Of a stretch of 32,593 nucleotides of DNA, positions 1 through 32,593 are shown piece after piece. The notes beneath the pieces were generated by a model. It ran no database searches and had not been told where the DNA came from. It saw only the letters and a program-made list of their open reading frames with translations. The DNA is taken from positions 1-32,593 of the forward strand of contig DWYT01000072.1 in NCBI GenBank assembly GCA_019118545.1, read 5' to 3'. The position numbers and the translations under genes are program-made. This stretch comes from Candidatus Mediterraneibacter merdavium. GTDB lineage: Bacteria; Bacillota; Clostridia; Lachnospirales; Lachnospiraceae. Each line of letters opens with the position of its first letter. Within the stretch, counting starts at the first letter, position 1.

Positions 1-2
1 AT

Positions 3-103
3 GCCACATTTTGCCCCGTTTTGCCTATTCTGTGATAAATTTAACAATCTTGAAGGCATTTACATACTCGGCAAATCGCGGCAAAACAGGGCAGAATACG
101 GCA
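3..103. repeat. Imperfect long inverted repeat upstream of the phosphatase gene
   Basis: The arm at 3-26 (containing TTGCCCCGTTTTGCC) pairs with the arm at 80-103 (containing GGCAAAACAGGGCAG). About 20 of 24 positions are complementary and one more is a G-U wobble, with a loop of about 54 bases. The right arm ends a few bases before the AGGAGG ribosome binding site of the next gene. There is no T-run, so it is not a standard terminator. It could be a leader structure or part of a repeat that begins before the window. Confidence 0.35.
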
Positions 104-123
104 TTTTAGGAGGATTTTCAAAT

Positions 124-588
124 ATGATTAAGATACTTTTCATTTGCCACGGCAATATCTGCCGTTCCACCATGGCTGAATATGTGATGAAGGATCTTGT
201 CAGCAGAGCAGGTCTTTCTTCTTCGTTTTACATTGACTCTGCCGCCACGAGCCGGGAGGAGATCGGCAATCCGGTGCACCACGGCACCCGCCGGAAGTTA
301 AAAGAGGTTGGAATCCCCTGCGGAGACCACCGCGCCCGGCAGATGCGCGCGTCGGAGTATGACGAGTTTGATTACATCATAGGGATGGATTCGTGGAACA
401 TCCGTAACATCAACCGTATCCTCGGGAACAATGACCCGGATGCCAAGGTGTCCAAGCTGCTTGATTTTACGCAGAGAAAGGGAGCGGATATCGCTGACCC
501 GTGGTACACGGGGAATTTTGATGTGACTTACGCAGATGTAAAAGAGGGCTGCGAAGCCCTCCTTAATGACTGCCTTTTACGCCTCTAG
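124..588 (+). CDS. Low-molecular-weight protein-tyrosine phosphatase
   Basis: A cytoplasmic phosphatase that removes phosphate from phosphotyrosine, and possibly phosphoarginine, on proteins. The N-terminus carries the family P-loop CHGNICRS (CX5R) with nucleophile Cys8 and Arg14. The general-acid motif is present as DPWY with Asp125. The length of 154 residues is normal for the family. The reading frame is open further upstream, but the ATG at 124 is preferred: TTAGGAGG lies 7-10 bases before it and the family always begins a few residues before the P-loop. The gene converges with the J-domain gene and their last 12 bases overlap. It is not near capsule or tyrosine-kinase genes, so its substrate cannot be inferred. 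Confidence 0.93.
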   Translation: MIKILFICHGNICRSTMAEYVMKDLVSRAGLSSSFYIDSAATSREEIGNPVHHGTRRKLKEVGIPCGDHRARQMRASEYDEFDYIIGMDSWNIRNINRILGNNDPDAKVSKLLDFTQRKGADIADPWYTGNFDVTYADVKEGCEALLNDCLLRL

Positions 589-1299
589 GGCGTAGGAGAG
601 CAGTTTCTTCAGATTGTGATGGAACTGACGGTTCTTGTTTTTGATCCGCAGTTTTTCAGTGCCGGATTTTGTTTCTTCGATAAATGCGTCGTAGCGGGAA
701 AACAGGATGCGGTAGTCGGCAGTCTGTTTCTGACCCCAGCGGATGAGAACCCAGTTCATGGCATCCGGCGTCCAGTATTCCATAGGAATTCCGGCCATTT
801 TAAGAATGGTTATATACTGGACGGCCTGCATGGAGAGCTGAGCGATCTGCTGTCCGCGCATGGTCTCAGCCTCTTCCTGATTTCTGTTTCGCCCGATCTT
901 TTTGAAAATACGCCGGGGAAGGCTTTTCTTATGGGTCTTATGTTCCATCAGGCGAAGGCTCTGCTCAATGACATCGTTTAACCGGTTGGCAGTGTTCCAA
1001 TAGGTGACAAAAGAGGCTGAATCCTCATTTATTCCGTCTTCCGGCCCTACTTTGAATGTGCGGAACACACGCATTGTCTCCCCGAAGGTGTCGTGGTTAT
1101 ATTGTTTGCGTTTTTCAGGATTTGATAAAGTCTGGTAGGCTTCAAGTATTTCCTGCATAAGAGCAGTAGAGTCTATATCTTTATGTACGTTCGCGTCAGG
1201 ATGATATACTTTTGCTAAAGCATTTTTAGCGGCGGTGATCTCTTCTAATGTCGCATCTCTGGAAACCCCTAAAACATCATAATAAGTGCGAGATTCCAT
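577..1299 (-). CDS. J-domain (DnaJ-like) protein
   Basis: A co-chaperone-type protein of 240 residues. Residues 4-70 form a typical J-domain (start YYDVLGVSRDATLEEI, then the HPD tripeptide in YHPDAN), which stimulates the ATPase of Hsp70/DnaK. It lacks the Gly/Phe region, the CxxCxGxG zinc repeats and the C-terminal substrate domains of DnaJ, so it is a class III (J-domain-only) protein. The remaining 170 residues are charged, partly helical and not recognised. The start has a clear TAAGGAGG site seven bases upstream. The gene reads toward the phosphatase and overlaps its 3' end; the DNA between its start and the carboxypeptidase gene at 1454 holds its promoter. The specific client or DnaK partner is unknown. 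Confidence 0.85.
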   Translation of the reverse strand: MESRTYYDVLGVSRDATLEEITAAKNALAKVYHPDANVHKDIDSTALMQEILEAYQTLSNPEKRKQYNHDTFGETMRVFRTFKVGPEDGINEDSASFVTYWNTANRLNDVIEQSLRLMEHKTHKKSLPRRIFKKIGRNRNQEEAETMRGQQIAQLSMQAVQYITILKMAGIPMEYWTPDAMNWVLIRWGQKQTADYRILFSRYDAFIEETKSGTEKLRIKNKNRQFHHNLKKLLSYALEA

Positions 1300-1342
1300 G
1301 AATGACCTCCTTATAAAACTGATTATTTATTCTCCCGTGACT

Positions 1343-1371
1343 AATATACGCCCGGGTATGGGAAAAGTCAA
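1343..1371 (-). promoter_or_regulatory. Probable sigma-A promoter of the J-domain gene
   Basis: On the minus strand, TTGACT (-35, 1366-1371) is followed by a 17-base spacer and TATATT (-10, 1343-1348). It lies about 45 bases upstream of the J-domain start codon. Confidence 0.55.
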
Positions 1372-1453
1372 TCAGCACTCTTTACAAAAAGCGAATATTT
1401 CAGCCTTTGGATGCTTATATTTTTAACAGACGAATTTTTAAAGAGGGATCGTG

Positions 1454-2689
1454 ATGAAACAAGTTCAGTCATTTGTTCTGAGTATTGTCCTGCTTTTGTC
1501 ATGTCTGTATATCCATGTAGGTGTTATGGCAGAAGAGGAGCAGGGCCAGTCCGCAGAGCAGGAGCAATCATCGGAGGAGCAGAATCAGTCCGCGGTACAG
1601 GAGCAGCCGGCAATCGATGTCACCGCTCCGTCGGTGATCCTTATGGAGGCCTCCACGGGCACGGTTATTTATGAGAAAGACGCGGACACGGCGCGGCCGC
1701 CAGCGAGTGTGACGAAGGTGATGACCATGCTGCTCATATTTGACGCATTGGAGGAGGGCAGTATCAGTCTGGAGGATGAGGTGACGACTTCCGAATATGC
1801 GGCATCTATGGGAGGCTCTCAGGTATTTCTTGAACCGGGGGAGACGCAGACCGTTGATACGATGCTCAAATGTATCGCCGTGGCCAGCGCAAACGACGCC
1901 TGTGTAGCCATGTCAGAGTACATATGTGGCAGTGAGGAGGAGTTTGTCCGCAGGATGAACGAGAGAGCAAAGGGACTTGGCATGGAGAATACGAACTTTG
2001 TCAACTGCAATGGACTGGACGCGGAAGGGCATGTGACAAGCGCGCGGGATATTGCCCTTATGTCCCGGGAGCTTATATCGAAATACCCTCAGGTACACGA
2101 TTATTCTATGATCTGGATGGAAAATATTACGCATACCACGAAAAAAGGAAGCTCAGAGTTTGGCCTGACAAATACAAATAAACTGGTGCGGCAGTACGAG
2201 TATGCGACAGGACTTAAGACGGGGTCCACAGGCGATGCGAAATTTTGCGTCTCCGCCACAGGCGAGAAGAACGGAATTGAGCTGATAGCTGTCGTTATGG
2301 CAGCGGAAAATTCAAAGGAGCGGTTTGCGGACGCCGTGAAGCTTTTGAATTATGGATTCGGAAGATGCCAGCTTTATTCGGATGAGGAGACAGAAGGGAT
2401 CAATCCCGCAAAGGTAGAAGGCGGTGTGGAAGAAACTGTCGGCGTCCGGCGTAAAAGCGCGTTTTCCTATCTGGATACGTCGGGAGCGGATTTGAACAGC
2501 ATTGAGAAAAAGATCGAGATGGAGAAAACGGTCAAAGCGCCGCTGAAAAAGGGGGATATAGTCGGGCATATTATTTATAGTCTGGATGGAAATGAGATTG
2601 GGAGGAGCGAGCTGATAGCAGAAAAAAGCGTGAAAAAGGCAGGTTTTTTTGATTTCTTTAAAAAGGCTTTGGGGGAAGCCGCTCTGTAA
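1454..2689 (+). CDS. D-alanyl-D-alanine carboxypeptidase (peptidase S11, PBP5/DacF-like)
   Basis: Removes the terminal D-Ala from peptidoglycan pentapeptides outside the membrane. A signal peptide (residues 1-26, ending VMA) is followed by a Glu/Gln/Ser-rich linker. All three penicillin-binding motifs are present: SVTK at 85-88 (nucleophile Ser85), SAN at 145-147 and KTG at 255-257. The C-terminus is the usual PBP5 beta domain plus a short amphipathic tail (GFFDFFKKAL) of the kind that anchors these enzymes to the membrane. ATG at 1454 is chosen over the GTG at 1451 because the GAGGG site is better spaced. The gene is monocistronic, closed by the hairpin at 2697. A second S11 enzyme lies 2.5 kb downstream. 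DacF-type enzymes act in sporulation, but this cannot be decided here. Confidence 0.93.
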   Translation: MKQVQSFVLSIVLLLSCLYIHVGVMAEEEQGQSAEQEQSSEEQNQSAVQEQPAIDVTAPSVILMEASTGTVIYEKDADTARPPASVTKVMTMLLIFDALEEGSISLEDEVTTSEYAASMGGSQVFLEPGETQTVDTMLKCIAVASANDACVAMSEYICGSEEEFVRRMNERAKGLGMENTNFVNCNGLDAEGHVTSARDIALMSRELISKYPQVHDYSMIWMENITHTTKKGSSEFGLTNTNKLVRQYEYATGLKTGSTGDAKFCVSATGEKNGIELIAVVMAAENSKERFADAVKLLNYGFGRCQLYSDEETEGINPAKVEGGVEETVGVRRKSAFSYLDTSGADLNSIEKKIEMEKTVKAPLKKGDIVGHIIYSLDGNEIGRSELIAEKSVKKAGFFDFFKKALGEAAL

Positions 2690-2696
2690 CCACAGT

Positions 2697-2726
2697 GAAA
2701 AAGGGATGGGAATCCATTCCTTTTTC
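2697..2726 (+). terminator. Intrinsic terminator after the carboxypeptidase gene
   Basis: GAAAAAGGGATGG pairs with CCATTCCTTTTTC across a 4-base loop, with one G-U pair in 13. The T-run is part of the descending stem. Confidence 0.8.
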
Positions 2727-2738
2727 GCGTATCGGGAC

Positions 2739-2767
2739 TGTTTTTCTTTTTGGTCGTATTATATAAT
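2739..2767 (+). promoter_or_regulatory. Possible promoter of the metallophosphoesterase gene
   Basis: A perfect TATAAT at 2762-2767 lies 17 bases after a poor -35 (TGTTTT, 2739-2744). It follows the terminator and precedes the start codon by about 70 bases. Confidence 0.35.
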
Positions 2768-2834
2768 GAGATCAGAATATCAAAAAAGCGTCTTTAGGCA
2801 CTCCGGCGCACGAAACGAAAAGGAGAGACTTTCA

Positions 2835-3752
2835 ATGAATCCATTTATCATTATTGGTTTGCTTATTGTTCTGGCTATTATCTTAGCTGTGATTTTTGAA
2901 ATACACAGGGAGCTGCATCATTTTCAGGTCACGAGTTACAGTGTCCGCTCAAAGAAGCTGAGAGGGATTTCCAGAGATATGAAGCTCCTGTTCCTGAGCG
3001 ACCTGCACAACTGGACATACGGACAGGGGAATGAGACGCTGCTTGAGAGTATCCGCTCTGAGGAACCAGACCTGATTCTTGTCGGCGGGGATATGCTGGT
3101 GGGAAAAGAAAAGGCTGTTTTTGATAATGCCCTTGATTTTCTCAGGGCATTGCCTGAGATCTGTCCGGTCATCTGCGCCAACGGCAATCATGAACAGAGG
3201 GTAAAAGAAGATACAAAGACATACGGGGATGTATACGCTGGCTATAAGAAGGCGTTAAAGGACAGTGGAATCCATGTTCTGGAAAATGAGAGCATCAGGG
3301 TGGAGCTAGGATCAAGGGATCTGGTCATATACGGTCTGGAGCTTCCCTCTGCTTCTTATAAAAAGTTTAAAAAGTCCCCTCTTACTCCGAGGGAAATATC
3401 AGGATATTTCGGATTGACGGAAGAAGAAAGCGGTAAATACAGAGCCGGAGCCGGGAAAGAAGAAAAGAGCTATAAGATCCTGCTGGCGCACAATCCTGCG
3501 TATATGGAGGCTTATCTGGACTGGGGCGCGGACATGGTACTTTCCGGCCATCTGCACGGCGGACTTATACGAGTGCCCGGCCTTGGCGGGATCGTGACTC
3601 CGCAGGGATTTCTCTTTCCCAAATATTCCGGGGAGATAACGCAGGAGGGAGAGCGGACTGTGATCGTAAGCAGAGGATTGGGGACACATACGCTTAATAT
3701 CCGTCTCTTTAATCCGCCGGAACTTATCTCGATCCAGCTTGGAGGGGAGTAA
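2835..3752 (+). CDS. Membrane-anchored calcineurin-like metallophosphoesterase
   Basis: A 305-residue protein with one N-terminal membrane helix (residues 4-21) and a calcineurin-type phosphoesterase domain. The metal-binding motifs occur in order: SDLHN (Asp56, His58), GGDM (Asp86), NGNHE (Asn118, His119) and GHLHGG (His239, His241). Such YkuE/YaeI-like proteins are dinuclear metal hydrolases; some act on lipid head groups, but the substrate of this one is not evident. The frame is open from 2649, but the ATG at 2835 has AAAGGAGAG just upstream and places the membrane helix at the N-terminus, and the longer form would cross the terminator. The gene stands alone between a terminator and the scpA promoter. 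Confidence 0.88.
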   Translation: MNPFIIIGLLIVLAIILAVIFEIHRELHHFQVTSYSVRSKKLRGISRDMKLLFLSDLHNWTYGQGNETLLESIRSEEPDLILVGGDMLVGKEKAVFDNALDFLRALPEICPVICANGNHEQRVKEDTKTYGDVYAGYKKALKDSGIHVLENESIRVELGSRDLVIYGLELPSASYKKFKKSPLTPREISGYFGLTEEESGKYRAGAGKEEKSYKILLAHNPAYMEAYLDWGADMVLSGHLHGGLIRVPGLGGIVTPQGFLFPKYSGEITQEGERTVIVSRGLGTHTLNIRLFNPPELISIQLGGE

Positions 3753-3759
3753 AAAATCA

Positions 3760-3788
3760 TTGTAAAAATCCCGGCGTTCCCGTATAAT
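3760..3788 (+). promoter_or_regulatory. Probable sigma-A promoter of scpA-scpB
   Basis: TTGTAA (3760-3765), a 17-base spacer and a perfect TATAAT (3783-3788), about 42 bases before the scpA start codon. Confidence 0.55.
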
Positions 3789-3830
3789 ATACTATTGGTA
3801 TATTATGAAATGAACACTTAGGGAGTCAGT

Positions 3831-4589
3831 ATGGGAATACCGGTAAAGCTGGAAGTATTCGAAGGTCCTCTGGATCTTCTTCTTCACCTGATTGATAAAA
3901 ATAAAATAGACATCTATGATATCCCCATCGTTGAGATCACGAATCAGTACATGGAGTATATCCGCAATATGCAGAGGGAAGACTTGAATATCATGAGCGA
4001 GTTCCTTGTTATGGCGGCGACTCTGCTGGATATCAAGTGCCGGATGCTGCTTCCAAAGGAAGTGACTGAGGATGGGGAAGAGGAAGATCCAAGGCAGGAG
4101 CTTGTGGAACAGCTCCTTCAATACAAGATGTACAAGTACATGGCCTATGAATTAAAGGACCGGCAGACAGACGCTGATTGCGTCCTCTATAAGCGGCCTA
4201 CGATTCCCGAGGAAGTTCAGGGGTATGTGGAGCCGGTAGATCTGGATCTTCTTTTGGGGGATCTTACGCTGTCCCGTCTCAACGCCATTTTTCAGGATGT
4301 GATGAAGCGGCAGACGGACAAGATCGACCCGGTGAGGAGTAAGTTCGGAAGAATCGAGAAAGAGGAAGTGTCGCTTTCGGATAAATTTACATACATCCGC
4401 GGATATATGAAGGCGAGAAAGCGGTTCAGCTTCCGCCAGCTTCTTGAGGAGCAGCACAGCAAGATGCACGTTGTCGTGGCATTTCTGGCAATCCTTGAGA
4501 TGATGAAGCTGGGAGAAATACGGGTAGAGCAGGAGGATACCTGCGGTGAGATCATGATTGAAAGGACTGGAGATACAGATGGAGATTGA
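3831..4589 (+). CDS. scpA: Segregation and condensation protein A (kleisin)
   Basis: The kleisin subunit of the Smc-ScpAB condensin, which organises and segregates the chromosome. The N-terminus shows the ScpA signature (VKLEVFEGPLDLLLHLID, residues 5-22, then IDIYDIPI), and the family motif continues through LVMAATLLDIKCRMLLP. The C-terminal winged helix that binds the Smc head is visible near residues 185-235 (RFSFRQLLEE, VVAFLAILEMMKLGEI). The length of 252 residues is normal. It overlaps scpB by about 11 bases, implying translational coupling, and has its own promoter at 3760. Confidence 0.95.
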   Translation: MGIPVKLEVFEGPLDLLLHLIDKNKIDIYDIPIVEITNQYMEYIRNMQREDLNIMSEFLVMAATLLDIKCRMLLPKEVTEDGEEEDPRQELVEQLLQYKMYKYMAYELKDRQTDADCVLYKRPTIPEEVQGYVEPVDLDLLLGDLTLSRLNAIFQDVMKRQTDKIDPVRSKFGRIEKEEVSLSDKFTYIRGYMKARKRFSFRQLLEEQHSKMHVVVAFLAILEMMKLGEIRVEQEDTCGEIMIERTGDTDGD

Positions 4590-5148
4590 GAAGCTGCAAA
4601 GCGCGATCGAGGCGATTCTTTTTACAATGGGCGATTCTGTTGAGCTGGATAAGATTGCCGCTGCGATCGGACATGACGCGGAGACGACGAAGAAGCTCAT
4701 CCGCTCTATGATGGACCGGTATGAAGAGAACGACCGTGGGATTAAGCTTATAGAGCTTGACAATGCTTACCAGCTCTGCACAAAGAAAGAAATGTACGAG
4801 TATCTGATCCGCGTGGCAAAGCAGCCGAAGCGGTATGTGCTCACGGACGTTCTTTTGGAGACGCTGTCCATCATCGCCTATAAGCAGCCGGTGACAAAGC
4901 TGGAGATCGAGAAGATTCGCGGCGTGAAGACCGATCACGCGGTAAATAAGCTGGTAGAATACGGACTTGTGGAGGAAGCAGGACGCATGGACGCGCCCGG
5001 CAGGCCATTGCTTTTCGGCACTACAGAGGAGTTCCTGCGCCGGTTCAGCGTCCATTCGCTTGATGAACTTCCAGTGCTTGATCAGGAACAGCTCGAGCAT
5101 TTTAAAGAAGAGGCAGAGGACGAGGCTCAGCTAAAGCTGGACATTTGA
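4579..5148 (+). CDS. scpB: Segregation and condensation protein B
   Basis: The dimeric winged-helix partner of ScpA in the Smc complex. The family hallmarks are the start IEKLQSAIEAILF, the motif ETLSIIAYKQPVTKLEIEKIRGV near residues 95-117, and the ending of the second winged helix GLVEEAGRMDAPGRPLLFGTTEEFLRRF. The ATG at 4579 is preferred over the in-frame ATG at 4558 because GGAG lies six bases upstream and ScpB proteins normally begin just before this helix. It gives 189 residues. The start lies inside scpA, so the two are coupled. The carboxypeptidase gene 104 bases downstream reads the same way with no terminator between. Confidence 0.94.
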   Translation: MEIEKLQSAIEAILFTMGDSVELDKIAAAIGHDAETTKKLIRSMMDRYEENDRGIKLIELDNAYQLCTKKEMYEYLIRVAKQPKRYVLTDVLLETLSIIAYKQPVTKLEIEKIRGVKTDHAVNKLVEYGLVEEAGRMDAPGRPLLFGTTEEFLRRFSVHSLDELPVLDQEQLEHFKEEAEDEAQLKLDI

Positions 5149-5252
5149 TAAATGGGTATCCGGCAGAAGGGGGTCAAGGAAGACGTGAGATTATATTTTC
5201 TTGGAAAAGCGCATACATTGTAGATGAGACAGTACCGTCAGAGGTGTCCTCT

Positions 5253-6524
5253 ATGAGAAACAAGATAAAACTGAAGAAATGGAAAAAGACGGCGGTTGTC
5301 CTGCTTTTCGCAATCGTCTTTACGCTGTTTTCTTTCTCTGCACACTGCCCCTTTTTTCAGGTATTGGCAGAGGAGACGGAAACTGCGCAGAGCGGCGGGA
5401 TAAAGCCGTCCGAGTTATACGCCCAGTCAGCGGTCCTTATGGATGCGGAATCAGGGCGTATTTTATTTGCGAAAAATGGACAGGAAGCGAGGCCCATGGC
5501 GAGTACGACAAAGATCATGACCTGCATCCTGACGCTGGAGAAAGGAAATCTGTCCGACCGCGTGGCTGTGAGCGGCGAAGCGTCCGCGCAGCCGGCGGTA
5601 AAGCTTGGGGTGCGTTCAGGGCAGGAGTTTTACCTGCGGGATCTTCTGTATTCCCTGATGCTGGAATCCCACAATGACTCCGCTGTGGCGATCGCGGAGC
5701 ACATCGGCGGAAGCGTGGAAGGCTTCGCGGATATGATGAACGCAAAGGCAGAGGAGTTAGGCTGTGAAGATACATATTTTATCACGCCGAACGGTCTGGA
5801 CGCGCAGGATGATGAGGGCGTCCATCACACGACGGCGGGCGATCTGGCGCGGATCATGAAATACTGCATCATGGATTCTGGAAAAAAAGAAGAATTCCTT
5901 GAGATCACGAGGACGGAGAGTTATTCCTTTTCCGACTGTTCGGGAAATGGAAACTATTCCTGTGTCAATCACAATTCTTTTCTGAAAATGATGGAAGGGG
6001 CGCTTTCGGGAAAGACGGGATTTACGGCGGACGCGGGTTACTGCTACGTGGGGGCACTCGAAGACGGCGGCAGAACCTTTATCGTTGCGCTTCTCGCCTG
6101 CGGCTGGCCGAATAATAAAAGCTATAAGTGGGCGGATACTAGAAAACTGATGACATATGGCATTGAAAATTATTTTTACCGGGAGATCACCCCAAAGCTT
6201 ACGGAGGATACGATAAAAGCAGCGGGCGGTTTTGGCGGCGGCTTCCCGCAGAAGGAGCCTGTAGAGCTTAAACTTCGCACCGGGGGCGGAGTGCGGAGGT
6301 TACTGCTGAAGCAATCAGAGGAAATCACCATGGACACAGATGTGCCGTCCGTCATATCAGCGCCTGTAAAAGCGGGAGCGCGGCTGGGAAGTATTACTTA
6401 CGCGGTAGACGGACGGATTGTGGCATATTATCCTGTCTTTGCGGCGGAAAACATCGGGGAGCGGAGTTTAATGACGTGTGTTTCATATGTGGCGGGGACA
6501 TTTATGTTTCAATCACAAGATTAA
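5253..6524 (+). CDS. D-alanyl-D-alanine carboxypeptidase (peptidase S11, second copy)
   Basis: A second extracytoplasmic D,D-carboxypeptidase of 423 residues. An N-terminal hydrophobic segment (residues 13-30) serves as signal peptide or anchor. Catalytic motifs are STTK at 84-87, SHN at 139-141 and KTG at 254-256, followed by a PBP5-type beta domain. Unlike the first copy it ends without an obvious amphipathic anchor helix. The frame is open from 5145, but the ATG at 5253 has GAGGTG six bases upstream and places the signal sequence correctly. It follows scpB closely without a terminator and may share the scpAB transcript; scpAB-dac neighbourhoods are common in clostridia. The GGGFGGGF stretch near residue 330 is a low-complexity loop. 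Confidence 0.92.
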   Translation: MRNKIKLKKWKKTAVVLLFAIVFTLFSFSAHCPFFQVLAEETETAQSGGIKPSELYAQSAVLMDAESGRILFAKNGQEARPMASTTKIMTCILTLEKGNLSDRVAVSGEASAQPAVKLGVRSGQEFYLRDLLYSLMLESHNDSAVAIAEHIGGSVEGFADMMNAKAEELGCEDTYFITPNGLDAQDDEGVHHTTAGDLARIMKYCIMDSGKKEEFLEITRTESYSFSDCSGNGNYSCVNHNSFLKMMEGALSGKTGFTADAGYCYVGALEDGGRTFIVALLACGWPNNKSYKWADTRKLMTYGIENYFYREITPKLTEDTIKAAGGFGGGFPQKEPVELKLRTGGGVRRLLLKQSEEITMDTDVPSVISAPVKAGARLGSITYAVDGRIVAYYPVFAAENIGERSLMTCVSYVAGTFMFQSQD

Positions 6525-6528
6525 AATA

Positions 6529-6618
6529 AATCAATAAAAATGATTAAAATTACCACTGGTTATCAAAAGCGGCCTGTGTTAGTATAGGTGAGTATAAAAT
6601 AAAGCAATCAAATTGATT
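6529..6618 (+). promoter_or_regulatory. leuA leader with two AATCA/TGATT palindromes and a weak promoter
   Basis: AATCA (6529-6533) and TGATT (6541-6545) form an inverted repeat with a 7-base spacer. AATCAAATTGATT (6606-6618) is a perfect 13-base palindrome built from the same half-sites, ending 22 bases before the leuA start codon. Between them lies a possible promoter, TTATCA (6560-6565), 17 bases, TATAGG (6583-6588). The pair could be a binding site for a regulator, possibly the AraC domain of LeuA itself; that is inference. No T-box or leucine leader peptide was seen. Confidence 0.35.
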
Positions 6619-6640
6619 AATTATAAGGAGATGTACAGCT

Positions 6641-8629
6641 ATGGAAAACTGGAAGAAATACGAAAAGACTTATTTTATGCCGCCGGAGCCTTGTTATGAC
6701 TGGGTGAAGAAGGACGCGGTCGAGAAAGCGCCGATCTGGTGCAGCGTGGACCTGCGCGACGGCAATCAGGCGCTCATCGAGCCGATGAGCTTAGATGAAA
6801 AACTGGAGTTCTTCCAGCTTCTTGTGGACGTGGGATTTAAGGTGATTGAGGTCGGCTTCCCGGCGGCGTCAGAGACAGAGTATCAGTTTTTAAGGACGCT
6901 CATCGAGCAGAACATGATCCCGGAGGATGTGACGATCCAAGTGCTGACACAGGCGAGAGAGCATATCATCAAGAGGACGTTCGAGGCGGTAAAGGGCGCC
7001 CCGCATGCAATTATACATGTATACAATTCTACATCGGTGGCACAGAGAGAGCAGGTGTTCCGCAAGAATAAAGAGGAGATCAAGCAGATCGCCATTGACG
7101 GGGCAAAGCTGTTGAAAAGTCTGGCAAAGGAAACGAGCGGAAACTTTACATTCCAGTACAGTCCGGAGAGCTTTCAGGGAACAGAGGTAGATTATGCCCT
7201 TGAAGTTTGTAACGCTGTTCTGGATATCTGGAAACCGACCGCGAATAATAAGGCGATCATCAATCTTCCGACAACGGTGGAAAATGCGATGCCGCATGTA
7301 TTTGCAAGTCAGGTGGAATATTTTAATAAGCATCTGCTCCACAGAGAGAATGTGATCCTTTCCCTGCATCCGCACAATGACCGCGGTTCCGGCATCAGCG
7401 ACGCGGAGCTTGGCATCCTCGCTGGCGCGGACAGGATTGAAGGAACTCTTTTTGGAAACGGCGAGCGCACCGGCAACGTGGATATCGTCACACTGGCCAT
7501 GAATATGTTCTCTCAGGGAGTTGACCCGGGACTGGACTTCTCAAATATGAGCGACATCTGCGAGGTGTATGAGCGCGTGACCCGTATGCAGGTGTCTCCC
7601 CGCCAGCCTTACGCGGGAGAGCTTGTGTTCACTGCGTTTTCAGGCTCCCATCAGGACGCTATCGCAAAGGGAATGGCATGGAGAGAGGAGAAAAACTGCG
7701 ACAAGTGGAGTGTTCCTTATCTTCCCATCGATCCGCAGGATGTGGGCAGGAGATACGATTCCGATGTCATCCGCATCAACAGCCAGTCCGGCAAGGGCGG
7801 TGTAAATTACATATTGAAGCAGAGCTTCGGCATCAGCCTGCCGGAGAAGATGAAAGAGGAAGTGGGATATCTTGTCAAAGATGTTTCCGACAAGGCGCAC
7901 AAAGAGCTTACGCCGGACTGGGTATACCATATCTTTGAGGACAATTACATCAATGCAAAATCAGTGTTTACAGTGGATGAGTGCCACTTTAAGCAGGAGG
8001 ACGGCATCATTGCAGAGGCGACCATCCATCACGGCGGCAGCAACCGCAAGATCATGGGCGTTGGAAACGGGCGTCTGGATGCGGTGAGCAATGCGATCAA
8101 GCACTACTTTGACGTCAGCTATGAACTGTCATTCTACGAAGAGCACTCCCTGACAAAAGGCTCCTCATCAAGGGCGGTCGCTTATGTAGGTGTGGTCTGC
8201 AATAAGAAACGCTACTGGGGCGTGGGCATCGACGCCGACATCATCAAGGCGTCCATCGAGGCATTGGTCGTCGCCGTGAACAAGATCAAGGAGATCGCCG
8301 AGTCACAGGCAGGTAAGGATGAACGGCTTTTAGAGATCACCAACTACATCTATGCGAATTATAAGGACGTGACTCTGGATTCCCTGTCGGAGAAGTTCTT
8401 CCTCTCCAAACCGTATTTGTCAAAATACATCAAGGAGAAGTCGGGACTGACGTTCGGAGATATTTTAAAGAAAATCCGCATGAAAAAAGCAAGAGCCATG
8501 CTCAAAGGCAGCAGCGCGACGGTAGAAAGCATCGCGGACTCGGTCGGATATCAGAACGTCGAGCACTTTAACAGAGTGTTCAAGAAAATGTATAACATGA
8601 CGCCCGTGCAGTACCGGAACCGGAAGTAA
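6641..8629 (+). CDS. leuA: 2-isopropylmalate synthase fused to an AraC-type DNA-binding domain
   Basis: Condenses acetyl-CoA with 2-oxoisovalerate, the first committed step of leucine synthesis. Residues 1 to about 400 are the LeuA type 2 (yeast/actinobacterial) catalytic barrel, with DLRDGNQAL at 37-45 and the metal-binding HPHND at 243-247. Residues of about 425-555 match the position of the LeuA allosteric (leucine-binding) domain. Residues 560-662 form a complete AraC double helix-turn-helix: [21 protein letters not shown], a [11 protein letters not shown] linker helix and [20 protein letters not shown] ending TPVQYRNR. Ordinary type 2 LeuA stops near 560-600 residues. The junction (GKDERLLEI) is in one open frame with no stop or frame change. 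RBS is AAGGAG ten bases before the ATG. No other leu gene is adjacent. Confidence 0.93.
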
Positions 8630-8722
8630 ATCTGTAATCATGTTAAAGACCGGACTTTGTATCGGGCAGCTGGTTTTGCCCGGGTAATCCTGATACAAAG
8701 TCCGGTACATGGTTACAGATTT
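8628..8722 (+). terminator. 95-bp nested hairpin overlapping the leuA stop codon, probable terminator
   Basis: The outer arms AAATCTGTAATCATGT (8628-8643) and ACATGGTTACAGATTT (8707-8722) pair at 15 of 16 positions plus one wobble. The inner arms CCGGACTTTGTATC (8650-8663) and GATACAAAGTCCGG (8692-8705) pair perfectly, and GGGCA/TGCCC (8664-8668, 8677-8681) closes a third stem. The left arm starts inside the TAA stop codon. A short T-run follows (8725-8731). It is far larger than a normal terminator and may instead be a remnant of a palindromic mobile element. Confidence 0.6.
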
Positions 8723-8797
8723 TAAGTTTTTGTATGGTGTGGTAAGATAGTTTCAGGCAGGAATTGATGTTCGATATGGATGGAAAGAGATTTACTT

Positions 8798-9391
8798 ATG
8801 GAGAAAAAGGCGGAAATTATTACAGATAAAAACGGAAAGAAAATCGTCAGGATTCCTAAAATCCTGTTCAAAGGAAAACGGCAGATTCCATGGGATGATG
8901 TGAAAAATTATCTGGAACAGTATGTGGGGATGGCTTGTGAGATTGAAGATACAGGCGATATTATCTATATAGGAAATGATCTTCCGGATGAATACACAGG
9001 TTCAAAATACACGTACTCATTAAAAGGTGCAAATGCGAAAGCAAAGGCGAATGCTGCACAGGGGATACCGGAACTGCTGAAAATCGCGACAGGAAAATAT
9101 TTCCGTGAAAATTCGGGTGAGAAACATCGAAAAGACGCGGCATATGGCTGGTATCGGTATGATTCCAGATTCGCACTGCCTGTATATAATGAACAGGACA
9201 AAGAGGAGCATTATAATGTCTATCATGCCTCTATGCTGATAAGGCATAACAAAGACGGAAACTATTATCTGTATGATATTTTTGACATAAAAAAGAAACG
9301 AGCAACCCTTTCCAATCCTAAGATTTTACTTGGCAAAAAACCCATTTCTCTTACCCATTATTTTAATATTCGGGTAAAAGTTTGTCAATAG
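8798..9391 (+). CDS. Orphan protein resembling large polyvalent protein-associated domain 3 (LPD3)
   Basis: A 197-residue soluble protein with no signal or membrane segment. From memory of the family, residues of about 24-170 resemble the LPD3 domain found inside very large multi-domain proteins of phages, plasmids and conjugative elements: ILFKGKRQIPWDDVKNYLEQ, then YIGNDLPDEYTGSKYT, KGANAKAKANAAQGIPELL, KDAAYGWYRYDSRFALPVY and HASMLIRHNKDGNYYLYDIFDIKK. Here it stands alone. Its biochemical function is not known. The gene is visibly richer in A and T than its neighbours and lies between two large palindromic structures, which suggests horizontal acquisition or decay of a larger element. The ATG at 8798 has GGAAAGAG upstream; an in-frame ATG at 8780 would add six residues but lacks a site. 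Confidence 0.6.
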   Translation: MEKKAEIITDKNGKKIVRIPKILFKGKRQIPWDDVKNYLEQYVGMACEIEDTGDIIYIGNDLPDEYTGSKYTYSLKGANAKAKANAAQGIPELLKIATGKYFRENSGEKHRKDAAYGWYRYDSRFALPVYNEQDKEEHYNVYHASMLIRHNKDGNYYLYDIFDIKKKRATLSNPKILLGKKPISLTHYFNIRVKVCQ

Positions 9392-9462
9392 CTTTAAATA
9401 AAAATTTTAATTATGAAAAATGTAACATTAAATGCAACTTCCGACTTCGACAAAACCTACTT

Positions 9463-9673
9463 ATCGCGAATTGTCGCGGGGATAGAGAAACAGCCGCAGA
9501 ATAAGTGTTCTGAGTGAACCGTAGAGCAGCGCGTGTGTTTGGACTGTGTATTTTGCAGTCCTATGCACACCTGCGCTGCGGCCCGCGCGCAAGCATGTTC
9601 ACGAGGAATACTTATTCTGCGGCGGCTATATTCTGTCCTGCGGCTATATTCTATCATCTCGACAATTCGTGAT
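9463..9673. repeat. GC-rich 211-bp nested inverted-repeat element (possible structured RNA or MITE)
   Basis: Within the gene-free 9392-9799 stretch. Outer arms ATCGCGAATTGTCG (9463-9476) and CGACAATTCGTGAT (9660-9673) match at 13 of 14 positions. Inside are CCGCAGAATAAGT/ACTTATTCTGCGG (9494-9506, 9610-9622; perfect), TGAAC/GTTCA (9515-9519, 9597-9601), CAGCGC/GCGCTG (9527-9532, 9573-9578) and GGACTG/CAGTCC (9541-9546, 9556-9561) around the apical loop. CGGCTATATTCT occurs twice in the right arm (9623-9634 and 9641-9652). The element is GC-rich against very AT-rich flanks, and the 70 bases before it (9392-9462) show nothing. No known RNA class was recognised and no target-site duplication is obvious. 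Confidence 0.65.
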
Positions 9674-9690
9674 TCTATGTGAAAAAAATG

Positions 9691-9740
9691 TCAATTCTCC
9701 CCATTTTTGAATTGAAATTTCCATTACGTTGATATATACT
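9691..9740 (+). promoter_or_regulatory. Probable promoter with overlapping palindrome for the decarboxylase operon
   Basis: TTGAAA (9712-9717), a 17-base spacer and TATACT (9735-9740) make a sigma-A-like promoter 60 bases before the first gene. The perfect inverted repeat TCAATTC/GAATTGA (9691-9697, 9709-9715) overlaps the -35 box and could be an operator. The 60 bases after the -10 are AT-rich leader up to the GGAGG ribosome binding site. Confidence 0.45.
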
Positions 9741-9799
9741 AAAATAGGCAGAAATTTTGGTTCTATTTTAACAAATTTATCAATATGGAGGGCTAGGAT

Positions 9800-11239
9800 A
9801 TGAGCTACAATGCAACAGAAAACTCAGCAAGCAGACGAATTGCCACATTGCTTGATGAGGGCAGCTTTGTTGAAATCGGCGGCGCTGTTACTGCCAGAAG
9901 TACGGATTTCAACCTGCAGGAAAAAGAGACTCCGTCCGACGGTGTTATCACCGGCTACGGAGTGATCGACGGCAATCTTGTCTATGTGTACAGTCAGGAT
10001 GCGTCGGTTCTTAATGGGGCAATCGGAGAGATGCACGCGAAGAAGATTGCGAACATCTATGACATGGCGATGAAGATGGGCGCGCCGGTGGTCGGTCTGA
10101 TCGACTGCGCGGGATTAAGGCTTCAGGAAGCGACAGACGCTCTTGAGGCATTCGGAAGCCTGTACTACAAGCAGAGCATGGCTTCTGGAGTGGTTCCGCA
10201 GATCGCGGCGATCTTCGGCATGTGCGGCGGAGGACTTGCAGTAGTTCCCGGCCTAGCTGACTTTACATTTATGGAGGAGAAGGACGGGAAACTGTTCGTG
10301 AATTCTCCGAATGCTCTGGAGGGCAATGAGATTTCCAAATGCGACACTTCAAGCGCGCAGTATCAGAGCGCGACGGCAGGACTTGTGGACGGCATCGGTA
10401 CAGAGGCGGATATCCTCGGACAGATCCGTTCTCTCGTATGTATGATCCCCGCCAACTATGAGGATGATCTTTCTTATGAGGAATGTACGGACGATCTGAA
10501 CCGTGTATGCGCGGATATCGCGAACGCGGCTGCGGATACATCTATCGTTCTTTCCCAGATCGCGGACGACCAGATCTTTTTTGAGATGAAGAAAGACTAC
10601 GCGAAAGAGATGGTGACTGGATTTATCCGTCTCAACGGCATGACAGTGGGCGCTGTGGCGAACCGCACGAAAGTATACGGGGCGGACGGCGCTGAGGAGG
10701 CGGCTTTTGACTGCGCTCTGACAGTGGACGGATGCAAGAAGGCCATTGATTTTGTGAATTTCTGCGACGCTTTCTCAATTCCGGTACTCACGCTTACGAA
10801 CGTGGCGGGATTCGCGGCTACGGTCGAGTCAGAGAAAAATATGGCGAGAGCAGTTGCGAGAATGACTTATACATTTGCAAACGCCACAGTTCCGAAGGTG
10901 AATGTGATTGTAGGAAAGGCTTACGGAAGCGCTTATATCGCGATGAACAGCAAGTCCGTCGGAGCGGACATGGTTTATGCGTGGCCGGAGGCAGAGATCG
11001 GTATGATGGAAGCGGATCTCGCGGCAAAGATCATGTATGCGGACGCTGACGCTGACACGCTGAAAGAGAAAGCGGCAGAGTACAAAGAACTGCAGTCCAA
11101 CCCGATGTCAGCGGCGAGAAGAGGATACGTGGATACGATCATCGAACCTGCTGATACAAGAAAATATGTGATCGGCGCTTTTGAGATGCTGTTCACAAAG
11201 AGAGAGGACCGGCCGGACAAGAAACACGGCACGGTTTAG
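9800..11239 (+). CDS. Carboxyltransferase, acyl-CoA type (12S/MmdA-like)
   Basis: The crotonase-fold carboxyltransferase that moves a carboxyl group between an acyl-CoA (typically methylmalonyl-CoA or malonyl-CoA) and biotin. Two repeated domains are visible: the N-half with GLIDCAGLRLQE and FGMCGGGLAVVPGLADF, and the C-half with PVLTLTNVAGF and GKAYGSAYIAMNSKSVGADMVYAWPEAEIGMM, both typical of MmdA, PccB and the transcarboxylase 12S subunit. At 479 residues it is about 30 shorter at the N-terminus than classical MmdA and lacks the usual RERI leader helix. The start has GGAGG 8-12 bases upstream. It heads the operon with OadG-, biotin-carrier-, OadB- and OadA-type genes. The acyl-CoA substrate cannot be fixed; methylmalonyl-CoA is the default inference. 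Confidence 0.85.
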   Translation: MSYNATENSASRRIATLLDEGSFVEIGGAVTARSTDFNLQEKETPSDGVITGYGVIDGNLVYVYSQDASVLNGAIGEMHAKKIANIYDMAMKMGAPVVGLIDCAGLRLQEATDALEAFGSLYYKQSMASGVVPQIAAIFGMCGGGLAVVPGLADFTFMEEKDGKLFVNSPNALEGNEISKCDTSSAQYQSATAGLVDGIGTEADILGQIRSLVCMIPANYEDDLSYEECTDDLNRVCADIANAAADTSIVLSQIADDQIFFEMKKDYAKEMVTGFIRLNGMTVGAVANRTKVYGADGAEEAAFDCALTVDGCKKAIDFVNFCDAFSIPVLTLTNVAGFAATVESEKNMARAVARMTYTFANATVPKVNVIVGKAYGSAYIAMNSKSVGADMVYAWPEAEIGMMEADLAAKIMYADADADTLKEKAAEYKELQSNPMSAARRGYVDTIIEPADTRKYVIGAFEMLFTKREDRPDKKHGTV

Positions 11240-11253
11240 TGAGGTGAGGCGAA

Positions 11254-12027
11254 GTGAAGAAAAAAATCAGTTTATTAGGACTTGTCCTCATCCTTGTCCT
11301 TGGTTTCACAGGGTGCAGCAAGTCCGACACAACAGAATATGACCAGACAGCGCTGGAACAGTATGCGGATTTTATCGTCCAGAACTTCAGCGCGATGTCT
11401 GAAGCCGACTTCGAGGATTTTACGGAAATGTCGGAGCTGGAACTGGATCTGACGCTGCTTAATACCGGTGTACCAGTTTCGGGAGAGAATTTCCTGACAA
11501 TGATCGACGCGTGGAAGGCGGGACAGGATGAATGTGGTACATTTGTCAGTCTTGGAGAGTACACGCTGGAGACGGCGAATGACGGCGCGACACTCAGCGC
11601 GGAAGCAGATTTCGAGGACAAGGACGGCACGATCGAATTTGCTTTTGACGAAGGCATGAACATGGAGAGCATCACAGTATCCGCCCACTACTCAACAGGC
11701 GAGATTCTTGAGAAGGCGGCTCTGAACACGATCCTTGGTATGGGAACTGTGTTCGTGGTACTGATCTTTATCTCCTTTATCATCTCGCTGTTTAAGCTGA
11801 TTCCTGTCATTGAGAAGAAGTTTAAGAAGAGTCCCAAGACAGAGGCGGCAGCAGCGCCCGCTCCGGCCCCGGCAGCTCCCATTCCGGCTCCCGCGGCGGC
11901 GGATGAGACAGACGACGGCGAGCTCGCGGCGGTGATCGCGGCGGCGGTGGCAGCGGCGGAGGGCACATCCACAGACGGATTTATCGTGCGCTCGATCAAG
12001 AGAAGAAAATCGAATAAATGGAATTGA
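11254..12027 (+). CDS. OadG/MmdD-family decarboxylase subunit with lipoprotein-like N-terminal domain
   Basis: Gamma/delta-type membrane anchor that would join the carboxyltransferase and biotin carrier to the sodium-pump beta subunit. It is 257 residues, far longer than OadG (about 80-120). Residues 1-21 are a signal peptide ending in a lipobox-like GFTGC (Cys21). Residues 22 to about 155 are an acidic extracytoplasmic domain not recognised here. One membrane helix follows (about 158-185), then an Ala/Pro-rich linker and the family C-terminus DGELAAVIAAAVAAAEG and FIVRSIKRRKSNKW. The GTG start at 11254 is supported by GAGGTGAGG upstream, 14 bases after the previous stop codon. Confidence 0.8.
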   Translation: MKKKISLLGLVLILVLGFTGCSKSDTTEYDQTALEQYADFIVQNFSAMSEADFEDFTEMSELELDLTLLNTGVPVSGENFLTMIDAWKAGQDECGTFVSLGEYTLETANDGATLSAEADFEDKDGTIEFAFDEGMNMESITVSAHYSTGEILEKAALNTILGMGTVFVVLIFISFIISLFKLIPVIEKKFKKSPKTEAAAAPAPAPAAPIPAPAAADETDDGELAAVIAAAVAAAEGTSTDGFIVRSIKRRKSNKWN

Positions 12028-12043
12028 TTAGGAGGATCATGAA

Positions 12044-12418
12044 ATGAAAAATTATACAATTACAGTAAACGGAAATGTATATGACGTGACAGTAGAGGAG
12101 AAGGGCGCGGGCGCAGCACCGGCGGCTCCGGCACCAAAAGCGGCTCCGGCGGCTCCGAAAGCAGCTCCGGCACCGGCAGCGGCTCCGAAGGCTGCGGGAG
12201 CAGGTAAGATTCAGGTGAAGGCAGGCGCGGCAGGAAAGGTATTCCAGATCCCGACAAGTGTCGGACAGAGTGTTCAGGCAGGAGATGCGGTCGTGATCAT
12301 CGAGGCCATGAAGATGGAGATTCCGGTTGTTGCTCCGGAGGCGGGAACAATCGCCAGCATTGACGTGGCAGTAGGCGATGCCGTAGAGGCAGGGGCAGTG
12401 CTTGCCACATTAAACTAG
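12044..12418 (+). CDS. Biotin carboxyl carrier protein (1.3S/MmdC-like)
   Basis: Carries the carboxyl group as carboxybiotin between the carboxyltransferases and the beta subunit. It is 124 residues: a short N-terminal beta segment (NYTITVNGNVYDVTVEE), an Ala/Pro/Lys-rich flexible linker (residues 21-54) and a biotinyl domain with the EAMKMEI motif, so Lys90 is the biotinylated residue. It is preceded by TTAGGAGG and sits 16 bases after the OadG-type gene. Only one carrier gene lies in the operon, so both carboxyltransferases probably share it. A biotin ligase would be needed from elsewhere. Confidence 0.92.
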   Translation: MKNYTITVNGNVYDVTVEEKGAGAAPAAPAPKAAPAAPKAAPAPAAAPKAAGAGKIQVKAGAAGKVFQIPTSVGQSVQAGDAVVIIEAMKMEIPVVAPEAGTIASIDVAVGDAVEAGAVLATLN

Positions 12419-12442
12419 TCACCAACCTAGGAGGTCTTACAA

Positions 12443-13594
12443 ATGGAATATATTTCAAATACGCTGGGGAACCTCGTAGAGCAGACCGCATTCATGAATC
12501 TCACATGGGGAAACCTGATCATGATCGGTGTTGCCTGCGTATTCCTCTTTCTGGCGATAAGACACGGCTTTGAGCCGCTTTTGCTCGTCCCCATCGCCTT
12601 CGGTATGCTTCTTGTCAATATCTATCCGGATATTATGATCCATCCCGAAGACGCGTCCAACGGGACAGGCGGACTTTTGTATTATTTCTATGTGCTTGAC
12701 GAGTGGTCCATCCTTCCGTCGCTGATCTTCCTCGGTGTGGGCGCGATGACAGATTTCGGACCGCTGATCGCCAACCCGAAGAGCTTCCTTCTCGGAGCGG
12801 CGGCACAGTTTGGTATCTTCGCCGCTTATTTGGGAGCGATGTGGATGGGATTCTCAGACAAGGCTGCGGCAGCGATCTCCATCATCGGAGGGGCAGACGG
12901 CCCGACATCTATCTTCCTCGCAGGTAAGCTGCAGCAGACGGCGATCTTAGGACCGATCGCGGTGGCGGCGTACTCGTATATGTCGCTTGTGCCGATCATC
13001 CAGCCGCCGATCATGAAGCTGCTCACAACGGAGAAAGAGCGTAAGATCAAGATGGAGCAGCTCCGTCCGGTATCCAAGTTAGAGAGGATTCTCTTCCCGA
13101 TCATCGTTACCATTGTTGTCTGCGTGATCCTTCCGACGACGGCTCCGCTTGTCGGTATGCTCATGCTCGGTAACCTCTTCAAAGAGTCCGGCGTGGTAAG
13201 ACAGCTTACAGAGACCGCTTCCAATGCCCTGATGTATATCGTCGTTATCCTGCTGGGAACATCCGTAGGCGCGACCACAAGCGCGGAAGCATTCATCAAC
13301 TGGGATACGATCAAGATCGTGATCCTCGGACTGATCGCTTTCGCATTTGGTACGGCAGCGGGCGTTCTCTTTGGAAAGCTCATGTGCTGGGCAACAAAGG
13401 GCAAGGTAAATCCGCTGATCGGTTCTGCGGGCGTATCCGCCGTGCCGATGGCGGCGCGTGTATCCCAGAAGGTGGGAGCGGAAGCTGACCCGACCAACTT
13501 CCTGCTCATGCACGCCATGGGACCGAACGTGGCAGGCGTTATCGGTACAGCCGTAGCAGCGGGAACATTCATGGCGATCTTTGGCGTTAAGTAA
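12443..13594 (+). CDS. oadB: Sodium-translocating decarboxylase beta subunit (OadB/MmdB/GcdB family)
   Basis: A polytopic membrane protein of 383 residues that decarboxylates carboxybiotin and couples this to sodium export. Around nine to eleven hydrophobic segments are visible. The family signature GGADGPTSIF is present near residue 150, with the conserved Asp that takes part in sodium translocation, as are the second-half motifs GTSVGATTSAEAF and GVSAVPMAARVSQ. OadB, MmdB and GcdB are too similar to separate by eye; the symbol is used for the family. AGGAGG lies 10-15 bases upstream. In the operon it follows the biotin carrier by 24 bases. Confidence 0.92.
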   Translation: MEYISNTLGNLVEQTAFMNLTWGNLIMIGVACVFLFLAIRHGFEPLLLVPIAFGMLLVNIYPDIMIHPEDASNGTGGLLYYFYVLDEWSILPSLIFLGVGAMTDFGPLIANPKSFLLGAAAQFGIFAAYLGAMWMGFSDKAAAAISIIGGADGPTSIFLAGKLQQTAILGPIAVAAYSYMSLVPIIQPPIMKLLTTEKERKIKMEQLRPVSKLERILFPIIVTIVVCVILPTTAPLVGMLMLGNLFKESGVVRQLTETASNALMYIVVILLGTSVGATTSAEAFINWDTIKIVILGLIAFAFGTAAGVLFGKLMCWATKGKVNPLIGSAGVSAVPMAARVSQKVGAEADPTNFLLMHAMGPNVAGVIGTAVAAGTFMAIFGVK

Positions 13595-13612
13595 TAAATG
13601 GAGGACAGATAA

Positions 13613-15028
13613 ATGGCAGAAATTGAAAAAAAACCGGTTAAAATAGTAGAGACCATCCTGCGTGACGCGCATCAGTCCCTGATCGCCACCAGAATGACGA
13701 CAGACCAGATGATGCCCATCGTTGAGAAGATGGACAAAGTAGGCTACCATGCAGTAGAGTGCTGGGGCGGAGCTACCTTCGACGCTTCCTTACGTTTCCT
13801 CAAAGAAGATCCGTGGGAGAGACTGAGAAAATTCCGCGACGGCTTTAAGAACACAAAACTGCAGATGCTCTTCCGCGGACAGAATATCCTCGGATACCGT
13901 CCGTACGCTGACGATGTGGTAGAGTATTTTGTACAGAAATCTGTTGCAAACGGAATCGATATCATCCGTATCTTCGACTGTCTGAACGATATGCGTAACC
14001 TTCAGACAGCGGTTACGGCGGCAAACAAAGAAAAAGCTCACGCGCAGGTGGCAATGTCCTACACACTGGGCGACGCGTATACCATGGAGTACTGGGTTGA
14101 CCTCGCGAAGAAGATCGAGGACATGGGCGCAAACTCTATCTGCGTAAAAGATATGGCAGGACTTCTCTGCCCGTATCAGGCAACAGAGCTTGTGACAGCG
14201 TTAAAAGAAGCTGTCAGCATCCCGATTGAAATGCATACACATTATACTTCTGGTGTGGCTGCGATGACTTATATGAAATCCGTTGAGGCAGGCGCTGACA
14301 TCATCGATACAGCAATGTCACCGTTCGCTCTCGGTACTTCCCAGCCGGCGACAGAGGTTATGGTCGAGACTTTCAAGGGAACACCGTATGACACAGGACT
14401 GGATCAGGGACTTCTCTCCGAGATCGCGGACTACTTCCGTCCGATCCGTGACGAGGCTCTTGAGAGCGGCCTGTTAAATCCGAAGAACTTAGGCGTGAAT
14501 ATCAAGACGCTTCTGTATCAGGTTCCGGGCGGTATGCTCTCCAACCTGACGTCCCAGCTCAAAGAGCAAGGAGCGGAAGATAAGTTCTATGATGTGCTTG
14601 AGGAAGTTCCGCGTGTGCGCAAGGATCTCGGCGAGCCGCCGCTTGTTACACCGTCCTCACAGATCGTTGGAACACAGGCAGTATTCAACGTGCTGATGGG
14701 TGAGCGCTATAAGATGGCGACAAAGGAGACAAAGGATATCCTTGCCGGAAGATACGGCGCGACAGTAAAACCAGTGAACGCAGAGCTTCAGAAGAAGATC
14801 CTCGGAGAAGACGCAGACATCATCACATGCCGTCCGGCGGATCTCATCCCCAACGAGCTGGATACACTCCGCAAAGAATGCGAGCAGTGGATGCAGCAGG
14901 ATGAAGATGTGCTGACATACGCACTCTTCCCGCAGGTAGCGGTTGACTTCTTTAAGTACAGACAGGCGCAGCAGACAAAGGTTGACGCCACTGTGGCTGA
15001 TACAGAGAACGGGGCATATCCGGTATAA
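13613..15028 (+). CDS. oadA: Oxaloacetate decarboxylase alpha / transcarboxylase 5S-type carboxyltransferase
   Basis: A barrel-type carboxyltransferase that moves carboxyl between oxaloacetate and biotin. Motifs of the pyruvate carboxylase/OadA/5S group are present: ETILRDAHQSL (metal-binding Asp18), MLFRGQN, CVKDMAGLL (Lys179, probably carbamylated) and EMHTHYTSG (metal-binding His208 and His210), followed by the conserved C-terminal PYC/OADA domain. At 471 residues it lacks the C-terminal biotin domain of enterobacterial OadA, as in the 5S subunit; the carrier gene upstream would supply biotin. It is the last gene of the operon, 19 bases after oadB, and is followed by a strong terminator. 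Confidence 0.92.
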   Translation: MAEIEKKPVKIVETILRDAHQSLIATRMTTDQMMPIVEKMDKVGYHAVECWGGATFDASLRFLKEDPWERLRKFRDGFKNTKLQMLFRGQNILGYRPYADDVVEYFVQKSVANGIDIIRIFDCLNDMRNLQTAVTAANKEKAHAQVAMSYTLGDAYTMEYWVDLAKKIEDMGANSICVKDMAGLLCPYQATELVTALKEAVSIPIEMHTHYTSGVAAMTYMKSVEAGADIIDTAMSPFALGTSQPATEVMVETFKGTPYDTGLDQGLLSEIADYFRPIRDEALESGLLNPKNLGVNIKTLLYQVPGGMLSNLTSQLKEQGAEDKFYDVLEEVPRVRKDLGEPPLVTPSSQIVGTQAVFNVLMGERYKMATKETKDILAGRYGATVKPVNAELQKKILGEDADIITCRPADLIPNELDTLRKECEQWMQQDEDVLTYALFPQVAVDFFKYRQAQQTKVDATVADTENGAYPV

Positions 15029-15037
15029 ACAGTGTTG

Positions 15038-15072
15038 AAAAAGAGTGCGGCGGAAAACCGCACTCTTTTTTT
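15038..15072 (+). terminator. Intrinsic terminator of the decarboxylase operon
   Basis: AAAAAGAGTGCGG pairs perfectly with CCGCACTCTTTTT over a 7-base loop and is followed by a continuing T-run. Confidence 0.92.
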
Positions 15073-15147
15073 CACCGTGCGCAAAGTCGTGCTGACCAAA
15101 TGCTTTTATGTGTTTCGCTAAAGTAAAAATTCAAAAGATACTTTTAA

Positions 15148-15211
15148 CACAAACGTTTGCGGAAAAATATTTGCCCTGTTGTGGTTTTTGCGCTCCAAGA
15201 TATGATATAAT
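15148..15211 (+). promoter_or_regulatory. Operator-like CG-centred site and -10 box upstream of the ECF-kinase genes
   Basis: CACAAACGTTTGCGG (15148-15162) has a CG-centred palindromic core (CAAACGTTTG) typical of LacI/GalR and cre sites. It shares the half-site CGTTTGCG with sites before the PFK-like and ABC transporter genes. A perfect TATAAT follows at 15206-15211, about 40 bases before the start codon; no clear -35 was found at the right distance. Confidence 0.5.
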
Positions 15212-15252
15212 CAGGCTATCATAAAAAGAACGTAGTAAAGGAGACGAGGAAA

Positions 15253-15804
15253 ATGATCACAAGAACAAAAGAAAATGTGCAGAGTAAAACAATTCAAAAA
15301 GCTGTGCTGTGTGTACTTTTTATTGCGGCGGGTCTGGTTCTTCCCATGGGATTCCACAGACTTGGACTAGGAACGGCGTTTCTGCCTATGCACATACCTG
15401 TATTCATAGGAGCGCTTGTCTGCGGACCGTGGTTTGGCGTGATCGGGGCGCTCTGTACTGTCTCATTGTCCTGTGTGCTTACCGGAATGCCGCCTGTATT
15501 CCCGGTAGGCGTGTGCATGATGGTTGAGCTTGCCGTTTACGCCGGGGTAAGCGCGGGGATCATGGAGCGCAGGAAATACAGGATCTCTTCTTTATATATG
15601 GCTTTGGCTACGGGGATCGTGGCAGGGCGTATCGCCAATGGACTGGCTAATGCGGCAGCGGCGGCATTTAGCGGGGGACAGTACAGCCTTTCTTCCTTCT
15701 GGGAAGGGACGGTTGTGGCGACAGTCCCGGGAACTATCCTGCTGCTTTGTATCGTGCCGGGTATTGTTTATGTGATCGAGCGGGTTTTGAAATTCCATGA
15801 TTGA
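15253..15804 (+). CDS. ECF transporter substrate-binding (S) component
   Basis: A 183-residue integral membrane protein with about six hydrophobic segments and little else. The segment FLPMHIPVFIGALVCGPWFGVIGAL followed by TGMPPVFPVG is typical of the general ECF S-component family; such proteins capture a vitamin or other micronutrient and pair with the shared EcfA-EcfA'-EcfT energising module, which is not in this window. The substrate is not evident; no riboswitch (TPP, FMN, preQ1, cobalamin) was recognised upstream. The next gene begins inside its last codons and encodes a kinase, which suggests uptake followed by phosphorylation of the same compound. Ribosome binding site AAAGGAGACGAGG. 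Confidence 0.82.
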   Translation: MITRTKENVQSKTIQKAVLCVLFIAAGLVLPMGFHRLGLGTAFLPMHIPVFIGALVCGPWFGVIGALCTVSLSCVLTGMPPVFPVGVCMMVELAVYAGVSAGIMERRKYRISSLYMALATGIVAGRIANGLANAAAAAFSGGQYSLSSFWEGTVVATVPGTILLLCIVPGIVYVIERVLKFHD

Positions 15805-16867
15805 GAAATATATTCTCGAGCATATAGAAAAATATCCTGAGATGGAGATCGCCGACGTTGTAAAACTCATCTATCAGAGTGAGTTTGGCGGAGGGCATAT
15901 GATAAAGAACCCCAAGGCGAGTCTGGAGCGGCTGACAAGGGAATGTCAGGAGGCAGATGTGGATGCTTTGCAAGAATATCCTCTCTGCTGGGAAAAGATT
16001 GGAAACCATATGGGAAGGCTGTTCCTTAAGGGGATTGAACGCCATCTTAAGCTGGGTACAGTGAACCGGTTTTTTGTAAACACAGCGCAGAAGGTGACTT
16101 CCAGTGTGTCGGCTTTTGAGGAAAAATTAAGTGAGCTCCAACGGATGTGCCGGGAAGGGACAGTTCCTTTTGACTGTGAACAGTTAGATGAGTGGCTGCG
16201 GGTATACAGGGAGAGGGGATATCCGTTGTTTGGCCATTCCGAATCATTCAGGCGGCATTATCACCCTTCCTACCGGGTCGTAAGCGGGGATTATCTGGAA
16301 TATATTGAGCTTTTCTCTGTGATAGACAGAAGCTTTGAGGCAGAGGAACAACTGATAATTGCCATAGACGGGCGGTGCGGCAGCGGAAAAAGCTGGCTTG
16401 CCCGCCTTCTCTCAGGTGTATATCCGTGCAGTGTCGTCCATATGGATGATTTCTTTCTTCGTCCGGAGCAGAGGACGGAGGAAAGGCTAAAGGAGATTGG
16501 GGGCAATGTGGATCGGGAGAGATTTCTTGAGGAGGTGGCCCGGCCGCTTATGAATGGAAGGAAAAGCTTCGAATATCAGCGCTATGACTGTGTCAGGCAG
16601 AAGCTTACAGACAGCGTGAAGGTTCAGAGGAAGAAGCTTTTGGTTGTAGAAGGTACATATAGCTGCCATCCATTGTTTTCTCATCTGTATGACCTGAAGA
16701 TATTTTTAAATATAGAGAGCGGGGCACAGCGGGAGCGGATACTTAAGAGAAATGGAGACTATATGCTCCGGCGATTTATCAGTGAATGGATTCCAAAGGA
16801 GGAGGAATATTTTCAGACCTTTGGGATAAGGGAAGACTGCGATATTATTTTTGAAGAGACGACATGA
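15797..16867 (+). CDS. P-loop kinase of the uridine kinase type with a long N-terminal domain
   Basis: A 356-residue protein. Residues of about 187-350 are a P-loop kinase: Walker A GRCGSGKS at 192-199, the MDDFF motif with Asp217/Asp218 resembling uridine kinase and phosphoribulokinase, then GNVDRERFLEEV and a lid region with QRERILKR. Residues 1 to about 180 (containing EFGGGHMI near 30-37 and HPSYRVV near 155) match no fold I can name. The gene overlaps the ECF S component by 8 bases, so translation is probably coupled. The phosphate acceptor is likely the compound imported by that transporter: a nucleoside, vitamin or precursor. The stop codon lies within the left arm of a hairpin. Confidence 0.72.
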   Translation: MIEKYILEHIEKYPEMEIADVVKLIYQSEFGGGHMIKNPKASLERLTRECQEADVDALQEYPLCWEKIGNHMGRLFLKGIERHLKLGTVNRFFVNTAQKVTSSVSAFEEKLSELQRMCREGTVPFDCEQLDEWLRVYRERGYPLFGHSESFRRHYHPSYRVVSGDYLEYIELFSVIDRSFEAEEQLIIAIDGRCGSGKSWLARLLSGVYPCSVVHMDDFFLRPEQRTEERLKEIGGNVDRERFLEEVARPLMNGRKSFEYQRYDCVRQKLTDSVKVQRKKLLVVEGTYSCHPLFSHLYDLKIFLNIESGAQRERILKRNGDYMLRRFISEWIPKEEEYFQTFGIREDCDIIFEETT

Positions 16868-16907
16868 AATGGAACCGGTTTTCTGTAAGGAAGCCGGTTC
16901 CATTTCA
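16865..16907. terminator. Hairpin between convergent genes, probable bidirectional terminator
   Basis: TGAAATGGAACCGG (16865-16878) pairs perfectly with CCGGTTCCATTTCA (16894-16907), loop 15 bases. It separates the convergent kinase and LacI-type regulator genes. Neither strand has a long T-run directly after the stem. Confidence 0.6.
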
Positions 16908-16952
16908 TATCGTCCCTTTAAAAAGCGGATTTAAGCTCTGGCTGCTGAGCTG

Positions 16953-17981
16953 TTACGGCAGTCTTCTTGGCTCGGCACAGCTTTCCCGCATTGCCAGTGA
17001 GAAGGGGAGTGAAATCTTCATCGGAATACGGTGTCCTCCCTCGATGCGGTCTATGAGTATCTTCGCGGCGGTCTGCCCCAGCTCCGCGATCGGTATGTGG
17101 ATCGTGCTGAGCATGGGCGTGAGATAGGAAGATACGTCGATGTCGTCGATGCTGATGAGCGAGACGTCTTTGGGAATCCGGAGTTTCTTTTCCTGAAGGG
17201 CGCGCATCACGCCTATGGCAGTCATGTCGTTTGAGGCAAATACTGCGGTGAAATCAGAGGTTTTCTCCAAGAGTCTGACAGCGCCGTTGTATCCGCCTTC
17301 GGTCGACATGGGCGTATTGATGATAAGCTCTTTTCGCAGTGGAAAGTGATGGCCGGAAAGTGTGGCGCAGTATCCTTCATAGCGGTTCTCGTTTTTCGTC
17401 TCCCCTATGTACGCAATATTCGTATGCCCCATATCGATCAGTTTTTCCATGACTGATACAGCAGCCTGATATCCGTCGCATATCACCTGATCATACTTGG
17501 CGTTGAGCATATTCAGGCCGCTGTAAACAACGTTGTTGAAATATTTCTTTAGAAAACTGAGCATCTGGCGGTCACAGCGCCCAAGCACTGCCGCTCCGTC
17601 GACGGGCGTGTCTGTAATGAGGCGGAAGGTGGAGGGGTTGTCGATGTCGAGAAAAGTCATGATATGCTTTACGATGTAATTGTGCTTGAAAGCCTCCTCC
17701 TCAACGCCTCTTGCCAATGCGGAGAAAAACAGATCTTTCATGGGTTCCTCGCTGCGGGCAAAAATACAGGCGATGGAACGGGTCGCCTTGTGGGTTGCCG
17801 GGATGCTGCCGGCCTTTAAGTCGCGCGCGGCAGTATTCGGAGAATATCCCGTTTTGCGGACGATTTCCCAGATCTTGTCCTGTACCTCCCTGCTGGCTGC
17901 GGAAGCTCCTTTCTGGTTGATTACTCTTGAAACGGTTGATATAGAAACACCGGCCTCTTTTGCAATATCCTTTAATGTCAT
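16953..17981 (-). CDS. LacI/GalR-family transcriptional regulator
   Basis: A 342-residue repressor-type protein. Residues 2-22 are the LacI helix-turn-helix (TLKDIAKEAGVSISTVSRVIN), followed by the hinge helix region (TGYSPNTAARDLKAG) and a periplasmic-binding-protein-like effector domain (AVFASNDMTAIGVMRALQEKKLRIPKDVSLISIDD). Its start has AGGAGG on the minus strand. It is divergent from the PFK-like operon and convergent with the kinase gene. CG-centred sites with a common CGTTTGCG half lie upstream of three surrounding transcription units and are plausible targets; one is about 100 bases upstream of its own start, so autoregulation is possible. The effector is unknown. Confidence 0.92.
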   Translation of the reverse strand: MTLKDIAKEAGVSISTVSRVINQKGASAASREVQDKIWEIVRKTGYSPNTAARDLKAGSIPATHKATRSIACIFARSEEPMKDLFFSALARGVEEEAFKHNYIVKHIMTFLDIDNPSTFRLITDTPVDGAAVLGRCDRQMLSFLKKYFNNVVYSGLNMLNAKYDQVICDGYQAAVSVMEKLIDMGHTNIAYIGETKNENRYEGYCATLSGHHFPLRKELIINTPMSTEGGYNGAVRLLEKTSDFTAVFASNDMTAIGVMRALQEKKLRIPKDVSLISIDDIDVSSYLTPMLSTIHIPIAELGQTAAKILIDRIEGGHRIPMKISLPFSLAMRESCAEPRRLP

Positions 17982-18082
17982 GACATCCTCCTCTTTTGCT
18001 CCTGTGATGCTCTTTTTCGAAAGTTCCCCTATGTCTTTTTTTATTATAAAGTGGATGTGAGAAAATTACCAGACGGTATTGC

Positions 18083-18135
18083 TGAAAACGTTTGCGTAAA
18101 TTGTGAAATCCTTTTACCTGCTTCTGTGTTATGAT
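18083..18135 (+). promoter_or_regulatory. Operator-like site and extended -10 promoter of the PFK-like operon
   Basis: TGAAAACGTTTGCG (18083-18096) contains the palindrome AAACGTTT and resembles a LacI-family or cre site; its 3' part CGTTTGCGTAAAT (18089-18101) recurs exactly before the ABC transporter genes. TGTTATGAT (18127-18135) is an extended -10 (TGn plus TATGAT) 36 bases before the start codon. Confidence 0.5.
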
Positions 18136-18170
18136 GAAAAAAATAAAAGGAGTAAAAGGAGGTGTAGCTG

Positions 18171-19355
18171 ATGAAAGGAAATGTTCTGGTCATCCACGGC
18201 GGAGGCCCGACACCTGTGATCAATGCTTCTCTGTACGGCGTTTTGGAAGAAGCCAAGGAAAACGGAAATATAGAGAAGGTATACGGGGCACTCGGCGGGA
18301 CGCAGGGGGTTCTCAATGAGGACTTCGTGGATCTTATGAAGATACCGGAAGAAGAGAAGGAGAGGCTGCTTTTTACACCGGCATCCGTTATCGGATCTTC
18401 CCGCTTTGCGCTCGAGGAAGAGGATTACGAAAAAATGCCCGCTATTTTCAGAAAATATGGGATACGCTTCGTACTTCTTAACGGCGGGAACGGTACGATG
18501 GATACATGCGGAAAGATCAGCAGGGTATGCGGTCAGGATATAAAAGTCGTCGGGATACCTAAGACGATCGACAATGATATCGCAGTGACAGATCATACGC
18601 CGGGGTATGGCAGCGCGGCAAGGTATCTGGCGGGAACAGTAAAAGAAGTGTCGGAGGATGTAAGATCCCTACCGATCCATGTGTGCGTCATCGAAGCCAT
18701 GGGGCGAAATGCGGGATGGCTTACAGCCGCGTCTGTGCTGGCAAGAAAAGATAAAGGAGACGCCCCCCATCTGATCTATCTTCCTGAGAGGCCCTTTGAC
18801 GAGGAAGAATTTTTAGAAGATGTCAGGGAAGTGTACGACCGCCTTGGGTACGCGGTGGTAGTAGCCAGTGAGGGCCTTAAAAATAAGGACGGGGAGCCGA
18901 TTGTGGAGCCGGTATTTAAGACGGAGCGGGCGGTGTACTACGGAGATGTGGGTTCGTATCTGGCGACACTGGTCATCCGCAGGCTGGGTATCAAGGCGAG
19001 GAGTGAAAAACCCGGAATCTGCGGGAGAGCGTCGATCCCATGGCAGTCAGAGACTGACCGCAGGGAAGCGATACTGGCCGGAAGGGAAGCACTCAGAGCC
19101 GCTTTGGAGGGAGAAAGCGGCGTCATGATCGGATTTAAGCGCGTGGGTACAGAGGACGGCGGATATGAGACGGCCACATTCCGTGTCCCCATCGAAGAGG
19201 TCATGATGTACGAAAAGAAGCTTCCGGAAACTTACATAAACGACAGAGGCAACGACATCACAGATGAGTTTGCAAAATGGTGCCGGCCCCTTATCGGCGG
19301 GGAGCTTCCCCAATATATCTGTCTGAAGGATTATGAAAAGGAGGAAAAAAGATGA
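18171..19355 (+). CDS. 6-phosphofructokinase-family sugar phosphate kinase
   Basis: A 394-residue PfkA-superfamily kinase that would phosphorylate a ketose 6-phosphate at C1. Substrate motifs are conserved: PKTIDND at 130-136, TPGYGSA at 143-149 and MGRNAGWL near 181-188. The phosphoryl-donor loop reads GGNGT at 105-109, where ATP enzymes have GGDGS and many PPi enzymes GGND or GGDD. Thus it has Asn107 in place of the metal-binding Asp, Gly108 as in ATP-dependent enzymes, and Lys131 as in PPi-dependent ones. Donor and sugar specificity are open (fructose 6-phosphate, tagatose 6-phosphate or other). It is first in an operon and overlaps the TIM-like gene by 4 bases. Start supported by AAGGAGGTG. 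Operator and promoter lie at 18083-18135. Confidence 0.85.
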   Translation: MKGNVLVIHGGGPTPVINASLYGVLEEAKENGNIEKVYGALGGTQGVLNEDFVDLMKIPEEEKERLLFTPASVIGSSRFALEEEDYEKMPAIFRKYGIRFVLLNGGNGTMDTCGKISRVCGQDIKVVGIPKTIDNDIAVTDHTPGYGSAARYLAGTVKEVSEDVRSLPIHVCVIEAMGRNAGWLTAASVLARKDKGDAPHLIYLPERPFDEEEFLEDVREVYDRLGYAVVVASEGLKNKDGEPIVEPVFKTERAVYYGDVGSYLATLVIRRLGIKARSEKPGICGRASIPWQSETDRREAILAGREALRAALEGESGVMIGFKRVGTEDGGYETATFRVPIEEVMMYEKKLPETYINDRGNDITDEFAKWCRPLIGGELPQYICLKDYEKEEKR

Positions 19356-20209
19356 AACACATCTGCCTGAATCTAAAGCGTTTTGATGTGCCCGCAGAAT
19401 TCGGCGGCGTGAACCGGATCGCGTCCCCCGGAGCATGGAGCGGCTATATCATCGGACATACTCAGGAGGAGTTAAAGCGTTACGAAAAAGAAAAAGTGAG
19501 ATTTTCTATGTATTTCCCTGAGGCTCATATCTTAGGGGCCGTCTCCGCAAGGGCGGAGGACTGTCTTGTGCGGGTCGGGTGTCAGGGCGTGTTCAGGGAG
19601 AACACGGCTCCGGGCGGAAATTTCGGCGCGTTTACGACAAACTGCCCGGCAAGTTCAGCGAGAGCACTCGGATGCGAGACGGCGATCATCGGGCACTGCG
19701 AGGAGCGGAAAGATAAGGGAGAGCTGATCGCCATGGGAGGACAGGCTGCCCCGGACACGGTGGACCGCATACTGAACAGTGAGATGCGCCTTGCCATAGA
19801 GAGTGGAATGGATGTCCTGTACTGCATCGGTGAGAAGGCGGAAGAACAGGAGAACTGGAAGGAAGTTCTGAAACGTCAGCTTGATACCGGACTGGACGGT
19901 CTTGATAAAAGCCGTGTGGTAGTGGCTTATGAACCGGTCTGGGCCATAGGGCCGGGGAAAATCCCGCCGGATGGGGAATATATCAGAAAGATAGCGGATT
20001 ATGTAAAAGAAGTGACCGGAGGCATTGATGTGATCTACGGAGGCGGACTGAAAGCGGAGAACGCGGCCATGCTTGCGTCTGTTCCGGAGATCGACGGCGG
20101 CCTGATCGCCCTGACCAGATTCACGGGGGAGATTGGGTTCTATCCGGACGAGTATCTGGATATTATACGGATTTATATGGAAAACTGCGATAAACAGGGC
20201 AAAGCTTAA
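19352..20209 (+). CDS. Divergent triosephosphate isomerase homolog
   Basis: A TIM-barrel isomerase of 285 residues (usual TIM about 250). The catalytic set is kept: Asn7 and Lys9 (in LNLKRF where TIM has NWK), His115 in IGHCEER (usual IGHSERR), Glu194 in AYEPVWAIG, and phosphate-loop YGGGL at 229-233 (usual YGGSV). The region around residues 80-105 (GVFRENTAPGGNFGAFTTN) differs from typical TIM, and the flexible loop reads AIGPGKIPP. It likely interconverts DHAP and glyceraldehyde 3-phosphate or a related triose/tetrose phosphate. It overlaps the kinase gene (ATGA) and precedes the LarA homolog by 23 bases. It is probably a pathway-specific paralog. Confidence 0.82.
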   Translation: MKHICLNLKRFDVPAEFGGVNRIASPGAWSGYIIGHTQEELKRYEKEKVRFSMYFPEAHILGAVSARAEDCLVRVGCQGVFRENTAPGGNFGAFTTNCPASSARALGCETAIIGHCEERKDKGELIAMGGQAAPDTVDRILNSEMRLAIESGMDVLYCIGEKAEEQENWKEVLKRQLDTGLDGLDKSRVVVAYEPVWAIGPGKIPPDGEYIRKIADYVKEVTGGIDVIYGGGLKAENAAMLASVPEIDGGLIALTRFTGEIGFYPDEYLDIIRIYMENCDKQGKA

Positions 20210-20232
20210 AAAGGCGGAAAGGAAGATGAAAG

Positions 20233-21720
20233 ATGAAACTGGATTTTGAATACGGACATGGAACAATAAGCGCGAATCTGCCGGACAATACGGATGTTTT
20301 TATCCCGGGAGTCACTGTTCCTGATCCGCCGTGCATTCCGGAGGAGAAGCTGGAAGCGGCTACACTGGAGTCAATACGCAATCCCATAGGCATGGAACCG
20401 CTCTCTGCTCTGGCAAAAAAAGGATCAAAGGTGACGATTGTATTCCCGGACAGGGTAAAAGGCGGGGAACAACCCACGTCCCACAGGAAAATATCGATCA
20501 GGCTTATCTTAAAAGAACTGTATGCCGCCGGAGTGGAGAAGAAAGACATCCTTCTTATCTGCTCCAACGGTCTGCACAGGAAGAATACGGAGCAGGAGAT
20601 CCGCAATGTCCTCGGGGAAGAACTGTTCCATGAGTTCTGGTACACCCACCAGATCATCAACCATGACAGCGAAGACTATGACCATCTGGTAGACCTCGGC
20701 GTGACAGACAGAGGAGACCCGGTGATCATGAACAAATATGTTTATGACAGTGATGTGGCCATCCTGATCGGACATACGCAGGGCAATCCATATGGAGGGT
20801 ATTCCGGAGGATATAAGCACTGCGCGACCGGGATCACACACTGGAGATCCATAGCGTCCCACCATGTTCCGGAAGTCATGCACAGAAAAGACTTTACCCC
20901 GGTCAGCGGGAAGTCGCTTATGCGGACAAAATTTGACGAGATCGGAATGTATATGGAAAAGTGCATGGGAAAGAAATTTTTCTGCTGCGACGCCGTTCTG
21001 GATACAAAGTCCCGCCAGATCGAGATCAACAGCGGGTATGCCGCAGAAATGCAACCCCGTTCATGGAGAATGGCGGATAAAAGGACATATGTGCCTTGGG
21101 CAAAGCAGAAATATGACGTCATGGTGTTCGGTATGCCCCAGTTTTTCCATTATGGGGACGGTATGGGAACGAACCCGATCATGCTCATGCAGGCGCTGTC
21201 CGCACAGGTAATCCGCCATAAGCGGATTATGAAGGACAACTGCGTCATTATCTGCGCATCCACTTGCAACGGCTATTTCCATGATGAGCTGTGGCCGTAT
21301 CTGCGCGAGTGCTATGAGATGTTCCAGAAAGACGGCATGAATGTCCTGACGGACATGAACCGTTACGGAGAGTATTTTGCGACCAATGAAGAGTATATCC
21401 GCAAGTACCGCTACTGCAATGCCTTCCACCCGTTCCACGGCTTTTCCATGATGAGCTGCGGGCAGATTGCGGAGATGAATACTTCCGCCATCTATATCTG
21501 CGGAGCGGAGCAACCCGGCTATGCAAGGGGGATGGGCCTAAAGACGAGGGCCACCATCGAGGAAGCGCTGGAAGACGCAAAGAAGAAATATGTGGGAGAG
21601 AACCCGGCGATCCTTGCCCTGCCGCATACATTTAAACTGAGCGCGGTTCATCTGATGATGGAAGACGAAGTATACGGAAACGAGGACGAGTACACACATA
21701 TGGTCTGCCACCATATGTAG
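20233..21720 (+). CDS. LarA-family nickel-dependent 2-hydroxyacid racemase/epimerase
   Basis: A homolog of lactate racemase LarA (DUF2088), 495 residues against about 425 in LarA. Family landmarks are FPDRVKG (71-77), the nucleotide-pocket motif GLHR (113-116) and GGYSGGYKH (188-196), in which Lys195 is the expected covalent anchor of the nickel-pincer nucleotide cofactor, then ITHWRSIASHH with candidate catalytic His210/His211. The family includes racemases and epimerases of lactate, malate, short 2-hydroxyacids and sugar acids. It is the last gene of the PFK-TIM operon, so a sugar acid or phosphorylated hydroxyacid is a reasonable guess, not shown. Cofactor-making genes larB, larC and larE are not in the window. 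A terminator follows directly. Confidence 0.82.
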   Translation: MKLDFEYGHGTISANLPDNTDVFIPGVTVPDPPCIPEEKLEAATLESIRNPIGMEPLSALAKKGSKVTIVFPDRVKGGEQPTSHRKISIRLILKELYAAGVEKKDILLICSNGLHRKNTEQEIRNVLGEELFHEFWYTHQIINHDSEDYDHLVDLGVTDRGDPVIMNKYVYDSDVAILIGHTQGNPYGGYSGGYKHCATGITHWRSIASHHVPEVMHRKDFTPVSGKSLMRTKFDEIGMYMEKCMGKKFFCCDAVLDTKSRQIEINSGYAAEMQPRSWRMADKRTYVPWAKQKYDVMVFGMPQFFHYGDGMGTNPIMLMQALSAQVIRHKRIMKDNCVIICASTCNGYFHDELWPYLRECYEMFQKDGMNVLTDMNRYGEYFATNEEYIRKYRYCNAFHPFHGFSMMSCGQIAEMNTSAIYICGAEQPGYARGMGLKTRATIEEALEDAKKKYVGENPAILALPHTFKLSAVHLMMEDEVYGNEDEYTHMVCHHM

Positions 21721-21727
21721 ATTTGTT

Positions 21728-21777
21728 AAAAAGAGCTGATATGCCGCAAGATAATGAGCTGTCAGTTCTTTTTGTTT
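21728..21777 (+). terminator. Intrinsic terminator after the LarA homolog
   Basis: AAAAAGAGCTGA (21728-21739) pairs with TCAGTTCTTTTT (21762-21773), with one G-U pair in 12, and is followed by GTTT. Confidence 0.75.
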
Positions 21778-21800
21778 ATAAAACGCCTCTGTGAAATGTG

Positions 21801-21853
21801 TGCAATCGTTTGCGTAAATCAAGGTGGAAACATTGGTGCAATATGTATATAAT
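21801..21853 (+). promoter_or_regulatory. Operator-like site and promoter of the ABC transporter operon
   Basis: TGCAATCGTTTGCG (21801-21814) is CG-centred, and CGTTTGCGTAAAT (21807-21819) is identical to the stretch before the PFK-like gene. It abuts a promoter-like TGGAAA (21825-21830), 17-base spacer and TATAAT (21848-21853). Position just upstream of the -35 could suit either repression or activation. Confidence 0.55.
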
Positions 21854-21912
21854 GAGGGTAGGAGCAAAGAAAAAAGTGGTGAAATTTGAAAAACTAAAAG
21901 AGGAAGGAGGAG

Positions 21913-22719
21913 ATGTGTTTGTACAAAAATAACAATGGTAACTCTAAGAAAAAAGCGGGGTTAGACAGAATACCGGGGTGGGCATGGGTGCTCCTTTCCC
22001 TCGCGGCAGCCATCATCCTGTGGTATATCCTGTCGATCAATCCGCGGACATCCAGAAGTTTTCCATTCATACCGGAAATGATTGAATCGACGAAAAAAAT
22101 GATTGACAACGGGGCTCTCTTTGAAGATTTCCAAAGCTCTATGATCTCGGTGGGAGCGGGATTCGCACTCGGATTCGTAACGGCAGTCCCGGTGGCGTTC
22201 CTGATGGCGTGGTACATACCGGTCAGAGGGATTATTGAACCGTGGATACAGTTTATCCGAAACATTCCGCCGCTGGCATACGTTCCGCTCGTGGTAATCA
22301 CGGCGGGCGTCGGACGCAAGCCTCAGATCATCGTTATCTGGATCGCGACGTTTCTGATCATGGCGGTCACGATCTATCAGGGCGTCAGGAATATTGACAA
22401 TACGCTTGTAAAAGCGGCAAGGGTTCTGGGAGCAAAGGATAAAGACATTTTTGTGAAGGTTATTTTCCCCGCGACTACGCCGTTTATCCTGACAGCGGTC
22501 AGACTTGGCGTTTCTGTAGCTCTGACAACCCTGATCGCAGCGGAATCGACCGGAGCATACGCCGGTCTTGGTATGAGAATCCGTTCGTTATCAAACAGCT
22601 ATGATACAGCGGCCATGCTGTTCTATATCATTATCATCGGCATTATCGGACTGATCATGGAAAAAGCGATCAAATTTATGGAAAAGAGGCTGACAGGATG
22701 GCAGGAAAAGAGAGAGTAA
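21913..22719 (+). CDS. ABC transporter permease (TauC/SsuC type)
   Basis: Inner-membrane permease of 268 residues with about six helices. The conserved cytoplasmic EAA loop is seen as AARVLGAKDKDIFVKVIFPATTPFI, which docks on the ATPase. Family relatives import sulfonates, nitrate, bicarbonate or thiamine-pyrimidine precursors. GGAGG lies only two bases before the ATG at 21913, so the in-frame TTG at 21919 (spacing eight) may be the real start. The first gene of a permease-ATPase-binding protein operon, it overlaps the ATPase gene by 22 bases. A promoter and an operator-like site precede it. Confidence 0.88.
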   Translation: MCLYKNNNGNSKKKAGLDRIPGWAWVLLSLAAAIILWYILSINPRTSRSFPFIPEMIESTKKMIDNGALFEDFQSSMISVGAGFALGFVTAVPVAFLMAWYIPVRGIIEPWIQFIRNIPPLAYVPLVVITAGVGRKPQIIVIWIATFLIMAVTIYQGVRNIDNTLVKAARVLGAKDKDIFVKVIFPATTPFILTAVRLGVSVALTTLIAAESTGAYAGLGMRIRSLSNSYDTAAMLFYIIIIGIIGLIMEKAIKFMEKRLTGWQEKRE

Positions 22720-23489
22720 CAAAAGTAAAGATCGAGAATGTCAAAAAGGTCTGGAATACGAGAAACGGGCAGATCGTTGCATTAAACGGTGTGAATCTCG
22801 ATATTATGGAAAATGAATTTATCTGTGTCGTAGGGCCGTCAGGATGCGGAAAGTCCACGCTTTTAAATATCATTGCCGGACTGGAGGAGCCGACAGAGGG
22901 CGCGGCGTACATAGATGATAAGAAAATCACATCCACAGGAGTGGAAAGGGGCGTTGTCTTCCAGCAGTACGCGCTCTTCCCGTGGCTGACAGTCCTCAAA
23001 AACGTCATGTTCGGATTGAAGCTTCAGGGAAAGAAGAACGACGAGGCAAAAGAGATCGCCATGAAATACATAAAGATGGTACAGCTTGAAGAATTTGTAA
23101 ATCATTATCCGAAAGAGCTGTCCGGCGGTATGAAACAGCGCGTGGCGATCGCGAGGGCATATGCGGTCAATCCGGAGGTGCTTTTGATGGACGAACCTTT
23201 CGGTGCCCTTGACGCACAGACAAGGACTCAGCTCCAGACAGAGCTTCTGGAGACGTGGGAAAAGGAGCAGAAGACCTGTTTCTTCATCACGCACGACGTG
23301 GACGAGTCGATCATACTTGCCCAGAAGGTTGTAATCATGAGCGCAAGGCCGGGGCGCATCAAAGAGATCGTGGATATTGACATTCCATATCCGAGGACTC
23401 AGGAGACGAAGATGAGTCCGAGATTTCTGGAGCTGAAAAATCATATCTGGAGTCAGGTATATCAGGAATACCTTGAGGTCAGAAAATAG
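22698..23489 (+). CDS. ABC transporter ATP-binding protein (TauB/SsuB type)
   Basis: The ATPase of the transporter, 263 residues. All nucleotide-binding elements are intact: Walker A GPSGCGKST, Q-loop in VFQQYALFPWLTV, signature LSGGMKQR, Walker B VLLMDEP, D-loop GALDAQTR and the switch histidine in FITHDVDE. The C-terminus SARPGRIKEIVDIDIPYPR is typical of the nitrate/sulfonate/taurine subfamily. It begins inside the permease gene and is followed 53 bases later by the binding protein. Confidence 0.92.
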   Translation: MAGKERVTKVKIENVKKVWNTRNGQIVALNGVNLDIMENEFICVVGPSGCGKSTLLNIIAGLEEPTEGAAYIDDKKITSTGVERGVVFQQYALFPWLTVLKNVMFGLKLQGKKNDEAKEIAMKYIKMVQLEEFVNHYPKELSGGMKQRVAIARAYAVNPEVLLMDEPFGALDAQTRTQLQTELLETWEKEQKTCFFITHDVDESIILAQKVVIMSARPGRIKEIVDIDIPYPRTQETKMSPRFLELKNHIWSQVYQEYLEVRK

Positions 23490-23542
23490 GGGAAAGCTGC
23501 TCAGACATGAGTAGAAATAAAAATTTAAGGAGGAAAACTATT

Positions 23543-24574
23543 ATGAAGAAAGCGGCAGCATTATTGTTGGCAGGAGTGATGGCACTTTCACTTGCAGCGT
23601 GTGGAGGCGGCGGAGACAGCGGCGGCAGCACTGACAACGGAAGCACAGACAACGGAGGCGAGACTCAGGAACTGGTTACCGTCAATGTGGCGTATATGCC
23701 AAACTACGCGGCTGTAAACGGTGTGATCGCGGCTGACAAGATGGGGTATTTTGAGGAAGAAGGCATTGATGTTGTTTTCACTGAGTTTGCTGACGGGCCG
23801 ACCATCATCAACGCAATGGAGTCTGGTTCCATCGATGTAGGATACATCGGTCAGGGCGCCCACAAGCTTTGTGTACAGGGACGTGCGGACATTTTCGCTC
23901 TGGCCCATGTATCGAACGGCGACGCCATCATCGGAAGCAAAGAGAAAGGCACAGATACATTAGAGAATCTGGCGGGAAAGACTGTTGCTTATTCGTCAGG
24001 GACATCCAGTGAAGATATCCTTGTAAAAGGGTTGACATCAGTTGGACTTACAATGGAAGATATCGACGCCATTGACATGGAAGCAACCAACCTTGTAACA
24101 GCTATGCTTTCGGGAAGTGTTGACGCATGTGCGGCATGGACGCCCAACACGACGAACATTATGAAAGAGATGGGCGACGATGCGGTTGAACTTTGCGATA
24201 ACATGACATTCATCGACGAGACGGTTTCTCTTGCAAGCTGGATCTGTATGCCGTCTTACTCAGAAGAGAATCATGATACTCTTGTGAAATTTACACGCGC
24301 CCTGTACAAAGGCTTCGATTACCGCGCTGACGACAACAACGCGGAGGAAGTTGCAGGCTGGTGCGCGGATGAACTGAAACTGGAAAAAGAGTCTCTCCTT
24401 GAAGAAAGAGACGTCGCAGACTGGACGACTTCTGATTTCATCAAGAATAATATGGATGATGTAAAATCCTACTATCAGATCCAGCAGGATACGCTCGTGG
24501 CAAACGGCGACTGCGAAGCTGCGCCTCTTGAGGACTACATCCTCTTTGACGTAATGGAAGAAGCGTGTAAATAG
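23543..24574 (+). CDS. Lipoprotein substrate-binding protein (TauA/SsuA/NMT1-like)
   Basis: The extracellular solute-binding lipoprotein of the ABC transporter, 343 residues. The signal peptide ends in a lipobox LAAC near residue 22, followed by a Gly/Ser/Asn-rich tether. The binding domain starts VTVNVAYMPNYAAVNGVIAA and shows the NMT1/TauA pattern (GYFEEEGIDV, GSIDVGYIGQGAH, LAGKTVAYSSGTSSED, AAWTPNT). Ligands in this class are small sulfonates, nitrate, thiamine precursors and similar compounds; the ligand here cannot be told. The ATG at 23543 is chosen because AAGGAGG precedes it and the signal peptide starts there; an upstream in-frame ATG at 23507 would give an unusual N-terminus. Confidence 0.9.
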   Translation: MKKAAALLLAGVMALSLAACGGGGDSGGSTDNGSTDNGGETQELVTVNVAYMPNYAAVNGVIAADKMGYFEEEGIDVVFTEFADGPTIINAMESGSIDVGYIGQGAHKLCVQGRADIFALAHVSNGDAIIGSKEKGTDTLENLAGKTVAYSSGTSSEDILVKGLTSVGLTMEDIDAIDMEATNLVTAMLSGSVDACAAWTPNTTNIMKEMGDDAVELCDNMTFIDETVSLASWICMPSYSEENHDTLVKFTRALYKGFDYRADDNNAEEVAGWCADELKLEKESLLEERDVADWTTSDFIKNNMDDVKSYYQIQQDTLVANGDCEAAPLEDYILFDVMEEACK

Positions 24575-24598
24575 TATCAGGATTTCATAAACAAGAGG

Positions 24599-24635
24599 GT
24601 ATGTACAGGTGCATCAGTGCCTGTACATACTTTAT
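24599..24635 (+). terminator. Hairpin between the binding protein and NagB-like genes
   Basis: GTATGTACAGG (24599-24609) pairs perfectly with CCTGTACATAC (24620-24630) across a 10-base loop and is followed by TTTATAT. The poor T-run suggests a partial terminator or a processing/stabilising hairpin, letting some transcripts continue. The next 80 bases hold the leader of the NagB-like gene, with no operator-like site. Confidence 0.6.
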
Positions 24636-24712
24636 ATACAGGTATATTGTATTGCAAAGGCAGGATCGGACGGGATACTCTGCCGGGATACAGAAAGGCA
24701 AGGGAGTCATTT

Positions 24713-25534
24713 ATGAGACATGAATATTACGGCTATACAAAAGACGAGTTGAAGCAGCATGCAAAGTTTCCGATGACCGTCATGGAAGATAATGACAGTG
24801 TTTTTTCTTTCATGGCAAAGGAGATGACCGACGAGATCGAGAAAAACAATAAAGAAGGGAAAAGGACGGTCTTTATCTGTCCGGTGGGCCCGGTGGGCCA
24901 GTATCCGTACTTTGTGGATCGGGTAAACGAAAAGGGCATCAGCCTTAAGAACGTCTGGTTTATCAACATGGACGAGTATCTGGATGAGGACAAAAAGTGG
25001 ATAGACAAAGACCATCCTCTCAGTTTTCGGGGATTTATGGACCGGGCAGTCTATACGAAGATCCGCCCTGAGCTTCTGATGCCGGAGGAGCAGAGAGTAT
25101 TCCCGGATCCTGACGATCTTGGAAGGATACCTGCGCTGATCGAAGAGCTGGGAGGAGTTGACATCGCGTTCGGAGGCATTGGCATCAACGGCCATGTGGC
25201 GTTTAACGAGGCGGACACATCTCTTGGCAATGATGAATTTCTGGCGCAGAAGACCCGGGTGCTTGCCATTACACCGGAGACGAGGACAGCGAACGCTATC
25301 GGAGATCTAAACGGCGCTCTGGAGGATATGCCCCTGTACTGTGTCACCATCGGGATCGCTGAGATCGCGGGCGCGAGAAAGATCCGTCTCGGGTGTTTTC
25401 GGAACTGGCACCGTGCTGTAGTAAGAAGGGCATTGTGCGGGGAGCCTTCGTCGGCATTCCCGGTCAGCCTGCTGCAGAGCCACCGGGACATTACGCTGAC
25501 ATTTACGGAGTATGTCGCCCGTCTGAGCGACTGA
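24713..25534 (+). CDS. NagB-like glucosamine-6-phosphate deaminase/isomerase paralog
   Basis: A 273-residue member of the NagB/phosphosugar isomerase family. Conserved parts are NMDEY (catalytic-base Asp87), HPLSF, NGHVAFNE and the C-terminal RKIRLGCFRNWHRAVVRRALCGE. Two sites differ from true NagB: the phosphate loop, usually TGSTP, reads CPVGPVGQ at 56-63, and the Asp of the DGH motif (Asp141 in E. coli) is Asn159, while His161 and Glu166 remain. It may act on a different amino sugar phosphate, work as a plain isomerase, or have lost deaminase activity. The ATG at 24713 follows GGGAG; upstream open frame is ignored. It is followed by the aldolase and NagA genes, supporting amino sugar catabolism. 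Confidence 0.8.
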   Translation: MRHEYYGYTKDELKQHAKFPMTVMEDNDSVFSFMAKEMTDEIEKNNKEGKRTVFICPVGPVGQYPYFVDRVNEKGISLKNVWFINMDEYLDEDKKWIDKDHPLSFRGFMDRAVYTKIRPELLMPEEQRVFPDPDDLGRIPALIEELGGVDIAFGGIGINGHVAFNEADTSLGNDEFLAQKTRVLAITPETRTANAIGDLNGALEDMPLYCVTIGIAEIAGARKIRLGCFRNWHRAVVRRALCGEPSSAFPVSLLQSHRDITLTFTEYVARLSD

Positions 25535-25595
25535 CGGCAAGTGCGCATCATCAGGGAAAGCTAAAAGAAACGAAGAAGAAAAGAGGAGGATACAG

Positions 25596-26756
25596 ATGGC
25601 ATTGATATCATTGAGACCGGTTTTGGAGGCCGCAGTGGAGCGCGGGTATGCCCAAGGTGCATTTAATGTGAATGCAGTGGCTCAGGCAAAGGCGGTTATT
25701 GAAGTGCATGAGATGTTCCGTTCAGCGGCAATCTTGCAGGGCGCGGATCTGGCAAACGGATTTATGGGCGGAAGAGTGGATTTTATCAACGCGGGAGTTG
25801 AAGATAAGATCATCGGGGCAAAAAATATCGCGGCGGCAGTCCGAAAGTATGGCGAGGACTCAGAAATCCCCGTCGTGCTGCATCTGGATCACGGGAAAGA
25901 CATGGATTCTGTAAAGGCGGCTGTGGAAGGAGGATATACCTCGGTGATGATCGACGGTTCCTCCCTGCCCTTTGAAGATAATGTGGAACTGACAAGAGAG
26001 GTCGTGCGCTATGCCCATGAACGAGGCGTCAGCGTGGAGGGTGAGCTTGGCGTCCTTGCCGGAGTGGAGGATCATGTTTTTTCTCAGAATTCAACATACA
26101 CAGATCCCCTGAAAGCAGTGGAATTTATCCGCAGGACAAATGTGGATGCGCTGGCAATCTCTTATGGCACAATGCACGGCGCTTCCAAAGGCAAAAATGT
26201 TAAGCTGAGAAAAGAGATACCTACAGCCATCAGGGAGTGCCTGAATCATGCGGGCATCTTCTGCGCGCTGGTATCTCACGGCTCTTCAACGGTGCCGCAG
26301 TATATTGTAAACGAGATCAACGCGCTTGGCGGAGAGCTTACCAATACCCACGGCATCTCCATCGGGGAATTAAAGGCGGCCATCCCCTGCGGTATCAGCA
26401 AGATCAACGTTGATACGGATATCCGTCTGGCAGTGACTAGAAATATGAAAGAATTCTTTGTCAAATATCCCGAGAAGCGTTCCAGCGCGTCTGTGGGCGG
26501 CATCTATGAACTGTTGGAGACGAAGAAAGACCAGTTTGATCCAAGGGTATTTCTTCCTCCGATTATGCAGTCTGTCATGTATGGCGACATCCCGGATGAG
26601 GATGTGGCGGGTATTCTGGACTGTGTGGAAAGAGGCGTGAAGGAAGCAGTGGGAACGCTGATCGTGCAGTTTGGCTCTTATGGGAACGCGCCTTACGTGG
26701 AGCGCGTCAGTCTGGAGGAAATGGCGCAGCGCTATAAAAAAGACGACAGGTGGTAG
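25596..26756 (+). CDS. Class II (zinc) ketose-bisphosphate aldolase
   Basis: Splits a ketose 1,6-bisphosphate into dihydroxyacetone phosphate and an aldehyde. The class II set is visible: HLDHG (Asp98 catalytic, His99 zinc), EGELG near 148-152, GTMHG at 191-195, HGSST at 228 (zinc His228) and KINVDTDIR from 269 binding phosphate. At 386 residues it is longer than KbaY/GatY (about 285) and nearer the long fructose-bisphosphate class. Whether it prefers fructose or tagatose bisphosphate is not decidable by eye. It follows the NagB-like gene by 61 bases with AGAGGAGG before the ATG, and its stop codon precedes the ribosome binding site of nagA. Confidence 0.88.
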   Translation: MALISLRPVLEAAVERGYAQGAFNVNAVAQAKAVIEVHEMFRSAAILQGADLANGFMGGRVDFINAGVEDKIIGAKNIAAAVRKYGEDSEIPVVLHLDHGKDMDSVKAAVEGGYTSVMIDGSSLPFEDNVELTREVVRYAHERGVSVEGELGVLAGVEDHVFSQNSTYTDPLKAVEFIRRTNVDALAISYGTMHGASKGKNVKLRKEIPTAIRECLNHAGIFCALVSHGSSTVPQYIVNEINALGGELTNTHGISIGELKAAIPCGISKINVDTDIRLAVTRNMKEFFVKYPEKRSSASVGGIYELLETKKDQFDPRVFLPPIMQSVMYGDIPDEDVAGILDCVERGVKEAVGTLIVQFGSYGNAPYVERVSLEEMAQRYKKDDRW

Positions 26757-26767
26757 GAGGCGGTGAG

Positions 26768-27925
26768 TTGAAGATCTTATTAAAAAACGCACAGACGTAT
26801 GTAGGCCATGTATTTCAGAAGAAAGATATTCTGATCTCGGACGGGAAAATCGGACGTATCGAAGAATGTGGTGTTCTCTCTTCTGAGGGATACGACAGGG
26901 TTATAGACTGTGAAGGGAAAAAGGCAGTGCCGGGGTTCATCGACGTACATACCCACGGTGCGGCGGGAATCGACGTAAACGCGGCGACGGCAGAGGGTCT
27001 GGAGACGATCGCCCGCTTCTTTGCCTCTCAGGGGACGACCTCCTGTCTTGTCTCCATATTGACAGACACGCCGGAGCAGACGCTTTGGTGTATTGATGAA
27101 TATAACAAGTGGAAGACACTGGAGCACAAGGGCGCGGAGATCATCGGCATCCATCTGGAGGGGCCTTTCCTCGCCTCGGAGTATAAAGGCGCCATGCCGG
27201 AGCATCTGCTGAAAAAGGCGCCTGATCTGGAGCTGGTGAAACGTTATCAAGACGCGGCTTCGGGAGCTGTCAGATATATGACGATCTCACCGGAGCTGGA
27301 GGGGATGCCGGAGTTTATCCGCGATGTGAGCGGTCTTGGCATCAAAGTCGCCATCGGTCACTCGGGAGCATCCTACGAAAGAGCTATGGAGGCGATCCAA
27401 AGCGGCGCAGTGGCGGGCACCCACGTGGGAAATGCAATGAAGCTTCTGCACCAGCATTTCCCCGCGATTTTCGGGGCAGTGTTGGAATCTGACGTATACT
27501 GTGAGATGATCTGCGACGGACTCCATCTTCATCCGGGCACGGTAAGAATCCTGCTGAAGGCAAAAGGTCTTGACAGGGCGGTGGCCATCACAGACTCTAT
27601 CATGGCCGCGGGACTTCCGGACGGAGAATATAAGTTGGGAGTCAATGACGTCGTCGTAGTGGACGGAGACGCAAAGTTAAAAGAAGGGGGCGTCAGGGCG
27701 GGAAGCACTCTGACTCTTGCGCAGGCTTACAGAAATCTCCTGAAATTCACCGGGAGGACGGAAGAAGAGATACTGCCTGTACTTACCAAAAATCCGTCGG
27801 AGATGCTGGGCGTCTATAATGAACTGGGAAGTATTGAAGAAGGGAAAGCCGCAGACATCCTGATCATGGATGCGGACAGACAGATATGCACGACCATTGT
27901 CAGAGGACGCATTTGCGAAAAATAA
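26768..27925 (+). CDS. nagA: N-acetylglucosamine-6-phosphate deacetylase (amidohydrolase)
   Basis: Removes acetyl from GlcNAc-6-phosphate, or a related N-acetyl amino sugar phosphate such as GalNAc-6-phosphate. 385 residues. Metal and catalytic residues are in place: HTH (His61, His63), HLEGP (Glu131), GHSGA (His198), GTHVGNAM (His219, usually THLFNAM), DGLHLHP and the catalytic Asp276 in TDSIMAAG. The TTG at 26768 is chosen over a GTG at 26750, because AGGAGG lies seven bases before the TTG and the protein then begins with the normal MKILLKNA strand. It is last in the NagB-aldolase-NagA unit, with a terminator 50 bases downstream. Confidence 0.9.
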   Translation: MKILLKNAQTYVGHVFQKKDILISDGKIGRIEECGVLSSEGYDRVIDCEGKKAVPGFIDVHTHGAAGIDVNAATAEGLETIARFFASQGTTSCLVSILTDTPEQTLWCIDEYNKWKTLEHKGAEIIGIHLEGPFLASEYKGAMPEHLLKKAPDLELVKRYQDAASGAVRYMTISPELEGMPEFIRDVSGLGIKVAIGHSGASYERAMEAIQSGAVAGTHVGNAMKLLHQHFPAIFGAVLESDVYCEMICDGLHLHPGTVRILLKAKGLDRAVAITDSIMAAGLPDGEYKLGVNDVVVVDGDAKLKEGGVRAGSTLTLAQAYRNLLKFTGRTEEEILPVLTKNPSEMLGVYNELGSIEEGKAADILIMDADRQICTTIVRGRICEK

Positions 27926-27963
27926 CCGGAATAAAATAACCGGAATAAAATAACTGGAAAAAT
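27922..27963. repeat. Three tandem 14-bp repeats over the nagA stop codon
   Basis: The unit ATAACCGGAATAAA repeats at 27922, 27936 and, with changes, 27950. The TAA stop of nagA lies in the first unit. It probably arose by slippage. Confidence 0.75.
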
Positions 27964-27975
27964 AATAGATGAGAG

Positions 27976-28010
27976 AGCTGTTTTGACGGAAAACCGGAGG
28001 AACAGCTTTT
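27976..28010 (+). terminator. Intrinsic terminator after nagA
   Basis: AGCTGTT (27976-27982) pairs with AACAGCT (28001-28007), 18-base loop, followed by TTTTCTTT. A moderate stem. Confidence 0.6.
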
Positions 28011-28051
28011 CTTTCGCTCTTTCTCTCTGGAAACACGGCGAGATAAAATTT

Positions 28052-28081
28052 TTGCAATAAGACATACTTTAGTGGTATCAT
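28052..28081 (+). promoter_or_regulatory. Possible promoter of the aminopeptidase P gene
   Basis: TTGCAA (28052-28057), an 18-base spacer and TATCAT (28076-28081), 34 bases before the start codon. Confidence 0.4.
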
Positions 28082-28115
28082 ATAGAATATGAGTTTAAAG
28101 GCAGGAGGACTCCTG

Positions 28116-29945
28116 ATGAAGGGTTATGATAAAATTTCAGGAAATATAGCTGACAGAATCGCGTCTCTGCGTTCTGAGATGGAGCGGGAGGGCATCGATA
28201 TCTATATCGTGCCGTCAACGGATTACCATTATAGTGAGTACGTGGGCGACTACTTTAAAGCGCGTGAGTATATGACCGGATTTACCGGATCAGCCGGGAC
28301 TGCGGTGTTTACAAAGGACAAAGCGGGACTGTGGACGGACGGAAGGTATTTTATACAGGCGGAAGAGGAACTCCGGGGAAGCGGCGTCTCTCTCTATAAA
28401 ATGGGAGAGCCGGGGGTGGATACCATCGAAGAATTTATAGAAAAAGAGCTTCCGCAAAAGGGAGTGGTCGGATTCGACGGCAGGTGCGTCGGCGTTTCTG
28501 AGGGAAACCGCTATGGGAAGACCGCGGGGGAAAGACAGGGAACTCTCTGCTATAAATATGACCTTGTGGGCCGTGTGTGGAAGGAGCGCCCGCCGCTTCC
28601 GAAAGAAAAGGCATTTCTCTTGGAGGAAAAATATGCGGGAGAGAGCGTACAGTCCAAGCTGTGCCGTGTCCGTGAGAGGATGGGGGCGGAAAGGGCGGAC
28701 GTCCATCTGCTCTCCAGTCTGGATGATATCGCATGGCTTTTAAATATCAGGGGAAACGACGTGGCATACTGTCCGCTCGTTCTGTCCTACCTGCTTTTAT
28801 ACAAAGACCGCGTGGAACTATTTGCGGATGAAGATAAATTTCCCCCGGAAATACAAGAGGTGTTCAGGAAGAACGGCGTTGTTGTCAGACCATATGAAAG
28901 GATTGCGGAGGCTGCGGCATCCTTGCCGGAGCAAGCCTGTGTCCTGCTTGATACAGGGCGGACGAATTATGCGCTGTATTGTATGCTCCCGCAGGGCGTC
29001 CGCGTGATCGACAGGGAGAACCCTGAGGTACTGATGAAATGTGTGAAAAACGATATCGAGGTGGGAAATATTAAAAAAGCTCATATCAAGGACGCTGTCG
29101 CGCATACAAGGTTCATGTACTGGCTAAAAAAGGAAGTGGCGGAACAGTTCATGCCAGAACATCTTCCCCTCACAGAGATCACGGTGTCAAGGAAGCTGGA
29201 AGAACTCCGGGCAGAGCAGGAAGGCTATCTTGGCCCAAGCTTTGCTCCGATCAGCGCGTTTGCCAAGCACGGCGCGATTGTCCATTACAGCGCGTCAAAG
29301 GAGAGCGACGCGCCTCTTAAGAAAGGCGGGTTTCTTCTGACAGACACCGGGGGACACTATCTTGAAGGCTCCACGGACATCACAAGGACGGTTGCCGTGG
29401 GGGAGGTGCCTTTAAAAGAAAAAGAGGATTTTACTCTGGTGGCGAGAGCGATGCTGCGCCTGATGAACACCGTGTTTTTACATGGGTGCAGCGGAGCGAA
29501 TCTGGACTGTATCGCGCGGGAAGTATTCTGGAAAGAGCGGGTGAATTTTAACCACGGTACAGGACATGGCGTGGGATATCTGACCAATGTCCATGAAGCG
29601 CCCATTAATTTCCGCTGGAAAGAAGGGAAAAGTCCGGCTCCGGTACTGGAGAAAAATATGGTCATCACGGACGAGCCGGGGATATACATCGAAGGTTCCC
29701 ACGGTATCCGCATCGAAAACGAGCTTCTTGTATGCGAGGATGAGAAGAACGGATACGGGCAGTTCATGAGGTTTGAGCCTCTCACCTTTGTCCCTGTCGA
29801 TCTGGACGCGTTGCTGCCGGAGCGGATGACAGAGGAAGAGAGGGATATGCTCAATGATTATCACAGGAGAGTGTATGAAGCTGTTGTCCCGTATTTGGAT
29901 GAAGAGGAAAGGGCATGGCTTAAGCGGTACACCCGTCCGGTATGA
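28116..29945 (+). CDS. Xaa-Pro aminopeptidase (aminopeptidase P, peptidase M24)
   Basis: Releases the N-terminal residue from peptides with proline in second place. It has 609 residues with two creatinase-type N-terminal domains (start IASLRSEMEREGIDIYIVPSTD) and a pita-bread catalytic domain. Dinuclear metal ligands are visible: Asp410 (TDTGG), Asp421 (STDITRT), His484 (GTGHGVGY), Glu520 (DEPGIYIEG) and Glu534 (RIENEL), followed by the long C-terminal domain of the eukaryote-like/clostridial form. No signal peptide, so cytoplasmic. ATG at 28116 has AGGAGG upstream; the in-frame ATG at 28089 has no site. It is followed by the RpiR-type gene 77 bases later. Confidence 0.92.
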   Translation: MKGYDKISGNIADRIASLRSEMEREGIDIYIVPSTDYHYSEYVGDYFKAREYMTGFTGSAGTAVFTKDKAGLWTDGRYFIQAEEELRGSGVSLYKMGEPGVDTIEEFIEKELPQKGVVGFDGRCVGVSEGNRYGKTAGERQGTLCYKYDLVGRVWKERPPLPKEKAFLLEEKYAGESVQSKLCRVRERMGAERADVHLLSSLDDIAWLLNIRGNDVAYCPLVLSYLLLYKDRVELFADEDKFPPEIQEVFRKNGVVVRPYERIAEAAASLPEQACVLLDTGRTNYALYCMLPQGVRVIDRENPEVLMKCVKNDIEVGNIKKAHIKDAVAHTRFMYWLKKEVAEQFMPEHLPLTEITVSRKLEELRAEQEGYLGPSFAPISAFAKHGAIVHYSASKESDAPLKKGGFLLTDTGGHYLEGSTDITRTVAVGEVPLKEKEDFTLVARAMLRLMNTVFLHGCSGANLDCIAREVFWKERVNFNHGTGHGVGYLTNVHEAPINFRWKEGKSPAPVLEKNMVITDEPGIYIEGSHGIRIENELLVCEDEKNGYGQFMRFEPLTFVPVDLDALLPERMTEEERDMLNDYHRRVYEAVVPYLDEEERAWLKRYTRPV

Positions 29946-30022
29946 TGATATAGCCGGGCAGCCGGCAGAAGGAGGAATACCCCGTGCCCGGCGCAGCCGT
30001 ATTAAAGAAAAGGAACGAAAAA

Positions 30023-30991
30023 ATGGAAACAACAGAAAATACGACCAATGAACTGATCTTAAGGATCGAAGAAAAATATAATAAAATGAGCAAAGGACAG
30101 CGCAGGCTTGCCGATTATGTGCGCGAAAATTATGACAAGGCAGTTTTTTTGACTGCGGCAAAGTTGGGCGAGACTGTGGGCGTCAGTGAATCCACGGTAG
30201 TGCGCTTTGCCATCCAGCTCGGATATAAAGGGTATCCGGGATTTCAGAAAGCGCTTGAGGAGCTGGTGAGGAATAAGCTCAATTCCATCCAGAGGATGGA
30301 GGTCACATACGGCAGGATCAGCCAGAGCGAGATCCTTGAGACGGTGCTCCAGACAGATATCGAGAAGATCAAACAGACCCTTGCCGTGATCGATCACAAG
30401 GCCTTCGATCTTGCCATTGACACTATCCTTGAGGCGAAGAGGATCTACGTCATCGGCATCAGGAGCTGCGCGCCGCTGGCATCCTTCCTCTCCTTCTATC
30501 TGAACCTGATCTGTGAGAATGTGACAGTTGTTGACACGAACAGCTCCAGCGAGATATTCGAGCAGCTCATACGCATCAGCGGCGACGATGTGATCATCGG
30601 CATCAGCTTCCCTCGCTATTCCATGCGCACTTTGAAAGCGCTGGAATTTGCCAGCAACCGCAAGGCAAAGGTGATCACGCTGACAGACAGCATCCACTCT
30701 CCGATGAACCTGTATTCCTCATGCAACCTTATCGCGCGCAGCGATATGGCGTCCATCGTGGACTCCCTTGTCGCCCCTTTAAGCGTGATCAACGCGCTGG
30801 TAGTGGCGCTGTGCATGAAGAAGCAGGACGAAGTTGTGGATACGCTGGAAACTTTGGAGGAGATATGGGGAGAATATCAGGTGTACAGCGGGGACGAATT
30901 AAATCCCGTGAGCGGCACTTTTTCAGTAAATAAGGGGAGCGCTGAATCTGACGCGGACGAGGGCAAAGGAAAGGCAGGGTCTGGAAAATGA
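30023..30991 (+). CDS. RpiR-family transcriptional regulator with SIS domain
   Basis: A 322-residue regulator. Residues of about 10-85 form the HTH_6 domain (KMSKGQRRLADYVREN, VGVSESTVVRFAIQLGYKGYPGFQKAL) and residues of about 125-255 a SIS sugar-phosphate-binding domain (IYVIGIRSCAPLASFLSFYL, DVIIGISFPRYSMRTLKALEFA). RpiR proteins usually sense phosphorylated sugars or amino sugars. The C-terminal 30 residues are charged and low in complexity. The start is uncertain: ATG at 30023 has AAAGGAA upstream, while an in-frame GTG at 29984 has a stronger AAGGAGG and would add 13 residues. The last 4 bases overlap the next gene. Proximity to nagA suggests, without proof, a link to the amino sugar genes. 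Confidence 0.9.
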   Translation: METTENTTNELILRIEEKYNKMSKGQRRLADYVRENYDKAVFLTAAKLGETVGVSESTVVRFAIQLGYKGYPGFQKALEELVRNKLNSIQRMEVTYGRISQSEILETVLQTDIEKIKQTLAVIDHKAFDLAIDTILEAKRIYVIGIRSCAPLASFLSFYLNLICENVTVVDTNSSSEIFEQLIRISGDDVIIGISFPRYSMRTLKALEFASNRKAKVITLTDSIHSPMNLYSSCNLIARSDMASIVDSLVAPLSVINALVVALCMKKQDEVVDTLETLEEIWGEYQVYSGDELNPVSGTFSVNKGSAESDADEGKGKAGSGK

Positions 30992-32217
30992 GAAAGGTGC
31001 TTGTGATCGGCGGGGGAGCCGCGGGAATGATGGCAGCAGTCACAGCCGCTAAAAACGGAGGGCAGGTACTTCTTCTGGAAAAGAATGAGAAGCTTGGGAA
31101 AAAGCTTTTTATCACGGGAAAAGGGCGCTGCAACATCACTAATGCGGCGGAAATTGAAGAATTCTTTTCCGCCGTAGTCAGTAATCCCAAATTTTTGTAC
31201 AGCAGCTTTTACAGCTTTACAAATGATCAGGTCATTGATTTCTTTGAGAAACTTGGTGTGCAGACAAAGGTTGAGCGGGGCGGGAGAGTGTTCCCTGCGT
31301 CGGATCATTCCTCAGATGTGATCCGCGCGCTGGAGCGGGAGATGGGACGCCTTGGCGTGAAGATCCGCCTGCGAACAGAGGTGAAGGAGCTGATTGTTGA
31401 GGACGGCACTGTCAAAGGAGCTTTGCTTTCATCGGGAAAGAAGCTGTACGCCGACGCTGTTATCATCACCACAGGCGGCGTCTCTTATCCGTCCACAGGT
31501 TCTACCGGAGACGGATACCGTTTCGCACGGGAGTGCGGGCATAAGGTGACGGAGCTTCTCCCGTCGCTTGTCCCCATGGAAGTGAAGGAATGGTATGCGA
31601 AAGAACTGATGGGCCTGTCCCTTCGGAATATTGAGATCCTTATAACAGACGGAAAGAAGAAACTGTACCGGGAGTTTGGCGAGATGATGTTCACCCATTA
31701 TGGAGTGACCGGGCCTGTTATTCTAAGCGCCAGCAGCATCGTCGGGAAAAGGCTGAAAGGCAAGGAACTGACACTGCATATCGATCTGAAACCCGCGCTT
31801 GCGCAGGAGCAGCTTGACAGGCGCGTTCTGCGGGAATTTGAGACAAACCATAACCGCCAGTTTAAAAACGCGGTAGATGGCCTGTTCCCGGCAAAGCTGA
31901 TACCGGTCATGATCGAATTGTCGGGTATACCGGAGGAGAAAAAAGTCCATGAGATCACGAAAGAAGAACGGCTTCATTTCGTGAGGCTTATCAAGGACTT
32001 TACCATGACGCTCACCGGACTTCGCGGCTATAAGGAAGCGATCATCACAAAGGGCGGGGTGTCCGTAAAAGAGATTGATCCCGGAACCATGGAATCAAAA
32101 CTGGTGAAAGGACTGTATTTCGCCGGAGAGGTGCTTGATCTTGATGCTGTGACCGGGGGATACAATCTGCAGATTGCGTGGAGCACAGGATATTTGGCGG
32201 GGATGAATGTCGGTTGA
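30988..32217 (+). CDS. BaiN/HI0933-family FAD-dependent oxidoreductase
   Basis: A 409-residue flavoprotein. The N-terminal dinucleotide fold is VLVIGGGAAGMMAA with LLEKNEKLGKKLFITGKGRCNITNA, the hallmark of the HI0933/YhiN/BaiN group (also annotated aminoacetone oxidase family). A second motif VIITTGGVSYPSTGSTGDGY and the C-terminal GLYFAGEVLDLDAVTGGYNLQIAWSTG complete the family. Reactions are poorly defined; BaiN was linked to bile acid reduction in one clostridium, but most members are general and that role should not be assumed. The ATG overlaps the RpiR gene stop (ATGA), implying coupling. Confidence 0.9.
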   Translation: MRKVLVIGGGAAGMMAAVTAAKNGGQVLLLEKNEKLGKKLFITGKGRCNITNAAEIEEFFSAVVSNPKFLYSSFYSFTNDQVIDFFEKLGVQTKVERGGRVFPASDHSSDVIRALEREMGRLGVKIRLRTEVKELIVEDGTVKGALLSSGKKLYADAVIITTGGVSYPSTGSTGDGYRFARECGHKVTELLPSLVPMEVKEWYAKELMGLSLRNIEILITDGKKKLYREFGEMMFTHYGVTGPVILSASSIVGKRLKGKELTLHIDLKPALAQEQLDRRVLREFETNHNRQFKNAVDGLFPAKLIPVMIELSGIPEEKKVHEITKEERLHFVRLIKDFTMTLTGLRGYKEAIITKGGVSVKEIDPGTMESKLVKGLYFAGEVLDLDAVTGGYNLQIAWSTGYLAGMNVG

Positions 32218-32246
32218 TATTACTTTGCAATGGAGGCGGATTTTTC

Positions 32247-32282
32247 GTATGGACTTGCCGTTTTTCTTCAAAAATGGCATAC
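32247..32282 (+). terminator. Hairpin after the flavoprotein gene
   Basis: GCCGTTTTT (32257-32265) pairs with AAAAATGGC (32270-32278) over CTTC, with GTAT/ATAC (32247-32250, 32279-32282) extending the stem after a one-sided bulge. No T-run follows on the plus strand, so the terminator call is weak. Confidence 0.35.
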
Positions 32283-32325
32283 TATGTGTAGAGAAATACA
32301 AAAGATGACTGGGAGAAAATGATAT

Positions 32326-32593
32326 ATGGGCCAGCAAGATATGTCAGAGAAACTATTGGAAGATTACAACGATGTATTTGCGGACATCGTCAATGTTCTG
32401 CTGTTTGACGGAAAGGAACTTGTCAAGCCGGAAGACCTTGCGGATGCGCAGCCATATTCACGGTATAAGGCGGACGATGGAAAGCTGCATGAGCAGGAAC
32501 GTGATGTGGCAAAATACTGGAGGAAGGGTAACATGACAATCGCCCTGTGCGGGATCGAGAACCAGACCCGCGTGGACAATGAGATGCCCTTCC
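32326..32593 (+). CDS. YhgA/Rpn-type recombination-promoting nuclease or transposase-like protein, 5' part only
   Basis: An open frame from ATG 32326 runs off the window after 89 codons. The N-terminus EKLLEDYNDVFADIVNVLLFDG, KPEDLADAQPYSRYKADDGKLHEQERDVAKYW and IALCGIENQTRVDNEMPF closely follows the many Lachnospiraceae proteins annotated as Rpn family recombination-promoting nuclease/putative transposase (PD-(D/E)XK fold). These often occur in many copies per genome. GGGAG lies about ten bases upstream. The catalytic region is beyond the window, so it cannot be said whether the gene is intact. Confidence 0.75.
   Translation, partial: MGQQDMSEKLLEDYNDVFADIVNVLLFDGKELVKPEDLADAQPYSRYKADDGKLHEQERDVAKYWRKGNMTIALCGIENQTRVDNEMPF

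Follow-up and report, generated by a model that had tools for sequence, protein, structure and literature searches.

We identified a gene of Candidatus Mediterraneibacter merdavium whose product, here called LeuA-HTH, is predicted to join a complete type 2 LeuA (2-isopropylmalate synthase), including its leucine-binding domain, to a complete AraC-type double helix-turn-helix (HTH). Judged from its sequence, the protein is quite probably both the cell's working 2-isopropylmalate synthase and a transcription factor, that is, a trigger enzyme by fusion. The initial annotation had proposed this role, and the enzyme and the DNA-binding domain both appear intact in one chain.

Within the window (the whole 32,593-nucleotide stretch of DNA that was analysed) the leuA-HTH gene occupies positions 6641..8629 of the + strand, which also carries the domain, promoter and operator features of this gene described below. 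It begins with ATG, encodes 662 amino acids in a single open frame without an internal stop, and follows a ribosome-binding site (AAGGAG, read from the sequence at 6625..6630). Pfam places the catalytic TIM-barrel domain (HMGL-like) at residues 31–307 (6731..7561), the post-catalytic IPMS_D2 domain at residues 327–393 (7619..7819) and the LeuA_dimer allosteric domain at residues 422–549 (7904..8287). A variable linker (residues 550–560; 8288..8320) leads to the AraC-type double HTH (residues 561–662; 8321..8626), which is delimited by Pfam, conservation and seven predicted helices. The HTH_18 match spans residues 582–661 and the HTH_AraC match residues 624–660. All five Pfam domains exceed their curated cut-offs, including the leucine-binding LeuA_dimer (PF08502; 87 bits against a cut-off of 24.9) and the AraC-type HTH (PF12833; 73.6 bits against 33.6). 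The boundaries agree with those read initially, when a complete type 2 LeuA including the leucine-binding region was assigned to residues 1 to about 555 and a complete double HTH in the same frame to residues 560–662; Pfam ends the former at about residue 549, and the latter was found at 561–661. The NCBIfam model PRK03739 (2-isopropylmalate synthase) scores 805.8 bits against a cut-off of 455, and TIGR00970 (leuA_yeast) falls slightly below its cut-off (676.5 against 697.4). Since the curated model names the protein plain 2-isopropylmalate synthase, the regulatory half is easily overlooked.

The LeuA part resembles the M. tuberculosis IPMS structures 1sr9 and 3fig (E about 9e-154), and the HTH part resembles the solved response regulators 6swi and 3lsg (YesN). 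An AlphaFold model made from a shallow alignment of 27 rows (pLDDT 76.7, pTM 0.53) was used to place helices. In this model the last helix of the leucine domain (534–547) is followed by the short linker and then by helices at 561–572, 579–586, 590–601, 605–623, 628–634, 640–651 and 655–660, with ten-residue mean pLDDT values of 77–90 across residues 561–660. The predicted fold of this region is the seven-helix AraC double HTH. The predicted recognition helices are residues 590–601 (8408..8443) and 640–651 (8558..8593).

Both halves of the protein are conserved. R39, D40, E176, H243, H245 and H337 do not vary among the 131 distinct fused proteins, and neither does Y360, which aligns with Y410 of the M. 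tuberculosis enzyme (MtIPMS). We take these residues to be the counterparts of the MtIPMS metal and catalytic residues R80, D81, E218, H285, H287, H379 and Y410. Among 52 fused representatives, every pair of which is less than 85% identical, the LeuA_dimer motifs GNGRL (475–479) and 501–510 are largely retained. The HTH columns that never vary in this set include Y592, S594 and I597 in the first recognition helix, G602, G636 and Y637, E641, H642, F643, R645 and F647 in the second recognition helix, and P655. Mean column entropy is 1.12 and 1.15 in the two HTH halves, 1.16 in LeuA_dimer, 0.57 in the catalytic domain and 2.43 in the linker. Median dN/dS among 27 near relatives is 0.010 for the HTH compared with 0.021 for the catalytic domain, 0.028 for LeuA_dimer and 0.117 for the linker, values that are rough because dS is near saturation (about 1.4–1.5) outside the linker. 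The linker thus has the highest entropy and the highest dN/dS of the segments compared. The constraint on the HTH is no weaker than that on the enzyme part, and its entropy and dN/dS led us to reject a vestigial, decaying or passive domain.

Among the matches listed, the genome that contains the window has one LeuA match at E≤1e-60, which is the fused gene, and it also has homologues of leuC, leuB and ilvB. This argues that the fused LeuA still has to make leucine. By sequence the catalytic part is intact, and the enzyme is apparently active.

Operators, promoter geometry and targets

The region upstream of fused genes contains a conserved 39-bp element with the majority consensus TAAAATAAATCAATnAAAnTGATTAAATTTATCACT, followed by unconserved bases. 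In the window this element, operator 1, was located with a position matrix at 6522..6560. It comprises boxes TAAAA, ATCAA, TGATTAA and CCACT/TCACT, which repeat at about 23 bp in the footprint matrix, and it ends just upstream of the -35 region. The site scores 38.6 bits in its own genome (E 2.8e-9) and belongs to the training set. Of the fused genes, 130 have 100 nt or more of upstream sequence, and 116 of these score at least 12; the best shuffled sequence scores -13.3. As the first matrix was trained on such sites, a second was built from 50 relatives alone, each at least 88% identical. With this second matrix 67 of the 80 other fused upstream regions exceeded every shuffled and coding control. 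Two of 30 short open reading frames did so as well, L096, which is cut by a contig end, and L179, a split gene whose HTH frame is intact.

The presence of the operator was compared with that of the HTH on a tree of LeuA residues 1–549 with 82 rows, 81 of which have enough upstream DNA; three loci with split genes (L086, L179 and L182) were counted as HTH-bearing. Using the first matrix and, as threshold, the highest shuffled score from the scan of leuC, leuB and ilvB loci described below (-8.8), the operator is present in 49 of 54 HTH-bearing rows and in none of the 27 HTH-less rows. Six independent contrasts agree at the median pairing (two-sided p 0.031, range 0.031–0.125), which places this test at the edge of significance. 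The operator falls below the null ceiling in five HTH-bearing rows (L140, L150, L164, L173 and L175).

The promoter has a fixed geometry. An extended -10 box, TGTTAGTAT, lies at 6577..6585 with its hexamer at 6580–6585. For 37 representatives whose operator is strong we located the best extended -10 box (TGnTAnnnT, by a scoring that favours TG before the hexamer). Its distance from the operator is identical in 32 of them and differs by at most 1 nt in 36. The bases between operator and -10 box are hardly conserved; only their number is kept. This fixed distance indicates that the operator stops at the -35 region, always on the same side of the helix. Activators that contact RNA polymerase usually bind in this position. 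The -35 box itself is not conserved; the mean best match to TTGACA is 3.18 of 6 positions compared with 2.51 in shuffled sequence (n=33), so that it is poor rather than absent. In keeping with this, a simple promoter scan of the window misses the leuA promoter.

A second operator is found in the predicted early transcribed region at 6595..6621 (16.1 bits, E 0.031), 73 bp after operator 1. We scanned 105 fused loci whose operator is strong and that lack a T-box within 300 nt, with a threshold at 99% of 525 shuffles. A second copy of the first 27 bp of the element occurs between promoter and start codon in 84 of these, comprising 79 of the 84 loci whose protein is at least 78% identical to that of the window and 5 of the 21 more distant loci. 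The distance between the operators is 73–74 bp in 76 of the 84 carriers, a count inflated by shared ancestry among near relatives, and 63 bp in two. At 10.5 bp per turn, these spacings amount to roughly seven and six turns of the helix. A protein bound at operator 2 would hinder transcription.

We searched 26 genomes with fused genes using a profile of 44 leuA operators. The best genome-wide match is the leuA promoter in 25 of these and the second-best in the remaining one (G250), although many of these leuA sites are in the training set and the leuA matches are therefore partly circular. The search scored 150 candidates per genome, and weak sites may be missed or mis-ranked. Four matches other than leuA have E<0.01, and three of them precede branched-chain genes, whose identities were checked: leuB-ilvD in G372 (E 7e-6), leuC in G250 (E 3.3e-4) and ilvB in G235 (E 0.007, about 465 bp upstream). 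The fourth, near metE-like and LysR genes in G027 (E 0.007), looks like a chance match. Of the weaker matches inspected, 1 of 12 precedes a branched-chain gene, ilvB. In the 1500 nt before 82 leuC, leuB and ilvB loci of 30 fused genomes, six matches exceed the shuffled maximum (leuC 3 of 25, leuB 1 of 30, ilvB 2 of 27), three of which are the sites from the genome search. No strong site was found in 26 control genomes (best E 0.0016), whose LeuA is apparently unfused in the matches listed, for some by E-value alone, and no branched-chain gene was recognised by eye at five control loci that were fetched, beside which the control genomes have one further match with E<0.01. The few sites beyond leuA suggest that leuA itself is the main target, with occasional recruitment of other leucine genes. 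A broad regulon is rejected on the same grounds.

The palindromes that the initial annotation had noticed just upstream of the gene are real, being parts of the two conserved elements at 6522–6560 and 6595–6621. Its guess that they form the gene's own operator gains support from the co-occurrence of operator and HTH and from the fixed promoter geometry, and also from the matches before leuC, leuB-ilvD and ilvB, which lie outside the training set. On these sequence patterns LeuA-HTH very probably binds its own promoter.

Leucine T-boxes and the proposed mechanism

A T-box leader controls transcription by RNA attenuation in response to uncharged tRNA. Scanned with Rfam, 9 of 37 fused loci have the T-box (RF00230) before leuA, as do 14 of 20 Lachnospiraceae loci with short open reading frames; two of the six short-ORF loci without a T-box are split genes, L179 and L182. 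On the tree, the raw counts are 11 of 54 HTH-bearing rows compared with 20 of 27 HTH-less rows, and operator and T-box occur together in 10 of the 54. Where an operator is recognised at fused genes that carry a T-box, it precedes the T-box and sits at the promoter. Among 30 loci with the T-box pattern, 24 have a leucine codon (CTC, CTG or CTA) at what is presumably the specifier position, four gave no match and two have only other matches. The window contains no Rfam match at gathering score and no T-box pattern upstream of leuA.

We propose the following mechanism. The LeuA dimer would carry two double HTHs, which would bind the four boxes (TTAAAA, ATCAA, TGATTAA and TCACT), spaced by roughly one turn of the helix. 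In the absence of leucine, LeuA-HTH would contact RNA polymerase and activate its own promoter. Activation at low leucine is suggested because the operator abuts the -35 region at a fixed helical spacing, the -35 box is poor and the -10 box is extended. Leucine in the LeuA_dimer domain would re-orient the HTHs, and at high leucine the protein might release the DNA or, in the sub-clade of the window, also occupy operator 2 and repress. One leucine site could thereby serve both inhibition of the enzyme and shut-off of the gene, and in some lineages leuC, leuB-ilvD or ilvB may come under the same control. That leucine is the signal we regard as likely, and that the protein is an activator as fairly likely.

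A pure repressor could act at the same sites, binding when leucine is plentiful at a promoter that needs no activation. In the sub-clade of the window operator 2 comes shortly after the predicted start, a position typical of a repressor, and end-product feedback is how such pathways are usually controlled. However, this operator is found in few of the loci below 78% identity (5 of 21), whereas the upstream site and its distance to the -10 box are general. The upstream site has the position of an activator, and there is no conserved -35 box. Pure repression is thus a credible but unlikely reading.

The HTH might also be blind to leucine, either keeping the level of LeuA constant or sensing 2-ketoisovalerate or acetyl-CoA. 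Trigger enzymes are described as working as transcription factors when their substrate is absent (PMC8249747), which would fit such a reading. Against this, the HTH directly follows the leucine-binding domain, whose motifs are kept, and the T-boxes at 20 of 27 HTH-less leuA rows have, where a specifier is recognised, a leucine codon. Leucine is thus plausibly the older signal at leuA, and we consider autoregulation blind to it improbable.

It is very unlikely that the operator belongs to another regulator, the HTH on LeuA being structural or acting elsewhere. The five fused rows in which the operator is not recognised would agree with such an arrangement. However, the operator is lacking at every HTH-less leuA row, several of which are nested among fused ones, it accompanies the fused gene in three genomes outside the family too, and the control genomes have no strong site.

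Distribution and history of the fusion

The domain pair was sought in other genomes and is not restricted to the source assembly. The first set of 61 genomes consisted of the genome of the window, 36 others of its genus and 24 from other families of the order. The full-length, stop-free fusion is found in 35 of the 37 genomes of the genus, including the genome of the window, and the other two contain fragments (residues 1–159 in G011; residues 615–662 at a contig end in G023). No full-length fusion match was obtained in the 24 genomes from other families. Across 396 Lachnospiraceae genomes a LeuA match at E≤1e-60 occurs in 366 and the fusion in at least 91 (77 genus codes; counted by hand from matches reaching residue 659 or further). 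A search of 293 Clostridia genomes at E≤1e-150 identified the fusion in 11, eight of them Lachnospiraceae, including the genome of the window, and three from two other families. These three loci (L316 in G518, L317 in G633 and L318 in G635) all have the operator, and they may reflect transfer or mis-binned contigs. Two of these genomes, G518 and G633, have a second, unfused LeuA alongside the fused gene. In total, 198 loci yielded 162 distinct proteins, of which 131 are fused.

Cultured carriers include [Ruminococcus] torques ATCC 27756, R. faecis JCM 15917, Faecalicatena orotica NLAE-zl-C242, Hespellia stercorisuis DSM 15480, Muricomes intestini DSM 29489 and Schaedlerella arabinosiphila DSM 106076. 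Cultured strains have the same fusion, and 35 of the genus's 37 genomes share the stop-free junction, which rules out a misjoin or frameshift artefact. An assembly error, contamination or decayed domain has practically no probability left, since the HTH also has a dN/dS of 0.010, although three assemblies do have a frameshift or stop in the linker. These are L086 (a Mediterraneibacter metagenome-assembled genome, MAG), L179 and L182 (Lachnospiraceae), in each of which an intact AraC HTH follows in another frame. They may represent a natural division into two proteins or sequencing error. The operator is strong at L179 and L086 and weaker at L182.

Two further observations concern the boundaries of the family. 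The locus L096 is on a contig from a MAG labelled Desulfitobacterium; its LeuA, cut by the contig end, is 74% identical to that of the window and is accompanied by operator and T-box pattern, and the contig is probably mis-binned Lachnospiraceae. Six genus codes (g44, g70, g96, g43, g171 and g180) each contain one genome with a fused LeuA and one with a far weaker LeuA match (E about 1e-177 to 1e-188, compared with 0 to 1e-301 for the fused, among the matches listed), as if two types of LeuA replace each other.

The tree requires nine changes for the full-length fusion, seven of which are forced by well supported branches, or eight changes if the split genes are counted as HTH-bearing. Because HTH and operator look homologous throughout, one gain of the HTH followed by several losses is the preferred history; a single gain is suggested by parsimony, which is not proof. 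With phylogenetically independent contrasts there is no support for the fusion having strictly replaced the T-box. Since the T-box contrast is not significant given ancestry, a handover from RNA to protein control of leuA is put forward as a plausible history.

Taken as a whole, we would give an even chance to the following account. One ancient event in the Lachnospiraceae would have made the leucine enzyme a sensor and activator of leucine genes. The operator would have been added before the leucine T-box, the T-box would have been lost in most lineages, and leuC, leuB-ilvD and ilvB would have been taken over later in some. One allosteric site would then set both activity and expression, with a protein replacing an RNA switch.

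Related systems and genomic neighbourhood

Trigger enzymes are already known, and five are named for E. coli: BirA, NadR, PepA, PutA and PyrH, of which PutA is a proline dehydrogenase and repressor (PMC8249747). PutA, BirA and NadR resemble LeuA-HTH in having enzyme and DNA-binding function in one chain and in regulating genes of their own pathway, and PutA further in acting mainly at its own promoter region. Unlike these proteins, LeuA-HTH is a committed biosynthetic enzyme with a separate allosteric site for the product and an AraC-type HTH, and it is probably an activator. In BirA and NadR the response is to active-site ligands. A fusion of an enzyme fold to an HTH in which catalysis has been lost is also known: BzdR joins an HTH to a shikimate-kinase-like domain whose enzyme activity is lost (PMC3602430). 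In contrast, LeuA-HTH retains every catalytic residue tested, and it is the only close LeuA in the window's genome among the matches listed.

AraC and YesN-type regulators share the seven-helix double HTH with LeuA-HTH. However, their sensor is a sugar-binding cupin or a receiver domain, whereas that of LeuA-HTH is an apparently active enzyme. The site from which AraC itself activates is an operator next to the -35 region, as here, and the araI boxes repeat at 21 bp compared with about 23 bp at the LeuA-HTH operator. The M. tuberculosis IPMS is likewise a type 2 LeuA with a LeuA_dimer domain and its catalytic residues align, but it has no DNA-binding domain. The leucine T-box leader (RF00230) precedes leuA in most HTH-less relatives examined and is absent from the window.

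The initial annotation knew of no characterised example, and no LeuA-AraC fusion was found in open-licence PMC full text among the matches listed. What we take to be new is the combination, within a large bacterial family, of a committed biosynthetic enzyme, a separate product-sensing domain, an AraC-type HTH and an operator. As a rule, different molecules carry out feedback inhibition and the feedback control of gene expression; in LeuA-HTH both may share one protein and one leucine site, across a large family of gut bacteria. The system comes with an operator already in place, with lineages that have naturally gained or lost the HTH, and with intermediates that have both a protein and an RNA switch. 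If the proposal is true, one could test directly how a protein replaces an RNA regulator, and the protein would be a compact genetically encoded leucine sensor.

No family of neighbouring genes recurs in more than 6 of 42 loci. A conserved neighbourhood was therefore rejected as functional context, and the gene with its promoter is the conserved unit. In the window two D-alanyl-D-alanine carboxypeptidase genes (1451–2689 and 5145–6524; region 1451–6524) are located just upstream of leuA, with a phosphoesterase gene, scpA and scpB between them; similar genes are found upstream in 6 of 42 loci. Just past the leuA stop is a perfect 15-bp inverted repeat, ACCGGACTTTGTATC (8649–8663 and 8692–8706), with no T run directly after it, which is a possible terminator or processing signal. 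The 203-amino-acid open reading frame directly after leuA (8780–9391) has no Pfam match at E≤0.001. It is followed at 9800–15028 by genes for a carboxyltransferase, gamma and beta subunits and a PYC_OADA domain protein, which are probably sodium-pump decarboxylase genes.
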